From Acidibrevibacterium fodinaquatile (GTDB lineage: Bacteria; Pseudomonadota; Alphaproteobacteria; Acetobacterales; Acetobacteraceae): a stretch of DNA of 64,000 nucleotides. The stretch is taken from the NCBI RefSeq assembly GCF_003352165.1, contig NZ_CP029176.1, positions 1 to 64,000 on the forward strand, written 5' to 3'. This document shows, piece after piece, positions 1 through 64,000 of this stretch (within the stretch, counting starts at the first letter, position 1; each line of letters begins with the position of its first letter). The notes below the pieces were generated by a model. It did no database searches and was not told the origin of the DNA. It saw nothing but the letters and a program-made list of their open reading frames with translations. Made by a program: the position numbers and the translations under genes.

Positions 1-1551
1 GTGGGCGAGGCAGTGTCAGGCAACAGCGGCATGGATCGGGAGCGCAGTCTTGCCGCGGCTTTTGCCAGCGGCTTCGAGGCGTTGGAGGGCACGGACAAAG
101 CCGCCGAGGGCGAGGCGCCGGTGGGCGCCGGGGTCGATGGCGAGCTTGCCAAGCAATGGGGCCGGGTGCGGAGCCGCTTGCAGGCGGATGTCGGCGAGGT
201 CGAATATCGCTCCTGGCTGCGCCAGATGGTGCTCGCCGGGTGTGACGGCGACGAGATCACCATTCTGTTGCCGACGCGCTTTCTCCGTGACTGGGTGCGC
301 CGCCATTATGGCGAGCGCTTGGTGCTGCTCTGGCAGATGGAAAACCCGGCGGTGCGCCGGGTCGATATGCGGGCCGGCACGCTCGGCGGGCGCGGTGCGT
401 CGGCGGGCGGTGGGTTCGCCGAAAGCCTCGCGAGCCCGCCGCAATCATTGGCGTCGCCGCCGGTGGCAAAGCCAAGCGCGGCCGCCGTAAGGGCCGGAGC
501 CGCGCCGGAACGTTCGCCGCCCGATACCGCCGGCCTCGACAAGCGCTTCGATTTCGACAATTTCGTCGTCGGCAAGCCCAACGAATTCGCCTATGCGTGT
601 GCCCGCCGTGTCGCCGAACAGCCGGCGATGCCCGGCTTCAACCCGCTGTTTCTCTATGGCGGGGTCGGCCTCGGCAAGACCCATCTGATGCATGCCATCG
701 CCTGGGATTTGATCGGCCGCGGCGGCGGACGGATCTCGGTCGCCTATATGTCGGCGGAAAAATTCATGCACCGCTTCATCACCGCGATCCGCAGCCAGGC
801 GACGATGGAGTTCAAGGAGCAACTCCGCGGCGCCGACGTGCTGATGGTCGACGATCTCCAATTCCTGATCGGGAAAGACAACACCCAGGAGGAATTTTTT
901 CACACGTTCAACGCGCTGGTCGATGCCGGCAAGCAGATCGTGGTCTCGGCCGACAAATCCCCCTCCGATCTCTCGGGGCTCGAGGACCGTCTGCGCACCC
1001 GGCTCGGCTGCGGCATGGTCGCCGATCTGCACGCCACCACTTTCGAGCTGCGGCTTTCCATCCTGGAGACGAAGGCGAGCCGCGCCGGGGTCGCGGTGCC
1101 GGCCAAGGTGATGGATTTCCTCGCCCACAAGATCACCACCAATGTCCGCGAACTCGAAGGCGCGCTCAACCGTCTGATCGCGCATGCCAATCTCTTCGGG
1201 CGGCCGATCACGCTCGAGACCACCCAGGAAGTCTTGCACGATATCCTCAAGGCGCATGACCGGCGCATCACCATCGAGGAAATCCAGCGCAAGGTTTCCG
1301 AGCATTGGAATATCCGCCTGACCGACATGGCCTCGGCCCGGCGCGCCCGCAACGTCGCGCGGCCGCGGCAGGTCGCGATGTATCTCGCGAAACAGCTCAC
1401 CAGCCGCAGCCTTCCCGAGATCGGCCGCAAATTCGGCAACCGCGACCACACCACCGTCATGCACGCCGTCGCCCGCGTCAGCGAACTCATGGAACGCGAC
1501 GCCGCGTTCGCCGAAGACGTCGAATTGCTGCGCCGGATGCTCGAATCCTGA
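1..1551 (+). CDS. dnaA: chromosomal replication initiator protein DnaA
   Basis: DnaA is the AAA+ ATPase that binds DnaA boxes and opens oriC. The 516-residue frame has the four-domain layout: an N-terminal domain I at about residues 47-115, a low-complexity Ala/Pro linker to about 175, an AAA+ core with Walker A GGVGLGKT at 220-227 and Walker B VLMVDD at 280-285, and a C-terminal helix-turn-helix with the DnaA signature GNRDHTTVMHA at 479-489. The start used is the GTG at base 1, the first base of the window, so an upstream start cannot be excluded; an in-frame ATG at 31 is the alternative. The gene stands alone here, facing a leftward oxidoreductase, with no dnaN or recF downstream, as is common in this class. 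No cluster of DnaA boxes follows it. Identity is certain; only the start is open. Confidence 0.98.
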   Translation: MGEAVSGNSGMDRERSLAAAFASGFEALEGTDKAAEGEAPVGAGVDGELAKQWGRVRSRLQADVGEVEYRSWLRQMVLAGCDGDEITILLPTRFLRDWVRRHYGERLVLLWQMENPAVRRVDMRAGTLGGRGASAGGGFAESLASPPQSLASPPVAKPSAAAVRAGAAPERSPPDTAGLDKRFDFDNFVVGKPNEFAYACARRVAEQPAMPGFNPLFLYGGVGLGKTHLMHAIAWDLIGRGGGRISVAYMSAEKFMHRFITAIRSQATMEFKEQLRGADVLMVDDLQFLIGKDNTQEEFFHTFNALVDAGKQIVVSADKSPSDLSGLEDRLRTRLGCGMVADLHATTFELRLSILETKASRAGVAVPAKVMDFLAHKITTNVRELEGALNRLIAHANLFGRPITLETTQEVLHDILKAHDRRITIEEIQRKVSEHWNIRLTDMASARRARNVARPRQVAMYLAKQLTSRSLPEIGRKFGNRDHTTVMHAVARVSELMERDAAFAEDVELLRRMLES

Positions 1552-1593
1552 AGGAAAACCGATCGCGCCGGAGATCGGCGCTGCGGTTGCGCG

Positions 1594-1698
1594 AGAGCAA
1601 GGTAGGTTTTGATTGAACCATCCTGTTCAATCAAAACCGGCCAACTTGCTCGCCAAAATAGGGGTAGAGCGTGATCGACTTAAACCGATCACGCTCTA
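1594..1698 (+). repeat. 105-bp two-hairpin dispersed repeat, copy 1
   Basis: This copy has two perfect hairpins. The first has a 14-bp stem, 1605-1618 paired with 1625-1638, and a 6-nt loop. The second has a 13-bp stem, 1665-1677 paired with 1686-1698, and an 8-nt loop. A reverse-complement copy with about five differences lies at 13376-13480. Its last three bases (CTA) are the TAG stop, read on the minus strand, of the oxidoreductase gene. It sits between two convergent genes and could act as a bidirectional terminator, but no T-run follows either stem. It resembles a REP- or MITE-like element; no coding capacity. Confidence 0.85.
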
Positions 1699-2697
1699 AA
1701 ATCCTTCGAGCACGATTTTTCCGCGCATCGTGCCGCTTTCGACGCGGCGATGGGCGCGGGTCAGATTGGCGGCGTCGATGCGGCCGAAATTCTCGGCGAG
1801 GATCGTCTCGATCACCCCCTCATCGACCAGCGCCGCGACCTGCTCCAGAATGCGTTGCTGCTCCGCCATGTCCGGCGTCTCGAACAGGCTGCGGGTGAAC
1901 ATCGCCTCCCAGTGCAGCGAGACCGATTTCTGTTTGAGATCGCGGACATCGATCGGCGCCGGATCGTCGATCAGGCCGATCCGTCCTTGCGGCCGGATGG
2001 CGCGCACCAGCGCCGGCCAGTGCTGATCGGAGGCGTTGGTCGAAAAGATGACATCGACGCTGCGAAACCCGAGTTCGGCGAGCTGCGCCGGAATATCGCC
2101 GCGATAGTCGATGACGTGATGGGCGCCGAGGCGCTTGCACCAATCGACGCTTTCCGGGCGGCTCGCGGTCGCGATGACGGTGAGCGCGGTGAGGCGGCGG
2201 GCGAGCTGGATCGCCATCGAGCCGACGCCGCCGGCGCCGCCAACGATCAAAAGGCTGCCCGCCGCCGCGCGTGGCACCTGCAGGCGGTCAAACAGCATCT
2301 CCCAGGCAGTGAGCGTTGCCAGCGGCATCGCCGCCGCCTCGGCGAAGCCGAGCCGGCGCGGCCGCCGCCCGACCAGGCGTTCATCGACGAGCTGGTATTC
2401 GGCATTGGCGCCGGCCCGGTTGATGGCGCCGGCATACCAAACCTCGTCCCCGACGCCGAAATGCGTCACCCCGGCGCCAAGTGCCCGCACCACGCCGGCG
2501 GCATCGAAGCCGAGCACCCGCTTCTCGCCGACCGGATCGGCCTGGCGGCGGAGCTTGGTATCGACCGGATTGACCGCAACCGCCTTGACCTCGATCAGCA
2601 AGTCGCGCTGGCGCGGCGCGGGATCGGGAAGGGTGGTATCAAACAGGGCGTCTTCCGCGTCGATCGGGCGGCAATGGGTATAGACGACGGCCTTCAT
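1696..2697 (-). CDS. zinc-independent quinone oxidoreductase / MDR-family dehydrogenase
   Basis: This is a 333-residue medium-chain dehydrogenase/reductase of the quinone oxidoreductase type (the zinc-binding alcohol dehydrogenase family 1 subgroup in annotation usage). The N-terminal GroES-like half carries the NPVDTK and GFDAAG motifs, and the NAD(P)H-binding Rossmann fold has the glycine motif VGGAGGVGS near residue 155. The structural-zinc cysteine cluster of true alcohol dehydrogenases is absent, which fits an NADPH-dependent quinone or enal reductase acting in the cytosol. The substrate cannot be read from the sequence. The gene starts at ATG 2697 and converges on dnaA. Its TAG stop is formed by the edge of the 105-bp repeat, so the original C-terminus may have been altered by a few residues, although it ends at the normal family position. 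Confidence 0.88.
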   Translation of the reverse strand: MKAVVYTHCRPIDAEDALFDTTLPDPAPRQRDLLIEVKAVAVNPVDTKLRRQADPVGEKRVLGFDAAGVVRALGAGVTHFGVGDEVWYAGAINRAGANAEYQLVDERLVGRRPRRLGFAEAAAMPLATLTAWEMLFDRLQVPRAAAGSLLIVGGAGGVGSMAIQLARRLTALTVIATASRPESVDWCKRLGAHHVIDYRGDIPAQLAELGFRSVDVIFSTNASDQHWPALVRAIRPQGRIGLIDDPAPIDVRDLKQKSVSLHWEAMFTRSLFETPDMAEQQRILEQVAALVDEGVIETILAENFGRIDAANLTRAHRRVESGTMRGKIVLEGF

Positions 2698-2804
2698 GGC
2701 GTTCGTTCCCCCGGGATTTTATCAATTTCACCAGAGCCATTCTCTCAGAGCGCGGGCTCTATCAGAGCATCGGCCGGCCGCTTGGCAAGCCACGAAACCG
2801 CGCG

Positions 2805-3518
2805 TCAGCCAATCCTGAGCAGGCGCGCGCCTTCGCCGGTGAGCCAGCGCACGCCCTCGGCCCGCCACGGCGTCAATTCCTCGACCAAACGCCAGAAACG
2901 CGGGCCGTGATCCATGTGGCGCAGATGGGCGACCTCATGGGCCGCGACATAATCCTGCACGAAGGGAGGGGCCATGACCAGACGCCAGCTAAAGCTCAAC
3001 ACCCCATCGCGGGCGCAACTGCCCCAGCGCGTCCGCGTGTCCTTGACGCTGATGCGCGTCGGGCGCCGGCCGATCATCGCCGCTTTGGCGAGCGCGAGCG
3101 CTGAAAACCGCCGGCGCGCTTCGGCGCGCAGGAAATCGCCGACCCGGCGGGTCAGGAACTCCGCCCCGCCGGTGACGTAGAGCGTGCCCCCCGCGAGCCA
3201 GGCGCTGCCGCGCGCGCCGGCGGGATCGCCGTCTGGCAGATGGCGAATGCGATGCGAAAGCCCGTTGATCGGAATCTCGGCGCCATCGGCGAACGCGATG
3301 GCGCAGGGCAGGGCGGCGATGCGCTCGGCAACCCAATCGGCGTGGGTCATGAGGAGCGCGATCCCGGCCCGCCGCCCGGCCCGCGCCGGCAACGTCACCA
3401 CAACGCCGCCGCCGCGCGGGTCGATGCGCAAACTCACCCGCCGCGCCTGCGCATGCCGGCGCCAGCGCACCATGGTCGGCCCGCCAGGAAGCGTGAGAAT
3501 CTCCTCCGTCCCATCCAT
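2805..3518 (-). CDS. YgjP-type (DUF45/M48-like) zinc metallohydrolase
   Basis: The 237-residue protein belongs to the DUF45 / YgjP family of small cytosolic zincin-like proteins. The C-terminal half shows the family hallmarks: WGSC at about 165-168, the zinc-binding HEVAH at 194-198 and a third ligand His at 204 in HMDHG, followed by FW. The N-terminal half is the usual beta-rich part. The physiological substrate of the family is not well established. I use ATG 3518; the frame stays open to a TTG at 3554, which lies 12 bases after the gapR stop, so a slightly longer product is possible. It is the last gene of a leftward group DUF1244 - gapR - this gene, probably cotranscribed. Confidence 0.85.
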   Translation of the reverse strand: MDGTEEILTLPGGPTMVRWRRHAQARRVSLRIDPRGGGVVVTLPARAGRRAGIALLMTHADWVAERIAALPCAIAFADGAEIPINGLSHRIRHLPDGDPAGARGSAWLAGGTLYVTGGAEFLTRRVGDFLRAEARRRFSALALAKAAMIGRRPTRISVKDTRTRWGSCARDGVLSFSWRLVMAPPFVQDYVAAHEVAHLRHMDHGPRFWRLVEELTPWRAEGVRWLTGEGARLLRIG

Positions 3519-3566
3519 GCCAGCAAATCTGCCGGGTTTTGCGCTTCCTCGCAACCGCGGCGTCGG

Positions 3567-3845
3567 CTACATGCCGAGCGCCCGGCGATAGAGATCGAGC
3601 AAGGTTTCCTGTTCCTCGATCTCGGCCGGCTGCAGGCGGCGGAGGCGGATCAGCTGGCGCAGCACTTTGACATCGAACCCGGCCGATTTGGCCTCGGCGA
3701 ACACGTCCTTGATGTCGTCGGCGAGGGCCTTTTTCTCCTCCTCCAGCCGCTCGATCCGCTCGACGAGGCTGCGCAGCCGCTCGGCGGCGATGCCGCCGGT
3801 CTCTGGCTCCGCCTTGGTCTCCTTGGTCACATCTCTCAGCGCCAT
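3567..3845 (-). CDS. gapR: GapR-family nucleoid-associated protein (DUF2312)
   Basis: The 92-residue product matches the DUF2312/GapR family. GapR proteins form tetrameric clamps on AT-rich, overtwisted DNA ahead of replication and transcription forks and help gyrase and topoisomerase IV act (established in Caulobacter). The sequence shows the signature helical region ERIERLEEEKKALADDIK at about residues 27-44, followed by the conserved AEAKSAGFDVKVLRQ segment and a short C-terminal helix. The ATG at 3845 gives the family's usual length; the open frame runs on upstream but that part has no similarity to the family. It lies 53 bases after the DUF1244 gene on the same strand. Identification is firm. 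Confidence 0.93.
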   Translation of the reverse strand: MALRDVTKETKAEPETGGIAAERLRSLVERIERLEEEKKALADDIKDVFAEAKSAGFDVKVLRQLIRLRRLQPAEIEEQETLLDLYRRALGM

Positions 3846-3898
3846 GCCATCGCCTCCATCCGTTGGGCGGGCCGGGGTAGCTTGGCGGCTCGCCGCGG

Positions 3899-4210
3899 TC
3901 AATGATCGTGATGGGATTGCGCGAAGGCCGCCTTTTGCGCCGCGCTCGCCGGCTTTTGATATTTCGCCTGCCATTCTTTGTAGGGCATGCCGTAGACGAT
4001 TTCCCGCGCCTCGGGGTCGGTGAGGGCGATGCCGGCTGCCTCGGCCGCCTCGCGATACCAGCGCGAGAGACAGTTGCGGCAGAAGCCGGCGAGGTTCATG
4101 AGATCGATGTTCTGGACGTCACTCCGCTCGCGGAGATGGGCGACGAGGCGGCGGAAGGCTGCGGCTTCGAGCGCGATGCGGGTCGCATCGTCGGCGGTGG
4201 GCTTTGTCAT
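3899..4210 (-). CDS. DUF1244 family small protein
   Basis: The 103-residue protein matches the DUF1244 family, which is widespread in alphaproteobacteria and has no assigned function. It carries the family's conserved core RSDVQNIDLMNL, then GFCRNCLSRW with a Cys-x2-Cys pair, and the EIVYGMPYKEWQ segment. The C-terminus ends in a short His-rich tail. The two cysteines and the His tail could bind a metal, but that is inference. I chose the ATG at 4210 because the protein then starts just before the conserved region; longer frames upstream are filler. It is divergent from the glycerate kinase gene (94 bases apart) and leads the gapR group. Confidence 0.85.
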   Translation of the reverse strand: MTKPTADDATRIALEAAAFRRLVAHLRERSDVQNIDLMNLAGFCRNCLSRWYREAAEAAGIALTDPEAREIVYGMPYKEWQAKYQKPASAAQKAAFAQSHHDH

Positions 4211-4303
4211 GGCTGGCCTCCTGGGGTTAGTCTCCATCCCGCCTAGATGGCGCGGCCGGTGGCGCTTCGCCATAGCGCGGCAGTGGCGGGGAGGAAAAAC
4301 GGT

Positions 4304-5593
4304 ATGGCGTTCGAGGAAGCGGCGGCACGAGAGATTTTGCGGGGGGTGTTCGATGCCGCCGTTGCCAGCGCCGATCCGCGCCGCGTGCTCGCCGCCCATC
4401 TGCCGCCGCCGCCACGCGGCCGGGTGGTCGTCGTCGGGGCCGGCAAATCAGCGGCGGTGATGGCGCAGGCGGTGGAAGCGGCCTGGCCGGCGGTTTCGCT
4501 TTCCGGCCTCGTCGTCACCCGCTATGGCCATGCCGTGCCGACGCGCCGGATCGAGGTCGTCGAGGCCGCCCATCCGGTGCCGGATGCCGCCGGCGAAGCA
4601 GCGGCGCGGCGCATCCTCGGCCTGGTGCAGGGGTTGCAGCCGGAGGATCTGGTGCTCGCGCTGATTTCCGGCGGCGCTTCGGCGCTGCTCGCGCTGCCGG
4701 CGCCCGGTGTGACGCTGGCCGACAAGCAGGCGATCAATCGCGCCCTCCTCGCCTCGGGGGCGACGATCGGCGAGATGAATACGGTGCGCAAGCATCTCTC
4801 GGCGATCAAGGGCGGGCGGCTTGCCGCCTGCGCGCGCCCGGCGCGGCTCGTCACACTTGCGATCAGCGACGTCCCCGGCGACGATCCGGCGGTCATCGGC
4901 TCCGGCCCGACGGTGCCCGACCCCTCGACCACTGAAGAAGCGCGCGAGATTCTCGCCCGCTATCGCATCACCCCGCCGCCTGCCGTCCGTGCTCATCTCG
5001 CGACCGCGGCGGCGGAGACGCCCAAGCCCGGCGATCTGCCGCACGCCTCCTTTCAGCTCATCGCAACCCCGGCGCTGGCGCTTGCCGCCGCCGCCGCGCG
5101 CGCGCGCGACGCCTCGCTTACGCCGCTCATCCTCGGCGACGCGCTCGAGGGCGAGAGCCGCGAACTCGGCACCGTGCTCGCCGGTATCGCGACCAGCGTG
5201 CGCCGCAACGGGCTGCCGCTGTCCCCGCCGGCGCTGCTGCTCTCGGGTGGCGAGACGACGGTGACGCTCGCCGCCGATGCCGCCCCAGGTGCCGCCCCGG
5301 CGCGCGGCGGGCGCAATACCGAATGCCTGCTCGGCCTCGCGCTCGCGCTGGCCGGCGCGCCGGGGATTTTCGCCCTCGCCGGTGACAGCGATGGCATTGA
5401 CGGCACCGAGGATGCAGCCGGCGCGATCATCACGCCGACAACCCTCGCCCGCGCCCGCGCGGCTGGGCTTGACCCGCGCGCTGCCCTCGCCGCCCATGAC
5501 AGCTACGGCCTGTTCGCGGCGCTCGGTGATCTCGTCGTCACCGGCCCGACGCTGACCAATGTCAACGATATCCGCGCCGTTCTGATTGCATGA
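4304..5593 (+). CDS. glycerate 2-kinase (MOFRL family)
   Basis: The 429-residue protein is a type II glycerate kinase (GckA/TtuD type, DUF4147 plus MOFRL domain). It phosphorylates D-glycerate, in this class usually to 2-phosphoglycerate. Visible features are the nucleotide-binding VVVVGAGKSA near residue 40, the LISGGASALL motif, the NTVRKHLS-IKGG segment, and the C-terminal MOFRL domain with GGRNTE and LAGDSDGIDG. I take the ATG at 4304 because a GGGGAGGAAA ribosome site lies just upstream; the frame opens at 4247. Its TGA stop overlaps the pyk start (ATGA at 5590-5593). The pair makes sense as one operon: 2-phosphoglycerate enters lower glycolysis and pyruvate kinase finishes it. Identity is secure from the domain pattern. 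Confidence 0.92.
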   Translation: MAFEEAAAREILRGVFDAAVASADPRRVLAAHLPPPPRGRVVVVGAGKSAAVMAQAVEAAWPAVSLSGLVVTRYGHAVPTRRIEVVEAAHPVPDAAGEAAARRILGLVQGLQPEDLVLALISGGASALLALPAPGVTLADKQAINRALLASGATIGEMNTVRKHLSAIKGGRLAACARPARLVTLAISDVPGDDPAVIGSGPTVPDPSTTEEAREILARYRITPPPAVRAHLATAAAETPKPGDLPHASFQLIATPALALAAAAARARDASLTPLILGDALEGESRELGTVLAGIATSVRRNGLPLSPPALLLSGGETTVTLAADAAPGAAPARGGRNTECLLGLALALAGAPGIFALAGDSDGIDGTEDAAGAIITPTTLARARAAGLDPRAALAAHDSYGLFAALGDLVVTGPTLTNVNDIRAVLIA

Positions 5594-7044
5594 AGGGGAT
5601 TCCGACCCGGATGAGCCCACACCCGCATCTCCGCCGCCGCCGTCGCACCAAGATCATCGCCACCATCGGCCCGGCGAGTTCGACGCCGGAAATTCTGGCG
5701 CGGCTGTTTCAGGCCGGGGCGGATGTGTTCCGGCTCAATTTCTCGCACGGGACGCATGCCGATCACGCCGCGCGGATCGAGGCGATCCGCGCGCTGGAGG
5801 TGGAATTCGGGCGGCCGATCGGCATTCTCGCCGATGTGCAAGGGCCGAAATTGCGCGTCGGGCGGTTTGGCGGCGGGCGGGTGCATCTGCAGACCGGGCA
5901 GGCATTCCGCCTCGACCTCAACCCGACGCCGGGCAATTCCCGCCGCGTCGAACTGCCGCATCCCGAGATCATCGAAGCGGCGCGGATCGGCACCATGCTG
6001 TTGCTCGATGACGGCAAATTGCGCCTTCGCGTCACGCATAAGCGTGACGACCATCTCGAGACCGAAATCGTGGTCGGCGGCCCGCTGTCCGACCGCAAAG
6101 GGGTCAACGTTCCCGATATCGTCCTGCCGATCCCGGCACTCACCCAAAAAGACCGCGCCGACCTCGCCTTCGCCCTCGATCATGGCGCCGATTGCATCGG
6201 CCTCTCCTTCGTCCAGCGCCCCGAGGATGTCGCCGAGGCGCGCGAGATCGCCGCCGGTCGCGCCTGGATCATGACCAAGCTCGAAAAGCCGCAGGCGCTC
6301 GACAATCTCGACGCGATCCTCGCGCTTTCGGATGCGGTGATGGTGGCGCGCGGTGATCTCGGCGTCGAATTGCCGCCCGAGGAGGTGCCGCTCGCGCAAA
6401 AGCGCATCGTCAGCGCGGCGCGCGCCCTCGGCCGGCCGGTGGTGGTCGCGACGCAGATGCTGGAGAGCATGATCAACGCGCCGGCGCCGACCCGCGCCGA
6501 GGCCTCTGACGTCGCGACCGCGGTGTTCGAGGGCGCGGATGCTGTCATGCTGTCGGCCGAGACCGCTGCCGGGCAATATCCGTTCGAGGCGGTCAATATC
6601 ATGGACCGCATCGTCGCCCGCGTCGAGCGCGATCCCGGCTGGCGCGCGGTCACCGAGGCGGCGCGGCCGCGGCCGGAGCATTCCTCCGCCGACGCCATCG
6701 CCGCTGCTGCCCGCGCGGTTGCGCACACGATCGAGGCCAAGGCCATCGCCGCCTTTACCTCCTCGGGCAGCACCGCGCTTCGTGTCGCCCGCGAGCGGCC
6801 CGATTGCCCGGTGCTCGGCCTCACCCCCGATGTCATGACGGCGCGACGGATGGCCTTCACCTGGGGGGTGCATGCGCTGATCACGCCGCTCACCCATTCG
6901 ATGACCGAGACCGTCGCGCGGGCGCTTCGCCTCGTCGAGCAGGAAGGTTTTGCCAGCAGCGGCGAAGAGATCGTCGTCGTTGCGGGCGTGCCCTTCGGCA
7001 AACCCGGCACGACGAATGCGCTCCGCGTCGCCAGAGTCAAGTAA
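5590..7044 (+). CDS. pyk: pyruvate kinase
   Basis: Pyruvate kinase converts phosphoenolpyruvate and ADP to pyruvate and ATP in the cytosol. The 484-residue frame has the N-terminal TKIIATIGPASS, RLNFSHG, the catalytic-lysine strand IMTKLEKPQAL, MVARGDLGVE, the signature ATQMLESM followed by PTRAEASDVA and MLSAETA, and the C-terminal domain with TSSGSTALRVA. Length and domain order match the bacterial family. The ATG at 5590 overlaps the glycerate kinase stop by four bases, which suggests translational coupling; an ATG at 5611 is an alternative. The gene is followed by a strong hairpin and the T-rich repeat that probably end the transcript. Confidence 0.97.
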   Translation: MKGIPTRMSPHPHLRRRRRTKIIATIGPASSTPEILARLFQAGADVFRLNFSHGTHADHAARIEAIRALEVEFGRPIGILADVQGPKLRVGRFGGGRVHLQTGQAFRLDLNPTPGNSRRVELPHPEIIEAARIGTMLLLDDGKLRLRVTHKRDDHLETEIVVGGPLSDRKGVNVPDIVLPIPALTQKDRADLAFALDHGADCIGLSFVQRPEDVAEAREIAAGRAWIMTKLEKPQALDNLDAILALSDAVMVARGDLGVELPPEEVPLAQKRIVSAARALGRPVVVATQMLESMINAPAPTRAEASDVATAVFEGADAVMLSAETAAGQYPFEAVNIMDRIVARVERDPGWRAVTEAARPRPEHSSADAIAAAARAVAHTIEAKAIAAFTSSGSTALRVARERPDCPVLGLTPDVMTARRMAFTWGVHALITPLTHSMTETVARALRLVEQEGFASSGEEIVVVAGVPFGKPGTTNALRVARVK

Positions 7045-7065
7045 TCACTTCTTCTGAAGAAAAAC

Positions 7066-7140
7066 TGCCTCGGCACGGGCAGTGCCGAGGCACTGCCCAA
7101 CGGATAAAAGTTTTTTGGTTCTTTTTTTCAAAAAAGAACC
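7066..7140 (+). repeat. T-rich hairpin repeat, copy A, with GC-rich hairpin (likely pyk terminator)
   Basis: A GC-rich 11-bp stem (7066-7076 with 7082-7092, loop 5 nt) is followed after 17 bases by a T-run and a T/A-rich hairpin (7117-7127 with 7130-7140). The GC stem with the T stretch downstream has the form of a rho-independent terminator for pyk. The same 75-bp composite recurs in reverse orientation at 32247-32320 with only a few changes, and its T-rich half recurs near 10503 and 17231, so it is a dispersed repeat and not a unique terminator. Confidence 0.8.
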
Positions 7141-7245
7141 TCATTTCATACCAACGTCTCCGAGGATTTGGCCGCAAGAAACGGAACGCGTTGGTAGGGG
7201 CGAGGCGTTAGGTGAGCTTCACCAACACGCACAGGAGTCCTTGCC

Positions 7246-7314
7246 ATGCCCGCCATCCGCGCTTTCCGCATTTTCGACCCCCAGCGGAACCGTTGGCACC
7301 ATTTTTTGCCATGA
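7246..7314 (+). CDS. possible 22-residue leader peptide before ada
   Basis: Within the 266-base gap between pyk and ada, an ATG at 7246 follows a good AGGAG site (about 7231-7236) and opens a 22-codon frame rich in Arg, Phe and His. Its TGA stop overlaps the ada start as ATGA (7311-7314). The arrangement would couple translation of ada to the short peptide. No homologue comes to mind, so this may be chance. The rest of the gap (7141-7245) holds a spaced inverted repeat (7149-7156 with 7189-7196) and nothing else I recognise. Confidence 0.3.
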   Translation: MPAIRAFRIFDPQRNRWHHFLP

Positions 7315-8372
7315 ACGCTTTCCCCACCGAATCAGCCCGGAGAGACGCGGTCGCCGCCCGCGACCGGGCCGCCGATGGTGCTTTCGTCTATGCCGTCACC
7401 ACCACCGGCGTCTATTGCCGGCCGAGCTGCCCGGCGCGGCGGGCGCGGCCCGAGCATCTCCGTTTCTTCGCGGATCCAGCGGCGGCGGCGCGGGCCGGCT
7501 TTCGCGCCTGCCGCCGCTGCCGGCCCGACGAGCCGGCAGCGGGCTGGCACGCGGCGGCGGTCGAAGCCGCTTGCCGTCTGATCGAAGCGGCCGAGACGCC
7601 GCCCGATCTCGGCGCCATCGCCGCGCGGGCGGGCCTCAGCCGGTTTCATTTCCATCGTGTCTTCAAGGCGGCGACCGGCCTCACCCCGAAAGCCTACGCC
7701 GCCGGATGGCGTGCGAAACGCGTCCGCGCCGCCCTCGCCGCAGGGGCCTCGGTGACAGAGGCGATCTATGACGCGGGGTTCGGCACGAGCAGCCGATTCT
7801 ACGCCGAGGCCTCGCGGCGGCTCGGGATGGCGCCGCGCGCCTGGCGCGGCGGCGGCGCGGGGGCGCGTCTCCGTTTTGCCCTCGGCGCCACCAGTCTCGG
7901 CGCCATCCTGGTCGCGGCGAGCGAACAAGGCATCGCCGCGATCGAACTCGGTGATGAGGGGGAGACCCTGCTCGCCGATTTCCAGGCGCGTTTCCCCGAG
8001 GCCGAGCTGATCGGCGGTGATGCGGATTTCGCGCGTTTGGTGACGCGCGTCATCGCCCTGGTCGAACATCCGGAGATGGCGGCCGATCTTCCGCTCGATA
8101 TCCGCGGGACCGCGTTTCAAGAGCGGGTTTGGCGCGCGCTTCAGGCGATTCCACCCGGCATGACGGTCTCCTACGCGGCGCTCGCCGAGCGCATCGGCGC
8201 CAAGGGCGCGGCGCGCGCCGTCGCCGGCGCCTGTGCGGCCAACCCGCTCGCCATCGCCATTCCCTGCCATCGTGTGGTGCGCAGCGACGGGGCGCTTTCC
8301 GGCTATGCCTGGGGGGTTGGCCGCAAGCGCGCTCTGCTGGCGCGTGAGGCGGCGGCGAAAAACAAGCCTTGA
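7311..8372 (+). CDS. ada: bifunctional Ada DNA-repair protein / transcriptional activator
   Basis: Ada removes methyl groups from DNA and, once methylated, activates the adaptive response. The 353-residue protein has the full three-part layout. The N-terminal zinc domain has Cys36, Cys40, Cys67 and Cys70, of which Cys36 is the expected methylphosphotriester acceptor (Cys38 in E. coli Ada). An AraC-type helix-turn-helix follows at about 85-175. The C-terminal O6-methylguanine methyltransferase domain has the acceptor Cys319 in IPCHRVV (Cys321 in E. coli). The ATG at 7311 gives a family-length N-terminus; a frame open from 7212 adds unrelated residues. Autoregulation through Ada boxes is usual for the family, but I could not assign a box with confidence. 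Confidence 0.95.
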   Translation: MNAFPTESARRDAVAARDRAADGAFVYAVTTTGVYCRPSCPARRARPEHLRFFADPAAAARAGFRACRRCRPDEPAAGWHAAAVEAACRLIEAAETPPDLGAIAARAGLSRFHFHRVFKAATGLTPKAYAAGWRAKRVRAALAAGASVTEAIYDAGFGTSSRFYAEASRRLGMAPRAWRGGGAGARLRFALGATSLGAILVAASEQGIAAIELGDEGETLLADFQARFPEAELIGGDADFARLVTRVIALVEHPEMAADLPLDIRGTAFQERVWRALQAIPPGMTVSYAALAERIGAKGAARAVAGACAANPLAIAIPCHRVVRSDGALSGYAWGVGRKRALLAREAAAKNKP

Positions 8373-8430
8373 CCGCAGGAGCTGTTTTCATATAGTGGCT
8401 TAGACACCGTTCCTCAGAAATTTTGTCAGC

Positions 8431-8510
8431 AAAGCTTTGCGAGAAAGCTTTGCGAGCCTTGGGGGACGGGTCGTTTTTTGGGAGTTTTTGCCCCGCCCGA
8501 GCGGGGCAAA
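8431..8510 (+). repeat. 13-bp tandem duplication and GC hairpin in the leader of the transglycosylase gene
   Basis: A 13-bp unit, AAAGCTTTGCGAG, occurs twice in a row at 8431-8443 and 8444-8456, and GCAAAGCTTTGC at 8429-8440 is itself palindromic. A second hairpin with a 10-bp stem (8487-8496 with 8501-8510, 4-nt loop) stands just before the start codon region at 8531. The 158-base gap 8373-8530 holds no gene. The elements could be a terminator for ada, an operator, or a dispersed repeat. Confidence 0.6.
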
Positions 8511-8530
8511 CCGGCCGGGAGTCGATCCGG

Positions 8531-9709
8531 ATGTCATCGCCGCCTCTGTCCCGATTGGCCATCCGTGCGGCCCTGCTCCTGCTCCCCGTCCTGCTCGCCG
8601 CCTGCGCTGGCCATTCCACGCTGACCGCGCGCGAGGAAGCCGCCCGCTACGCCGCCGAGGCGCGCCGCCACTATCCGCCGCCGGGCCCGCCCAATGACCC
8701 CTGGGGCCCTTACATCACCGAGGCGTCACAGCGTTTCGATGTCCCCGATCGCTGGATCCGCGCGGTCATGAAGGTCGAATCCGGCGGGCATGAGTTCCTC
8801 GCCGGCCGGCCGATCACCTCGCCGGTCGGGGCGATGGGGCTGATGCAGCTGATGCCGGCGACCTATGAGGAAATGCGGGCGGAAAACCATCTCGGCGACG
8901 ACCCCTATGACCCGCACAACAATATCCTCGCCGGCGCCGCCTATTTGCGGGCCATGTATGACCTCTATGGCATCCCGGCCTTCCTCGCCGCCTATAATGC
9001 CGGGCCGCGCCGGCTCGATACCTATCTCGCTGGCGCCGCGCCGCTTCCGGATGAAACGCGGCGCTACGTCGCCATGATCGCGCCGGCGATCGCCGGCACC
9101 TATCCCGCCCGGCGCTCGCCGTCCGAGCAGCTCGCCTATAACCGGATCCCGGATATCGTGCCGCCGGGGCGACGGGGCAGCCAGATGCTGTTTGCCGCAA
9201 AGAGCGCGCCGCCGCCCAGCGCGCGCAGCGCGCCGCCGGTTCAGGTCGCGAGCCGCTCCTTGATCGCGCCGGTGACCGCCGAGCCCTTGCCGCCGCTCCC
9301 AGCACCGGCACCGGCGCCGGCGTCGCACTCTAGCCTCGCCCTTGCCGCCTATGTGCCCCCCATCCCGGCGAGCGACGGGCATGGCGGATCGTCCGGCTTT
9401 CACCTGATTTCCCAGGCCGTCGCCGAGCCGCTGCCGATGCGGCGGGGCGAGGCGGCCGGGCATGAATGGGCGATCCAGGTCGGCGCCTTCGCCAGCGCCG
9501 CGCAAGCGCATGCGGCGGCGCTCGCCGCGCGCGACGCCGCCCATCTCAGCGCCGGCCAGCCGCTGGTCGGCACCGTGCAGCAGGCCCGCGCCCGGCTCTA
9601 TCGCGCCCGCCTCACCGGGCTTTCCCGCGCCGCCGCGATCGATGCCTGCGAACGCCTGACGAAGAGCCACGGCACGTGCCTGGTGCTCTCGCCAGACGCC
9701 CAATCCTGA
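8531..9709 (+). CDS. lipoprotein lytic transglycosylase with SLT and SPOR domains
   Basis: The 392-residue protein is a peptidoglycan-cleaving lytic transglycosylase (family 1, Slt-like) anchored in the membrane. It starts with a lipoprotein signal peptide: a hydrophobic run, then LLAAC with the lipidated Cys at residue 25. The SLT domain spans about 65-185 with the catalytic Glu83 in KVESGG, then GAMGLMQLMP and AAYNAGP. A Pro/Ala-rich linker leads to a C-terminal SPOR domain (about 315-392, starting EWAIQVGAF), which in other proteins binds denuded glycan strands at the division site. I chose ATG 8531 because it places the signal peptide at the N-terminus; the frame is open from 8423. A division-related role is inferred from the SPOR domain. 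Confidence 0.92.
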   Translation: MSSPPLSRLAIRAALLLLPVLLAACAGHSTLTAREEAARYAAEARRHYPPPGPPNDPWGPYITEASQRFDVPDRWIRAVMKVESGGHEFLAGRPITSPVGAMGLMQLMPATYEEMRAENHLGDDPYDPHNNILAGAAYLRAMYDLYGIPAFLAAYNAGPRRLDTYLAGAAPLPDETRRYVAMIAPAIAGTYPARRSPSEQLAYNRIPDIVPPGRRGSQMLFAAKSAPPPSARSAPPVQVASRSLIAPVTAEPLPPLPAPAPAPASHSSLALAAYVPPIPASDGHGGSSGFHLISQAVAEPLPMRRGEAAGHEWAIQVGAFASAAQAHAAALAARDAAHLSAGQPLVGTVQQARARLYRARLTGLSRAAAIDACERLTKSHGTCLVLSPDAQS

Positions 9710-9818
9710 GCCCGCCGGCGCGATCTTTCCCGGAAAATTGTTCGCCCCGGCGGTTGCCGCGCGTGGCGCGAGCGGGCATGCCGGCGTTTCCCGTAACCAT
9801 CCCGGAGGGGTCCGCAAG

Positions 9819-10481
9819 ATGTTCTGGTCGGCGGCCATCAAGAGCGTGCTGCTCGCCTTCCCGGCGCTGTTTTCGATCGTCAACCCGATCGGCGGCGCGC
9901 TGATTTTCCACGAGGCAACCGCCGATCGCAGCCCCGCGGAACGCGCCTGGATCGCCGGCCGGGTCGGGATCTATGCCGTCGTGGTGCTGCTCGGCTCGCT
10001 CCTCGCCGGCACCTATATTCTCAATTTCTTCGGCATTTCTCTCGCCGCCCTGCGCATCGCCGGCGGGCTGGTGATCGCGGTCAAGGCTTGGGAATTGCTC
10101 TCGGGGCCCGAGCACAAGGCGCGACCAGCCGAGCGCGCCGCGGCGCCGGCGGGGGAGGCGGCGGCGATCGCGTTTTTCCCGCTCACCATGCCGCTCACCG
10201 CCGGCCCCGGCGCGATCTCGGTCTCCATCGCCCTGGCCTCCGAGCGGCCGCATGAGGGGATCGCGGTCGGAGGGTTCTTTCTTGGCGTCTCGCTGGCCGC
10301 CTGCGCCCTTTCGCTGCTGATTTGGGTCATGTACCGCTCCGCCGACCGGCTGATCGGGTTTCTCGGCCCGACCGGCGTTGCAACGCTCAGCCGCCTCATC
10401 GCCTTCGTGCTGCTCTGCATCGGCACCCAGATCACCATCGATGGCGTGCAGGCGACATTGAAACCGGTGTTCGCGCAATAG
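9819..10481 (+). CDS. MarC-family integral membrane protein
   Basis: The 220-residue, strongly hydrophobic protein matches the MarC/UPF0056 family of inner-membrane proteins with about six transmembrane helices. Typical segments are FSIVNPIGGALIF near the N-terminus, LRIAGGLVIAVKAW, and PLTMPLTAGPGAIS in the middle. Despite the name, MarC itself is not needed for multiple antibiotic resistance and the family function remains unsettled. The ATG at 9819 is preceded by GGAGGGG; the frame is open from 9738. The gene converges on xthA with a T-rich hairpin repeat between them. Confidence 0.9.
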   Translation: MFWSAAIKSVLLAFPALFSIVNPIGGALIFHEATADRSPAERAWIAGRVGIYAVVVLLGSLLAGTYILNFFGISLAALRIAGGLVIAVKAWELLSGPEHKARPAERAAAPAGEAAAIAFFPLTMPLTAGPGAISVSIALASERPHEGIAVGGFFLGVSLAACALSLLIWVMYRSADRLIGFLGPTGVATLSRLIAFVLLCIGTQITIDGVQATLKPVFAQ

Positions 10482-10502
10482 AGAGGGGAAAGGGAAGAAA
10501 GA

Positions 10503-10534
10503 GGTTCTTTTTTGAAAAAAAGAACCAAAAAACG
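10503..10534 (-). repeat. T-rich hairpin repeat, copy B, between convergent marC-type gene and xthA
   Basis: An 11-bp stem (10503-10513 with 10516-10526) flanked by an A-run. Read on the minus strand, 31 bases are the same as in copy A. It fills the 61-base gap between two convergent genes and may terminate both. No GC-rich partner hairpin is present in this copy. Confidence 0.75.
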
Positions 10535-10542
10535 TTCTCCCG

Positions 10543-11346
10543 TCACGTATCGAACGTCACCGCGACCGGCACGTGATCGGAGGCTTGCGGCCAGTCGCGC
10601 GCGTCTTTCAGCGTGATCTGATCGCGGAGTGCGGGGATAAGATCAGGGGTTGCCCAGACGTGATCGAGCCGTCGGCCACGATCGGAGGCGCGCCAGTCGC
10701 GATTGCGATAGGACCACCAGGTGAAATGCTTTTCCGCCGCCGGGACGAAATGGCGGACCGCATCGATGAAGCCGGTCTCCAGCCACGCCGTCAGCCCCGC
10801 CGTCTCGGGCGGGGTGTGGCTTACGACATCGAGCAATTGGCGATGGCTCCAGACATCGGTCTCGAGGGGCGCGATGTTGAGATCGCCGACGATGACGGTG
10901 CGGGAAAGCGCAGGCTGGGCCGCGAAAAAATCCCGCGCTTGGGCGATGAAGGCGAGCTTGTGGGCGAATTTCGGGTTGGTTGCCGGGTCCGGGACATCGC
11001 CGCCAGCCGGGACATAGAAATCATGGAGAGCGAGCGGCCCGCCCTCGGTCTCGAGGCGGACGGCGAGATGCCGGCAATCGCCCTTGCCGCACCAATCGGG
11101 AAACCCCTCCAGCACCGTGATCGGCCGGCGCGAGAGAATGGCGACACCGTTATAGCTCTTCATGCCGCGATGGGCGATGTGGGGAAAACCGAGCGCCCGC
11201 ACCGCATCCGCCGGAAACAGCGCATCCTCGACCTTGGTCTCCTGAAGGCAAAGCACGTCCGGGTCGAGCGCCGCAACGAGATCGGCCAGACGCGGCAGGC
11301 GAAGACGGAGCGAGTTGATGTTCCAGGTGGCAATGCGCAGACTCAC
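10543..11346 (-). CDS. xthA: exodeoxyribonuclease III
   Basis: The 267-residue protein is an ExoIII-type AP endonuclease / 3'-5' exonuclease acting in base excision repair. It shows the exonuclease-endonuclease-phosphatase fold motifs in order: [10 protein letters not shown] at the start, [10 protein letters not shown] with the metal-binding Glu, [18 protein letters not shown] and the terminal SDHVPV with the catalytic His. I use the GTG at 11346 because it begins directly at the conserved VSLRIATWN and overlaps the stop of the upstream FAH-family gene as GTGA. That overlap indicates translational coupling. Identity is firm. Confidence 0.95.
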
Positions 11347-12032
11347 GCGACCATCCTGGTCGCGACCGTGCCGACCCAAGCGATCTCGCCCGCCAGCGTA
11401 TCGCCGCGCTTGACCGCGGCGACACCCTCCGGGGTGCCGGTGAAGATCAGATCGCCGGGCGCAAGCCGCACCAGACGCGAGAGCGCGGCGATGATCTCGG
11501 GCACGCTCCAGATCATGTCGGCGAGATCGGCGACCTGGCGCGCGGCACCATTGACGCTGAGCGCAATCCGCCCCCGCGCCGGATGGCCGATCCGCGCCGC
11601 CGGGGCGATGGCGCCGATCGGGGCGCTGGCGTCGAACCCCTTGGCCATGTCCCAGGGGCGGCCGGCTTTCTTTGCCTCCGCTTGCAGATCGCGCCGCGTC
11701 AGATCGATGCCGGCGGCATAGCCGAAGACATGCGAAAGCGCATCGCGCGCCGCGATGTCGGCGCCGCCGGTCGCGATCGCGACCACCAGCTCCATTTCGT
11801 GATGAAGATCCGCGGTCGCCGGCGGATAGGGGCAGTCCGCACCCTCGATGACCACGGCATCCGCGGGCTTGGTGAAGAAAAACGGCGCTTCGCGTTCCGG
11901 ATCGCCCCCCATCTCGCGCGAATGGGCGGCATAGTTGCGCCCGACACAGAAAATGCGGCGGACCGGGAACATCCCGCCGCCAGCGACCGGCACCGCCGCT
12001 TGCGGCGGCGGCGGGATGACATAATCGGCCAT
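11343..12032 (-). CDS. fumarylacetoacetate hydrolase (FAH) family protein
   Basis: This 229-residue protein is of the small FAH family, which includes acylpyruvases, oxaloacetate decarboxylases and fumarylpyruvate hydrolases. Motifs seen are [15 protein letters not shown], the metal-binding HHEMELVV with the first acidic ligands, [12 protein letters not shown], and the C-terminal FTGTPEGV. This set fits the FAHD1-like acylpyruvase/oxaloacetate decarboxylase or fumarylpyruvate hydrolase group; sequence alone does not choose among them. The ATG at 12032 has a GAGGAG site. It overlaps xthA by four bases and follows the oxalate decarboxylase-like gene by 27 bases, so the three may be one leftward operon. 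A link to C2-C4 acid metabolism with the oxalate enzyme is inference. Confidence 0.87.
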
Positions 12033-12059
12033 GAGACACGCTCCTCGCACAGAAGGGAG

Positions 12060-13226
12060 TTAGGCGATGATCACCTTACGCTTGGGGAAACGCGCCACGA
12101 CGTCAAGCGGCAGGTTGAAATGCTCGGCGACGAGCTGGGCCGGGTTGCGCGCCAGCCAGTCGCTGATCGAGATGTCACCATAAACGCCGCTATTGAGGAC
12201 GACGAGGACGCGAAGCGGCTCGGTGCCGGTATTTTCGATGTAATGGCCATAGCCGCGCGGCACATAGCCAACATCACCGGCGCGATAATCCCAGGTCACC
12301 GCCCGCGCCGTCGAGCCGAACACCGTCATCCGCCCTTGGCCGGAGACGTAGTACTGCCACTCATCGGCATGCGGATGCCAATGGAGTTCGCGGACGGCGC
12401 CGGGATTGATGTCCTCGATGACCCCGGTCATCGTCGTCGAGACCGGAAACTCCTTCGAAGAAACGATGCGGACGGTACCGCCCGGCGCCTCGATCGGGCG
12501 CTGGGCGAGCAGCGGATAGCGATGGGTTTGCGGTGCCGAAACCAGGCTTGCGGGCGGCGGCTCGAGCGGCAGCGGCGGCGGCACCGTGCCGGGCATGATA
12601 TAAAGCTCGTGGTCGGGGATTTTCGCAAACGCGGCGGCGGGAACACCGAGGTTTTTCGCCAGCACCTCGGGCGGGGTGTGCGCCAGCCAGTCGGTCACGC
12701 TGAAAGTGCCGAATTCGGAAAAAGCGCCGTCATCGAACACCAGCATGAACTCGCAGCCATCCGGCCCCAGGCCCTGGATGGAATGGCCGTAGCCGCGCGG
12801 GAAATACCAAACATCGCCAGGGCCGAACTCATTGGTTTCGGCATTGCCGTCGGGATCGATCACCGTCGTGCGGGCGTGGCCGCTGAGCATGAACGCCCAT
12901 TCGGCGGCGAGCGCATGCCAGTGGAGTTCGCGATAGGCGCCGGCATAAAGCCGCATATTCACCGCCGCCAGCGCTTTCGAGGCGGGAAATTCGGCGACCG
13001 TCGCCTCCCGCGCCCAGCCGCCTTTATTCTCTTTTTTGTGGCTGTTGGCGAAAACATATTTGAAGCTCGGCAGCTCGCCATGATCGGTCGGCAGACGCGG
13101 GGTGACGGCGGGCTCGGGCGCAGGCAGTTCGGGCTCCGCGGCGTTCGCCGTGGCTGCCGCGGCGATCAGGCCGGTGCTGGCCGCCGCCGACAACAGGCCG
13201 CGGCGCGAGACGGGGAGAGTGGGCAT
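12060..13226 (-). CDS. Tat-exported bicupin oxalate decarboxylase-like protein
   Basis: The 388-residue bicupin resembles bacterial oxalate decarboxylase (oxalate to formate and CO2, Mn-dependent). An N-terminal twin-arginine signal (SRRGLLSAAAS, cleavage near residue 29) implies folded export to the periplasm. Both cupins keep complete metal sites: His102, His104, Glu109, His148 and His282, His284, Glu289, His328. The active-site lid, SENST in the Bacillus enzyme, reads SEFGT at 170-174 here. The key Glu is kept but the next two residues differ, so specificity or the decarboxylase/oxidase balance may differ. It leads a probable operon with the FAH gene and xthA. An alternative reading is another bicupin of unknown substrate, but the overall pattern favours oxalate. 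Confidence 0.85.
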   Translation of the reverse strand: MPTLPVSRRGLLSAAASTGLIAAAATANAAEPELPAPEPAVTPRLPTDHGELPSFKYVFANSHKKENKGGWAREATVAEFPASKALAAVNMRLYAGAYRELHWHALAAEWAFMLSGHARTTVIDPDGNAETNEFGPGDVWYFPRGYGHSIQGLGPDGCEFMLVFDDGAFSEFGTFSVTDWLAHTPPEVLAKNLGVPAAAFAKIPDHELYIMPGTVPPPLPLEPPPASLVSAPQTHRYPLLAQRPIEAPGGTVRIVSSKEFPVSTTMTGVIEDINPGAVRELHWHPHADEWQYYVSGQGRMTVFGSTARAVTWDYRAGDVGYVPRGYGHYIENTGTEPLRVLVVLNSGVYGDISISDWLARNPAQLVAEHFNLPLDVVARFPKRKVIIA

Positions 13227-13375
13227 CCGGGCGTTTCCTTTCTAAGCGCTGGCGACATCGTTGGGGTCACTTTGCGATGAGAATGGATCGCATTTGCAGC
13301 GCGGGTGTCCAGAGGAAGAAAGCATGGCAACCATGCCGCAACAAGGTGACACAAAGCCGTGAGGCTCTAGGCGAC

Positions 13376-13480
13376 GAGAGCGCGATCGGTTTAAGTCGAT
13401 CACGCTCTACCCCTATTTTGGCGAGCAAGTTAGCCGGTTTTGATGGAACAGGATGGTTCAATCAAACCCTACCTTGCTCT
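13376..13480 (-). repeat. 105-bp two-hairpin dispersed repeat, copy 2
   Basis: Reverse-complement counterpart of 1594-1698, matching along its whole length with about five substitutions, two of them breaking pairs in the stems. Its right edge overlaps the TAG stop (13479-13481 read on the minus strand) of the C26 hydrolase gene. The rest of the 252-base gap 13227-13478 shows no gene. Confidence 0.85.
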
Positions 13481-14261
13481 AGGCCGCCGTGGTTTCGCGC
13501 CTGCCGGCCGGGGCGAGGGCGGCGGCGAAATCGGCGAAAATACGGGCCGAGAGCGGATTGGTCGCGAAATCATACTCCGGATGCCATTGCACGCCGACGG
13601 CGTAGCCGGCTTCCCGGCCATCCGGCCGCGTCACCACCCGCACCGCTTCGATGGTGCCGTCGATCGCCACGGCTTCGACCGCCAAGCCCGGTGCGGGCCG
13701 GTCGATCCCCTGATTATGGAGTGAATTGACGGCGATTTCGGTCGTTCCGGCGAGGCGATGAAGCCAGCCGCCCGGTGTTGCCCGCACCCGATGGGCAAGC
13801 CCGGTGCGCACCGGCGCGAAGGGCTGCAGCGGCGTCGAATGGTCGATATGGCCGGGAAGATCCTGCAGCCGCTGATGCAGCGTGCCGCCGAGTGCGACGT
13901 TCAGCTCCTGCAAGCCGCGGCAGATCGCGAGCACCGGCATGCCGGCGGCGATCGCGGCGCGGAGCAGCGGCAGCGTCGTCGCGTCGCGGGCAGGGTCTTC
14001 GGGCGCGCCCTCCGGCTGTGGCGGGCCGCCGTAATTCTCCGGCGCGACGTTGGAGCGGCTGCCAGTGAAGATCAGCCCGTCGAGCCGGGCGAGCAGGGCG
14101 GCGATGTCGGCCTCGGCGCCATTGGCCGGGATCAAGAGCGGCACCCCGCCCACCACCCGATCCACCGCCCGGACATAGGTGTCAGAGGCAGCGTGGTTCG
14201 GCATGCCGTAGATGCCGAAGGTTTTCATGCAGCAGGAAATGCCGATCAGAGGTTTCATCAT
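13479..14261 (-). CDS. class I glutamine amidotransferase-like gamma-glutamyl hydrolase (peptidase C26)
   Basis: The 260-residue protein belongs to the C26 family that includes PuuD (gamma-glutamyl-GABA hydrolase). Visible are KPLIGIS at the start, DGLIFTGSRSNVAP, the nucleophile elbow AICRGLQELNV with the catalytic Cys, the VNSLHNQ motif and GVQWHPEYD with the catalytic His. The likely reaction is hydrolysis of a gamma-glutamyl amide in the cytosol; the substrate is not known. I use the ATG at 14261 (a second ATG follows directly); no clear ribosome site precedes it. The TAG stop lies at the edge of the 105-bp repeat. It follows lolA by 52 bases on the same strand. Confidence 0.88.
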   Translation of the reverse strand: MMKPLIGISCCMKTFGIYGMPNHAASDTYVRAVDRVVGGVPLLIPANGAEADIAALLARLDGLIFTGSRSNVAPENYGGPPQPEGAPEDPARDATTLPLLRAAIAAGMPVLAICRGLQELNVALGGTLHQRLQDLPGHIDHSTPLQPFAPVRTGLAHRVRATPGGWLHRLAGTTEIAVNSLHNQGIDRPAPGLAVEAVAIDGTIEAVRVVTRPDGREAGYAVGVQWHPEYDFATNPLSARIFADFAAALAPAGRRETTAA

Positions 14262-14313
14262 GCAAGACCGATGGGATCGCCCGCGATTATGGCGGCATTG
14301 CGGCGGGCGGCGG

Positions 14314-14964
14314 TTATCGCTTGGGGCCGGTCGGTGGGGTTGGGGTGACCTTGAACTCAAACAACGCGTCGGGGAACTGGCCGCCGATCTCGATATCGCT
14401 GAGGCTGACGCGGGTTTCGCGCCGCTGCTCGTCGAGCACGATCCATTGCCGGAGCAAAAGCGGATCGGTGTCGAAAGCGAGGCTCAGCGAGCCTTGCCAC
14501 CAGCGCTCGGCGCGCAGCACCGTCACCTGGATCAGGCCGGGGACGCGGGTGATATCGGTGATCAGAATGTTGCCCGAGAGCTTGATCTCGGGGGCGAGAA
14601 TGATCGAAAGCGGCGTATCGCCGAGGGCGACCTCGCTGGTCTGGCCGAGCTGACGGTCGTTGAAATAGACGTCACCATGATTGGCGACCAGAAGATAGGG
14701 CACTGGCGGGTCGTATTCGAAGCGGAGTTTGCCCGGCCGATCGATCCAGGCGGTGCCGTGGCTGTCGCTGCCATCTGGCGCGATCTGCTCGAAACGCGCT
14801 TTCAGGGTGTGGATGGCGTTGAGATAGGCCTCGATACGCGCGATATCGGCGCGATCCTGCGCGGTCAGCGTCATGGCGCTGATCGCGCTGGCGCGGCGCG
14901 CAAGGAGGAGGGGGGCGAGGGTAAGGCATGCGAGAGCGGCGCGGCGGGCGATCATGTCGCGCAT
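14314..14964 (-). CDS. lolA: outer-membrane lipoprotein carrier protein LolA
   Basis: LolA shuttles lipoproteins through the periplasm from LolCDE to the outer membrane. The product (216 residues from ATG 14964) starts with a signal peptide, RRAALACLTLAPLLLARRASA. The body has the LolA-type pattern: LTAQDRADIARIEAYLNAI, LKARFEQIAPDG, the GTAWIDRPGKLRFEYDPP segment, and the strands LLVANHGDVYFND and PLSIIL. A further in-frame ATG at 14955 and an upstream one at 14985 exist; the first two both leave a good signal sequence. It is the middle gene of a leftward group: small winged-helix-like gene, lolA, C26 hydrolase. In the alphaproteobacteria LolA is often annotated as an outer-membrane lipoprotein carrier without a LolB partner. 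Confidence 0.9.
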   Translation of the reverse strand: MRDMIARRAALACLTLAPLLLARRASAISAMTLTAQDRADIARIEAYLNAIHTLKARFEQIAPDGSDSHGTAWIDRPGKLRFEYDPPVPYLLVANHGDVYFNDRQLGQTSEVALGDTPLSIILAPEIKLSGNILITDITRVPGLIQVTVLRAERWWQGSLSLAFDTDPLLLRQWIVLDEQRRETRVSLSDIEIGGQFPDALFEFKVTPTPPTGPKR

Positions 14965-15006
14965 GTGGCACGCCGCTCCCGGCAAGAAAACCCCTCGCCC
15001 GCCATA

Positions 15007-15231
15007 TCAGCCCCGCGCGCGCAGAATCTCGGCGGCATGGCGGGCGGCGCCGGCTGCGGTGAGGAAAAATCGCCCGCCGCGATGCTCAACGCAACCAAGC
15101 TGCACGAGCCGCGCGAGGCAGGGCACATCTTTCATGGCAGCGTCCGCTTCCGGCCGGCCAGCGGTCCCGCTCAGAAACAGCCGATGGAGGGCGGCGCGGC
15201 AGCAGGTTTCGAGATAGGGTTCCGACCACAT
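15007..15231 (-). CDS. small hypothetical protein, winged-helix-like
   Basis: A 74-codon frame on the lolA strand, ending 42 bases before lolA and divergent from pyrD (80 bases). I do not recognise a named family. The segment LARLVQLGCVEHRGGRFFLTAAG looks like a recognition helix followed by a wing, as in MarR-like or ArsR-like folds, although the whole is short for a stand-alone regulator. Composition matches neighbouring real genes and the position fits an operon with lolA. It may be a real small protein or a chance frame; I lean to real. Confidence 0.55.
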   Translation of the reverse strand: MWSEPYLETCCRAALHRLFLSGTAGRPEADAAMKDVPCLARLVQLGCVEHRGGRFFLTAAGAARHAAEILRARG

Positions 15232-15311
15232 TGCCGCGACTTTGCGCCACGATCGGCCAATGACAAGGGCCGGGCTTTGCCGTCCGGCGTTTTTGCCGCG
15301 AAGATGGCGCG

Positions 15312-16388
15312 ATGGCCGGCCTGCTTCCCACCCTCGCGTTGCCGCTCTTGCGCCAATTGCCCCCCGAGACCGCGCATGCCCTCGCCTTGCGCGGCCTTGG
15401 CCTCGGGCTTGCCGGGCATGACCGCGCGCGCGCCGATCCGCGGATTGCCCAGACCCTGTTCGGCCGGCATTTCCCGAACCCGATCGGGCTCGCCGCCGGC
15501 TTCGACAAGAATGCCGTTGCCGTCCGCCCGCTGATGGCGCTCGGCTTCGGCTTCGTCGAGATCGGCACCGTGACGCCGCTGCCCCAGCCCGGCAATCCGC
15601 GCCCGCGCCTCTTTCGCCTCGACGCCGAGCGCGCCCTGATCAACCGGCTCGGCTTTCCCGGGGAAGGTTTGGCGCGCGTCCTGCCCCGCCTTGCGGCACT
15701 CGGGCAGCGTTCGGTGCCGCTCGGCGCCAATATCGGGCTCAACAAGGAAGGTGCCGTTCCCGAGCGCGATTATCCCGCCCTCGCGATCGCCTTGGCGCCG
15801 CATGTCGATTACCTCACGCTCAACATCTCCTCGCCGAACACGCCGGGGCTTCGTGATTTGCAGGCAAGCGCGCGGCTTGCCGCCATTCTCGCCGCGGTCA
15901 AGCGGGCCTTGCCTGAGGCGCCGCCGCTCTTGGTGAAAATCGCCCCCGATCTCAGCGAGGAAGCGCTCGCGGCGGTGGTCGAGACCGCGCTCGCCGGGGG
16001 GGCTGGCGGCTTGATCATCGGCAATACCAGCGTCCGCCGTCCGCCCGGGCTGCGCTCGCCCCACGCCGGCGAGGCGGGCGGGCTTTCCGGCCCGCCTTTG
16101 TTTGCGCACGCGCGCGTGATGCTCGCCCGCGCCGCCCGCCTCGCCGCGGGCCGCCTCACGCTCATCGGCTGCGGCGGCGTCGGCACCGGCGCCGAGGTGC
16201 TGGCGATGGTCCGCGCCGGCGCCCATTTGGTTCAACTCTACACCGCCTTCGTCTATCAAGGGGCGGCGCTGCTCCCGCGGTTGCGGCGCGAACTTCTGGT
16301 CGCGCTCGATGCGGGCGGGTTCGCGCGCCTCGAAGACGCGCGCGGCGTCGATATCGCCTCTCTCGCGGAGACATCATGGAACATCTGA
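15312..16388 (+). CDS. pyrD: dihydroorotate dehydrogenase (quinone), class 2
   Basis: The 358-residue enzyme oxidises dihydroorotate to orotate with quinone as acceptor in pyrimidine synthesis. It has the class 2 N-terminal extension with a hydrophobic membrane-association helix, then NPIGLAAGFDKNA, GFVEIGTVTP, NRLGF, the active-site NISSPNTPGLR with the class 2 Ser base, KIAPDLS, NTSVRRP and the FMN phosphate loop IGCGGVGTG. Length and motifs are typical. The ATG at 15312 is used. It overlaps the following HAD gene by 13 bases, so both are translated from one message. Confidence 0.97.
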   Translation: MAGLLPTLALPLLRQLPPETAHALALRGLGLGLAGHDRARADPRIAQTLFGRHFPNPIGLAAGFDKNAVAVRPLMALGFGFVEIGTVTPLPQPGNPRPRLFRLDAERALINRLGFPGEGLARVLPRLAALGQRSVPLGANIGLNKEGAVPERDYPALAIALAPHVDYLTLNISSPNTPGLRDLQASARLAAILAAVKRALPEAPPLLVKIAPDLSEEALAAVVETALAGGAGGLIIGNTSVRRPPGLRSPHAGEAGGLSGPPLFAHARVMLARAARLAAGRLTLIGCGGVGTGAEVLAMVRAGAHLVQLYTAFVYQGAALLPRLRRELLVALDAGGFARLEDARGVDIASLAETSWNI

Positions 16389-17224
16389 CCGGCCTTGCCC
16401 CCCTCGTCGCACGCTATCGCGGCTTCATCGTCGATCTCTGGGGGGTGGTGCATGACGGAATCCGCCCCTATCCCGGCGCGGTGGATTGCTTGCGGCGTTT
16501 GCAGGATGCCGGAAAGCGGGTGGTGCTGCTTTCTAACGCGCCGCGCGTCGCAACCGTGGCACAAGCGGCGATGCGTGAGATGGGGATCAATGATGACCTT
16601 TATAACGGCATCATGACCAGCGGCGAGGCAACGCGCGACCGGCTCGCGCGGCGTGACGATCCGTTCTTCGCCGCGCTCGGGCGCCATCTCTATCATCTCG
16701 GCCCGGCACGCGACCGCAACGTCTTCGCCGGGCTCGATTACACCCCGGTCGCGACCCCCGAGGCGGCGGATTTCGTCGTCAATACCGGGCCCGACGAGAC
16801 CGCCGGCATGCTTGATCTCCCCGCTTATGAGGACATCCTCCGCGCCTGCCGGGCGCGCGATTTGCCCATGGTCTGCGCCAATCCCGATCTCGAGGTGATC
16901 CGCGACGGCGCCGCCGTGCTCTGCGCCGGCGCGCTCGCCCAGCGCTATGAGGCGCTCGGCGGCAAGGTGTCTTGGATCGGCAAGCCCGACCCCGCCATCT
17001 ATCAGCCGACATTGGCCATGCTCGGCTGCCCGCCGGAGACCGTGCTCGCGATCGGGGACGCGCTCCGCACCGACATCGCCGGGGCAAAGGCGGCCGGGCT
17101 CGCGAGCTGCTGGGTGATCGGCGGCATCCATAACGCGCTGCTCGGCAACCCGCAGGCGATCGAGGAGGCCGCCGCCGGCGAGGGTGTCACCCCGGTCGCC
17201 GTCATTCCGGCGCTCCGCTGGTAG
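16376..17224 (+). CDS. HAD-superfamily class IIA hydrolase (TIGR01459-like)
   Basis: The 282-residue protein is of the HAD IIA subfamily that includes NagD and phosphoglycolate phosphatase-like enzymes. Motif I reads VDLWGVVHDG, the form typical of the alphaproteobacterial TIGR01459 group. Motif II is VLLSNAPR, the cap domain contains FVVNTGPDET, and WIGKPDPAIY and AIGDALRTDIAGA supply motifs III and IV. In motif I the second Asp of the usual DxD is replaced by Trp, so ordinary phosphatase activity is uncertain; this is a family feature and not a local mutation. The start overlaps pyrD. Function is unassigned; the association with pyrD is the only contextual clue. Confidence 0.88.
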   Translation: MEHLTGLAPLVARYRGFIVDLWGVVHDGIRPYPGAVDCLRRLQDAGKRVVLLSNAPRVATVAQAAMREMGINDDLYNGIMTSGEATRDRLARRDDPFFAALGRHLYHLGPARDRNVFAGLDYTPVATPEAADFVVNTGPDETAGMLDLPAYEDILRACRARDLPMVCANPDLEVIRDGAAVLCAGALAQRYEALGGKVSWIGKPDPAIYQPTLAMLGCPPETVLAIGDALRTDIAGAKAAGLASCWVIGGIHNALLGNPQAIEEAAAGEGVTPVAVIPALRW

Positions 17225-17230
17225 AACGGA

Positions 17231-17266
17231 CAAAAGTTTTTTGGTTCTTTTTTTTCAAAAAAGAAC
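17231..17266 (+). repeat. T-rich hairpin repeat, copy C, between convergent genes
   Basis: T-run followed by a 10-bp stem, 17244-17253 with 17257-17266. About 40 bases match copy A with two extra Ts. It lies in the 49-base gap between the HAD gene and the leftward glycosyltransferase operon and probably serves as their shared 3' end. Confidence 0.75.
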
Positions 17267-17273
17267 GCGCTTC

Positions 17274-18554
17274 CTACCCTCTTCTTCCCGCCTTCGCCCG
17301 CGCGCGACGTGATGACGGGGCGAGCATTTCCGGCCGCGTCCCGGAGAGGCGCTCGATCAACCCGGCCATCGCGTCGAGATAATCGGCCATCGCGAGATGG
17401 CGTTCGGCATAGCGGCGCGCATTGGCGCGCAGGCGCGCCGAGAGCGCGCGGTCCTCGAGCACCGTGAGCACCCGCTCGGCGAGCCCGGCGGGGTCGAGGA
17501 AGGGGGTGAGGAGGCCGTTTTCGCCGTCGCGGATGAATTCGCGCACCGGCTCGGTATCGCTGCCGATCACCGCGCAGCCGCTGGCCAGCGCCTCGCGCAG
17601 CGACCAGGAGGCGACGAACGGGTAGGTGAGATAGACATGCGCGTCCGAGCGCTGCAAAAGCCGCCGGTAATCGCCGTAATCGATGCGCCCGACGAGATGG
17701 ACGCGGCGCTCGTCGAGCGAGGCTTTCACTTCATTGAAAAAAAAGTCCCGCCAGGTGCCATTGGCAAGCTTGGCGCCGTAGCTCACGCCGTCGCCGCCGA
17801 CCAGGATGACGCGGAGATCGCGCCGCGCGCGGAAAAGATGCGGCAACGCCCGCATCATGATGTGATAGCCGCGATAGGGTTCGAGATCGCGGGCGACGAA
17901 GGTCACCAGCTTTTCCCCTGGCGCGACGGTAACGTCCTTGAGCGCGAACGGGGTTTGCGCCGCCAGGGGGTCGGGCTGGCAGAGTTCGAGATCGGCGCCC
18001 TCGGGGACGATGGTGATGCGCGGGCGCGCCCATTCGGGGTAGGTCGCGTGCTGAAAGCGGGTCGGCGTCTGGCCATGGCCGGGGAGGTTGAGCGCCAGCA
18101 GATTGACCGTGTTCTTGACCCGGATATTGGACAGCATCTGGGGCGCGGTCGGAAACTCAGGGTCGAAGCCGACATCGAGCCCGTCAGTGTGATAGAAAAA
18201 CTCGAAATAGCCGAGCATCGGCACGCCCGGCCAGATGTCGCAGAGATCGAGCATTTCGCCCCAGCCGTGATGGCCGATGATGATGTCGGGCTGAAAGCCG
18301 AGCCCGCGCAATTGCGCGGCGGCCCGCGCCACCGCTTCGGCGCGGATCATCGCCGGCTCGAGTTCGCGCAAGTTGCGGTGCGCGTCCTGGCTCGGCTCGC
18401 GGCCGAGGCGATAGACGAGCTTGCGCACCCCAGCAATCATATTCTGGTTGTCGTCGGTCAGAAATAGAATTTCGTGCCGCTTCGTCGCCGCCAGATAGCG
18501 CAGCAGATGAAGATATTGGCCGGGGAAATTCTGGTGGACGAAGAGGAATTTCAC
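17274..18554 (-). CDS. GT4-type glycosyltransferase
   Basis: The 426-residue protein is a GT-B fold glycosyltransferase of the GT4 type, retaining, cytosolic or membrane-peripheral. N-terminal FLFVHQNFPGQY is a characteristic opening of one GT4 branch. The middle has IIIGHHGWGEM and IVPEGADLELC. The C-terminal domain has FVARDLEPYRGYHIMM, ILVGGDGVSYG and the donor-binding stretch FVASWSLREALASGCAVIGSDTE split over 325-350. The tail is basic. It is the last gene of the six-gene leftward secretion/glycosylation operon, nine bases after the ChW-like gene. Donor and acceptor are unknown; from context it may modify the exported product or a surface glycan. Confidence 0.88.
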   Translation of the reverse strand: MKFLFVHQNFPGQYLHLLRYLAATKRHEILFLTDDNQNMIAGVRKLVYRLGREPSQDAHRNLRELEPAMIRAEAVARAAAQLRGLGFQPDIIIGHHGWGEMLDLCDIWPGVPMLGYFEFFYHTDGLDVGFDPEFPTAPQMLSNIRVKNTVNLLALNLPGHGQTPTRFQHATYPEWARPRITIVPEGADLELCQPDPLAAQTPFALKDVTVAPGEKLVTFVARDLEPYRGYHIMMRALPHLFRARRDLRVILVGGDGVSYGAKLANGTWRDFFFNEVKASLDERRVHLVGRIDYGDYRRLLQRSDAHVYLTYPFVASWSLREALASGCAVIGSDTEPVREFIRDGENGLLTPFLDPAGLAERVLTVLEDRALSARLRANARRYAERHLAMADYLDAMAGLIERLSGTRPEMLAPSSRRARAKAGRRG

Positions 18555-18563
18555 GCCGCGCCG

Positions 18564-19649
18564 TTACCGTCCGCGTCGGGGGGGTGCCGCTTTGCCGGCG
18601 CGGCCGGGTTTGGCGGCCGGTTTTGCCGGCGCCTTGCCGGGCGCGGGTTTTGCCGGAGGTTTCGCCGGCGGAGATTTCGCCGCCGCCGGCTTGGCCGGTG
18701 CCTCGCCACCGCTGCCCGCCTGACGCCGCTGCAAAACGATCTGAAACGCTTCCAAGGGCGCCAAGCTTTCGGCCTCGCAGGCCTCGCCATCCGCGACCGG
18801 GCCGATCGCGGTGCCGTCAACGAAGGTTGCGGAATAGGTGCAGCGATGGGTCTCGCGGGCCTTGCCCCGCAGCCGCACACGCAGCCCGAGCAGCGGCAGC
18901 GCCATGCCGCGGCTGCCGCAGAGCTGCCCGCCCTCGACCCAGGGCGAGAGCCAACCCCGCCCGAGCACCGCCTGATATTCGATGTCCGCCGGCGCCACCT
19001 CGCCGCGCGGCGAAAGCGCGAATCCCTCGACCCAGCGCTTGCTGCCGCGATCGCCGATCCACTCGCCGAGCATCGCGCCGATATCGCCGCGGAGCTGAAC
19101 ATGCGCTGCGATCTCGAAATTGCCGTGCAGTGGCAGCGCCGCGCCGGCCGGCGCCACACCCGGCGCGGCGCCAGCGGGAGGCACCACCGGCGCCGCGGCG
19201 CCGGGGGCGAGCGGCGGGCGGCGCGGGTCGGCGACGGCCGGCATGGCGCGGCCAGCGGCAGGCGCGCCGGCGGCCTCCTCGGCCAGCCGCAGGACCTGCA
19301 GGCGCGGGGCGTTTTCCGGCCCGCCCGGGGCCTGATAGATCGTCACCAGAATCTGCGCCGGCCCCTCGCTCACCCGCACGAGGGCGGCATCGGCGGCGCC
19401 GCTCAGCCAGCCATCGGGCCGAAACGCGGTGATGCTCACCGCCTGCGGCCGGCTGGCAGCCCCGGGCGGCAGCGAAATCCGCACCCCAGGCAGGCCCGAC
19501 CCGTCCTCGTTACGCTTGGCGCCGGGGGTCTGGACGATGCAGAAAAGCCCCGTCTCCAACGTCATCAAATGCCCCGAAACACGCAATTCGGAAAACATCT
19601 TTTGGCCGAGCTTGGCGGTGGGCGCGGCGGCGGCGGTGGCGTCTGACAT
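18564..19649 (-). CDS. ChW-like domain protein with Lys/Pro/Ala-rich tail
   Basis: The 361-residue protein has no signal peptide or membrane segment. The N-terminal part (1-125) is beta-rich and unfamiliar. A Pro/Ala-rich linker spans about 130-175. Residues about 180-310 carry tryptophan-centred units resembling clostridial hydrophobic-W (ChW) repeats, including GEWIGD-WVEGF and GRGWLSPWVEGGQLCGSRG followed by a LPLLGLRVRL strand. The last 45 residues are almost only Pro, Ala, Lys, Gly and Arg, like a histone-H1 tail. I use ATG 19649, the first after the upstream stop that leaves a sensible N-terminus. It sits between two glycosyltransferase genes (gaps 19 and 9 bases). Function unknown; it could be a carbohydrate-binding partner of the transferases, or a cargo. 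The ChW resemblance is by eye. Confidence 0.7.
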   Translation of the reverse strand: MSDATAAAAPTAKLGQKMFSELRVSGHLMTLETGLFCIVQTPGAKRNEDGSGLPGVRISLPPGAASRPQAVSITAFRPDGWLSGAADAALVRVSEGPAQILVTIYQAPGGPENAPRLQVLRLAEEAAGAPAAGRAMPAVADPRRPPLAPGAAAPVVPPAGAAPGVAPAGAALPLHGNFEIAAHVQLRGDIGAMLGEWIGDRGSKRWVEGFALSPRGEVAPADIEYQAVLGRGWLSPWVEGGQLCGSRGMALPLLGLRVRLRGKARETHRCTYSATFVDGTAIGPVADGEACEAESLAPLEAFQIVLQRRQAGSGGEAPAKPAAAKSPPAKPPAKPAPGKAPAKPAAKPGRAGKAAPPRRGR

Positions 19650-19668
19650 TGCGTGTATCCCCGCTCTG

Positions 19669-22600
19669 TTAGAGAGGTAACGATTTTGACGAGGGTCGAT
19701 GTATTTCTCTAGCGGTATCAAGCGGATCAGTAAACCGCGTTGATCGCGCCGCAATCTCGGCCGCGTGCAGCAAGGCGTTATTCACCGCCGGCGCCGGCAA
19801 ATCAAGCCCGAGCAACAGGCCGCGTCCCGAAGCCCGGATACGTTCGGCCTGGGCGCCGAGATCGAAGGCGACGACGAAAAGCCCGGCGCGCCAGAGTTCA
19901 CTCAGCGTATAACACCAGGTTTCAGGCACGACCGAGGGCAGGAAGCCGAGCGCGCCACCTTGGCGCGCGATCAGCGCGACCGCTTCGGCAGGCTGGTAAT
20001 CGCCGGTGATGAAGACTTTTCCGGTGGCGAGCAGGGCCTCGTCGCCGGTGGTGACGCCGACGACGGTGAAGGCGAGTGGCAAATCCCGCGCGCGCGCATC
20101 GAGGGCGCAGGCGAGCAGCCGCCGATAGCCCTTTTCGACGCCGATCGCGCCAGCGAGAACGACGCGCAACACCCCCGCCGCGGGCGGGATAGCGGCCGGT
20201 GTGGCCGCAACGAGGGTTTCCTCCCAAGGGTGCACCTCGGGCCGCAAGGCCGGGAAATGCCGGGTCAGCCGGGCCGCGACATCGGCCGCCGGCACCACCA
20301 CCCGCGTCGCCGCGGCGAGCATGCGGGCCGAGCGCAGGCGGAGCGCCGGGGCGTCGATCTCCTCCTCGATCTCGCGCCCGGCCTCGGCGACGCACGCGGC
20401 GCACGCGGCAACCGGCGGCTCGCCGCAATAGCGCCCCTCCGCGCCGAGCAGCTTGATGCGCGGGCAAAGCCACGCGTAATCATGCACATGCACCTCATGG
20501 GGGCGCCCAAGAGCGCGGCAGAGGGCGAGCACCGCGTCATGGTCATGCCCGAGCAGGTGATGGATCTCGATCGCCCGCACCGTCTCCGCCCGCAGCAGCG
20601 CGAGGAGATCGCTGGTCTCGCGCGGCAGGTCGAAGCCGAGATCGGGATAGTCATCCGCCGCCTCGGCGCGGGTGAGATAGGAGCGGTTGACGCCGGCCTC
20701 CGCGCGCGGGCTGCCGCGCAGCAGAACGACCCGCCACCCTGCCGCCGCCAGCGCCTGCGCCCGCGCCATGACCCGCGTCTCGACGCCGCCGCCACGATCA
20801 TGCGTGATGAGGAGGGCTGCTCGCATGGCGCGCCCGCGGGTTGCGATGAAGCGGGCGCGATCGAAGCGCCGCCGCGCCGGGGCGAGCGGGTCGGCGGCGA
20901 CATAATCGGCGATCAGCGCGTCATAGCCGGGATGGAGCCGCGCCAGAGTAGCGGCGTTGCGGGCGCGAAGCGCCGCTTGGCCGGCGCCAAAGGAAACGCC
21001 GCCGCGGTGGGCAACGAACACCCCGGTCGCCGCCACATGCCGCCAGCCAAGCGCGCGGGCGCGGAGGCAAAAATCATTCTCCTCGCCATACCCCTGGGCG
21101 AAGACATCCTCGCGCAACAGCCCGACCTGATCGAGTGCGGCGCGGCGGAGATAAAGACAAAATCCGACGCCAACCGGGATTTCGACGACCTTGCCGCGGC
21201 CGGCGCGCGCGGCAAGCGCGGCGAGACGCCCCGTTTCCGCAAGATCGGGCATCGGATTGCCCCTCTCGCGCCGTGGGTAGCTCAGCAGCGTCGCGTCATT
21301 GGAAAACGGCGTTGCGGTCGCGATCGCCGGTTCGGCGTAGGCAGCGTCGCGCAGCCCGCCGAGCCAGTTTCCGGCGACCAGGGTGTCGCTGTTGAGCAGC
21401 ACCACGTCATCGCGGCCGGCGGCGCGAATGCCGGCATTGGCGGCGCCGGGAAAGCCGCGATTGCGCGCAAGGCGGATGAGGGTGATACGGCGGGCGCGGG
21501 CCAGCCGCGCGAGCGCCAGCACCAATTCCGGCTCCGGGCTCGCATCCTCGACCACGATGATCCGGGTTGCCTCCCGACGCGCGGCGAAGAGTCTCGCGAG
21601 ACAAGCGAGGGTCTCGGCGACCCCGCGATAGACCGGCACGACGATGCTCACCCGGCGCGGGCGGGCGCGGCGGCGCTCGGCGGGCTCGCCACGGAGATCG
21701 GCATGGATCGCAGCCCGCGCGGCGAAGGCCGAACGCCCCGCGCGACGGCCATCCTTGCCTGCCATCCCCCCTGTCGCGCGCGCCACGGCACGCGCCTCGG
21801 CCATCGCGCTCGCCCGTTCGGCGCCGGGGTCGAGGGGGCTTCCGAGCAAATCGCGGCCGTCGCCATCGCGAAGTGACAGCGGCACGGCGGCGTGCGCGAA
21901 CCGCGCCGCCGGCACGAAGAAGCCGCGCGGCCGCGCGAGCGGGGTCGCGCCAGAGACGGCGATCGTGGTGTCGGTCGCGGCGAGGCGCGCGATCAGACGG
22001 CCATCGCGGTCATGAAGGAAAAGCCACGGCATCGCGTCGGGGTCGGCGGGATGCCAGGCCCAGCCGGTGAGATTGCCGTTTTCTTCTCTCACCACCCCTT
22101 CGATCCGGCGCAAGGCGGCGAGCCGGATCGGGCTGCCGAGCAATGCCGTGCCGTCCGCCAGCGTCACCGCGAGTTCGCGCCCGCCGAGCAACGCGGCGCC
22201 GAGCCGCGCCCGCCCCTGTCGCCAGCGGAGCGCGCACGCGACGCCATCGCAGGCGACGCGAAGCCCGGCCGGCGCGAGGTGGGAGGCGACCATCAGCGTG
22301 CCGCCGCTCAGCATCGCACACCAGCCCGGCGCGCCGACCGCCGCCGCGATCCGATCCGCCCCCTGCGCGAGATGGGCATCGATCGGCCCGGCATGGCCGG
22401 AAAACGCCGCGGCCAATGCCTGCGCCGCGCCCGCGACCTCGCCGTCCTGAAGCCGCGCCGAGGCGAGCCCGATCCAGGCGACGCGCAGATCGAACCGCGC
22501 CGCGATCTCAGCGAGCGGTTTTGCCTGCCCGGGTTCGCCCTGCCCGAGGCGGGCGAGGGCGAGGGCGAGGCGCGCGGTTTCATCGCGCGGCGCGATCCGT

Positions 22601-22776
22601 GCCGCGCGTTCGAGCCAGCGGAGCGCGGCAGCGCCATCACCGGCCGCCAAAGCCGCTTCGCCGCGGTCGAGCGCCGCCCGCGCCGTCTCCGCTTGGCGCG
22701 CGGCGAAGGCTGCTGCCAGCGCCGCCGCTTTGGCCCGCAGCGAAGCTGGAGAGGCGTTGCGCGGGCCGTCCGTCAC
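19669..22776 (-). CDS. TPR-GT2-GT4 multidomain glycosyltransferase
   Basis: This 1,035-residue protein joins three units. Residues about 20-130 are helical TPR-like repeats. About 130-370 is a beta-rich region with the segment GNLTGWAWHP, seen also in other multidomain glycosyltransferases. About 376-640 is a GT2 domain with SIVVPVYRG, VVEDASPE, the metal-binding LNSDT at 461-465 and GEENDF at 564-569. From 650 on there is a GT4 domain with DRGGGVETR, HVHDYAWLCPR and a cysteine set (Cys771, 784, 792, 795) that may bind zinc. Two transfer steps by one polypeptide are therefore likely. It follows the SEL1 gene by 40 bases. Substrate unknown; polysaccharide or protein glycan assembly is inferred. 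Confidence 0.88.
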   Translation of the reverse strand: MTDGPRNASPASLRAKAAALAAAFAARQAETARAALDRGEAALAAGDGAAALRWLERAARIAPRDETARLALALARLGQGEPGQAKPLAEIAARFDLRVAWIGLASARLQDGEVAGAAQALAAAFSGHAGPIDAHLAQGADRIAAAVGAPGWCAMLSGGTLMVASHLAPAGLRVACDGVACALRWRQGRARLGAALLGGRELAVTLADGTALLGSPIRLAALRRIEGVVREENGNLTGWAWHPADPDAMPWLFLHDRDGRLIARLAATDTTIAVSGATPLARPRGFFVPAARFAHAAVPLSLRDGDGRDLLGSPLDPGAERASAMAEARAVARATGGMAGKDGRRAGRSAFAARAAIHADLRGEPAERRRARPRRVSIVVPVYRGVAETLACLARLFAARREATRIIVVEDASPEPELVLALARLARARRITLIRLARNRGFPGAANAGIRAAGRDDVVLLNSDTLVAGNWLGGLRDAAYAEPAIATATPFSNDATLLSYPRRERGNPMPDLAETGRLAALAARAGRGKVVEIPVGVGFCLYLRRAALDQVGLLREDVFAQGYGEENDFCLRARALGWRHVAATGVFVAHRGGVSFGAGQAALRARNAATLARLHPGYDALIADYVAADPLAPARRRFDRARFIATRGRAMRAALLITHDRGGGVETRVMARAQALAAAGWRVVLLRGSPRAEAGVNRSYLTRAEAADDYPDLGFDLPRETSDLLALLRAETVRAIEIHHLLGHDHDAVLALCRALGRPHEVHVHDYAWLCPRIKLLGAEGRYCGEPPVAACAACVAEAGREIEEEIDAPALRLRSARMLAAATRVVVPAADVAARLTRHFPALRPEVHPWEETLVAATPAAIPPAAGVLRVVLAGAIGVEKGYRRLLACALDARARDLPLAFTVVGVTTGDEALLATGKVFITGDYQPAEAVALIARQGGALGFLPSVVPETWCYTLSELWRAGLFVVAFDLGAQAERIRASGRGLLLGLDLPAPAVNNALLHAAEIAARSTRFTDPLDTAREIHRPSSKSLPL

Positions 22777-22816
22777 GCCGGAAGCCGCCGCTTCGGCCGG
22801 CCGCGCGCCAGCACGC

Positions 22817-24598
22817 TCAGGCGCTTTGCTTGGCGTCGCGCGGCGCCGGCGCCTCGGCCGGTGGCGGGAGATGGGCGAGGTCGCCGGCCGCTTCGGTTAT
22901 TCCTTGCGCCACCGCCCGCTCCAGCCATTGCCGCGCCTCCTTCGGATCCTGGCGCCCGGCGAGGCCGCGCGCGAGGTAGCGGCCGAGCATCATCTGCGCG
23001 TGGCCATGGCCGCGTTCGGCGGCGCGGCGAAACCAGAGCGCGGCCTCGGCGCGATCGCTCGGCACGTCGTGGCCGCCGCCCAGCATCGCCCCGATCGCGA
23101 ACATGGCGCCGACATGGCCGTGCTCGGCGGCGCGCCGGAACCAGCCGAGCGCCGCCGGGTGATCCTGCTGGCCGCCGGCGCCGCTGACCAGCAGCTCGGC
23201 CAGCGCGACCTGTGCCTCGACCATGCCGGCCTCGGCGGCGCGGGTGATCCAGGCGGTGCCTTCGGTGGGATCGGGGGCGACGCCGCGACCCTCGATGAGC
23301 ATGCGGCCATACCAATATTGCGCGTTGGCGATACCATCGGCGGCGCGGCGCATCCATTGCGCCGCTTGGCGATCATCGCGCTCGACGCCAACCCCTTCGG
23401 CGAGGCAGACGCCGAAATTGAACGCCGCCACCAGATCGCCGGCCAGCGCCGCCTCCTCGAACCATTCCCGGGTGCGCGCGCGCTCTTCCGGCCCGGCCGT
23501 GCCCTGGCGCACCAGATTGGCGAGTTCGGCCTTCGCCTGCGCGTCTCCCGCCTCGGCCGAAACCCGGAACCAGCGCGCCGCTTCCTGCGGGTCGCGGGCG
23601 GTGCCGGCGCCGGTCAGATGCATGAGCCCGAGGGCACGCGCCGCGGTGCGATGGCCGGCTTCGGCGGCGCGACGAAACCACAGCGCCGCCTCGGCGTAAT
23701 TGGGCGGCAATTCGCCGCCGCGGGCATAGAGATCGCCGACCACGGCCGCCGCCTCGGCATCGCCGGCGAGGGCGGCGCGACGCAGCCAGGATTCGCCTTC
23801 TTGCACGTTTTTCGCAACACCGCGGCCTTCAAGGAGCGCAAGACCAAGCCGCGCCTGCGCCGGGCGCACCCCTTTTTCGGCGGCGGCACGATAAAAGCCG
23901 ATCGCTTTGGCCGGGTCGCGCGCGACCCCGTCGCCACGGTCATGCATTTCACCGAGGAGATATTGCGCGCTCGCGAGCCCGGCCGCCGCCGCCGCCGCCA
24001 ATTGCGCCGCCGCTTCACGGAACGCCGCCGCGTCGGGGGTTCCACGCAGCAAGGCGAGCGCGAGGCCGAGCCGCCCCTGCGGCGAGCCGGCTTCGGCGGC
24101 GCGGCGATACCATTCCTTCGCCGCCGCGAGATCGCGGCCCGCTTCCGGGCCGGAGGTGAGAATATAGGCGAGCAGCGCTTGGCCATCGGCGGAGCCGGCT
24201 TCGGCGGCGCGTTCGGCCCAAAGGCGTGCTGCGGCAAAATCCGGCGCGCCGACCTGCGCGGCGCCGCGCGGGCGGGTCAGCGTCGCGGCGGCGATGCCGT
24301 CGTCAGCGCCGAGGCCGCGCAGGTAAATCGTCGCGAGCAACGCCTGCGCCTCGACGAAGCCTTGCTCGGCGGCGGCGCGGAGCCAGCGCGCCGCCTCGCT
24401 CGCGCTCGCCGGCACGCCGCTCGCTTCGAGGTAGCAGCGTCCGACCCGGTATTGCGCTTCGGCGAGCCCAGCGGCGGCGGCGCGGGCGAGCAGCGGAAAA
24501 GCACGGTCCCAGCGCCCCCCCTCGCCCCATTCGAGCGCGAGACGCAAGCCGGCGCGCGGCGACCACAGACTCTGAAGGCGCGTGAGGAACCCGGCCAT
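22817..24598 (-). CDS. SEL1-repeat protein
   Basis: The 593-residue protein is built almost wholly of SEL1-type helical repeats, about fifteen units of 32-38 residues with the pattern A-x-x-W-F/Y-R-R-A-A-E-x-G followed by A-Q-x-x-L-G. Such solenoids scaffold protein complexes. I see no signal peptide, so it is likely cytosolic and may hold the neighbouring glycosyltransferases or the substrate near the exporter. A weaker unit near residues 165-205 carries an Ala-rich replacement. The C-terminus is Pro/Ala-rich. It starts 16 bases after the HlyD stop and is clearly part of the same message. Confidence 0.9.
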   Translation of the reverse strand: MAGFLTRLQSLWSPRAGLRLALEWGEGGRWDRAFPLLARAAAAGLAEAQYRVGRCYLEASGVPASASEAARWLRAAAEQGFVEAQALLATIYLRGLGADDGIAAATLTRPRGAAQVGAPDFAAARLWAERAAEAGSADGQALLAYILTSGPEAGRDLAAAKEWYRRAAEAGSPQGRLGLALALLRGTPDAAAFREAAAQLAAAAAAGLASAQYLLGEMHDRGDGVARDPAKAIGFYRAAAEKGVRPAQARLGLALLEGRGVAKNVQEGESWLRRAALAGDAEAAAVVGDLYARGGELPPNYAEAALWFRRAAEAGHRTAARALGLMHLTGAGTARDPQEAARWFRVSAEAGDAQAKAELANLVRQGTAGPEERARTREWFEEAALAGDLVAAFNFGVCLAEGVGVERDDRQAAQWMRRAADGIANAQYWYGRMLIEGRGVAPDPTEGTAWITRAAEAGMVEAQVALAELLVSGAGGQQDHPAALGWFRRAAEHGHVGAMFAIGAMLGGGHDVPSDRAEAALWFRRAAERGHGHAQMMLGRYLARGLAGRQDPKEARQWLERAVAQGITEAAGDLAHLPPPAEAPAPRDAKQSA

Positions 24599-24614
24599 GA
24601 AGTGGCTTATCGCT

Positions 24615-26027
24615 TCATGGCTCGCGCATGCCTTCGGACGCGACCGGCATCACGCGGCCGAGGAGATAATTGAGGATGGTGCGCCGGCCGACCTTGATAT
24701 CGGCGGTGACCGGCATGCCCGGCGCCACCTTGAACCCCACCGGCACACCGTGCAGCTTGATCTGGTCGAGCGAGATCCGCACGCGATAGAAAACCCGCCC
24801 GCCTGGGACCGGGTCATGCGGCTGATCGGTCAGCGGGTTGGCGGGATCGCTTTGGGTGAAGCTGTCGGGGCTGATCACCTTCACCTCGCCCTCGGCATCG
24901 CCATACTGGGTGAAGGGGAAAGTGTCGAACTTGATCGCCACCGGGTCGCCGACGCGCAAAAACCCGGCATCCGAGCCCGCGGCATTGGCCTCGACCAGGA
25001 GCGGCGCCGACGCCGGCACCAGGGTGATGAACTGGCTGCCGGTTTGCAGCACCGAGCCGACCGAGACTTTCGCGACGGTGAGCACGATCGCGTCCTCGGG
25101 GGCGCGAAGCTCGACGAGCTGGCGGCGCAGCACCGCTTTCTTGAGCTGTTCTTCGGCGTCTGAGAGCTTGCGCCCCTGATCGGTGAGGTTTTGCAAAACC
25201 TCGGCGCGCCAGTTTTGTAAATAGGCATCGCGCTCGGCGATCATGGCGCGAAGATCGCGGGTCGCGGCTTCGGCATTGTTTTGCGAGAGCGTGAGATAAC
25301 GCGTCATTTCGATGCGGTTATCGGCCGCCGACAGCGAGTTGAGGCGGCTTCCGACCTTCAAATCCTGCAATTCGCGGCGCATGCCTTCGACGTCGGCGGC
25401 GACCGTGAGGCGCTGGCGGTAGTAATTGGCCTCGGCCAGGCTGCGGGCGATGGTGGTTTCGAGACTGTTGATTTTCTGCTGGTAGTTTTCGAGTTTGAAG
25501 GTCTTTTCCGCCGCCCGCTGGGCGAACACCGCCGCTTGCAGCCGGTTCGCATCGCTGTCGAGGGGTGGCGTGTAGGGCTTGTCGGCGGCCTCGGCGGTGA
25601 GCCGGTCGACCTCCGCCTGATAGCTCCGCACCTGCTCGCGCAGCGCGCCAAGATCGGCGGCGGCGAAGGTCGGATCGAGCTCGGCGAGCATGTCGCCCTG
25701 ATGCACGAGCTGCCCCTCATGCACCGCGATCGAACGCACGATGGCGGTATCGAGCGGCTGCAAGACCAGGGTGCGGGCTTCCGAGATCACCTTGCCCTGC
25801 GTCGTCACCACTTTGTCGATCTTGATCAGGCCGGCGGCGAGAAAAAATGTGATCACCGAGAGCGAGATCACCCAAATGACACCGCGCGCGGCACCGATCG
25901 GGCGGGTCGCGAGCAGCGCCGCCGAGGGGGATTGGAATTCGAGCAATGTATCGGCGAAGGCCGCCTCACTCGCCGCGGCACTCGCCGGCGCCAGGGTTTG
26001 CGCGCGGATCAGGGCGTTCCGGGCCAT
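24615..26027 (-). CDS. HlyD-family type I secretion periplasmic adaptor
   Basis: The 470-residue protein is the membrane-fusion adaptor of a type I secretion system. A single transmembrane helix (about 49-71) follows a cytoplasmic N-terminus. Then come a lipoyl half-motif with VVTTQGKVISEA, a long coiled coil (about 135-330), the second lipoyl half ELRAPEDAIVLTVAKVSVGSV split at 330-350, and the C-terminal beta domain with GMPVTADI. It lies three bases after the ABC exporter gene, and the pair forms the inner-membrane complex. No TolC-type outer-membrane channel gene occurs in the window, so a shared TolC elsewhere is expected. Family assignment is secure; the cargo is unknown. Confidence 0.93.
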   Translation of the reverse strand: MARNALIRAQTLAPASAAASEAAFADTLLEFQSPSAALLATRPIGAARGVIWVISLSVITFFLAAGLIKIDKVVTTQGKVISEARTLVLQPLDTAIVRSIAVHEGQLVHQGDMLAELDPTFAAADLGALREQVRSYQAEVDRLTAEAADKPYTPPLDSDANRLQAAVFAQRAAEKTFKLENYQQKINSLETTIARSLAEANYYRQRLTVAADVEGMRRELQDLKVGSRLNSLSAADNRIEMTRYLTLSQNNAEAATRDLRAMIAERDAYLQNWRAEVLQNLTDQGRKLSDAEEQLKKAVLRRQLVELRAPEDAIVLTVAKVSVGSVLQTGSQFITLVPASAPLLVEANAAGSDAGFLRVGDPVAIKFDTFPFTQYGDAEGEVKVISPDSFTQSDPANPLTDQPHDPVPGGRVFYRVRISLDQIKLHGVPVGFKVAPGMPVTADIKVGRRTILNYLLGRVMPVASEGMREP

Positions 26028-26030
26028 CGT

Positions 26031-28385
26031 CTATTCTCCGGTCGCGATCTGGGGTGGCATCGAGGTCGGACGCTGGCCGCCCTGGCCCTCGAGATGGCGG
26101 TTCTGCTGCAGCCAGAGCTGGCGATAGATCGCGCAACGTTCAAGCAGTTCGTGATGCGGCCCGAGATCGACCACCTTGCCGCGCTCGAGGACCAGGATCG
26201 CATCGCACTCGGTGAGGGATGACAGGCGGTGCGAGACGATCACCATCGTCCGCCCGCGCGCGATGCGCAGCAGATTGGCGTTGACCAGCGCCTCGCTCTC
26301 AGGGTCGAGCGCGCTGGTCGCCTCGTCGAGGATCAGGATGCGCGGGTCGTTGATCAGGGCGCGGGCGATCGCGAGGCGTTGGCGCTGGCCGCCGGAGAGA
26401 TTGGCCGACCCCTCCTCGATGAAGGTCTCGTAGCCCTGCGGCAGCCGCTCGACGAATTCCTCGGCGCCGGCGAGACGCGCGGCGCGCACCGCGTCCTCGA
26501 GCGTGAGGCCGGGGCGGCCGGCGATGATGTTTTCGCGCACCGTGCCGCGGAACAGGAAATTATCCTGCATCACGACGCCAAAGCTTCGCCGCAGATAGGA
26601 GAGATTGATTTCGCGGAGATCGACGCCGTCGATCTTCACATAGCCCTCATACTCTCGGTTGATGCCCTGGAGCAGGCGGGTGATGGTCGATTTGCCCGAG
26701 CCGCTCTTGCCGACGACGCCGAGCATGGTGCCGGCGGGGACGCTGAAGGAGACGCCCTCGAGCGCCTTGGTTTTCGAGCCGGGATAGGCGAAATCGACTT
26801 TCTCGAAGCTGATCGCGCCGGAAAAACGCGGCCGCAGCCCCTCGCCGGCGTTCTTCATCTCGCTCGGCTGGTTCAACACCATGCCGACCTCGCCGATCGA
26901 ACTCCGCACCTCCTCCATGTCCTCGATCAGCCGCGCCATGCCGACCAGTGGCGCTGCGACACGCACGCCAAGGAGCATGAAGGCGATCAGCGCGCCGGGA
27001 TCGACGTTAGCGGCGCCGGTGAGGACGAGATAGGCGCCGACCAGCAGGACACCGCGCTCGATGAAGCGCTCGATCGGGGTCACGATGGTGTTCGGCCAGT
27101 TGCCGAGCCGTCCCGCCTCCAGCCGATAGCGCGCCGCGTTCGCGACCTTGAGATCCCAGAGATCACGCTGCTGCGGCTCGATCGCGAGGGATTTCACCGT
27201 CCGCACGCCGTGCACGCTCTCGACCATCACCGTGCTTTTCTCGATCTCCGCCTGGATCACCTTGGCGATGACGCGGCGCATCGGCGGCAGGAAAATCAGA
27301 ATGACGATGGCGATCAAAACGGCGCCGGCGAGCACCATCCAGGCCAGCGCCGCGCTCATGTAAAACAGCACCGGCAGCAAGACGAGGAGGGTGAACCCAT
27401 CGAGGAAGGTGGTGAGCAGCTTCCCGGTCATGAAGTCTCGCACCTTCCAGATCTGCGAGAGCCGGTGGATGGTTTGGCCTGCGGGGTTGCGCTCGAAATA
27501 GGAGAGCGGCAGGCCGAGCATGCGGTTGAAGATGTGCAGATTGAGGCGGGTATCGAGCCTTGCCGCGACCACCGCCGTCAATTCGCGCCGGGCATAGCCG
27601 AGAATCGTCTCCCAGATCACCGCAAGACCAAGGATCACCGAGAGCAGCGTGAGGGTGGACATGCTGTGGTGTTGCAGCACCCGGTCGATCACCACCATCA
27701 CCAGAAGCGGCGGGATGATGGTAAGCAAGCTGAGCGCGATCGAGGCGATGCTGATATCGCGCAGCGCCGCCCGCTCGCGCGCGACGACGCGGGCGATCCA
27801 GCCGAGCGTGAACGGCGCCTCTTCCTCGTTGCTGCCGCGCTCGGGGCGGATCAGCAGCACTTCGCCCGACCAGACGCGCGTCAAGCGCAATTCATCGACC
27901 GGTGCCGGATCGTCCTCGGCGCCGGCGCGCGGGTCGCGGAGGAAAATCACGTTCCGCCCGGCGTTGGCGCCGACCCAGAGCCCGGCGCTGCCGTCATTGA
28001 ACAGCACCACCACCGGCGCCGTGCCTTTGAGGCGGACGATCTGGCGCCAGCTCAGCCGCGCCGCCTTGGCCCAGAGCCCGGCGCCACGCGCCCAGGCCGC
28101 GAGCTGCGCCGGCGACGGCGTCTCCTCTGGCGCAAGACGCAGTTCGTCACGGTCGAGGACCACGCCATGATGGCGCGCCGCCGCGATTACCGCGAGCAGC
28201 AGGGTCTCGCGCTGATCGTCGGGCGCGCCGGCGGCGCTTGCCGCGCTCGCCGAAGCCTCGGCCGGCGCTGGATCGTTGGGCGCGACCGGGGTGGGCTCGG
28301 AAGAATGATCGCCCGGCGGATGAATATCGTCCTGCAATGCCAGCTCCCAATCGCGGCGCCTCGGCTCATGCTGCCCTCGGCGCAT
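26031..28385 (-). CDS. type I secretion ABC exporter with catalytically inactive C39-like domain
   Basis: The 784-residue exporter has an N-terminal C39 peptidase-like domain (about 58-185), six transmembrane helices (about 210-480) and an ATPase domain. ATPase motifs are Walker A GKSGSGKST at 559-567, signature LSGGQ at 663-667, Walker B ILILDE at 683-688 and the H-loop His at 719. The C39 catalytic Cys is absent: the expected position lies in LLLAVIAAARHHG. It therefore resembles the C39-like domain of HlyB/LapB exporters, which bind but do not cleave RTX cargo. The start at 28385 is the first in frame; the first 55 residues are low complexity and may be too long. It is the first gene of the leftward operon. 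Confidence 0.92.
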   Translation of the reverse strand: MRRGQHEPRRRDWELALQDDIHPPGDHSSEPTPVAPNDPAPAEASASAASAAGAPDDQRETLLLAVIAAARHHGVVLDRDELRLAPEETPSPAQLAAWARGAGLWAKAARLSWRQIVRLKGTAPVVVLFNDGSAGLWVGANAGRNVIFLRDPRAGAEDDPAPVDELRLTRVWSGEVLLIRPERGSNEEEAPFTLGWIARVVARERAALRDISIASIALSLLTIIPPLLVMVVIDRVLQHHSMSTLTLLSVILGLAVIWETILGYARRELTAVVAARLDTRLNLHIFNRMLGLPLSYFERNPAGQTIHRLSQIWKVRDFMTGKLLTTFLDGFTLLVLLPVLFYMSAALAWMVLAGAVLIAIVILIFLPPMRRVIAKVIQAEIEKSTVMVESVHGVRTVKSLAIEPQQRDLWDLKVANAARYRLEAGRLGNWPNTIVTPIERFIERGVLLVGAYLVLTGAANVDPGALIAFMLLGVRVAAPLVGMARLIEDMEEVRSSIGEVGMVLNQPSEMKNAGEGLRPRFSGAISFEKVDFAYPGSKTKALEGVSFSVPAGTMLGVVGKSGSGKSTITRLLQGINREYEGYVKIDGVDLREINLSYLRRSFGVVMQDNFLFRGTVRENIIAGRPGLTLEDAVRAARLAGAEEFVERLPQGYETFIEEGSANLSGGQRQRLAIARALINDPRILILDEATSALDPESEALVNANLLRIARGRTMVIVSHRLSSLTECDAILVLERGKVVDLGPHHELLERCAIYRQLWLQQNRHLEGQGGQRPTSMPPQIATGE

Positions 28386-28475
28386 GACGCCACCGAGATC
28401 GCCTTATCATATTTCCCCCGGGATGCCGAGACTAAAATTAGGGATTGTGTCTTTTTTAAGAACAAATCAGTAAAA

Positions 28476-29446
28476 TTAATCTGTCGTGTCGCGATATGCG
28501 GCGCGGGCCAGGCGATCATTGATCGCGCGCCCGAGCCCGGTTTCGGGAATGGCCATGGCGGCGATGCCGGCAAGGCCGCGCCGCCCGCCCTCGGCGTCGA
28601 GCGCGCGGAGCCCGGCATAGAGCCGCGCCGCCGCTTCTTCGGGATTCCGCGTCGCGCTGAGCTGAAACACCAATGCCGCTCCCGAGAGCGGCGGGCCGAA
28701 GGCGAGCAGCGCCTGGTCGCCGGCAACCTCGCGCGCCCCGAGCCGCAGCGGCAGCGTCGGCGCGTAATGACTTTTCAGCATGCCCGGCGAAAGCGGCTGC
28801 GTCGCGCCGTCAAGCGGCGCCGCGTCCAGCGCGCCGAGGAATGGGGCGAGGGCTTCGAGGCTGATCCCGCCGGGGCGGAGGAGACGCGGGCGCGCGCCGG
28901 TCAGATCGAGCACCGTCGATTCGACCCCGACCGGGCATTCGCCGGCATCGATCACCGCGGCGATCCTGCCTTCGAGTTCGGCGAGGACGTGCGCCGCCGT
29001 GGTCGGGCTGACGCGGCCGGAGCGGTTGGCCGAGGGCGCCGCGACCGGGCGGGCGGTGGCGGCGAGCAGCGCCAGGGCGACGGGATGGGCGGGGACGCGC
29101 ACGGCGAGCGTCGAAAGCCCGGCGCTCACCAAATCGGCGACGACGCTTGTCGCGCGCCGCGCCAGCACCAGCGTCAGCGGCCCGGGCCAGAAGGCTTGCG
29201 CCAGGCGTTCGGCGAGCGGGGTTGCGACGACATCGGCGAACGCCGCCGCGGCGCTCGCGTAATGCGCGATCAGCGGGTTAAAGCGCGGCCGCCCCTTGGC
29301 CGCGAAAATCGCCGCGACCGCGCCGGCATTGGTCGCATCGGCGCCGAGGCCATAGACGGTTTCGGTCGGGAAGGCGACGGTCTCGCCGGCGCACAGGCGT
29401 GCTGCGCCGCGGGCGATCCCGGCGGCATCGGCGGCAAGGCGCTCGG

Positions 29447-29450
<4 letters not shown>
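28476..29450 (-). CDS. L-threonylcarbamoyladenylate synthase (Sua5 type)
   Basis: The enzyme makes threonylcarbamoyl-AMP for the t6A modification of tRNA position 37. The 324-residue product has the YrdC/Sua5 core with FPTETVYGLGADA, KGRPRFNPLI, FWPGPLTLVL, VRVPAHP and APSANRSG-SPTTAAHV, and the extra C-terminal Sua5 domain after LRPGGIS, starting near PGMLKSHYAP. That makes it the long form. The ATG at 29450 overlaps the cysQ-like stop as ATGA, so the two are coupled; upstream open frame is filler. The 90-base gap to the ABC exporter gene (28386-28475) contains an AT-rich stretch that may hold the exporter operon promoter, but I cannot define boxes. Confidence 0.94.
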
Positions 29451-30235
<785 letters not shown>

Positions 30236-30307
30236 GTAGGCTGCCCTCTGGCATAGCGGCAAGTGGCTGCTAGACTGCGGCAAAATCACCTGGGGAAGGA
30301 GTTCCCG

Positions 30308-31786
30308 ATGCTCGACGTCGTTTTCGCCAAGCCAGCCCTGCCGAAGGCCGGCGGTCTCCTGCTTTTGGTCGCCGAGGATGAGCCGCAAGCCGGGCTTTGG
30401 GCGGAGGCCGATGCCGCGACCGGCGGCGCGATCGCGCGGGCGATCGCGGTCGCTGGCTTCAAGGGCGGCAAGGGCCAGACGCTCTCGCTGATTGCGCCCG
30501 GCGCCGGGCTCTCGCATCTCGCCCTGGTCGGGCTCGGCAAACGCGCCGAGATCACCCCGCTCGGCGCCGCCGAAGCCGGCGGGCGCGGCCTTGCTCTCCT
30601 CACCCAGGCGGAGACGCTGGCGCTCGCCGCGCCCGGGCTCGCGCCCGATCTGCTCGCCGAGGCCGCCCATGGCGCGGTGCTGCGGGGCTATCGCTTCGAT
30701 CGCTACCGCACCCGTGAAAAGCCTGAGGACAAGCCGAAGCTGGCGCGGCTCAGCGTGCTCGCCGAGGGGCCGGAGAAGGTGAAAACCGCCTATGCGCCGC
30801 TGGAAGCGCTGGCCGAGGGGGTGTTTTTCACCCGCGATCTGGTGAGCGAGCCGGCCAATATCCTCACCCCGGCGGAATTCGCCGACCGGGTCGAGAAACT
30901 CGGCGAACTCGGCCTGAAAATCGAGGTGTTCGAGCCCAAGGCGCTCGCCAAGCTCGGCTTCGGCGCGCTGCTCGGCGTCGCGCAAGGCAGCGCCAATGAG
31001 CCGCGCGTCGTCGCAATCAGCTGGCATGGCAGTGGTGCGCGCAAAAAGGATCAGAAACCGCTCGCCTTCATCGGCAAGGGCGTCACCTTCGATACCGGCG
31101 GCATCAGCATCAAGCCCGCCGCCGGCATGGAGGACATGAAATGGGACATGGCCGGCGCCGGCACGGTTGCCGGGCTGATGGCAACGCTGGCGCGGCGCAA
31201 GGCCAAGGTGGATGCGATCGGCCTCCTCGGTCTCGTCGAAAACATGCCCTCCGGTACCGCCCAGCGCCCCGGCGACGTGGTGACGAGCCATTCCGGCCAG
31301 ACCATCGAGGTGATCAATACCGACGCCGAAGGACGGCTGGTGCTCGCCGATCTGATGTCGTGGTGTCAGGAGGAATTTTCCCCCCGCCTGATGATCGATC
31401 TCGCGACCCTTACCGGGGCGATCATCGTCGGGCTCGGCCATGAACATGCGGGTTTGTTCGCCAATGACGACGAACTCGCCAACCGGCTTCTCGAAGCCGG
31501 GCGCATGAGCGGCGACAAGCTCTGGCGCATGCCGCTCGCCGAGGCCTATGACCGGCTGATCAAATCCCACATCGCCGACATGAAAAATGTCGGCGGCCGG
31601 CCGGCCGGCGCCATCACCGCGGCGCAGTTCCTGCAGCGTTTTGTGCGCAATGGCACGCCCTGGGCGCATCTCGACATCGCCGGGATGGCGTGGTCGGAAA
31701 AAGACTCGCCCTTGGCGGCGAAGGGCGCGAGCGGCTTCGGGGTGCGTCTCCTCGATCGGCTGGTCGCGCGGTTTTACGAGGGCTGA
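30308..31786 (+). CDS. pepA: leucyl aminopeptidase (M17)
   Basis: The 492-residue cytosolic zinc/manganese aminopeptidase of family M17 has a variable N-terminal domain and the catalytic C-terminal domain with IGKGVTFDTGGIS, the metal-binding KWDMAGAGTV and the signature NTDAEGRLVLADLM. It removes N-terminal residues in protein turnover; some homologues also bind DNA. The ATG at 30308 is chosen for the GGAAGGAG site just upstream; the frame opens at 30263. The stop overlaps the holC start as TGATG, which is a known pepA-holC arrangement in many proteobacteria. Confidence 0.95.
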   Translation: MLDVVFAKPALPKAGGLLLLVAEDEPQAGLWAEADAATGGAIARAIAVAGFKGGKGQTLSLIAPGAGLSHLALVGLGKRAEITPLGAAEAGGRGLALLTQAETLALAAPGLAPDLLAEAAHGAVLRGYRFDRYRTREKPEDKPKLARLSVLAEGPEKVKTAYAPLEALAEGVFFTRDLVSEPANILTPAEFADRVEKLGELGLKIEVFEPKALAKLGFGALLGVAQGSANEPRVVAISWHGSGARKKDQKPLAFIGKGVTFDTGGISIKPAAGMEDMKWDMAGAGTVAGLMATLARRKAKVDAIGLLGLVENMPSGTAQRPGDVVTSHSGQTIEVINTDAEGRLVLADLMSWCQEEFSPRLMIDLATLTGAIIVGLGHEHAGLFANDDELANRLLEAGRMSGDKLWRMPLAEAYDRLIKSHIADMKNVGGRPAGAITAAQFLQRFVRNGTPWAHLDIAGMAWSEKDSPLAAKGASGFGVRLLDRLVARFYEG

Positions 31787-32232
31787 TGGCCGAGATCGCG
31801 TTTTATCACCTGCTCCGCGCCGGCCCCGAACAGGCCTTGCCGGCGCTGCTTGGCCGCACCCTGGCTTTGGGCGAGCGCGCCGTCATTCGGGTCGGCAGCG
31901 AAGAGCGCCTCGCCGCCCTTGACGATGCGCTGTGGCGCGCCGCCAGCCCCGACTGGCTGCCACACGGGACGAGCGCCTCCGGCAACGCCGATCTTCAGCC
32001 GATCTGGCTCACGCTCGCCGACGAAGCGCCGAACGGCGCCCGTTTCCTGTTTCTGATCGACGGCGCCGAAAGCGCCCGCCTCGAGCAATTCACCCGCGTC
32101 TTCGATCTTTTCGACGGCAATGACGAGGCGGCGCTGGCCGCGGCGCGGCGGCGCTGGCAGGCATGCAAAGCCGCCGGGCACGCTGTCACCTACTGGCAGC
32201 AGGGTGCGCGGGGGTGGGAGAAGAAGGCGTAA
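31786..32232 (+). CDS. holC: DNA polymerase III chi subunit
   Basis: The 148-residue protein matches HolC, the chi subunit that links the clamp loader to SSB. The start MAEIAFYHLLR and the ERAVIRVGSEERLAALDDALW segment are typical, followed by FLPHG-like residues (here WLPHGTS) and the C-terminal FDGNDEAALAAARRRWQ helix. The ATG at 31786 overlaps the pepA stop, giving the normal length; the frame extends upstream inside pepA. The gap behind it (32233-32478) is filled by two repeat elements. Confidence 0.93.
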   Translation: MAEIAFYHLLRAGPEQALPALLGRTLALGERAVIRVGSEERLAALDDALWRAASPDWLPHGTSASGNADLQPIWLTLADEAPNGARFLFLIDGAESARLEQFTRVFDLFDGNDEAALAAARRRWQACKAAGHAVTYWQQGARGWEKKA

Positions 32233-32246
32233 GGGCCAGAAAGATA

Positions 32247-32320
32247 GTTCTTTTTTGAAAAAAAGAACCAAAAAACTTTTCCCGTGGGGCAGTGCCTGCG
32301 GCACTGCCCGTGCTGAGGCA
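32247..32320 (-). repeat. T-rich hairpin repeat, copy D, with GC-rich hairpin
   Basis: Reverse-orientation copy of the 75-bp composite at 7066-7140, differing at only a few positions. The T-rich stem is 32247-32256 with 32259-32268; the GC-rich stem is 32287-32296 with 32300-32309. As a terminator it would face the minus strand, yet both flanking genes (holC, pyrF) run rightward. Its orientation therefore does not follow the genes. Confidence 0.8.
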
Positions 32321-32340
32321 TTGGTAACTCCGAGAAAAAC

Positions 32341-32390
32341 AGGACAAAAGTCTTTTTGCTTCTTTTTCTGAAGTTAAAAGAAGAATCTCT
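32341..32390 (+). repeat. divergent T-rich hairpin repeat, copy E
   Basis: Shares the opening GGACAAAAGT-type stretch and T-run with copies A and C but has a different hairpin, an 8-bp stem with CTTCTTTT pairing AAAAGAAG. An 18-base piece (32367-32384) recurs reverse-complemented at 36034-36051 with one mismatch. It lies between holC and pyrF. Confidence 0.6.
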
Positions 32391-32478
32391 CCAAATCCCG
32401 CACACCCGGCGCGCGAGAGGCTTGCCATCGCGCCGGTTTCGGTGTTCCTCGGCGGCCGGCAAGCGGGAAAGGAAAGAC

Positions 32479-33207
32479 ATGGCGGGCAACGTGGGACGCG
32501 AGGTTCCGGGGACGATGGCCGAGCGGCTGATCGTCGCCCTCGATCTCGCGAGCATCGCCGAGGCCGAGGCGATGGCCGAGCGGCTTGCGGGCGAGGTGTC
32601 GTTTTTCAAGCTCGGGCTTGGCCTGCTCTTTGCCCCTGGCGTCGATGGCCTCATCGCCCGGCTGACGCGGGATGGGCGGCGGCTCTTTCTCGATGCCAAG
32701 CTCTATGACATTCCGGAAACCGTGAGCCGCGCCGTCACCATCGCCGCCGCGCGCGGGGCGAGCCTGATCACGGTTCATGGCGATCGGCGGATCATGGCGG
32801 CGGCGGTTGCGGCGCGCGGCGCGGCGCCGTTGCAGATCTTCGCGGTCACCGTGCTCACCAGCCTCGATGATGCGGCGCTGGCCGAGATGGGGGTGGGGGT
32901 TTCGGCGCAGGAATTGGTGCGCCGCCGCGCCCGCGCCGCCGTCGAGGCCGGGTGCGATGGCATCATCGCTGCCGCCGCCGACGATCCCAACGCCATCCGC
33001 CGCGCCATCGGCGCCGAGCATCTGCTGATCGCAACCCCCGGCATCCGCCCGGCGGCGAGCAGCGCCGATGATCATCAGCGGCTGGCGACACCGCGGGCGG
33101 CGATCGCGCGGGGCGCCGATTATCTCGTCGTCGGCCGCCCGATCGTCGCCGCACCCGACCCCAGCGCTGCGGCGCGCGCGATCATCGCCGAGATGGCGGC
33201 GGCGTGA
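32479..33207 (+). CDS. pyrF: orotidine 5'-phosphate decarboxylase
   Basis: PyrF makes UMP, the last step of de novo pyrimidine synthesis. The 242-residue product has the TIM-barrel motifs LIVALDL, FFKLGLGLL, the catalytic DAKLYDIPETV, ITVHGD, DGIIAAA and the C-terminal TPGIRP and YLVVGRPI. I use ATG 32479 because GGAAAGGAAAG lies directly upstream; ATG 32515 (MAERLIVALD) is closer to the usual family start. It lies alone between the repeat-rich gap and cvpA. Confidence 0.95.
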   Translation: MAGNVGREVPGTMAERLIVALDLASIAEAEAMAERLAGEVSFFKLGLGLLFAPGVDGLIARLTRDGRRLFLDAKLYDIPETVSRAVTIAAARGASLITVHGDRRIMAAAVAARGAAPLQIFAVTVLTSLDDAALAEMGVGVSAQELVRRRARAAVEAGCDGIIAAAADDPNAIRRAIGAEHLLIATPGIRPAASSADDHQRLATPRAAIARGADYLVVGRPIVAAPDPSAAARAIIAEMAAA

Positions 33208-33256
33208 GCGCGCCCCCTCTCGCCGTGCCCTTCTCGCCCGTGTATAGCTTCCCGTC

Positions 33257-33859
33257 ATGACATGGGTTGATCTCGCGGCGCTCGGCGTGGTGGCGGTCTC
33301 GGCCCTGCTCGCCTTTGGGCGCGGCTTCGTGCGCGAGGCGCTCGGCATCGGCGCCTGGGTGGGGGCGGCGGTGCTGGCGACCCATTATTTCGAGCTTGCG
33401 CGCCCGCATGTGCGCGAATGGATCCCGGATATCGGCATCGCCGATCCGGTCGCTTTCGCCCTCGTCTTTCTCGCCGGGCTGATCGTGTTTTCGCTGATCG
33501 CCGGCACGCTCGCCCGCGTCGTCCGCACCTCGCTCCTCGGCGGGCTCGACCGCACGCTCGGCCTCGTTTTCGGGATCGTGCGCGGTTTCGCGCTGCTGGT
33601 CGTCGCCTATATCATCGGTGGGATGCTGCTCCCCCCGGAACGCTGGCCTTCGCCGGTTTTGGCGGCGCGCAGCCTTCCCTATATCTCACGCGGCGCGCAA
33701 TGGGCGATCGGAGAGCTGCCGGCGGAGTTCCGCCCACGCCTCGCGCTGCCGCCGGAGCAGCACGCGCTCGGGATCGAGGATTTGCTGCGCGCCGCCCCCG
33801 CCGGCTACGCGCTCGGCGCCCGCGCGGCGCGCGCGGCAGAGGAGACAGGATCGCGATGA
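33257..33859 (+). CDS. cvpA: CvpA-family membrane protein
   Basis: The 200-residue protein has four predicted transmembrane helices and the CvpA-type opening TWVDLAALGVVAVSALLAFGRGFVREAL (split at the conserved GRGFVRE). Family members lie upstream of purF in many proteobacteria, as here, where the TGA stop overlaps the purF start (ATGA). CvpA is required for colicin V production in E. coli and has been linked to envelope stress; its molecular role is not settled. The C-terminal 60 residues are cytosolic and Ala/Arg-rich. Confidence 0.9.
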   Translation: MTWVDLAALGVVAVSALLAFGRGFVREALGIGAWVGAAVLATHYFELARPHVREWIPDIGIADPVAFALVFLAGLIVFSLIAGTLARVVRTSLLGGLDRTLGLVFGIVRGFALLVVAYIIGGMLLPPERWPSPVLAARSLPYISRGAQWAIGELPAEFRPRLALPPEQHALGIEDLLRAAPAGYALGARAARAAEETGSR

Positions 33860-35319
33860 TGCCGAACCCCCTAGCCCCCCGCGACGCCGACGACGATACC
33901 TTGCATGAGGAATGCGGCGTTTTCGGCGTCTGGAACGCAACCGACGCGGCGGCGCTGACCGCGCTCGGCCTGCACGCGCTCCAGCATCGCGGCCAGGAAG
34001 CGACCGGCATCGTGAGCTATGACGGCCAGCAATTCCACTCCCATCGCGGGCTCGGCCTGGTCGGCGATAATTTCGGCGACGCCAAGGTGATCGCCGGTCT
34101 CCCCGGGCCGCACGCGATCGGGCACAACCGCTACGCGACGACCGGCGAGACGGTGCTCCGCAACGTCCAGCCGCTCTATGGCGATTTCGAGTTCGGCGGC
34201 CTCGCCGTCGGCCATAATGGCAATCTCACCAATGCCCATAGCCTGCGTCGTGCCCTGGTCCGGCGCGGCTGCCTGTTCCAGTCCACCACCGATTCCGAAG
34301 TCTTCGTCCATCTCATCGCGATCAGCCTCTATTCCACCGTCGTCGACCGGCTGATCGATGCGTTGAAACAGGTGGTCGGCGCTTATAGCCTGGTCGCGCT
34401 GACCAAGGAGGCGCTGTTCGGCGCGCGCGACCCGCTCGGCGTGCGCCCGCTCATTCTCGGCCGGCTCGGCAGCGGCTGGGTGCTGACCAGCGAGAGTTGC
34501 GGTCTCGATATCGTCGGCGCGGAATTCGTGCGCGACGTCGAGCCCGGCGAGGTGGTGGTGATCGACGATGCCGGCGTCCATTCCATCAAGCCGTTTGGGC
34601 GCAACCGCCCGCGTTTTTGTGTTTTTGAATATATTTACTTCGCCCGTCCCGATTCGGTGATGGAAGGGGTGCCGGTCTATGCGGCGCGCAAAGCCATCGG
34701 TGTCGAACTCGCGCGCGAAAGCGGGGTCGCGGCCGATGTCGTGGTGCCGGTGCCCGATTCCGGGGTGCCGGCGGCGATGGGATACGCCGAGGAAAGCGGC
34801 ATCCCGTTCGAACTCGGCATCATCCGCAACCATTATGTCGGCCGCACCTTCATCGAGCCGACCGATCAGATCCGCCATCTCGGCGTGCGGCTCAAACATT
34901 CCGCCAACCGCCCGGTGCTTGAAGGCCGGCGCGTGGTGCTGGTCGATGATTCGATCGTGCGCGGCACGACGAGCCGCAAAATCGTCGAAATGGTCCGCGC
35001 CGCCGGCGCGCGCGAGGTGCATCTGCGCATCTCCTCGCCGCCGACGACGCATTCCTGCTTTTACGGCATCGACACACCCGAGCAGAACCAGCTCCTCGCC
35101 GCCCGCCACGATCTTGCGGCGATGGCGCGGCTGATTGGCGTCGAAAGCCTCGCCTTCATCTCGATCGACGGGCTTTACCGCGCTCTCGGCCGCGACGGGC
35201 GCGACGAGACGGCGCCATATTACTGCGATGCCTGCTTCACCGGCGACTACCCGATCCCGCTCGCCGACCAGATCGACAACGAAAGCCGCCAGCTCAGCTT
35301 GCTGGCCGAGCATCATTGA
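33856..35319 (+). CDS. purF: amidophosphoribosyltransferase
   Basis: PurF catalyses the first committed step of purine synthesis: PRPP plus glutamine gives 5-phosphoribosylamine. The 487-residue precursor has a short propeptide ending before the nucleophile Cys20 in HEECGVFG. The glutaminase domain shows HRGQEATGI, GHNRYATTGE and STTDSEVF. The phosphoribosyltransferase domain carries VVLVDDSIVRGTTS. C-terminal YCDACFTGDYP with Cys-x2-Cys indicates the Bacillus-type enzyme that holds a 4Fe-4S cluster. It is coupled to cvpA by ATGA and to the following SDR by TGATG. Confidence 0.97.
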   Translation: MMPNPLAPRDADDDTLHEECGVFGVWNATDAAALTALGLHALQHRGQEATGIVSYDGQQFHSHRGLGLVGDNFGDAKVIAGLPGPHAIGHNRYATTGETVLRNVQPLYGDFEFGGLAVGHNGNLTNAHSLRRALVRRGCLFQSTTDSEVFVHLIAISLYSTVVDRLIDALKQVVGAYSLVALTKEALFGARDPLGVRPLILGRLGSGWVLTSESCGLDIVGAEFVRDVEPGEVVVIDDAGVHSIKPFGRNRPRFCVFEYIYFARPDSVMEGVPVYAARKAIGVELARESGVAADVVVPVPDSGVPAAMGYAEESGIPFELGIIRNHYVGRTFIEPTDQIRHLGVRLKHSANRPVLEGRRVVLVDDSIVRGTTSRKIVEMVRAAGAREVHLRISSPPTTHSCFYGIDTPEQNQLLAARHDLAAMARLIGVESLAFISIDGLYRALGRDGRDETAPYYCDACFTGDYPIPLADQIDNESRQLSLLAEHH

Positions 35320-36005
35320 TGGCGGATACCGCGCCGGCGCTGCCGCTCGCCGGCCGCATCGCCCTCGTCACCGGGGCGAGCCGCGGCCTCGGCCGTGCTG
35401 TCGCCATCGAACTCGCCCGTGCCGGCGCCCATCTGGTGATCACGGCGCGCAGCCAGGGCGGGCTCGAGGAGACCGACGATCTGATCCGCGCCGCCGGCGG
35501 GCAGGCGACGCTGCTGCCGCTCGATCTCGAAAATGGCGAGGCGCTCGATGCGCTCGGGCCGAGCCTTTTTGAGCGCTTCCGCCGGCTCGATATTTTGGTC
35601 CATTGCGCGGCAAGCCTCGGGCGGCTGACCCCGGCGCCGCATATCCTGCCCAAGGATTGGGCGGACGTCGTCGCGGTCAATCTCGCGAGCACCTGGCGCC
35701 TGATCCGCAGTTGCGGCCCGCTGCTTGCCATCGCCGAGGCCGGGCGGGCGGTGTTCGTCACCGACGATCCCGCCGCAACCCCCCGCGCCTATTGGGGCGC
35801 CTATGGCGCGACCAAGGCCGGTGCCGCCAACCTGGTCCGCGCCTGGGCCGCCGAGATCGAGGGTGGGCGGCTCCGCGTCGAACTCTTCAATCCCGGCCCG
35901 ATGGCAACCCGTCTGCGCGCCGCCGCCATGCCCGGCGAAGACCCCAAAACCCTCCCCCGCCCGGAAACCGTCGCGCCACGCTTGGTGGCATTGTGTTTGG
36001 CGTGA
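35319..36005 (+). CDS. short-chain dehydrogenase/reductase, probably shortened at the C-terminus
   Basis: The 228-residue SDR has the cofactor motif VTGASRGLGR near residue 18, the structural HCAAS segment (NAG-like) and YGATK as YxxxK. The usual catalytic Ser position, in a strand reading VFVTDDPAA, is occupied by Asp, so activity is uncertain. The sequence ends at LPRPETVAPRLVALCLA; from memory, homologues of this type run on for about 20 residues (an ETGKLYD-like end). A frame-breaking event at about 35998-36050 would explain this and fits the foreign block that follows. It overlaps purF by one base. Substrate unknown. Confidence 0.8.
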   Translation: MADTAPALPLAGRIALVTGASRGLGRAVAIELARAGAHLVITARSQGGLEETDDLIRAAGGQATLLPLDLENGEALDALGPSLFERFRRLDILVHCAASLGRLTPAPHILPKDWADVVAVNLASTWRLIRSCGPLLAIAEAGRAVFVTDDPAATPRAYWGAYGATKAGAANLVRAWAAEIEGGRLRVELFNPGPMATRLRAAAMPGEDPKTLPRPETVAPRLVALCLA

Positions 36006-36027
36006 GTGAGCGTGAACGAGAGTAAAT

Positions 36028-36051
36028 AAAAAATCTTCTTTTGACTTCAGA
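36028..36051 (-). repeat. fragment of the copy-E type repeat
   Basis: An A-run then an 18-base piece (36034-36051) matching 32384-32367 on the other strand with one mismatch. Similarity stops abruptly at 36052, where copy E continues into its second stem. The break may mark the left edge of the inserted block. Confidence 0.45.
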
Positions 36052-36088
36052 CAAATGAGATCGGATCAGAGGGTGGCGCTGCCCCTGC

Positions 36089-36835
36089 TCAATCGACCAT
36101 CGTGAGGCCGCCGCTGACGCTCAGCACCTGACCCGTGATATAATCCGACCGGCGCCCGAGGAAGAACATCACCGCCTCCGCGATCTCTTCCGGCTGCGCC
36201 ACGCGCCGCAGGGGGATGGCGCGGATCAGGGCCTCGCGCATCTTCTCCGGCTGCGCATGAAACAGCGGCGTGTCGGTCGGACCGGGGCAGACGCAGTTCA
36301 CAGTGATCCGGTTGCGTGCCATCTCGCGCGCCAGCGACTTCGTGAAGGCAATCAGCCCGCCTTTCGCTGCGGCATACACCGTCTCGCCCATGCTGCCGAC
36401 GCGGCCGGCATCGCTCGCGACGTTGACGATTTTGGCGCGGCCACCGCCGACCATTTTCTCCAGTATCAGGCGTGTCAGGCGAATGGCCCCGAGCAGGTTG
36501 ATACCCATCACCCGGTCCCAGAACTCCGGCGTGTTCTGCAGGAATGGCTGGATGATATCCCACCCGGCGGCATTGACGAGGCCGTCCACGCGTTCCGCCT
36601 GCCGCTGCACCGCCTCGGCGAAGCCCGCCACCGAGGCCGGATCGGTCAGCTCCAGAGGCATCCACGTGATGGCGAGGCCCTGCCCACGCGCGTCCTCTGC
36701 CATCGCGCGGCCAGCGGCCTCGTTCACGTCGCCGATGAACACGCGCGCGCCTTCCCTGGCGAGAAGCAGCGCCGTCGCCTTGCCGATGCCAGATGCCCCG
36801 CCGGTGAGGACGACATTGCAATCCTTCATTTCCAT
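36089..36835 (-). CDS. BadH-like 2-hydroxycyclohexanecarboxyl-CoA dehydrogenase (SDR)
   Basis: The 248-residue SDR has LTGGASGIGKA, the NAAGWDIIQPF segment, NVASDAGRVGS with the catalytic Ser, YAAAKGG with Tyr-Lys, and CPGPTDTPL and TGQVLSVSGGLTM at the end. NAxGWDI, SDAGRVGS.GE.VYAA and the GQVLSVSGGLTM tail are shared with BadH of Rhodopseudomonas, which oxidises 2-hydroxycyclohexanecarboxyl-CoA in alicyclic acid/benzoate degradation. It follows the truncated enoyl-CoA hydratase, whose TGA overlaps an ATG at 36829 (ATGA); 36835 is the upstream alternative start. The gene looks intact, but its operon has lost its 5' end, so expression is doubtful. Other members of the pathway are absent here. 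Confidence 0.82.
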   Translation of the reverse strand: MEMKDCNVVLTGGASGIGKATALLLAREGARVFIGDVNEAAGRAMAEDARGQGLAITWMPLELTDPASVAGFAEAVQRQAERVDGLVNAAGWDIIQPFLQNTPEFWDRVMGINLLGAIRLTRLILEKMVGGGRAKIVNVASDAGRVGSMGETVYAAAKGGLIAFTKSLAREMARNRITVNCVCPGPTDTPLFHAQPEKMREALIRAIPLRRVAQPEEIAEAVMFFLGRRSDYITGQVLSVSGGLTMVD

Positions 36836-37275
36836 CTCTCAGCCCCATTACGGTCGGATCGATCAAGAAACCCACGCACGAGCACGCGCGTCCTGTCGTC
36901 GTGCAACAGGGCGCCGGTTTGCTCGATCTCCTCACGGAACCCGTCTCGTGCCGGATCGGAGGCGGACGTGATGCATGATTTCGCGGCGGCGACGGCGTGC
37001 GCTGGCAGGGCGGCGTAGCGCCGGGCAATCGCGGTTGCCGCCGCGGGAAGTTCGGACGACGGCGCGCCCCACTGCACCAACCCGAGCCGCTTCGCCTCCG
37101 CGCCATCCACCATTTCGGCACCCAGGATCAGCCGCAGCGACGCAGCACGGCCGCACAGCCGGGTCAGGCGCTGGGTGCCGCCGGCACCCGGCAGCAGGCC
37201 CAGCCGCAACTCCGGCAGGCCGAGCTTTGCCTCCCACGCCGCCACCCGCAGATCGCAAGCAAGCGCAAGCTCCAG
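36826..37275 (-). pseudogene. enoyl-CoA hydratase, 5'-truncated
   Basis: The last ~150 codons of a crotonase-family enoyl-CoA hydratase. Recognisable are LELALACDLRVA, LGLLPGAGGTQRLTRLCG with the first catalytic Glu just before it, GAEMVDGAEAKRLGLV, and the C-terminal helix ending TRVLVRGFLDR. Full-length proteins have about 260 residues; the first ~110, including the first oxyanion-hole strand, are missing. Similarity stops at about base 37275, inside the GGG-LELALACD motif (GDR precedes LEL here), exactly where the korA sequence begins on the other strand. Without the N-terminal half it cannot be active. It would have been cotranscribed with the BadH-like gene. Confidence 0.85.
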
Positions 37276-38574
37276 GCGGTCGCCGCGTTGATTGGTCTGC
37301 CCGAGGCGCTGGTCACCGAGGTTCTGGCGCGCCAACTCGGCCGCAAGGGCGATACCGTGCTGGCGGCCAGCGCCGGCGCCTTGGCGCTCGGCGTGAACGC
37401 CGCGGCCAGCCTGCCGCCGCTGCGTCTTGCCGCGCCGCCGGTGGTGACGGGTGCGCGCTGGAATATCAGTGGCAATCAGGCGACCGGCCTCGGCGCGCTC
37501 AAGGGCGGCGTCGGCTTCGTGGCCGCCTATCCGATCACCCCGGCGACCGAGGTGCTGGAATGGATGGCGCCGGCGCTGGCCAAAACCGGCGGGATGCTGG
37601 TCCAGGCGGAGGACGAGCTCGCCGCCATCAACATGGTGATCGGCGCGTCCTTCGCCGGCACGCCGGCGCTGACCGCGACCTCCGGTCCGGGGCTTTCGCT
37701 GATGATCGAGGCGCTCGGCCTCGCCGTCGCCTCGGAGACGCCGCTCGTCGTCGTCGATGTCATGCGGGGCGGGCCGTCCACCGGCATTCCCACCAAGTCC
37801 GAGCAAAGCGACCTCGATATCGCGGTGCATGGCCTGCACGGCGATGCCCCGCACCTGGTGTTGGCCCCGAACAGCATCGGTGACTGTGCCGTCACGACGC
37901 AATGGGCGGTGGCGCTCGCGGAAACCCTGCAGACCGTGGCGATCGTGCTCTCGGATCAGGCGTTGGGCCAATCGCGCGCCGTCATCGCGCCGCCGCCGGC
38001 GCCGCCAACCCTCCCCGGCCGGCTGATCGCGACGCCGACGGCCGCGGGCTATCAACGCTACGCCGTGACCGCGAGCGGGGTTTCGCCGATGGGGATCCCC
38101 GGCACGCCCGGCGCGCGCTATGTCGCCGACGGGCTCGAACACAACGTGCGCGGCGTGCCCTCGGCGCAGGCCGGCGATCACCATGCCCAGCTCGACAAGC
38201 GGGCCCGCAAGCTGGAGAGCTTCGATTATGGCGAGGCTTGGGCGGATCGCGAGGGCGAGGGGGAGATCGCGCTCCTCACCTGGGGATCGGCGACCGGCCC
38301 GGCGCGCGAGGCCGCGCGGCGAGCGCGGGACGCGGGCATCGCGGTGCGGCTGATCTCGCTCCGTCTCCTGCTCCCGGCGCGGCCGGTGCTGCTCGCCGCG
38401 GCACTCGACGGGGTGCGGCGGGTACTCGTCATCGAACAGAGCCATGGCCGGCAATTCCACAAATTCCTTCGTGCGAACTACGATCTGCCGGCCGAGGTCG
38501 CGGTGATCAGCCGCCCCGGGCCGCTGCCCATCCGCCCTGCCGACATCCTCGCCCGTCTCGCCACGTGGGAGTGA
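37276..38574 (+). pseudogene. korA: 2-oxoacid:acceptor oxidoreductase alpha subunit (KorA type), 5'-truncated
   Basis: The frame encodes the C-terminal ~430 residues of a fused gamma-alpha subunit of a 2-oxoacid (probably 2-oxoglutarate) ferredoxin oxidoreductase. After the junction it reads AVAALIGLPEALV, the last helix region of the gamma domain. The complete alpha part follows: ISGNQATGLGALKGGVGF, AYPITPATE, TSGPGLSLM, MRGGPSTGIPTK and the C-terminal IEQSHGRQFHKFL. About 150-180 N-terminal residues of the gamma domain are missing. Possible new starts are TTG 37288 or a GTG near VVTGARW. The alpha part may still pair with the intact beta subunit downstream, so this may be either a pseudogene or a shortened working gene. 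Confidence 0.8.
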
Positions 38575-38579
38575 CGCTC

Positions 38580-39425
38580 ATGCCCGACATCCCGGTTTTG
38601 ACCGCACAAGACTTCAAATCCGACATCAAGCCGATCTGGTGCCCGGGCTGCGGCGATTATTCGGTGCTGACGGCGCTCGCCAAGGCCTGCGCCGAACTCG
38701 GCCGCCCGCGCGAGAGCATCGCGCTGATTTCCGGCATCGGCTGCTCCTCGCGCCTTCCCGCCTATACCAGCGTCTACGGCTTTCACGGCGTGCATGGCCG
38801 GGCGTTGGCGCTCGCCGCCGGGGTCAAGCTCGCGCGGCCCGATCTCACAGTGATCGCTGCCGGTGGGGACGGCGATGGCCTCTCGATCGGCGGCAATCAT
38901 TTCCTGCATGCCTGCCGGCGCAATGTCGATATGACCTATATTCTGATGGACAATCAGGTCTATGGCATGACCAAGGGCCAGGCCTCGCCGACCACCGCGC
39001 CCGATTGGTGCGAAAGCAAGCTGACGCCGGCGGGCACCGGCATTGCGCCGGTCGCGCCGCTGCTGCTCGCGCTTGCCGCCGGGGTCAATTTCTTCGCCCG
39101 CGGCTTTGCCGGCAATCCCAATGAGCTGGCGCGCCTGATCACCGCCGGCATCACCCATCCCGGATTTTCGGTGATCCACGTGCTGAGCCCCTGCGTCACC
39201 TTCCGCGCCGAGCAGCGCGCCTGGAAACAGGCGGTTCACGCCCTCGATGACGCACCGGCAACCGACCGGGCGGCGGCCATGATGCGCTATGCCGGCGATG
39301 ATGGCTTCACCACCGGCATCCTCTATGCCGGCGGCAATCCCCCCTTCATGCCGGAGCGCCAGCACGCGATGGCGGCCGCCGATTTCGAAGCCGGCTTCGT
39401 CGTGGAACGCCAAGCCGCGGGCTGA
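38580..39425 (+). CDS. korB: 2-oxoacid:ferredoxin oxidoreductase beta subunit (KorB type)
   Basis: The 281-residue thiamine-diphosphate-binding beta subunit oxidatively decarboxylates a 2-oxoacid, probably 2-oxoglutarate, to acyl-CoA with ferredoxin as acceptor. It shows IWCPGCGDYSVL with the Cys pair near the N-terminus, SGIGCSSRLP, GFHGVHGRAL, the TPP motif GDGDGLSIGGNHF with DNQVYGMTKGQASPT after it, and LSPCVTF. The short form fits a KorAB two-subunit enzyme. It begins five bases after the alpha-subunit stop, so the two are one transcript. The beta gene is intact, while the alpha gene lacks its 5' part, which questions whether the complex still forms. Confidence 0.92.
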   Translation: MPDIPVLTAQDFKSDIKPIWCPGCGDYSVLTALAKACAELGRPRESIALISGIGCSSRLPAYTSVYGFHGVHGRALALAAGVKLARPDLTVIAAGGDGDGLSIGGNHFLHACRRNVDMTYILMDNQVYGMTKGQASPTTAPDWCESKLTPAGTGIAPVAPLLLALAAGVNFFARGFAGNPNELARLITAGITHPGFSVIHVLSPCVTFRAEQRAWKQAVHALDDAPATDRAAAMMRYAGDDGFTTGILYAGGNPPFMPERQHAMAAADFEAGFVVERQAAG

Positions 39426-39584
39426 CGGCCGAGAACGCGCGACGGCTCGCCGCCGGAAAAAGGCGTCCAGGATCAGGCGCGCGCTTTTTCGCACCCTCAC
39501 ATCCTCCTTCGCGATCTGAACGCGCTTTCAATGGCGCCAGATGTTTCAAAATAAAGTGAGGCATGCGCCGAGGGTTAACGAAGG

Positions 39585-39614
39585 TTGACAAGCCGCAGGC
39601 AAAACGTTTAGCCT
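39585..39614 (+). promoter_or_regulatory. candidate sigma-70 promoter of the glg/tre operon
   Basis: A perfect TTGACA (39585-39590) is followed after 17-18 bases by TTAGCC/TAGCCT, a weak -10. Transcription would start almost at the glgE ATG (39622), so the message would be leaderless or translation would begin further in. The 196-base gap 39426-39621 is noticeably more AT-rich than the genes and otherwise holds no feature I can name. Confidence 0.35.
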
Positions 39615-39621
39615 GATTGAG

Positions 39622-42600
39622 ATGGAAGAAAGAAAGTACAATAGGTCACCACAATTAAATAATAATATCTATTATCTTCATGCGTTGCTCTCTGGCCCGG
39701 TGTCGGCGTGGGATAAAGCGCTTGATCGTTGTGCCGGCATGGGTTTTGGGCAGGTTATACTGCCGCCCTTGGTTGCGCCGGGACGCGGCGGCCAGTTGTT
39801 TCTCGCCGGCGACATGGACCGGCCGCATCCGGCTTGTGGCTGGCACGGGGATGCAACGGCGCTGATCGCCCATCTGGCCGGCTTGTGTCGGGCGCGCGGC
39901 GTTCTGGCCCACGTCGATCTGGTGCTCGATCAGGTCGCGGCGGACGGTGCCTTGCGTCATGCCCATGCCGATCTTTTCGAAGCCGCGGATGGCTCCGCCG
40001 GCCTTGATCCGCGCATCCCCCGCGCCGGATTTGGCGCCGTAGGTGCGCTCTGGGAGAGGCCGGACGCCGCCGCCGCTTTGACCGAACTCTGGATCACGCG
40101 GCTGCGCGATTGGGCGGCAGCGGGGCTTGGCGGGGTGCGGCTGATCGGGCTTGGCGCCGTGCCGGGGGCGCATCTTGCCGCGCTGATCGCAGGCGTGCGG
40201 CGATATGCGCCGGATTTTCGTTTCCTCGGCTGGACACCGGGCGTGCCGTGGACGCACTACGCCGCATGGCGCGGTGCTGGGCTTGATCTCGTGTTCTGCT
40301 CGTTGCCGTGGTGGAATTTTCGTGATGGCTGGCTCTGGAACGAAATCGCGGCGTTGCGCGATGTCGCACCGCTCGCGGCGGCGCCGGAGGTGCCTTGCGG
40401 CCAGCGCCTCGCGACGCAATGGCAAAACCCGCTGCTGCTTCGAGCCTTTTATCTCCGCGCTCTGCGCCTTGCTGCGGTGTTGGGCGCCGGCTGGCTCCTG
40501 CCGATGGGGTTCGAATACGCCGCCCGCCGCGCCCTGCCCGATACCGATCCCCGTCCCGATGATTTCGCCGCCATGCACGACGACGCCCCCTTCGATCTCA
40601 CCGCTGACATCGCGGCGCTCAATGCGTTGCGCGGCGAGATCGCCGGTCTCGACGCGGGGGAGACGCAGCTGCTGGCCGGGCCGGGCGGAGACGCCATTGC
40701 GCTGCTTCGAGGCGGCGCCCAGGCGGCGGCGCTTGCGCTTCTCAATACCCGCCTCGATGCGACAAACACGCTGCGTTGCGCTGATTTTCTGCCCGGCGCG
40801 CGCGTGCCGCTCGCGGGCCTGCGCGCCGGGGATGCGGTGCTCGGTCCGCAAGACGAAATTTCCCTCGCCCCGGCCGAGCTTCGCCTCCTGCCGACGCTGC
40901 CGGCGGATTGGGTGCGGCTCCCGGCTTTGGCGAGCGAGAAAGGCGCCGTGGCCGCTGCCGCCGCGCCCCGCATCGCCATCGAAGCGATCAGCCCGCGCAT
41001 TCCCGATGGCGAAAATTACGCCGCGCGCCGCATCGTCGGCGAAACGGTGACGGTCTCGGCCGATCTGATCTGCGATGGCCATGGCGAAATGGCCGCGGTG
41101 CTGCGTTGGCGCGCGGCCGACGCCGAGCGGTGGCAGGAAGTGCCGATGCGGCCGCTCGGCAATGATCGCTGGGCCGCCGAATTTCCACTCGCCCGCTTGG
41201 GTCGTCACGAATTTACGATCGAGGCGTGGTGCGACGCATTCGCAACGTTTCGCACCGAACTTGGCAAAAAACATGCCGCCGGCCTCGATCTTTCGCTCGA
41301 ACTGGTGGAGGGACGCGATCTGGTCGCTGCCGCCGCGAAACGATGCAAGGGCGATCTCGCGGCCTCGCTCCGGGCGGTGCTCGGGCGGCTAAAGCGTGCC
41401 GAGGCGCCGGAACGCGGCTATCAGATTTTGCTCGAGGAAGCGACGGCAGACCTGATGCGCCGCGCTGACGATCGCCCGTTCCGTGTTCGCGCCTCCCCGC
41501 CGCTCGCGCTCGATGCCGAGCGCGCGGCCGCGGGATTTGCCAGTTGGTATGAAATTTTTCCCCGCTCGATGAGCGATGATCGCACGCGGCACGGAACCTT
41601 CGATGACGTCATCCGGCACTTGCCGCGCATCAGCGCCATGGGCTTTGACGTGCTTTATCTGCCACCGATCCACCCGATCGGAAAAACCAACCGCAAAGGC
41701 CGCAACAACGCGGTGATCGCGAGCGCGGATGATCCCGGCAGCCCCTACGCGATCGGCGCCGAGAGCGGCGGACATGACGCGATCCATCCCGAACTCGGCA
41801 CATTCGAGGATTTCCGCCGCCTGCGTGATGCCGCCGCGGCGTGCGGCATGGAGATCGCGCTCGATTTCGCGATCCAGTGCTCACCCGATCATCCCTGGCT
41901 TCGCGCGCATCGCGGCTGGTTTGCCTGGCGGCCGGACGGTTCGCTGCGTTATGCGGAAAACCCGCCAAAGAAATACGAAGACATCGTCAATGTCGATTTC
42001 TACGCGGCCGATGCGGTTCCCTCTCTCTGGCTTGCGCTGCGCGACGTCGTGCGGTTCTGGGTGTCTCAGGGCGTGCGGCTATTTCGCGTCGATAACCCGC
42101 ACACCAAGCCGCTCCCGTTCTGGGAGTGGCTGATCGCCGATATCCGTCGCGATGACCCCAGCGTCGTGTTCCTCGCGGAAGCCTTTACCCGGCCGAAGAT
42201 GATGTACCGGCTGGCGAAGGTCGGTTTTTCTCAGTCCTATACCTATTTCACTTGGCGCAACACCAAGCAAGAACTGCAAGCCTATTTCACCGAACTCACG
42301 ACCACGCCGGTGCGCGAGTATTTCCGCCCGCACCTCTTCGTCAACACCCCGGATATCAACCCGTTTTTTTTGCAAAATGGCGGGCGCGCCGGCTTTCTCA
42401 TCCGCGCGGCGCTGGCGGCGACGCTTTCCGGGCTTTGGGGGGTCTATTGCGGGTTTGAGCTCTGTGAGGCGGCGGCGCTGCCGGGGCGCGAGGAATACCA
42501 CGATTCCGAGAAATATCAGATCCGTGCCTGGGATTGGGAGCGGCCGGGCAATATCGTCGCCGAGATCGCCCAACTCAATCGGATCCGCGCCGATAATCCG

Positions 42601-42906
42601 GCGCTCCGCACTCATCTCGGCGTTGCGTTCCTCACCGCGACCAATGACAGCGTGCTGTTTTACCGCAAAGCCAGTGCCGACCGTCGCAATGTTCTCGTTG
42701 TCGCGGTCAGCCTCGATCCGCATACCGTGCAGGAAGCCGATGTCGAAATTCCGCTCTGGGAGTGGGGGCTGGCAGATGGCGACCCGATCGGCGCCGAAAA
42801 TCTTATGACCGGAGAAAACATCATCCTTCGCGGCAAATGGCAGCGTCTGCGGCTCGACCCATCGGGCCTCCCCTTTCTCATCTGGCGCTTGGCACCGCTG
42901 TCATGA
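39622..42906 (+). CDS. glgE: GlgE-type maltosyltransferase with amylase-like N-terminal pseudoenzyme domain
   Basis: GlgE transfers maltose from alpha-maltose 1-phosphate to glucan. The 1,094-residue protein has a DUF3416-type beta domain from about 450 and a GH13_3 barrel with the nucleophile Asp824 (FRVDNPHTKP) and acid/base Glu853 (FLAEAFTRP), the same 29-residue spacing as in the Streptomyces enzyme (Asp394, Glu423). Residues 15-430 form a second barrel-like unit with GH13-type regions: HVDLVLDQVA, then GVRLI with Ile175 in the nucleophile position, and FLGW with Trp204 in the acid/base position. So it appears catalytically dead and may bind glucan. Similar long forms are known in alphaproteobacteria. 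It opens a six-gene operon and overlaps treS by four bases. Confidence 0.92.
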   Translation: MEERKYNRSPQLNNNIYYLHALLSGPVSAWDKALDRCAGMGFGQVILPPLVAPGRGGQLFLAGDMDRPHPACGWHGDATALIAHLAGLCRARGVLAHVDLVLDQVAADGALRHAHADLFEAADGSAGLDPRIPRAGFGAVGALWERPDAAAALTELWITRLRDWAAAGLGGVRLIGLGAVPGAHLAALIAGVRRYAPDFRFLGWTPGVPWTHYAAWRGAGLDLVFCSLPWWNFRDGWLWNEIAALRDVAPLAAAPEVPCGQRLATQWQNPLLLRAFYLRALRLAAVLGAGWLLPMGFEYAARRALPDTDPRPDDFAAMHDDAPFDLTADIAALNALRGEIAGLDAGETQLLAGPGGDAIALLRGGAQAAALALLNTRLDATNTLRCADFLPGARVPLAGLRAGDAVLGPQDEISLAPAELRLLPTLPADWVRLPALASEKGAVAAAAAPRIAIEAISPRIPDGENYAARRIVGETVTVSADLICDGHGEMAAVLRWRAADAERWQEVPMRPLGNDRWAAEFPLARLGRHEFTIEAWCDAFATFRTELGKKHAAGLDLSLELVEGRDLVAAAAKRCKGDLAASLRAVLGRLKRAEAPERGYQILLEEATADLMRRADDRPFRVRASPPLALDAERAAAGFASWYEIFPRSMSDDRTRHGTFDDVIRHLPRISAMGFDVLYLPPIHPIGKTNRKGRNNAVIASADDPGSPYAIGAESGGHDAIHPELGTFEDFRRLRDAAAACGMEIALDFAIQCSPDHPWLRAHRGWFAWRPDGSLRYAENPPKKYEDIVNVDFYAADAVPSLWLALRDVVRFWVSQGVRLFRVDNPHTKPLPFWEWLIADIRRDDPSVVFLAEAFTRPKMMYRLAKVGFSQSYTYFTWRNTKQELQAYFTELTTTPVREYFRPHLFVNTPDINPFFLQNGGRAGFLIRAALAATLSGLWGVYCGFELCEAAALPGREEYHDSEKYQIRAWDWERPGNIVAEIAQLNRIRADNPALRTHLGVAFLTATNDSVLFYRKASADRRNVLVVAVSLDPHTVQEADVEIPLWEWGLADGDPIGAENLMTGENIILRGKWQRLRLDPSGLPFLIWRLAPLS

Positions 42907-45900
42907 CCGAAACAAGGGAGATGCACATGGCAGGCCGACGCCCCCTCACGCCGACCGCGGATCCGCTCTGGTACAAAGACGCCGTGATCTATCAGGTGCA
43001 CGTCAAATCGTTTTTCGATGCCAATAACGACGGGGTCGGGGATTTCTCGGGACTCTCGCAAAAGCTTGCCTATATCAAGGAACTCGGGGTAACGGCGATC
43101 TGGTTGTTGCCGTTCTATCCGTCGCCGCTCCGTGACGACGGCTATGACATCGCCGAGTATTGCGGCGTCAACCCGGATTATGGCACGCTCGCCGATGTCC
43201 GGCGCTTCATTCGGGCGGCGCATGAACTCGGCCTCAAGGTCATCACCGAACTCGTCATCAACCACACCTCCGATCAGCATCCCTGGTTCCAGCGCGCGCG
43301 CCAGGCGAAACCCGGCAGCAATGCACGGAACTTCTACGTCTGGTCGGACAACGACCAGCGCTATGCCGGCACGCGCATCATCTTTCTCGACACCGAAAAG
43401 TCGAACTGGGCCTGGGATCCGGTTGCCAACGCGTATTTCTGGCACCGCTTCTACTCCCATCAGCCAGATCTCAATTACGACAATCCGGCGGTGTTGCGTG
43501 CCGTCCTCAGCGTGATGCGGTTTTGGTTGGATCTCGGGGTCGATGGGCTGCGGCTCGATGCCGCGCCCTATCTCGTCGAACGGGAAGGAACCAACAACGA
43601 AAATTTGCCGGAGACCCATGCGGTGCTTCGTACGATCCGCGCCGCACTCGACGAGTACGCACCGGGAAAGGTTCTCCTCGCCGAGGCCAACCAATGGCCG
43701 GAGGACGTGCAGGAATATTTCGGCGCCGGTGATGAATGTCACATGGCGTATCATTTCCCCTTGATGCCGCGCATGTACATGGCGGTGGCGCGCGAAGACC
43801 GCTTTCCGATCACCGATATCCTGCGCCAGACGCCAGAAATTCCCGACAACTGCCAATGGGCGATTTTTCTGCGTAACCATGACGAGCTGACGCTCGAGAT
43901 GGTGACCGATCAGGAGCGTGATTATCTCTGGGAGATTTATGCGAGCGATCGCCGCGCTCGGCTCAATCTCGGCATTCGCCGCCGTCTCGCGCCCCTGATG
44001 GAGCATGACCGGCGCCGCATCGAACTGATGAACAGCTTGCTCCTCTCGATGCCCGGCACGCCGATCATCTATTACGGCGACGAAATCGGCATGGGCGATA
44101 ATCTTCACCTCGGCGACCGCAACGGCGTGCGCACGCCGATGCAGTGGTCACCCGATCGCAATGGCGGGTTTTCCCGTGCCAATCCCGCGGACCTTGTGTT
44201 GCCGCCGATCATGGATCCGATCTATGGCTATGACGCGGTGAATGTCGAGGCGCAATCGAGTGATCCGCATTCCTTGCTCAACTGGATGAGCCGCATGATC
44301 GCGGTGCGTGGCCGGTTCCGCGCCTTCGGCCGTGGCAGCCAGCGCCTGCTTTATCCCGGCAACCGCAAAATCCTTGCGTTTCTCCGCGAATATCAAGACG
44401 CGGAGGCAGAAGAGATCGTGCTTTGCGTCAGCAATTTCTCGCGCACGGCGCAGGCGGTCGAGCTTGCGTTGGGCGAATTCGTCGGCCGCGTGCCGGTCGA
44501 CATGATCGGGGGTTCGGTCTTTCCGCCGATCGGCCAATTACCCTATCTGCTGACTTTGCCACCCTATGGGTTTCTGTGGTTTTCGCTCAGCCTCGAGGCG
44601 GCGCTGCCGCCTTGGCATACGCCGGCGCCACAGCCGCTGGCGGAATTCGTCACCCTCGTCATCCGCCGCGAGATCGCGGAAGTCTTGGCCCCACCCAACC
44701 GCGCCGTGTTGGAGCGCGACATTTTCCCCACCTATCTGCAAAAGCGCCGCTGGTTTGCAGCAAAGGACGCGGCGCTGCGTGGCTGCCATATCGGCTTCGC
44801 GGCCCCCCTCGCAAGCGGCGCCGATGCTGTTTTACTCACCAAGTTGGATATTGCGCTGCCGACCGGGCAAGAACACTATCTGCTGCCGCTCGGCGTTGCC
44901 TGGCCGGGCGAAACCGCAGAGGCGTTGCCAGAGCAACTCGGCATCGCCCGTCTCAGGCGTGGCCATCGCGTCGGCATGTTGACCGATGGTTTTGCCCTCG
45001 ATGGGCTGGTGGATGCGGTTTTGGCCAAGCTTCGCGATGGTGCCGAGATCTCGCTTGGCGATGCCGGCGCCATCCGCTTTCTGCCCAGCCCGCGGCTCGC
45101 CGAGAGCGGCCTCGCGCCAGCGGTGAGCGAGATTCGCCGCCTGGCCGTCGAGCAGACCAATTCGTCGCTGGTGATCGACAATAGCGCGGTATTGAAATTG
45201 ATCCGGCGAATAAGCCCAGGCGTTCATCCGGAAGCGGAAATGACGCGCTACCTCACCGAACGCCACTACCGCAATTGCGCCGCCCTGCTCGGCGAGGTGG
45301 TGTGGCGCGATAGCGCTGGAACCGCCTCCACCCTGATGCTTCTGCAATCCTTCATTCGCAACCAAGGTGATGGCTGGATCTGGACACTCGATTTTCTGGC
45401 TCGTGTGGTGGATGAGCTTGCCGTGAGTGAGGTGGACGCGGCGGCGGTTGCGGATGCATTCGCACCCTATCTCCTCTTTGTCGGCATTCTCGGCCAACGC
45501 TTGGCTGAGCTTCATGCCGTCTTGGCGGCGCCGAGCGATGATCCGGCCTTTGCCCCTGAGCCCGCCGATGCCGAGCTGATGCGGGCATGGGCGAGGTCAG
45601 CCGCGGCGGAGATCGACGGCGCCGTTGCCAGCCTCGACGCGATCACCGATTGGCCTGACCCGGCGATGCAGGCGCGGGCCGCCGAGCTGGTGGGGCGGGC
45701 CCCTGATCTGCGCCGCGCGGTGACGCGGCTCGCCGAGCACGGGCAGGGGTCGCTTTCGACGCGCGTGCACGGCGATTTCCATCTCGGTCAGGTGCTCACG
45801 GCCAAAGACGATGTCTATCTCATCGATTTCGAGGGGGAGCCGGCGCGTCCGCTCGCCGAACGGCGTGAGAAATCCTCGCCGCTCCGCGACGTCGCCGGGC

Positions 45901-46238
45901 TGCTCCGTTCGCTCGATTATGCCGCCGCCGCTGCCAATCAGGGCTTGGTCGGACAATCCGACGCGGTTTTAGCGCGGCGCGAAGATTTGCTCGAAGAGTT
46001 TCGTCTCAAAGCCAAGGCGGCATTCTTGGAAGCCTATGACGCGGCACACGCGCGGGCGCCGCGGCGTTGGACGCGGCCGGAGCAGGAGCCGTCGCTTTTG
46101 ACGCTGTTCCTCATTGAAAAAGCCGCTTACGAAATCCGCTACGAGGCCAGTAATCGGCCGTCATGGCTTCCTATTCCGCTGCGTGGGCTTGCCGAACTCG
46201 CGTCCCGGCTGGCGGAGGGGGAGTCTCGCGATGTCTGA
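42903..46238 (+). CDS. treS: trehalose synthase-maltokinase fusion (TreS-Mak)
   Basis: The 1,111-residue fusion interconverts trehalose and maltose and phosphorylates maltose to maltose 1-phosphate, the GlgE donor. The N-terminal GH13_16 part has [37 protein letters not shown] with nucleophile Asp219 and LLAEANQWP with Glu261. The C-terminal maltokinase part (from about 640) has the kinase-like [15 protein letters not shown] and [12 protein letters not shown] 42903 overlaps the glgE stop (ATGA); ATG 42927, with AGGGAG upstream, is an equally good start. It overlaps glgB by eight bases. Fusion of the two activities is common in bacteria with the GlgE pathway. Confidence 0.95.
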
Positions 46239-48417
46239 TCTCGCGCCCGATCCGACGGAGATGGAAGCATTGGCGGCGGGGCGGCATCGTGACCCGTTCG
46301 CGGTCCTCGGCCGGCATCCTGTTGGCGCGGGGCAAGTCGTGGTGCGGAGTTTTCAGCCGCGCGCCGTGCGGGTGGAGGCGATCGATCGTCATGCCGGCCA
46401 TCTCCTCGCCGAACTCGAACGCGTGCATCCGGCCGGGCTGTTCGCCGGCGTGTTGCCTGGCGAAGCACCGTATCTGCTGCGGATCGATGATGGGCGGTTG
46501 CGACACGAGACCGAGGATGTCTATGCCTTCGGCCCGGTGCTCGGCGATTTCGACCTCCATCTCCTCGCCGAGGGCCGCCATCACGATCTCGGCCGTTGTC
46601 TCGGCGCGCATGTGACCCGGCATGAGGGCATCGCTGGGGTCCGCTTCGCCGTCTGGGCGCCGAACGCGCAGCGTGTCTCCGTGGTCGGCGCGTTCAATGG
46701 CTGGGATGGCCGCTGTCATCCGATGCGGCTTCGCCATGGCGCCGGCGTCTGGGAAGTGTTCATCCCGCGGCTTGCGCCGGGAACCCTCTACAAATACGAA
46801 ATCCTCGGGCCGCATGGCGAATTGCTGCCGCTGAAGGCCGATCCGGTGGCGGCGGCGACCGAGCTTCCGCCGGCGACCGCGTCCGTCGTTGCCGCACCCG
46901 ACTGGACGGGCTGGCGGGATGCCGAGTGGATGGCGGGTCGGGCGGCGCGCCAGACCGCGGCGTCGCCGCTTGCGATCTATGAAGTCCATGCCCTCTCTTG
47001 GATCCGCGCCGAGGAGCCGGGGCGCTGCGGCTGGGAAATTCTCGCCGCGCGGCTGATCCCCTATGCCGTGGCGATGGGATTCACCCATCTCGAATTGATG
47101 CCAGTGATGGAGCATCCTTTTGCCGGCTCCTGGGGCTATCAACCACTGGGGCAATTCGCGCCGACGGCGCGGCTTGGCCCGCCGGAGGCATTCGCGCGTT
47201 TCGTCGATGCCTGCCATCAGGCCGGGCTTGGCGTGATTCTCGACTGGGTGCCGGCGCATTTTCCCAATGACGCGCACGGCCTGATCCGCTTCGACGGCAC
47301 CCCGCTCTATGAGCACGCCGACCCGCGCGAGGGATTTCACCCCGATTGGAACACGATGATCTATAATCTCGGCCGCAACGAGGTGCGCGGCTTTCTGATC
47401 GGTAGCGCGCTCTCGTGGCTCGAGCGCTATCATGCCGATGGGCTGCGCGTCGATGCCGTCGCCGCGATGCTGTATCGCGATTATAGTCGGCGCGCCGGTG
47501 AGTGGATACCCAACCGTTATGGCGGGCGGGAAAATCTCGAAGCGATCGACTTTCTGCGCGAACTCAGCGCCACCATCGCCGCGCGTTGCCCGGGTGCGCT
47601 GTTGATTGCCGAGGAATCGACCGCCTGGCCCGGTGTCACCGCGGCGCCGGCCGATGGCGGGCTCGGCTTTGACTTCAAATGGAACATGGGCTGGATGCAT
47701 GACACGCTGCGCTACATGCACGAGGATCCGATCCATCGCCGCTATCACCACGATGACATGACCTTTGGCATGGTCTACGCTTTTTCCGAGCGCTTCGTCC
47801 TGCCGCTCTCGCATGACGAAGTGGTCTATGGCAAAGGCTCGCTGCTCGGCCGCATGCCCGGCGATCGCTGGCAGCGTTTTGCCAATCTCCGCGCCTATTT
47901 CGCTTTCATGTGGGGCCATCCCGGCAAGAAGCTGCTGTTCATGGGCGGCGAGATCGGCCAGGAGAGCGAATGGAACCATGACGCGTCGGTCGAATGGGAG
48001 CGGCTTGACGATCCCGCGCATCGCGGCGTGCAGAGTTTGGTGCGCGATCTCAACCATCTGCTCGCCGCAACCCCGGCGCTTTACCGGCGCGATGCCGACG
48101 CGGAAGGTTTCCGCTGGGTCGTGATCGATGATCGTGCGCAAAGCGTCTTTGCGTGGCTCCGCTTTGCAGGTCCCGACGATCCGCCGCTGCTCGTCGTCTG
48201 CAATTTCACGCCGGTGCCGCGCGTGGGCTATCGGCTCGGTGTGCCGCGGGGCGGGGTTTGGCGGGAGGTTTTGAATACCGACGCCGAGAGCTATGGCGGC
48301 AGCGGCATGGGCAATGGCGGACTGGTGAGCGCGGAGGAAGCGCCCTCTCATGGCCTGCCGGCGGCGCTCACGCTGACCCTGCCGCCGCTTGCGACACTCA
48401 TACTCCGCGCCGATTGA
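46231..48417 (+). CDS. glgB: 1,4-alpha-glucan branching enzyme
   Basis: GlgB adds alpha-1,6 branches to the linear glucan made by GlgE. The 728-residue protein has the N-terminal domain typical of GlgB ([11 protein letters not shown]), a CBM48 domain with RFAVWAPNA and [10 protein letters not shown], and the GH13_9 barrel with [18 protein letters not shown], nucleophile Asp408 in DGLRVDAV and acid/base Glu461 in IAEEST. The 53-residue spacing of the two equals that of the E. coli enzyme (405, 458). The ATG at 46231 follows GGAGGGGGAG and overlaps the treS stop. Confidence 0.97.
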
Positions 48418-48436
48418 AAAGAGCGACGCAAACGCG

Positions 48437-50566
48437 ATGCCCGTCCGCCCCGACAAACTCCTGCCCGGTCGCCCCGATCCGCTCGGCGCCACATGGGATG
48501 GGCTCGGTATCAATTTCGCGGTGTTTTCCGCCCATGCCGAAGCCATCGATCTCTGCCTTTTCGAGGCTTCCGGCAAGCGTGAGATCGCGCGTTACCGTCT
48601 GCCCGAATGCACCGACGAAGTCTGGCATGGCTATCTGCCGGAAGCGATGCCGGGCTGCGTTTACGGCTACCGCGCGCATGGCCCCTATGCGCCGCGCCAT
48701 GGCCACCGTTTCAATGCCCACAAATTGTTGCTCGACCCTTATGCCCGCGCGCTGATCGGCGATCTGCGTTGGACCGATGCCCTCCATGGTTATCGCATCG
48801 GCAGCCAGCGCGCCGATCTCTCCTTCGATCGCCGCGACAGCGCCGCCGCCATGCCGAAAGCCGTCGTCACCACCCATGCTTTTGATTGGGGCGATGATCG
48901 CCGGCCAGAGATCCCGTGGTCGGATACCGTCATCTACGAAGCCCATCTGCGCGGCTTGACCATGCGCCGTGCGGATCTGCTGCCGCCGGATCGCGGAACC
49001 TTCACCGCGCTTGCGGATGGGCGGGTCATCGACCATCTGCGCCGGCTCGGCATCACCGCGATCGAGCTGATGCCGGTTCACGCCTTCGCTCAGGATCGGT
49101 TTCTGGTCGAGGCCGGTCTCAGCAATTATTGGGGCTATTCGACACTCGCCTTCTTCGCACCCGAGCCGCGCTATCTCGGCGCCGGCGCCGCCGACAGTCT
49201 GCGGATCGCGGTGCGCCGGCTGCATGCCGCCGGGATCGAAGTCATTCTCGATGTCGTCTACAATCATACCGCGGAGGGCAACCAGCTTGGCCCGACCCTG
49301 TCGTGGCGCGGGCTCGACAATGCCAGCTACTATCGGCTGGTGCCGGGAAACGAGCGGCACTACATCGACGAGACCGGTTGCGGCAATACGCTCAATCTTT
49401 CGCATCCGCGTGTTTTGCAGATGGTGATGGATAGTCTGCGCCACTGGGCGAGCGCATTCCGGATCGATGGCTTCCGCTTCGACCTCGGCGTGACGCTCGG
49501 CCGCGAGGGCACCGGTTTCGATCCCGGCTCGGGGTTTTTCGATGCGATCCGACAGGATCCGATGCTATCGCGCCTCAAATTGATCGCCGAGCCCTGGGAT
49601 GTCGGTCCTGGTGGCTATCAGCTCGGCAATTTTCCGCCCGGTTTTGCCGAATGGAACGACCGTTTCCGCGATACGGCGCGGCGCTTCTGGCGAGGCGATA
49701 ACGGCCAGCGGGCGGAACTATCGGCGCGGCTTTCGGGATCGAGTGATGTCTTCGAGCGCCGCCGGCGCCGCCCTTACGCATCGATCAACTATATCGCGTC
49801 GCATGATGGTTTCACGCTGCACGATCTCGTCAGCTACAATGAACGCCACAACGAGGCGAACGGCGAAAGCAATCACGACGGCCACGACGCCAATTACAGC
49901 CATAATTGGGGCGCCGAGGGGCCGAGCGACGACCCCGCGATCATGGCGATGCGAGAGCGCATAAAGCGCGCCATGCTGGCGACGGTGTTTTTCGCGCACG
50001 GCACGCCGATGCTGCGCGCCGGTGACGAGATGGCCGGCACACAACGGGGCAATAACAACGCTTATTGTCAAGACAACGAAATTTCCTGGATCGACTGGCC
50101 GGCCGCAAGCGACGGGCCGGCCCAGAGTCTGATCGATTTCACCGCTCGCCTGATCGCCGCGCGACGATCGCGCCCGGTCGTGCGCGGCACCTATTTCATG
50201 CATGGCGAGATCGAGCCGCTGCCCGGGATCGCCGATATCGCCTGGTTCGATGAACATGGCGAGGCGATGAGTGACGCCGCCTGGAATGATCCGATCGGCC
50301 GGCGCCTCGTTTTGCGCCGGGCCGGGCCCGCCGCCGCTCGCAAAGGCGGCGTCGATGTCGTGATGCTACTCATCAACGGCTCCGAGGATGATCATGACTT
50401 CATCCTGCCGTCGCCAGCGCTGCCTTGGCATCTGCTCATCGATAGTGCGCGGCCGGAGCGTCTGAGCGACGTCGTGGATGGGACGACGATCCCTGTCGCG
50501 CAGCGCAGCCTCATCGTGCTCGGGGCGAACATCCCCGCAGCCGCCAGCAGGGAACATAAGGCATGA
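48437..50566 (+). CDS. glgX: glycogen debranching enzyme GlgX (isoamylase type)
   Basis: The 709-residue GH13_11 enzyme hydrolyses alpha-1,6 branches and feeds linear maltodextrins to the TreYZ pair that follows. Features are PGRPDPLGATWDGLGINFAVFS at the start (split), a CBM48 domain, YEAHLRGLTM, DVVYNHTAEGN, nucleophile Asp349 in IDGFRFDLG and Glu385 in LIAEPWDVG, then NYIASHDGFTLHDLVSYN. The ATG at 48437 is the family-position start; the frame opens at 48389. The stop overlaps the treZ start (ATGA). Genes glgX-treZ-treY in this order form the classical maltodextrin-to-trehalose module. Confidence 0.96.
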   Translation: MPVRPDKLLPGRPDPLGATWDGLGINFAVFSAHAEAIDLCLFEASGKREIARYRLPECTDEVWHGYLPEAMPGCVYGYRAHGPYAPRHGHRFNAHKLLLDPYARALIGDLRWTDALHGYRIGSQRADLSFDRRDSAAAMPKAVVTTHAFDWGDDRRPEIPWSDTVIYEAHLRGLTMRRADLLPPDRGTFTALADGRVIDHLRRLGITAIELMPVHAFAQDRFLVEAGLSNYWGYSTLAFFAPEPRYLGAGAADSLRIAVRRLHAAGIEVILDVVYNHTAEGNQLGPTLSWRGLDNASYYRLVPGNERHYIDETGCGNTLNLSHPRVLQMVMDSLRHWASAFRIDGFRFDLGVTLGREGTGFDPGSGFFDAIRQDPMLSRLKLIAEPWDVGPGGYQLGNFPPGFAEWNDRFRDTARRFWRGDNGQRAELSARLSGSSDVFERRRRRPYASINYIASHDGFTLHDLVSYNERHNEANGESNHDGHDANYSHNWGAEGPSDDPAIMAMRERIKRAMLATVFFAHGTPMLRAGDEMAGTQRGNNNAYCQDNEISWIDWPAASDGPAQSLIDFTARLIAARRSRPVVRGTYFMHGEIEPLPGIADIAWFDEHGEAMSDAAWNDPIGRRLVLRRAGPAAARKGGVDVVMLLINGSEDDHDFILPSPALPWHLLIDSARPERLSDVVDGTTIPVAQRSLIVLGANIPAAASREHKA

Positions 50567-52359
50567 GCGCGACGTTTTCGCATCTGGTGCCCTTCGGGGC
50601 CAATCTGCGCGCCGACGGCCGTGTCCATTTTCGCTTATGGGCGCCATCGGTCGCGAGCGTCACCCTGGAGGTCGAAGGGATGGCGCCGGTTGCCATGCGG
50701 CGCGAACCAGACGGCTATGTCAGCGCCAAGCTCCGCTGCCCGGCCGGAAGCCGCTATCGCTATCGCCTGCCCGATGGGCGTGCCGTGCCCGACCCCGCCG
50801 CCCGCGCCCAGGCCGAGAGCGTGCATGGGCCGAGCCTCGTCGTCGATCCCCATGCCTATGTCTGGCGCCATCCGAGCTGGCGTGGGCGGCCCTGGCATGA
50901 GACGGTGCTCTATGAGCTGCATCCCGGCCTGCTCGGCGGGTTTCGCGGCGTCATGGCGCAACTGCCGCGTTTGCAAGCGCTCGGGGTGACCGCCGTCGAA
51001 TTGATGCCCGTCGCGTGCTGCCCCGGGCGATGGAACTGGGGCTATGACGGCGTGCTGCCCTTCGCGCCCGATCCCGGCCTTGGCACCCCGGAGGAGCTGA
51101 AGGCATTGGTCGATGCCGCGCATGGGCTCGGCCTGATGATGTTTCTCGATGTCGTCTATAATCATTTCGGACCCGACGGAAACCATCTGCACGCCTATGC
51201 CGCGCCCTTCTTCCGCACCGACGCGACCACCCCCTGGGGCGAGGCGATCGATTTCGGCCAGCCGGCGGTGCGGGATTTCTTCCTGCACAATGCGCTCTAC
51301 TGGCTGAACGAATATCGCTTCGATGGGCTGCGCTTCGACGCCGTCCACGCGATCGAGCCACCAGCGGCGCTGCCGGCGCTCGCGGCGGCGATCCGCCGCG
51401 GTGTCGATGTCGGCCGGCATGTCCATTTGGTGGTCGAGAACGACGACAACCGCGCGAGCCTGCTCCGTCACGACGCCGCAAAGCACGAGACCCCGTTATT
51501 CGACGCGCAATGGAATGATGATTGGCACCATTGTCTGCACCGGCTGCTGACCGGCGAAACCAGTGGTTATTACGCCGATTACACCGATCCGGCGGCAAAG
51601 CTCGCCCGTTGTCTTGCCGAGGGGTTCGCCTGGCAAGGCGAGGCGTCCGCCTATCGTGACGGCGCCGCCCGCGGCGAGCCGAGCCGGCATCTGCCGCCCA
51701 GCGCCTTCGTCGGCTTCCTGCAAAACCATGACCAGACCGGCAATCGCGCCTTCGGCGAACGGCTCAGCCGTCTCTCCTCCCCCGCCGCCCGCGATGCCGC
51801 GCGTCTCTTGCTGCTGCTTGCGCCGCACGTGCCGCTTCTGTTCATGGGCGAGGAATGGGACGCGACCACGCCGTTCCTCTATTTCACCGACCATGAACCG
51901 GCGCTGGCGGAGCGGGTGCGCAACGGCCGCCGGCAGGAATTCGCGCGCTTTTCGGTTTTTGCTGATCCCGCCGCGCGGGCTCGCATTCCCGACCCCAACG
52001 ATCCCGCGACGTTTCGCGCCGCCATCCCCGACCCGGTGGAGGCGGGCAGCCCCGATGGCCGCGCCGCCATCGCTTGGACGCGGCATTTGCTGGCTCTGCG
52101 CGCACGCGACATCGTCCCCGGCCTCGTCGGCTGCCGCAGCCTCGGCGCCGAGGCGGTGGGGCCCAGCGCGGTGCGGGCGACCTGGCGGCTGGGCGATGGC
52201 CGCGAACTCGGGATCGCGGTCAATTTCGCCGCAACGCCCGCGCCACTCAGCCGCTTCGCCGGCACCACCCTCGCGGCCTCGCGGCCAGGGGTCGGCGAAC
52301 GCGTGCGGCATGGGGAGATACCGCCATATGCCGGCGCTGCTTTCCTCAGCCTCAGGTAA
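50563..52359 (+). CDS. treZ: malto-oligosyltrehalose trehalohydrolase
   Basis: TreZ releases trehalose from the maltooligosyltrehalose made by TreY. The 598-residue GH13_10 protein has an N-terminal beta domain (VHFRLWAPSV), YELHPGLLGGF where family members usually have YELHVGTFT, then WGYDGVLPFAP, DVVYNHFGPDGN, nucleophile Asp259 in DGLRFDAVHAI, Glu292 in VVENDDN, and QNHDQTGNRAFGERL. It overlaps glgX by four bases and treY by 32, which points to tight coupling of the two halves of the pathway. Confidence 0.95.
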   Translation: MSATFSHLVPFGANLRADGRVHFRLWAPSVASVTLEVEGMAPVAMRREPDGYVSAKLRCPAGSRYRYRLPDGRAVPDPAARAQAESVHGPSLVVDPHAYVWRHPSWRGRPWHETVLYELHPGLLGGFRGVMAQLPRLQALGVTAVELMPVACCPGRWNWGYDGVLPFAPDPGLGTPEELKALVDAAHGLGLMMFLDVVYNHFGPDGNHLHAYAAPFFRTDATTPWGEAIDFGQPAVRDFFLHNALYWLNEYRFDGLRFDAVHAIEPPAALPALAAAIRRGVDVGRHVHLVVENDDNRASLLRHDAAKHETPLFDAQWNDDWHHCLHRLLTGETSGYYADYTDPAAKLARCLAEGFAWQGEASAYRDGAARGEPSRHLPPSAFVGFLQNHDQTGNRAFGERLSRLSSPAARDAARLLLLLAPHVPLLFMGEEWDATTPFLYFTDHEPALAERVRNGRRQEFARFSVFADPAARARIPDPNDPATFRAAIPDPVEAGSPDGRAAIAWTRHLLALRARDIVPGLVGCRSLGAEAVGPSAVRATWRLGDGRELGIAVNFAATPAPLSRFAGTTLAASRPGVGERVRHGEIPPYAGAAFLSLR

Positions 52360-55207
52360 ACCGGGGCTGCGCGCGGCGAGGCTGCCGCTGGCAACGCTGC
52401 GTTTGCAATGCCATCGCGGCTTTTCCCTCCGTGACGCCGCGCGCGTGGTTCCCTATGCCGCGCGCCTTGGCGTGAGCCATCTTTATCTGTCGCCGCTGTT
52501 TACCGCGCGCCCGGGCTCGACGCATGGCTATGACGTCATCGATCCCAATCGGGTGAACCCCGAACTCGGCGGGGAAGCGGCGCTGCGCCAACTCGTTGCG
52601 GCGCTGCGGGCGAACGGGATGGGGCTGATCCTCGATATCGTCCCCAACCACATGGCGGTTGGCGGCGGCTGGGGCGGCGGCGGCAACGCGTGGTGGCAGG
52701 ATGTGCTCGAATGGGGACGGGCGAGCCCTTACGCGGCCTTTTTCGACATCGACTGGCAGCCCCCGGCGCAGTATTTGCGCGGCAAGGTGCTGGCGCCGTT
52801 CCTCGGCCACCCCTATGCCCAATGTCTGGCCGAAGGTGACATCCGATTGGCGTTCGATGCCGAGGAAGGCCGGCTTGTCGCGACCTATTTCGAGCACGCT
52901 TTCCCGCTTGCGCCGCGCGACTATCCGGCCGTGCTCGGTGAGGACGATGCGGCCTTGGCGGCGATCGTTCGGCCGCTCGCCGCTATCGCCTCGTCTCGCC
53001 GTTTCAGGGCCACGGCCCGCAATGTGGCGGCGGTGACACGCCAGCGTCTACGCGATCCCGCCCTCGCCGCGGCGATCGCGCGGGCGTTGGCGCGGTTCGA
53101 TACCAGGCATCCGGCGGGACAGGCGCGGCTGCACCGCCTGCTCGCGCGGCAGGGCTATCGGCTCGCCTGGTGGCGCGCCGCCGATGACATCAACTGGCGC
53201 CGTTTTTTTGACATCACCGGCCTCGCCGGGCTTTGCGTCGAACGGCCGGCCGTGTTCGAGGCGACCCATGCGGGTGTGCTCCGTCTCTACGCAGAAGGGC
53301 TGATCGATGGCGTGCGGATCGATCATATCGATGGGCTCGCCGATCCCGCCGGCTATCTCCGGCGTCTCCGCCGCCGTCTTGCCGAAGCCGGCAAGCAGCG
53401 TCCGGCGGCCGCACCCCCCGGTCCGGCCGGGATCTGGGTGGAAAAAATTCTCGCCCCCGGTGAGACGCTCCCATCCCGCTGGGAGACGCTCGGGACCACC
53501 GGCTACGATTTCATGGACCAGGTCGGGGCGGTGCTGCACGACCCATCCGGTGCCGCGGCACTGACGCGGATTTGGCGCGAAGTCACGGGGAGCGCCGCGG
53601 CTTTCGCCGCCGAGGGGCATGCCGCGCGCCGACAGGTTCTTTGCGAGATCCTGCCCGCCGAGATGGCGGCGGCGGCGGCGGCCCTCCAGGAGAGCCTGCG
53701 CGATGACCCCACCGGCGGTGATGATGGATTGGCGTCCGTGCGCCGGGTTCTCGCGGCCTTGGTGGCCGCGTTTCCGGTCTATCGCATCTATGCGCGGGTG
53801 GGTTGTGCGAGTGACGCGGATCGGGCCGTCCTCGCGCGTGCCGCCGACGCGGCGCGGCCTGCCCTTGCGCGCACCGACCATGATCTGCTGGCGCGGATGG
53901 CGCGCTGGCTGCTCGGTGACGGGCCGGGCACCTTGTCGGGCGCCGCCCGCGCCCGCCTGCGCCGCGCGATGCGGCGCTTTCAGCAACTCACCGCGCCGGT
54001 TGCCGCGAAAGCGGTCGAGGATACCGCGTTTTACCGCTATGGCCGGCTGATTTCCCGCAACGAGGTGGGAAGCGACCCCGACCGCCTCGCCCTCACGCCG
54101 GCGGCGTTTCATGCCGCGATGGCGGCGCGCCAGGTGCAAGCGCCCCACGCCCTGCTGGCGACGGCAACGCATGACCATAAGCGCGGTGAGGATACGCGCG
54201 CCCGCCTTGCGGTGCTGAGCGAGATGCCGGAACTCTGGGCCGAGTGCCTGACGGCGTGGCGGCGCAGAACCGCCGCTTGGCGCCGCGACGATGCCCCGGA
54301 GACGGCGGATACGGTAATCTTGTTCCAAACGATCCTCGGCGCCTGGCCGCTCGATCTCGCCGCGGACGATGAGCGAGGGCTTGCGGCTTTCGCGGCACGG
54401 CTCGCGACCTGGCAGGAGAAGGCGCTGCGGGAGGCCAAGCGCCGCTCCCATTGGGCCGCGCCCGATCTCGAGTATGAGCGTCGCTGTCGAGACTTTCTCG
54501 CGCGCGTGCTGGCGCCGGCGCCGGCCGGAGGGCTGGCTGTGGAACTCGCGGCGATGGTCGCGCGCCTCGCCCCGGCCGGGGCGCTGAATAGTCTGGCGCA
54601 AACCACCCTCCGCCTGACCTCGCCGGGCATCCCCGATCTCTATCAAGGCACGGACATCTGGGATTTCAGTTTGGTCGACCCCGACAATCGCCGGCCGGTG
54701 GATTTCACCGCGCTCGCCGCCGGGCTCGACGAGGCATCGCCTGCCGATCATCTGCCTCACTGGCGGGACGGGCGGGTGAAACAGGCGCTGATTTGCCGGC
54801 TGCTCCGCCTTCGCGGGCGGTTTCCGGCATTGTTCGCCGAGGGGAGCTATCTCCCCCTCTCATTGACCGGGCGCCATGCCGGGCATGCGCTCGCCTTCGC
54901 GCGCTGCCATCGGGAGCACACATTGGTGGTGGTGGCAACCCGCCTTGCTGCCCCTCTGCTCGGCGTTGCGCCACAGCCGCTGGTCGCGCCATCGGCGTGG
55001 GAAGAGACGGCGCTCAGCCTGCCCGAAAGGCTCTGGGCGCGGCGAGGCGCCCTGGTGCTGACCGACACCCCCTCGCCGCCGCCGGGACGAACCCTCCCGC
55101 TTGCCGTCTTGCTGCGGGATTTTCCGGTCGCGGTCCTGCTTTTCCACCCCTCTGGCCGGAATGCCGGGGCCCGTCGAGCGCCGGAGCCTCGCGCCCGGAC
55201 GGTATGA
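52328..55207 (+). CDS. treY: malto-oligosyltrehalose synthase
   Basis: TreY isomerises the reducing end of maltodextrins to an alpha,alpha-1,1 bond. The 959-residue GH13_26 protein has LRLQCHRGFSLRDAARVVPY, LGVSHLYLSPLFTARPGSTHGYDV (split), DIVPNHMAV, nucleophile Asp332 in DGVRIDHIDGL, Glu372 in IWVEKILAPGE, GTTGYDF, and the late family motif TSPGIPDLYQGTD. The ATG at 52328 lies within the 3' end of treZ; the open frame extends much further upstream inside treZ but has no similarity there. It is the last gene of the operon; the C-terminal ~50 residues are Arg-rich and less conserved and run to the edge of the island. Confidence 0.95.
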   Translation: MPALLSSASGKPGLRAARLPLATLRLQCHRGFSLRDAARVVPYAARLGVSHLYLSPLFTARPGSTHGYDVIDPNRVNPELGGEAALRQLVAALRANGMGLILDIVPNHMAVGGGWGGGGNAWWQDVLEWGRASPYAAFFDIDWQPPAQYLRGKVLAPFLGHPYAQCLAEGDIRLAFDAEEGRLVATYFEHAFPLAPRDYPAVLGEDDAALAAIVRPLAAIASSRRFRATARNVAAVTRQRLRDPALAAAIARALARFDTRHPAGQARLHRLLARQGYRLAWWRAADDINWRRFFDITGLAGLCVERPAVFEATHAGVLRLYAEGLIDGVRIDHIDGLADPAGYLRRLRRRLAEAGKQRPAAAPPGPAGIWVEKILAPGETLPSRWETLGTTGYDFMDQVGAVLHDPSGAAALTRIWREVTGSAAAFAAEGHAARRQVLCEILPAEMAAAAAALQESLRDDPTGGDDGLASVRRVLAALVAAFPVYRIYARVGCASDADRAVLARAADAARPALARTDHDLLARMARWLLGDGPGTLSGAARARLRRAMRRFQQLTAPVAAKAVEDTAFYRYGRLISRNEVGSDPDRLALTPAAFHAAMAARQVQAPHALLATATHDHKRGEDTRARLAVLSEMPELWAECLTAWRRRTAAWRRDDAPETADTVILFQTILGAWPLDLAADDERGLAAFAARLATWQEKALREAKRRSHWAAPDLEYERRCRDFLARVLAPAPAGGLAVELAAMVARLAPAGALNSLAQTTLRLTSPGIPDLYQGTDIWDFSLVDPDNRRPVDFTALAAGLDEASPADHLPHWRDGRVKQALICRLLRLRGRFPALFAEGSYLPLSLTGRHAGHALAFARCHREHTLVVVATRLAAPLLGVAPQPLVAPSAWEETALSLPERLWARRGALVLTDTPSPPPGRTLPLAVLLRDFPVAVLLFHPSGRNAGARRAPEPRARTV

Positions 55208-55371
55208 TCGCGCCCTTCAGGGAGTGGACGCGGCGGTGGAAAAGTAGGTCATGGAGCGAAGGCACCCATCAAATCGGCAACTGAGACGCTGCTTCCGAAG
55301 CTCATTACCAATGCGCAGCCCTGGGCCCTCAACGTCCTTAGCTCGGCCAATGCCTCATCAGCGCTGGTGAC

Positions 55372-55587
55372 GGCGTGCCCGTGCCCGGCGACACGATCCG
55401 CGGCACCTACCGCGAGGCGATCCAGCTCGCCTCCGGCCGCTGCGCCCTGGTCGAGAACGCCCAGGAATTCACCCTCGTCCCCTGGCGGCCGGTGATCGCG
55501 CGAAGCCTTGGGCGCGAGGTCGCCGGGCTCGTCACCGATGGCGGGATTTTCTGGCAGGTCGGCCGGGATCGAGGGCTTGGCATCTGA
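55372..55587 (+). pseudogene. C-terminal remnant of a conjugative relaxase (DUF3363 type)
   Basis: About 71 codons, beginning VPVPGDTIRGTYREAI and going on through LASGRCALVENAQEFTLVPW, GREVAGLV and ending GRDRGLGI. This is the recognisable end of DUF3363-containing VirD2/TraI-like relaxases of rhizobial-type plasmids and ICEs, where the last residues read similarly. Full proteins have about 600-700 residues; the relaxase catalytic part is gone. The match is made by memory of the family ending, not a search. It indicates that a conjugative plasmid or ICE once inserted here. Confidence 0.7.
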
Positions 55588-55802
55588 TGCCCTGCTGAGG
55601 CGCAGGATCTCCAGGTCGCGCCGGAGAACCCTGGTGGTGAAAATCTGACGCTTCGTATTAAGGCGCTGAGTACCGCAGCGGGTGGGGAACCGGCAGCTGA
55701 ATCTAGCGTGCGATCGGGCTGAGGTGACCATTCGCCGTCCGACGATCTTTGGCCGGAAGCGGCAATCGATCTTCTTCGACCGGGGTGCAGTCCCGAGGAT
55801 TC

Positions 55803-57617
55803 ATGCTAGGATATAATACGAATGGGGAGTTGCCTTTTCGCCCTGGCAAAATACTGGGGCTGATCACCTTGAGCGGCGATCAGCCAAGGTTGGCGGGATC
55901 GGACGTCGGCGTGTTCGTGCCTTTCGGCGCTCTGGAGCCGAGCCGGGCGGCGACAGAAGCGACCATGGTCGAGCTCGTCTCGCGCCTGGATCGCGACGCG
56001 GCGCTCCTTGTATGTGGGCACGTGAATGCCTTGGTCACGGGCTCCGGTATCAGTGACGTCCGGGAGCGGCAGCAGCGGGCATTTCGCGCCGTAGGCACCC
56101 CAGACGACTGCGACCTGATCAACCGATGGCACCTCGGCACGCGTCCCAAGGGAGCGTCCGCCGTCATCTTTTTCCAGGGCCAGCTACTGGAACTCACGCG
56201 CTGGCTGGCGCTGCACGGCTCGCCCGCAACCGGCGATCCGGCGTGCTTTGGTCAGACCGAGGTGCGGAAGATATTTTTGCGGGCCGCGCTTCTTGCTTCA
56301 GAGTTGTGGGCCAAGCGAACATTCAGCGATCGACTAAGCGGGGGCCAGACCGGCGCCGAGGCGATTGAACGAGCGCTGGGCGCGTTCAGGAAAAGCATAG
56401 AGGAGAGCGGGGTCGCTGCCCACCCGGGCATTGCGATCGCGCGAGGGCGACTGTTGTTCGAGCGATTTCTGCCGGAGCGGCTGCCCACCTACCGCAGCGA
56501 TTTCGCAACGGCGACCGGCATGAGCATCGGCGATTACCTGACGTGCGTGACGATGCTCATGCCGAAGGTCTCCGACCAGCCGAGCGACGGCACGGCGCTC
56601 TTCAGAGAGACGTATGCTGCCCGCACGGAATTCGCCGCCAAATTCGCGCTCTTCCTGCGGCAAACGTCTCAGACGCCGGACGAATTAAAGACCAGTCTTG
56701 AAAAGGGCTTCGAGAAGAATGGTTTCAAGGCGGTCCGAGAGAAGCCCATCCTGGCTACTCCGGCGGGGTGGTACGTCATCCTCGACGCGGCATACTTCGT
56801 CGACCACTTCACCCTGTCCCCCCTTTTCAAGGTGATCTCTTCGGGCAAGCAGGTCGAGAAGGTGTTTGGCGCATTTGGCGATGCCTTCGAGGACTACGTG
56901 ATTGAGATCCTAGAACGGCGCTATCCCGCGACGTTCGGCGTGCGACGGCTCTTTACGCGGACGAAGAGCCGCGAAGAGAACCCCGAATTCGAGATCGACG
57001 CGCTCCTGAACGAAGGCGCGGACCTCGTCATCATGGAGATGAAGGCGGCGTTCGTTCCCGAGCGATCGATACTCACCGACAACCCGGCAAGTTTCTTGAG
57101 AGAGCTGAGGAAAAAGTACGCCGTCGAGCCGGGCGAGCAAGATCGCGAGGTCGGGGTCGCGCAGCTTGCCAGGCAAATCCGCGCCATTTTGCTCGACCGG
57201 TGGGACGGCGCTGAGATAGATCATGGCCAGCTTCGGCGGATATACCCCGTACTGGTGGTTCACGATGAGCGCCTTGCCTCACCGGGGGTCGGCGCCTTTT
57301 TGAATGAGCGCTTCCGGGAGCGCTTGCGAGACGCCGCACGAGCGAAAGTGCGGGTCGAGGACCTCACCATCATGACGATCCACGACCTGGAGATCAAAGA
57401 ATCGTCGGACGGGTTCTCTCTGACCGCCCTTCTTGCCGCCTATGTCGCCGGCTCGCGAGGCGGGATGGTCGCCCTGCATAACTTCCTGGCGCGCCATCCG
57501 ACCTACAGCACGATGGTCAGGCCAAACGAAACGCTGATGGCGAACTCGCTGGCGGAGGTCGAGGAGTTGAAGAACCGACTCTTTCCGAAGACTGAGGGCG
57601 ACGAGGCCGCGTCGTGA
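55803..57617 (+). CDS. orphan protein with a PD-(D/E)XK nuclease core
   Basis: The 604-residue protein (ATG 55803, preceded by GAGGA; an ATG at 55749 would add 18 residues) has no family I recognise over residues 1-340. Residues about 355-480 have the layout of a PD-(D/E)XK nuclease: Glu363 in a helix (GDAFEDYVIEIL), Asp399 in FEIDALL and E412-M-K414 in LVIMEMKAAF, with a later helix containing QLARQI. A helical C-terminal part follows. There is no signal peptide or membrane segment. Base composition is lower in GC than the neighbours. It stands between a relaxase remnant and a toxin remnant. A nuclease role, in defence or element maintenance, is inference; no partner gene is visible. Confidence 0.72.
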   Translation: MLGYNTNGELPFRPGKILGLITLSGDQPRLAGSDVGVFVPFGALEPSRAATEATMVELVSRLDRDAALLVCGHVNALVTGSGISDVRERQQRAFRAVGTPDDCDLINRWHLGTRPKGASAVIFFQGQLLELTRWLALHGSPATGDPACFGQTEVRKIFLRAALLASELWAKRTFSDRLSGGQTGAEAIERALGAFRKSIEESGVAAHPGIAIARGRLLFERFLPERLPTYRSDFATATGMSIGDYLTCVTMLMPKVSDQPSDGTALFRETYAARTEFAAKFALFLRQTSQTPDELKTSLEKGFEKNGFKAVREKPILATPAGWYVILDAAYFVDHFTLSPLFKVISSGKQVEKVFGAFGDAFEDYVIEILERRYPATFGVRRLFTRTKSREENPEFEIDALLNEGADLVIMEMKAAFVPERSILTDNPASFLRELRKKYAVEPGEQDREVGVAQLARQIRAILLDRWDGAEIDHGQLRRIYPVLVVHDERLASPGVGAFLNERFRERLRDAARAKVRVEDLTIMTIHDLEIKESSDGFSLTALLAAYVAGSRGGMVALHNFLARHPTYSTMVRPNETLMANSLAEVEELKNRLFPKTEGDEAAS

Positions 57618-57674
57618 AGCTCGTGACGACGATCGGGGTTTGCGCCGATGCCGACGATAGCGTTCATCGGTAGG

Positions 57675-58037
57675 ATGCTGCTCTGGGCAGCGGGCGCCCC
57701 GCGCCGACCACCGCGCGCCGTGCGGACGCTGCTTGAGGATGAAGCGAACGAATTGCTGTTCAGCGCCGCCAGTCTCTGGGAGGTGGCGATCAAGCAGCAA
57801 CTGGGACGGGCGGATTTTCATGCCGACGCACGGCTGCTGCGGCGTGGCCTGCTCGATAACGGCTATGCCGAGCTTCCCGTCACCAGTGCGCATGCCACAG
57901 CCCTCGACCTCCTGCCGCCGCTGCACAAAGACCCGTTCGACCGCATGCTGATCGCGCAGGCACTGCTCGAGGGGATCACGCTGCTGACCGCGGACGCCAA
58001 CCTCGCGCGATATCCAGGACCGATCCGGGCGATCTGA
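57675..58037 (+). pseudogene. VapC-type PIN-domain toxin lacking its N-terminal strand
   Basis: The frame resembles VapC ribonuclease toxins from LLWAAGAP onward: FSAASLWEVAIKQQLGR with the second acidic residue, LPVTSAHA, DPFDRMLIAQAL and LLTADANLARYP with the later Asp residues. In intact homologues LLW is preceded by LLLDTH, which carries the first catalytic Asp. Here the preceding residues (from an ATG at 57648) read PTIAFIGRM, so that Asp is missing. No VapB antitoxin gene precedes it; the nuclease-like gene ends 30 bases before the 57648 ATG. Truncation by insertion of the upstream segment is the simplest reading. Probably inactive. Confidence 0.75.
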
Positions 58038-58120
58038 TATCGGCCAACAAGGATCACCTGCGCGCATCACAACGACGCGGCCGGTGCGGCGCGCGGCATG
58101 GCGCACCGTCGCCCCGCGGC

Positions 58121-60967
58121 CTATCCGCGCGCGGCGCGGCGGCGGGTCGGGGCCGGGACGGGGAGCGGGGAAGCGTCCTCGGGCGGGGTCAGCGCCTCGA
58201 GCAGGGCGGCACGAAGCTGCAGCAATCGCTGTTCGTTTTCGATTTTCAGACCGAACACGTCCTTGACATAGAACACGTCCACCGCCCGCACGCCGTAGGT
58301 GGTGACATGGGCGGAGGCGATTTGAAGGCCGAGGGCACTGATGCGGGCGGTAACGTCATGGAGCAGGCCGGGGCGGTCGCGGCCGTTGACCTCGAGCACG
58401 GTGTAGGTGCTGGAGGCGTGGTTATCGACGACGACGCGCGGCGGCACATGGATCGCGCGCATGCGGCTGCCGATCAAGCCGCGCGAGAGTTTGCGGATTT
58501 CAGACGCCAAGCGCAGCCGCCCGGACAGCGCCTGCTCGATCAACACCGAGAGCCGCGCGAGGCGGTGCGGCGCGTCGAAGGCGCCGCCGCTGGTATCCTG
58601 GATCCAAAAGACGTCGAGCGCCATGCCGTTGGTCATGGTGTGGATGCGCGCATCGACGATCGAGGCGCCGGCGATGGCCAGCGCCCCGGCGATGCGGCTG
58701 AAGAGGCCGGCATGGTCTTCGGTATAGATCGTGACCTCGGTCACGGCGCGCGCCGGCAGCGGCTCCGACGAGACCACCAGGCGCTCGTGGCGAGCCTCGG
58801 CGGTCCGGATCATCGCGGCGTGGCGGGCATGGGTCGGCGGGTCGAAGGAGAGCCAGTAGCTCGGGTAACCGAGGCCGAGGAAATGCTCGAGATCGGGTTT
58901 CGGCCAGTCCGCCAGGATCTCCGCGAGCGCCGCACGCGCGCGATTGACGCGGGTGTCGCGTTCGGTGGTGGCGAGCCCGCCTTCGAGCACTTCCATCACC
59001 CGGCCGAAGATTTCGCGCAACAGCGTCGCCTTCCAGCCATTCCAGACCTTCGGCGAGACGGCGCGCATGTCGGCGACGGTAAGCACCAGCAAAAGGCGCA
59101 GCCGCTCCGGGGACTGGATGGTATCGGCGAGGTCGAGGATGGTTTTGGGGTCGTCGATATCGCGTTTGAAGGCGGTCTGGCTCAGCAGCAAATGATGCAA
59201 CACCAGCCAGGAGACCATTTCGGTCTCCTCCGCCGAGAGGCCGAGCGCCGGCCCAACCTCGAGCGCGATTTCGGCGCCGATCTCCGAATGATCGCCGCCG
59301 CGCCCCTTGGCGATGTCGTGCAGCAGCATCGCGACATAGAGCGCGCGGCGCGATTGCAGATGATCGACGAGCCCGGTCGCGACCGGGGCGATTTCGGCGA
59401 GGTCGCCCTGCTCGAGCAGGTTGAGCACCCGCACCGCCTCGATCGTATGCTCATCGACGGTAAAGACATGGTAGGTGTCGAACTGCATCTGCCCGACGAT
59501 GCGCGCCCAGTCGGGCAGGAAGCGCGAGAGGAACCCGGTTTCGTTGAGCACGCCGAGCCAGCGTGCGCCATCCGGCCGCGCCGGCGCGCCGCGATAGAGG
59601 GCGGGGGTGCGCCCACAGAGGAGATCGAGAAACAGCGCCGTCGCTTCGGGATCGTGGCGAAGCAGGACGGCGGCGCGTTCGTTGCGAATGAGGCCGCGCA
59701 ACGCCAGCGGATGGAGATCAAGGCCACGATCACGGGCGATTTGCAAAAGGCGCAGCATCTGACGCGGCTCGCGCTCAAAGCCGCGGCCCGGGGCGGGGAG
59801 CAGCTTGCCGTCGGCGAGCACGAAACCGGCTTCGACCAACGCGGGATCGGTTTCCGCGGCGAGCGCCGGCGGGCCGAGGGCGGCGCGCAGCAACGCCGGT
59901 TCGAGAACGCCGGAGATGCGGACGATTTCGCGGACGGTGAGGAAATAATGCCGCATGAAGCGCTCGACCCCATCCTGGCGGCCATGGCGGGTATAGCCCA
60001 TGCGGGCACCGACCACCGGCTGAAGATCGAAGGTCAGCCGCTCCTCGGCGCGGCCGGCGACATAGTGGAGATGAAAACGCAGCGTCCAGAGAAAATTCGA
60101 TGACCGCCGGGCAAGACGCAACTCGGTTTCGGTCAGCAAGGGGCTGCCGGAGCCGGGCGCCTCGGCGAGTTCCTCGAAGCGTTTGATGCCGAGGGTCGCG
60201 CGGGCGATCCAGAAAAGTGTCTGCAGATCGCGGAGACCGCCGCGGCCCTCCTTGATGTTGGGTTCGACGAGGAAGGGGTTGTCGCCGAAGCGGCGATGGC
60301 GGGCTTCGCGTTCGGCTTGCTTGGCGGCGATGAACTCGCCGGGCGAGGCCGCGCAAAAAGCGGAAAAGCGGGTCTGGAACTCATCGAAAAGCGCGCGTTC
60401 GCCGGCGAGGAAGCGGGCATCGAGCAGGGTGGTGCGGATGGTGGTGTCGCTCGCCGCGGCTTCGAGGCATTGCGCGACCGAGCGCGTCGCGTGGCCAACC
60501 TTGAGGCCGAGATCCCAAAGAAAATAGAGCATGAACTCGACGACGCGGAGCGTCCCCGGGGTTGGTTCGCGCGCGGTGATGAACAGGAGGTCGAGGTCGG
60601 AAAACGGCGCCAGCATGCCGCGGCCATAGCCACCGGTCGCGACCAGGGCGAGCGGCTCGGGGGCGCCGTTGATCTGAACGGCATGGGCGTGGAGAGCCGA
60701 AACCAGCCCGTCCGTGAGTTCGCCGAGCAATTGCGCGGCTTGCAAGCCGGCGAGCCTTCCTTGCTCGAAGACATCGCGGACATGCCCCTGAATGCGGGCG
60801 AGATGGCGGCGGAAAACGCCGAACGCGGCGTCGCGCGCCGGCGCCTCGCTCCCCTCCTCGCCGCCCGACATCTCGCCGATGAGATCGGCGAGCGATTGGG
60901 CGAGCTCGGACGAGGCACGCTCAGGCAGCAGCGGCGCGGCGGGTGAGGTCAACATCATTGGCATCAT
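58121..60967 (-). CDS. glnD: bifunctional uridylyltransferase/uridylyl-removing enzyme GlnD
   Basis: GlnD senses glutamine and adds or removes UMP on PII proteins. The 948-residue protein has the nucleotidyltransferase motif GGYGRGMLAPFSDLDLLF near residues 112-129, the NIKEGRGGLRDLQT segment, an HD domain with DEHTIEAVRVLN and LLHDIAKGRGGDHSEIGAE, and two C-terminal ACT domains starting near VTIYTEDHAGLFSRI and LEVNGRDRPGLLHDV. It is full length. The start ATG 60967 overlaps the mutS stop (ATGA); two further Met codons follow. The mutS-glnD order occurs in other alphaproteobacteria. Confidence 0.96.
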   Translation of the reverse strand: MMPMMLTSPAAPLLPERASSELAQSLADLIGEMSGGEEGSEAPARDAAFGVFRRHLARIQGHVRDVFEQGRLAGLQAAQLLGELTDGLVSALHAHAVQINGAPEPLALVATGGYGRGMLAPFSDLDLLFITAREPTPGTLRVVEFMLYFLWDLGLKVGHATRSVAQCLEAAASDTTIRTTLLDARFLAGERALFDEFQTRFSAFCAASPGEFIAAKQAEREARHRRFGDNPFLVEPNIKEGRGGLRDLQTLFWIARATLGIKRFEELAEAPGSGSPLLTETELRLARRSSNFLWTLRFHLHYVAGRAEERLTFDLQPVVGARMGYTRHGRQDGVERFMRHYFLTVREIVRISGVLEPALLRAALGPPALAAETDPALVEAGFVLADGKLLPAPGRGFEREPRQMLRLLQIARDRGLDLHPLALRGLIRNERAAVLLRHDPEATALFLDLLCGRTPALYRGAPARPDGARWLGVLNETGFLSRFLPDWARIVGQMQFDTYHVFTVDEHTIEAVRVLNLLEQGDLAEIAPVATGLVDHLQSRRALYVAMLLHDIAKGRGGDHSEIGAEIALEVGPALGLSAEETEMVSWLVLHHLLLSQTAFKRDIDDPKTILDLADTIQSPERLRLLLVLTVADMRAVSPKVWNGWKATLLREIFGRVMEVLEGGLATTERDTRVNRARAALAEILADWPKPDLEHFLGLGYPSYWLSFDPPTHARHAAMIRTAEARHERLVVSSEPLPARAVTEVTIYTEDHAGLFSRIAGALAIAGASIVDARIHTMTNGMALDVFWIQDTSGGAFDAPHRLARLSVLIEQALSGRLRLASEIRKLSRGLIGSRMRAIHVPPRVVVDNHASSTYTVLEVNGRDRPGLLHDVTARISALGLQIASAHVTTYGVRAVDVFYVKDVFGLKIENEQRLLQLRAALLEALTPPEDASPLPVPAPTRRRAARG

Positions 60968-63651
60968 ATTCCTTCGGACAGGGCTGCGTCCGCAAGTATT
61001 TCGCGCATGCGATAAAGCGTTTCCAGCGCCTCTTTTGGCGATAATTGGTCGGGATCGATCGCGGTCAGGGCCGAAAGCACCGGCGAGAGGGGGGGCGGGG
61101 GGTGCGCGGTCTCGGCCTTGGCGTTTTCCGCGGCGGCGAAAAGCGGCAATTCGGCGTCGGTGGTGAGGCCGGCGGCGCGGCGCTCGAGGGCGGCGAGGAC
61201 GTCGCCGGCGCGGCGCACCACCGATGCCGGCACGCCAGCGAGCCGCGCGACATGCACGCCCCAGGAGCGGCCAGCGACGCCGGCAATGACCTCGTGCAGG
61301 AACACGACGCTGCCCTTGTGTTCGACGACCCGCATGGTGTGCGGCGACAAGCGCGGCAGCTCGGCGGTCAGGCGGGCAAGCTCGTGAAAATGCGTGGCAA
61401 AAATACAACGCGCGCGAATCTCGGTGTGCAGCGCTTCGAGCACCGCCCAGGCGATCGCGAGCCCATCGAGGGTTGCCGTGCCACGGCCGATCTCATCGAT
61501 CACGATGAGGGAATGCGGCCCCGCTTGGCGGAGAATGGCGGCGGTTTCGGTCATCTCCACCATAAACGTGCTTTGGCCGCGGGCGAGATCATCGGCGCCG
61601 CCGACGCGGGAAAAAAGCTTATCGACGATGCCGATTTCGGCGGACGCCGCCGGCACTGGCAAACCGGCCTGGGCGAGAATGGCGGCCAATGCGTTCTGAC
61701 GGAGATAGGTCGATTTGCCGGCCATGTTGGGCCCGGTGAGCAAAAGCACGCGGCGCTCGGGCGAAAGATCGCAATCATTGGGCACGAAGCGCGCCTTGCC
61801 CGCGAGCGCCGCCTCGACCACCGGGTGGCGGCCGGCGGTGACCCGAAAAGCGCTATCCTCGCGGATCACCGGCCGACACCAGCCACCCCCGGCGGCGAGG
61901 GCGGCGGCGCCGAGCAGGACATCGAGCCGCGCCAGCGCGCCGGCGCACGCCGCGAGCGCCTCTGCGATCTGGCAGGTCTCCGCAACCAACGCCGCGAACA
62001 GCTCCCGCTCGCGCGCCATCGCCCGCGCCGCCGCTTCAGTGATGCGGCGGTCGAGATCGGCAAGTTCGCTGCTGGTGAAACGGGCGCCATTGGCCATGCC
62101 CTGCCGCATGATGAGATCGGGATGATCGGTCAGTTTCGCAACCGCTGCGGCGGCGACCTCGATGACATAGCCGAGTTGCGCGTGATGACGGATCTTCAGG
62201 CCGGAAACCCCGTAGCGCGTGGCGAGATCGTGCTGAAGGGCGGCGATGACCTGGCGCGTCTCGTCGCGCAGCCGGCGCGCTTCATCGAGCGCGGCATCGA
62301 ACCCGGGCGCGATCACGCCACCCTCCTCGAGGCGTGCCGGCAAGCTCTCGGCGAGCGCTTGGGCGAGGCGCGCGGCAAGATCGGGCGCCGGGCGCAACGC
62401 GGCACGGACCGCTTCGAGCAATGGCGGCGGCGTTGCCGCCTCACCATCGCGGCCGGCCTCGTCGAGAAGGGTTGCGGCGGCCCGCGCGGCGGCGAGCGCG
62501 TCGCGCACCGCGGCGAGATCGCGCGGGGCTGCGCGGCCGAGCGAGAGGCGGGCGAGGGCGCGGGCGAGATCGGGCGCGCCACGGATGGCGCCGCGCAGAT
62601 GTTCCGCGAGCCTGGGTGTCGCAAGCAGCCAGGCCCAGGACTCCTGGCGGGCGATGATCGCGGCGGCGTCGGTGAGCGGCGCTGCGAGCCATTCGGCGAG
62701 GAGACGGCCGCCGGCGGCGGTTGCGGTGCGCTGGACGGCGGCAAAGAGCGTATGCTTCGTCCCGCCATCGCGGGCGCGGAGGATTTCGAGGCTGGCACGC
62801 GTCGCGGCGTCGATCAACATGGTGCCGCGCTGGCCCTGCGGCGCCGGCGGGGCGAGGTGCGGCAGGGCTCCGGCCTGGGTGCGGCGGACATAGGCGAGGG
62901 CAAGAGCCGCGGCCATCGCTTCGAGGTCGGAGAAATGGCCGAAAGCATCCAGACTGGCCACCGCGAAGCTGGCGGCGATGGCGCCCCTGGCCGCGGCCGG
63001 CGGCGGCGGGGCAGCGTCTTCGGGGGCGCGGCGTGCCGCCCAGTCACCGAGCGCGATGCCGGGTGCGGCGAGGATTTCGGCGGGGTCGAGGGCAGCGAGC
63101 AGGGCTGGGAGATCGGCGCTAGGGACGGCGCTGGTGCGGAAGTCACCGGTCGAGATGTCGAGCCAAGCGGCGCCCACTTGCACATCGTCGCGCGTCTCAT
63201 CGCCGGCGGCGAGCGCGAGCAGGCGGTTGGGCCGGGTTGCGTCGAGCAACCCCTCTTCGAGCAGCGTGCCCGGGGTCACGAGGCGGACCACGGCGCGATC
63301 GATCGGCGTTTTGGCGCCGCGCTTGGCGCGCGGGTCTTCCATCTGCTCGGCGATCGCGACACGGAAGCCGGCGCGGATCAGGCGGGCGAGGTAGGATTCG
63401 GCGCTCGCGACCGGCACGCCACACATCGGAACCGGCGCGCCGTCATGGCTGCCGCGCGCGGTCAGCGCGATCGCGAGCGCGGCGGCGGCGGCTTCGGCAT
63501 CCCCGAAGAACAATTCGTAGAAATCGCCCATGCGAAAGAAAATCAGCGCGTCGGGATGCGCGGCTTTGGCGGCGAACCACTGGGCGAGCGCCGGGCTCGC
63601 GCCGGCGGGGTTGGGCATGATCGTGGGCGGTTGCGAGAGGGCAGCGGTCAT
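60964..63651 (-). CDS. mutS: DNA mismatch repair protein MutS
   Basis: MutS recognises mismatches. The 895-residue protein has the mismatch-binding FFRMGDFYELF with Phe44-x-Glu46 (Phe36-x-Glu38 in E. coli), the connector and clamp domains, and the ATPase domain with Walker A TGPNMAGKSTYLRQ, LFSRVGGADDLARGQSTFM, Walker B LIVIDEIGRGT and ATHFHELA. The C-terminal region holds SPKEALETLYRM, part of the tetramer/beta-clamp end. The ATG at 63651 gives the family length; the frame opens at 63723. It overlaps glnD by four bases and is divergent from the malic enzyme gene (146-base gap with no clear promoter). Confidence 0.97.
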   Translation of the reverse strand: MTAALSQPPTIMPNPAGASPALAQWFAAKAAHPDALIFFRMGDFYELFFGDAEAAAAALAIALTARGSHDGAPVPMCGVPVASAESYLARLIRAGFRVAIAEQMEDPRAKRGAKTPIDRAVVRLVTPGTLLEEGLLDATRPNRLLALAAGDETRDDVQVGAAWLDISTGDFRTSAVPSADLPALLAALDPAEILAAPGIALGDWAARRAPEDAAPPPPAAARGAIAASFAVASLDAFGHFSDLEAMAAALALAYVRRTQAGALPHLAPPAPQGQRGTMLIDAATRASLEILRARDGGTKHTLFAAVQRTATAAGGRLLAEWLAAPLTDAAAIIARQESWAWLLATPRLAEHLRGAIRGAPDLARALARLSLGRAAPRDLAAVRDALAAARAAATLLDEAGRDGEAATPPPLLEAVRAALRPAPDLAARLAQALAESLPARLEEGGVIAPGFDAALDEARRLRDETRQVIAALQHDLATRYGVSGLKIRHHAQLGYVIEVAAAAVAKLTDHPDLIMRQGMANGARFTSSELADLDRRITEAAARAMARERELFAALVAETCQIAEALAACAGALARLDVLLGAAALAAGGGWCRPVIREDSAFRVTAGRHPVVEAALAGKARFVPNDCDLSPERRVLLLTGPNMAGKSTYLRQNALAAILAQAGLPVPAASAEIGIVDKLFSRVGGADDLARGQSTFMVEMTETAAILRQAGPHSLIVIDEIGRGTATLDGLAIAWAVLEALHTEIRARCIFATHFHELARLTAELPRLSPHTMRVVEHKGSVVFLHEVIAGVAGRSWGVHVARLAGVPASVVRRAGDVLAALERRAAGLTTDAELPLFAAAENAKAETAHPPPPLSPVLSALTAIDPDQLSPKEALETLYRMREILADAALSEGI

Positions 63652-63797
63652 GATGTGAGATGTAGCGATCTCTCTCCAGGCTGCGAAGCATGATCTTGCA
63701 GGTCCCCCCATCACCGGCCGCATGGACGGGGACGGTCTTTTCTTTCCTGCCGCGAATGGCGCATGATGGGCAAAAGTTCGCTCAGGAGGAAACGACG

Positions 63798-64000
63798 ATG
63801 CCGCAAGGTCAACCCGATACGCGCACGGCCCGCATTTCGGCCGAGGAGGCGCTGGCGCTCCATGCCACGGGCCGGCCGGGCAAGCTCGAAACCCGCCTCA
63901 CCAAACCGCTCGCGACAGCGCGCGATCTCAGCCTCGCTTATTCGCCCGGGGTCGCTGAGCCCTGTCTGCAGATCGCGAAAAACCCGGCGCTGGCCTATGA
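63798..64000 (+). CDS. NADP-dependent malic enzyme, N-terminal part (runs off the window)
   Basis: The first 67 codons of a malic enzyme, which decarboxylates malate to pyruvate with NAD(P) reduction. The ATG at 63798 follows a strong AGGAGGA site. The protein reads EALALHATGRPGKLETRLTKP (split), then LSLAYSPGVAEPC, which is the characteristic opening of the bacterial malic enzymes of the MaeB type, usually fused to a phosphotransacetylase-like domain. The rest lies beyond base 64000, so cofactor preference and the fusion cannot be checked. Confidence 0.9.
   Translation, partial: MPQGQPDTRTARISAEEALALHATGRPGKLETRLTKPLATARDLSLAYSPGVAEPCLQIAKNPALAY

Follow-up and report, generated by a model that had tools for sequence, protein, structure and literature searches.

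The genome analysed here, which judging from its sequence probably belongs to a bacterium of the family Acetobacteraceae, carries 63 near-identical copies of a short two-hairpin repeat, and in most of the complete copies one edge of the repeat is the stop codon of a neighbouring gene. We consider it quite likely that this element is a MITE mobilised in trans by an IS630-subgroup transposase, and that it inserts at the TA of YTAR sites, rebuilds the stop codons it enters and is hence close to neutral at gene ends. The element mostly lands in existing stops rather than giving a stop to a gene that had none.

The element, its copies and its edges

The window, a 64-kb stretch of DNA, opens at dnaA of a 3.9-Mb chromosome (contig C1; the assembly comprises 4.04 Mb in 4 contigs) and contains two copies of the element. 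An earlier note, made from the letters alone, had placed a 105-bp element at 1594-1698 and 13376-13480 in opposite orientation, one edge of each copy forming the TAG of a quinone oxidoreductase and of a C26 hydrolase gene. The repeat and its orientation stand, the copies appearing as 104-nt arms (1594-1697 and 13377-13480) that are 96% complementary, and both reading frames end exactly at one edge; the core measures 102 bp (1595-1696 and 13378-13479). The features of the two loci are the following.

31-1551, + strand: dnaA, upstream neighbour of copy 1, outside the element; frame open from base 1
1593-1594, no strand: dinucleotide on the left flank of copy 1, GA by decay, where 48 of 52 complete copies have TA
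1595-1696, + strand: element copy 1, 102-bp core GAGC...GCTC (sequence reading, alignment of copies)
1595-1651, + strand: hairpin 1 of copy 1 (fold, consensus structure)
1665-1698, + strand: hairpin 2 of copy 1, flanking TA included (fold, terminator scan, consensus structure)
1696-1698, - strand: TAG stop of the quinone oxidoreductase gene, made of the last element base and the flanking TA
1696-2697, - strand: quinone oxidoreductase / zinc-binding dehydrogenase gene (PF00107, PF13602, PF08240)
13376-13377, no strand: flanking dinucleotide of copy 2, likewise decayed (+ strand, GA)
13378-13479, - strand: element copy 2, 102-bp core in opposite orientation (alignment of copies)
13376-13409, - strand: hairpin 2 in copy 2 (position from the alignment with copy 1)
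13423-13479, - strand: hairpin 1 in copy 2 (position from the alignment with copy 1)
13479-13481, - strand: TAG stop of the Peptidase_C26 gene, made of the last element base and the flanking TA
13479-14360, - strand: Peptidase_C26 (gamma-glutamyl hydrolase-like) gene, start uncertain (PF07722)

Folded as a single strand, copy 1 forms the two hairpins that had been claimed for it (-54.3 kcal/mol, z = -8.8; none of 200 shuffles was as stable). Hairpin 1 spans 57 nt (GAGCAAGG...CTTGCTC) and is followed by a 13-nt spacer; the hairpin-2 arm of the core reads GAGCGTGATCG...CGATCGCGCTC. A search of the window against Rfam gave 0 matches at the gathering score, and an RNA family was dropped as the identity of the element.

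With at most 3 mismatches, the hairpin-1 core pattern occurs 63 times in the genome (35 forward, 28 reverse), always on contig C1, and the reversed control pattern gave 0 matches in the same genome. The hairpin-2 pattern matches 54 times, one copy being counted on both strands, and includes a lone hairpin 2 without hairpin 1 at 3821397. Both ends are present in 53 copies, with a mean identity of 97.6% to a consensus, and the right end is broken in 10. Two of the 53 have identical flanks and were counted once, giving 52 non-redundant complete copies. The copies at C1:3074250-3074354 and C1:3321498-3321602 share their flanks over 60 bases or more to either side and hence belong to a larger stretch present twice, some 247 kb apart.

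The terminal inverted repeats read GAGC...GCTC, and the extended similarity GAGCNNGNTNGGTTT fits both ends in most copies. Among the 52 copies, TA flanks the left end in 48 and the right end in 50, a pyrimidine (C or T) precedes the left TA in 47 of these 48, defining a YTAR target, and the right edge reads TAG in 41/52 and TAA in 9/52. The inverted hexamers TAGAGC...GCTCTA of the earlier note hold as the family consensus; in the window itself one end of each copy is decayed, copy 1 beginning GAGAGC at 1593 and copy 2 at 13376. The same GA in place of the left TA is found in 5 of the 63 copies (1606, 1222660, 1299169, 1767259, 2119471), which share no other variant seen by eye, a pattern that hints at something beyond chance mutation of a single site. 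Copy 2417849 has TA at its left edge and TG at its right, where the sister sequence reads TGA. In 169 kb (the window and loci L031-L041, element copies included), CTAG is found 53 times where trinucleotides predict 113, and CTAA 22 times where they predict 76; CTAG is rarer than expected although element edges favour it.

Several copies have themselves received insertions. The hairpin-2 loop holds an IS in the copies at 1416214 and 3716837 (868 extra bases, TTA repeated at the junction), and at 910080-910310 it is occupied by another two-hairpin repeat, which adds 125 bases. This second short repeat, TACCAGCC...GGTA (about 125 extra bases), lies inside the hairpin-2 loop of two copies (C1:910080-910310 and near 2424040, loci L069 and L075) and abuts two others; judged by eye, its ends are similar to those of the genome's ATACCAACC-type IS630 elements. 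For these later insertions, the uninterrupted copies represent the empty sites. The tandem copies at 871654 and 871758 have one TA in common, which fits an insertion of the element into its own CTAG edge.

IS630-type elements with matching ends

The IS630-type domain PF13358 (DDE_3) has 22 matches in the source genome, 21 of them above the cut-off. Two abundant IS630 types of this genome have other ends, ATACCAACC and GTGCTTTG, and were rejected as the source of the element's ends (one end of each matches at 4-7 of 18 bases). A further insertion sequence of 1,052 bp, at C1:3519684-3520735, encloses a PF13358 match (C1:3520210-3520632) and has TAGAGC...GCTCTA ends, its terminal sequences being TAGAGCATGATTTC and TAGAGCGTGATAGC. 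It agrees with one variant of the element end at 15/18 bases and with the commonest at 14/18. Two observations in this genome count against the proposed model: the reading frame of that insertion sequence lies in two overlapping pieces, and a second GAGC-ended IS630-type element (locus L086, ends TAGAGCGGTTTCA) matches the element poorly beyond GAGC (8-10/18).

Closer ends occur in other genomes. A search of 150 genomes of the family, the source included, found the transposase in 54, and 13 of the 30 IS630-type loci fetched, the source genome's own included, carry TAGAGC...GCTCTA 1,050-1,081 bp apart. The ends of two of them (L240 and L243) agree at 17/18 bases with right-end variants of 2 and 5 of the 53 copies, and at 16/18 with the commonest right end (35/53 copies). 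A transposase family with matching ends, as the earlier note had suggested looking for, therefore exists, with up to 17/18 bases in other genomes and 15/18 in the source genome. Together with the 102-bp core, the 63 near-identical copies and the inverted ends, these IS630-type ends bear out its description of the repeat as MITE-like.

On this basis, the mobiliser would be the transposase of an IS630-family subgroup whose elements measure about 1,050 bp and begin TA-GAGC, those closest to the element reading GAGC(A/G)NGAT near their end. The element would insert into the TA within YTAR and come to be flanked by TA on both sides. Given the outer bases G...C of the element, insertion into a TAA or TAG stop, at its TA, would rebuild TAG at the left edge for a gene running in from the left; the right edge would symmetrically rebuild TAG for a gene arriving from the right, and a single insertion could keep the stops of two convergent genes. 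With the stop rebuilt at either edge, insertions at gene ends would be almost neutral and would accumulate there.

Stop codons at the edges, here and in sister genomes

Genes were called with our own hexamer caller trained on this genome, not with a standard program. In 31 of the 52 non-redundant complete copies a called gene uses an edge TAG as its stop, in 3 of them on both sides, so the link between edge and stop codon holds in a genome-wide tabulation, and the proposal that the element puts a TAG on the outgoing strand whichever way round it inserts is supported. When the element was removed in silico from these 52 copies, 32 of the restored sites were stop sites, 15 intergenic and 5 coding; copy 1222660 is counted among the reconstructed stop sites, although its edge forms no stop as the sequence now stands. 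The 102 control YTAR sites elsewhere in the sampled DNA comprised 9 stop, 54 intergenic and 39 coding sites, and the ratio of stop to intergenic sites differs accordingly (32:15 against 9:54, Fisher p = 8e-9). Control sites came from about 169 kb or, for the test within convergent and tandem pairs and the G+C comparison, from element-free intergenic regions of fetched loci. YTAR stops are not rare in control genes (22/231).

Counting complete and broken non-redundant copies, 40 genes that run into the element stop at its edge and 10 inside it, 4 of the latter at broken right ends. With these counts, and with the same codon in use in sister genomes, edge stops as chance truncations were rejected.

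The element was searched for in 60 genomes, the source included, and matched in three others: G001, with one copy, and G009 and G028, with diverged relatives. The sister species G002-G005 gave no copy at E 0.001. The single copy of G001 has an IS inserted in it and lies on a contig about 99.4% identical to the source genome. Other long matches between G001 and the source genome are 79-90% identical, and one 98%, compared with about 99.4% for that contig (C164; L042, L085), whose near-identity reflects either recent transfer or contamination of a draft genome. Plasmid spread of the exact element was rejected, as it has no match at E 0.01 among 72,556 plasmid records. A different, terminator-like repeat, AAAAGTTTTTTGGTTCTTTTTTTCAAAAAAGAACC, lies at 7066-7150 of the window, with similar stretches at 10498-10543, 17225-17301 and 32238-32280; a stretch of about 70 bases of it occurs, among the matches listed, more than 12 times in each of G001, G002, G003 and G005 (85-98% identity) and once in G004.

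The sister DNA read comprised about 1.57 Mb of G002, about 0.47 Mb of G005 and loci for the remaining gene ends, the sister stop being taken from G002 by preference and then from G005. The sites read in G002-G005 carry no element and are the empty sites anticipated in relatives. At complete and broken copies together there are 41 edge genes, 35 of which have an orthologue in a sister. Thirty of these 35 end at the same codon there; the 5 that do not include 2952296, which lies in a repeat. The stop thus predates the element in most cases, which qualifies the claim that the element supplies stop codons: the edge TAG is indeed the gene's stop, but the gene mostly stopped there already. The window genes follow this pattern. 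The quinone oxidoreductase gene ends in TAG in G005 and G001 and in TGA in G002, G003 and G004, and the Peptidase_C26 gene in TAA in G005 and in TGA in G002 and G003 (G004 is unalignable there), in each case with no element following.

The identity of the sister stops is less readily explained. At the 30 edge genes the sister stop is TGA in 19, TAA in 5 and TAG in 6, whereas for control genes with a TAA or TAG of their own it is TGA in 8/36 and TAA or TAG in 28/36 (Fisher p = 0.001), these controls being unmatched for the base before the stop (a pyrimidine precedes 1 of 17 control TAG stops). The TGA excess persists within strata defined by the base that follows the opposite TA (6:2 against 6:14, p = 0.044; 8:5 against 2:15, p = 0.007), and at seven edge genes TGA is found in both G002 and G005. 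The share of TGA fell as data were added, from 12 of 15 gene-by-sister pairs to 19 of 30 genes. The flanks, with TA on both sides of nearly all copies, are suggestive of a target-site duplication, but a pure TA-target model predicts fewer TGA stops in the sisters than were seen, and we count this anomaly against that model.

Either TGA changed to TAA or TAG before the insertion, or the insertion itself brings the TA. In the second case, the element would rewrite stops: it would land on TGA or another Y-R dinucleotide, and its own TA at both ends, belonging to the element and not copied from the target, would turn TGA into TAG. Besides the TGA excess, three non-stop sites (2669423, 1247954 and 726435) argue for this, as the sister reads TG or CA opposite the TA, although two of the three fall into the coding class, in which control TA sites, too, have a TA in the sister only in 12/59. 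Against it, the sister has TAA or TAG at 11 of the 30 genes. Where a site can be aligned across, the sister reads TA in 6/14 comparisons (TG, CA, CG or a gap in the rest), and in 5/9 of the stop-class comparisons, some with gapped alignments; among other non-stop sites, it reads TA at 1078712 and CG at 2007015. A change from TGA to TAA is a single substitution that could have come before the insertion, and we know of no IS630-type mechanism that swaps out the target dinucleotide. We therefore regard stop rewriting as unlikely and retain insertion at an existing TA.

A preference for gene ends could also arise if the element were actively targeted there, to sites opened by terminating ribosomes or at transcription ends, or by a wider sequence context, instead of harmless insertions surviving. 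The excess over other non-coding YTAR sites is indeed seen even inside intergenic regions of one type, with ratios of stop to intergenic sites of 24:7 against 2:9 in convergent gene pairs (p = 9e-4) and of 8:6 against 13:54 in tandem pairs (p = 0.007), and the target flanks (20+20 bases) are G+C-rich, at 0.66 compared with 0.55 at control intergenic sites. Stops, however, adjoin G+C-rich coding DNA (control stops, 0.62), so that G+C context alone could yield part of the excess, and purifying selection against insertions in promoters and coding sequence is a simpler cause. Active targeting thus strikes us as improbable, and near-neutrality at gene ends as the better account.

Least probable, in our judgement, is that the element works at gene ends as a bidirectional terminator or mRNA-stabilising hairpin and is kept there by selection, its position reflecting use and not landing. 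Such a role would suit the location of 35 of the 52 complete copies between convergent genes (18 of 131 control gene pairs are convergent), as well as the report, in the part of PMC5082802 consulted, of palindromic repeats in 3' UTRs of convergent Bradyrhizobium genes. Both hairpins are moreover conserved across genera: relatives in G009, G028 and Acidiphilium iwatense share the two-hairpin plan though their hairpin-1 arms differ, and 11 of 37 pairs in a consensus structure of seven rows are changed on both sides, with several pairs broken in 2 or 3 rows. A terminator scan picks up hairpin 2 read inward from the outer edge, where it is weakly terminator-like, so some use of it at gene ends may exist. 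Yet G002-G005 do without a copy while their orthologues end at the same codon, copies carry stem changes uncompensated on the other arm, one of them common to many copies (GTTCCATC), no T-run follows hairpin 1 (GCCAAAATAGG), and the position is base-exact to the stop codon, which termination does not require.

Relatives and known repeat systems

The hairpin-1 sequence was also matched in A. iwatense and in a MAG. In G009, which is of another genus, a called gene stops at the left edge in all 5 distinct loci, and in one of them also at the right edge. A stop fits in only 2 of 6 loci of G028 and not at the one A. iwatense copy, both of which count against the proposed model; in all three genomes genes were called with the caller trained on the source genome. 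A rhizobial palindrome matched 16 plasmid records at E 1e-6 and 56 at E 0.01. We opened 21 of the 56, at our own choice; 6 regions have no annotated gene in the stretch and one repeats the locus of another (H26 and H15), leaving 14 loci, in 6 of which an annotated CDS ends exactly at the palindrome's first base and in 8 of which there is no fit; these 8 likewise count against the model.

Alphaproteobacteria were already known decades ago to carry two-hairpin repeats of about 105 bp. The element has the plan of the CIR type, two inverted repeats with a linker in some 105-110 bp. CIR, from Caulobacter and other alphaproteobacteria (Chen and Shapiro 2003, as described in the relevant part of PMC2229807), is about 110 bp long, with two long inverted repeats and a linker, and is intergenic, like the element. 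It carries the methylation site GANTC in a hairpin loop, which occurs in 0 of the 53 complete copies of the source genome, nor is it found in the A. iwatense copy or in G009 locus L043; GANTC is present in hairpin 1 of the relatives in G028 and in G009 locus L047, and in 3/3 rhizobial loci scanned. The likeness to CIR is one of description, and the YTAR edge motif and IS630-type ends were found in the element; the same review states, in its section on CIR, that the mobility of CIR needs more information (PMC2229807). Bru-RS1 and Bru-RS2 of Brucella are palindromic repeats of 103-105 bp and hot spots for IS711, which has a YTAR target, as set out in parts of PMC2266754 and PMC2267715; similarly, several copies of the element hold an IS or a second short repeat in the hairpin-2 loop. 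Brucella belongs to a different bacterial order from the source, the likeness is again by description, and those parts of PMC2266754 and PMC2267715 leave the mobilising transposase unnamed.

In its mode of action the element would be comparable to RUP of Streptococcus pneumoniae with IS630-Spn1, and in looks it resembles CIR and Bru-RS. According to parts of PMC2229807 and PMC3049150, RUP is a 107-bp MITE with a TA target and IS630-like ends that is enriched between convergent genes, like the element; it differs in belonging to another phylum and in being one folded unit, compared with the element's two hairpins, and base-exact landing in stop codons on both sides is absent from these partial accounts. 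BOX, from the same species, encodes in 36 cases a gene's stop codon at its 3' end (PMC3049150), but this stop lies inside the BOX sequence, and the passages on BOX in that source describe no rebuilding of the target's stop at both edges. REP/BIME repeats with RAYT, palindromes of 20-40 bp tagged with GTAG or CGTC, are not suggested by the element's size, TA edges and IS630-type ends. IS870 of Agrobacterium is an IS630-type element whose CTAG target helps to form a stop codon. That stop serves the gene of the insertion sequence itself, whereas the element's stops serve host genes outside it. Searches of an open-access library, with the primary RIME, CIR and Bru-RS papers outside their scope, turned up no description of two-hairpin repeats landing in stop codons on both sides.

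A bolder combination of these readings, which we offer as speculation and think doubtful, is that the element turns TGA stops into TAG, on both strands where genes converge, and that the two-hairpin repeats of alphaproteobacteria (CIR-, Bru-RS- and RIME-like) form one class of IS630-moved MITEs shaped for landing in stop codons. The more conservative model, insertion at the TA of existing stops, brings together in one element a YTAR edge motif, a transposase family with matching ends and a reason for harmless spread. Should this way of landing prove general, edges of mobile repeats would underlie many of the gene ends annotated in this class of bacteria, which would bear on the annotation of 3' ends, on convergent transcription and on stop-codon usage.
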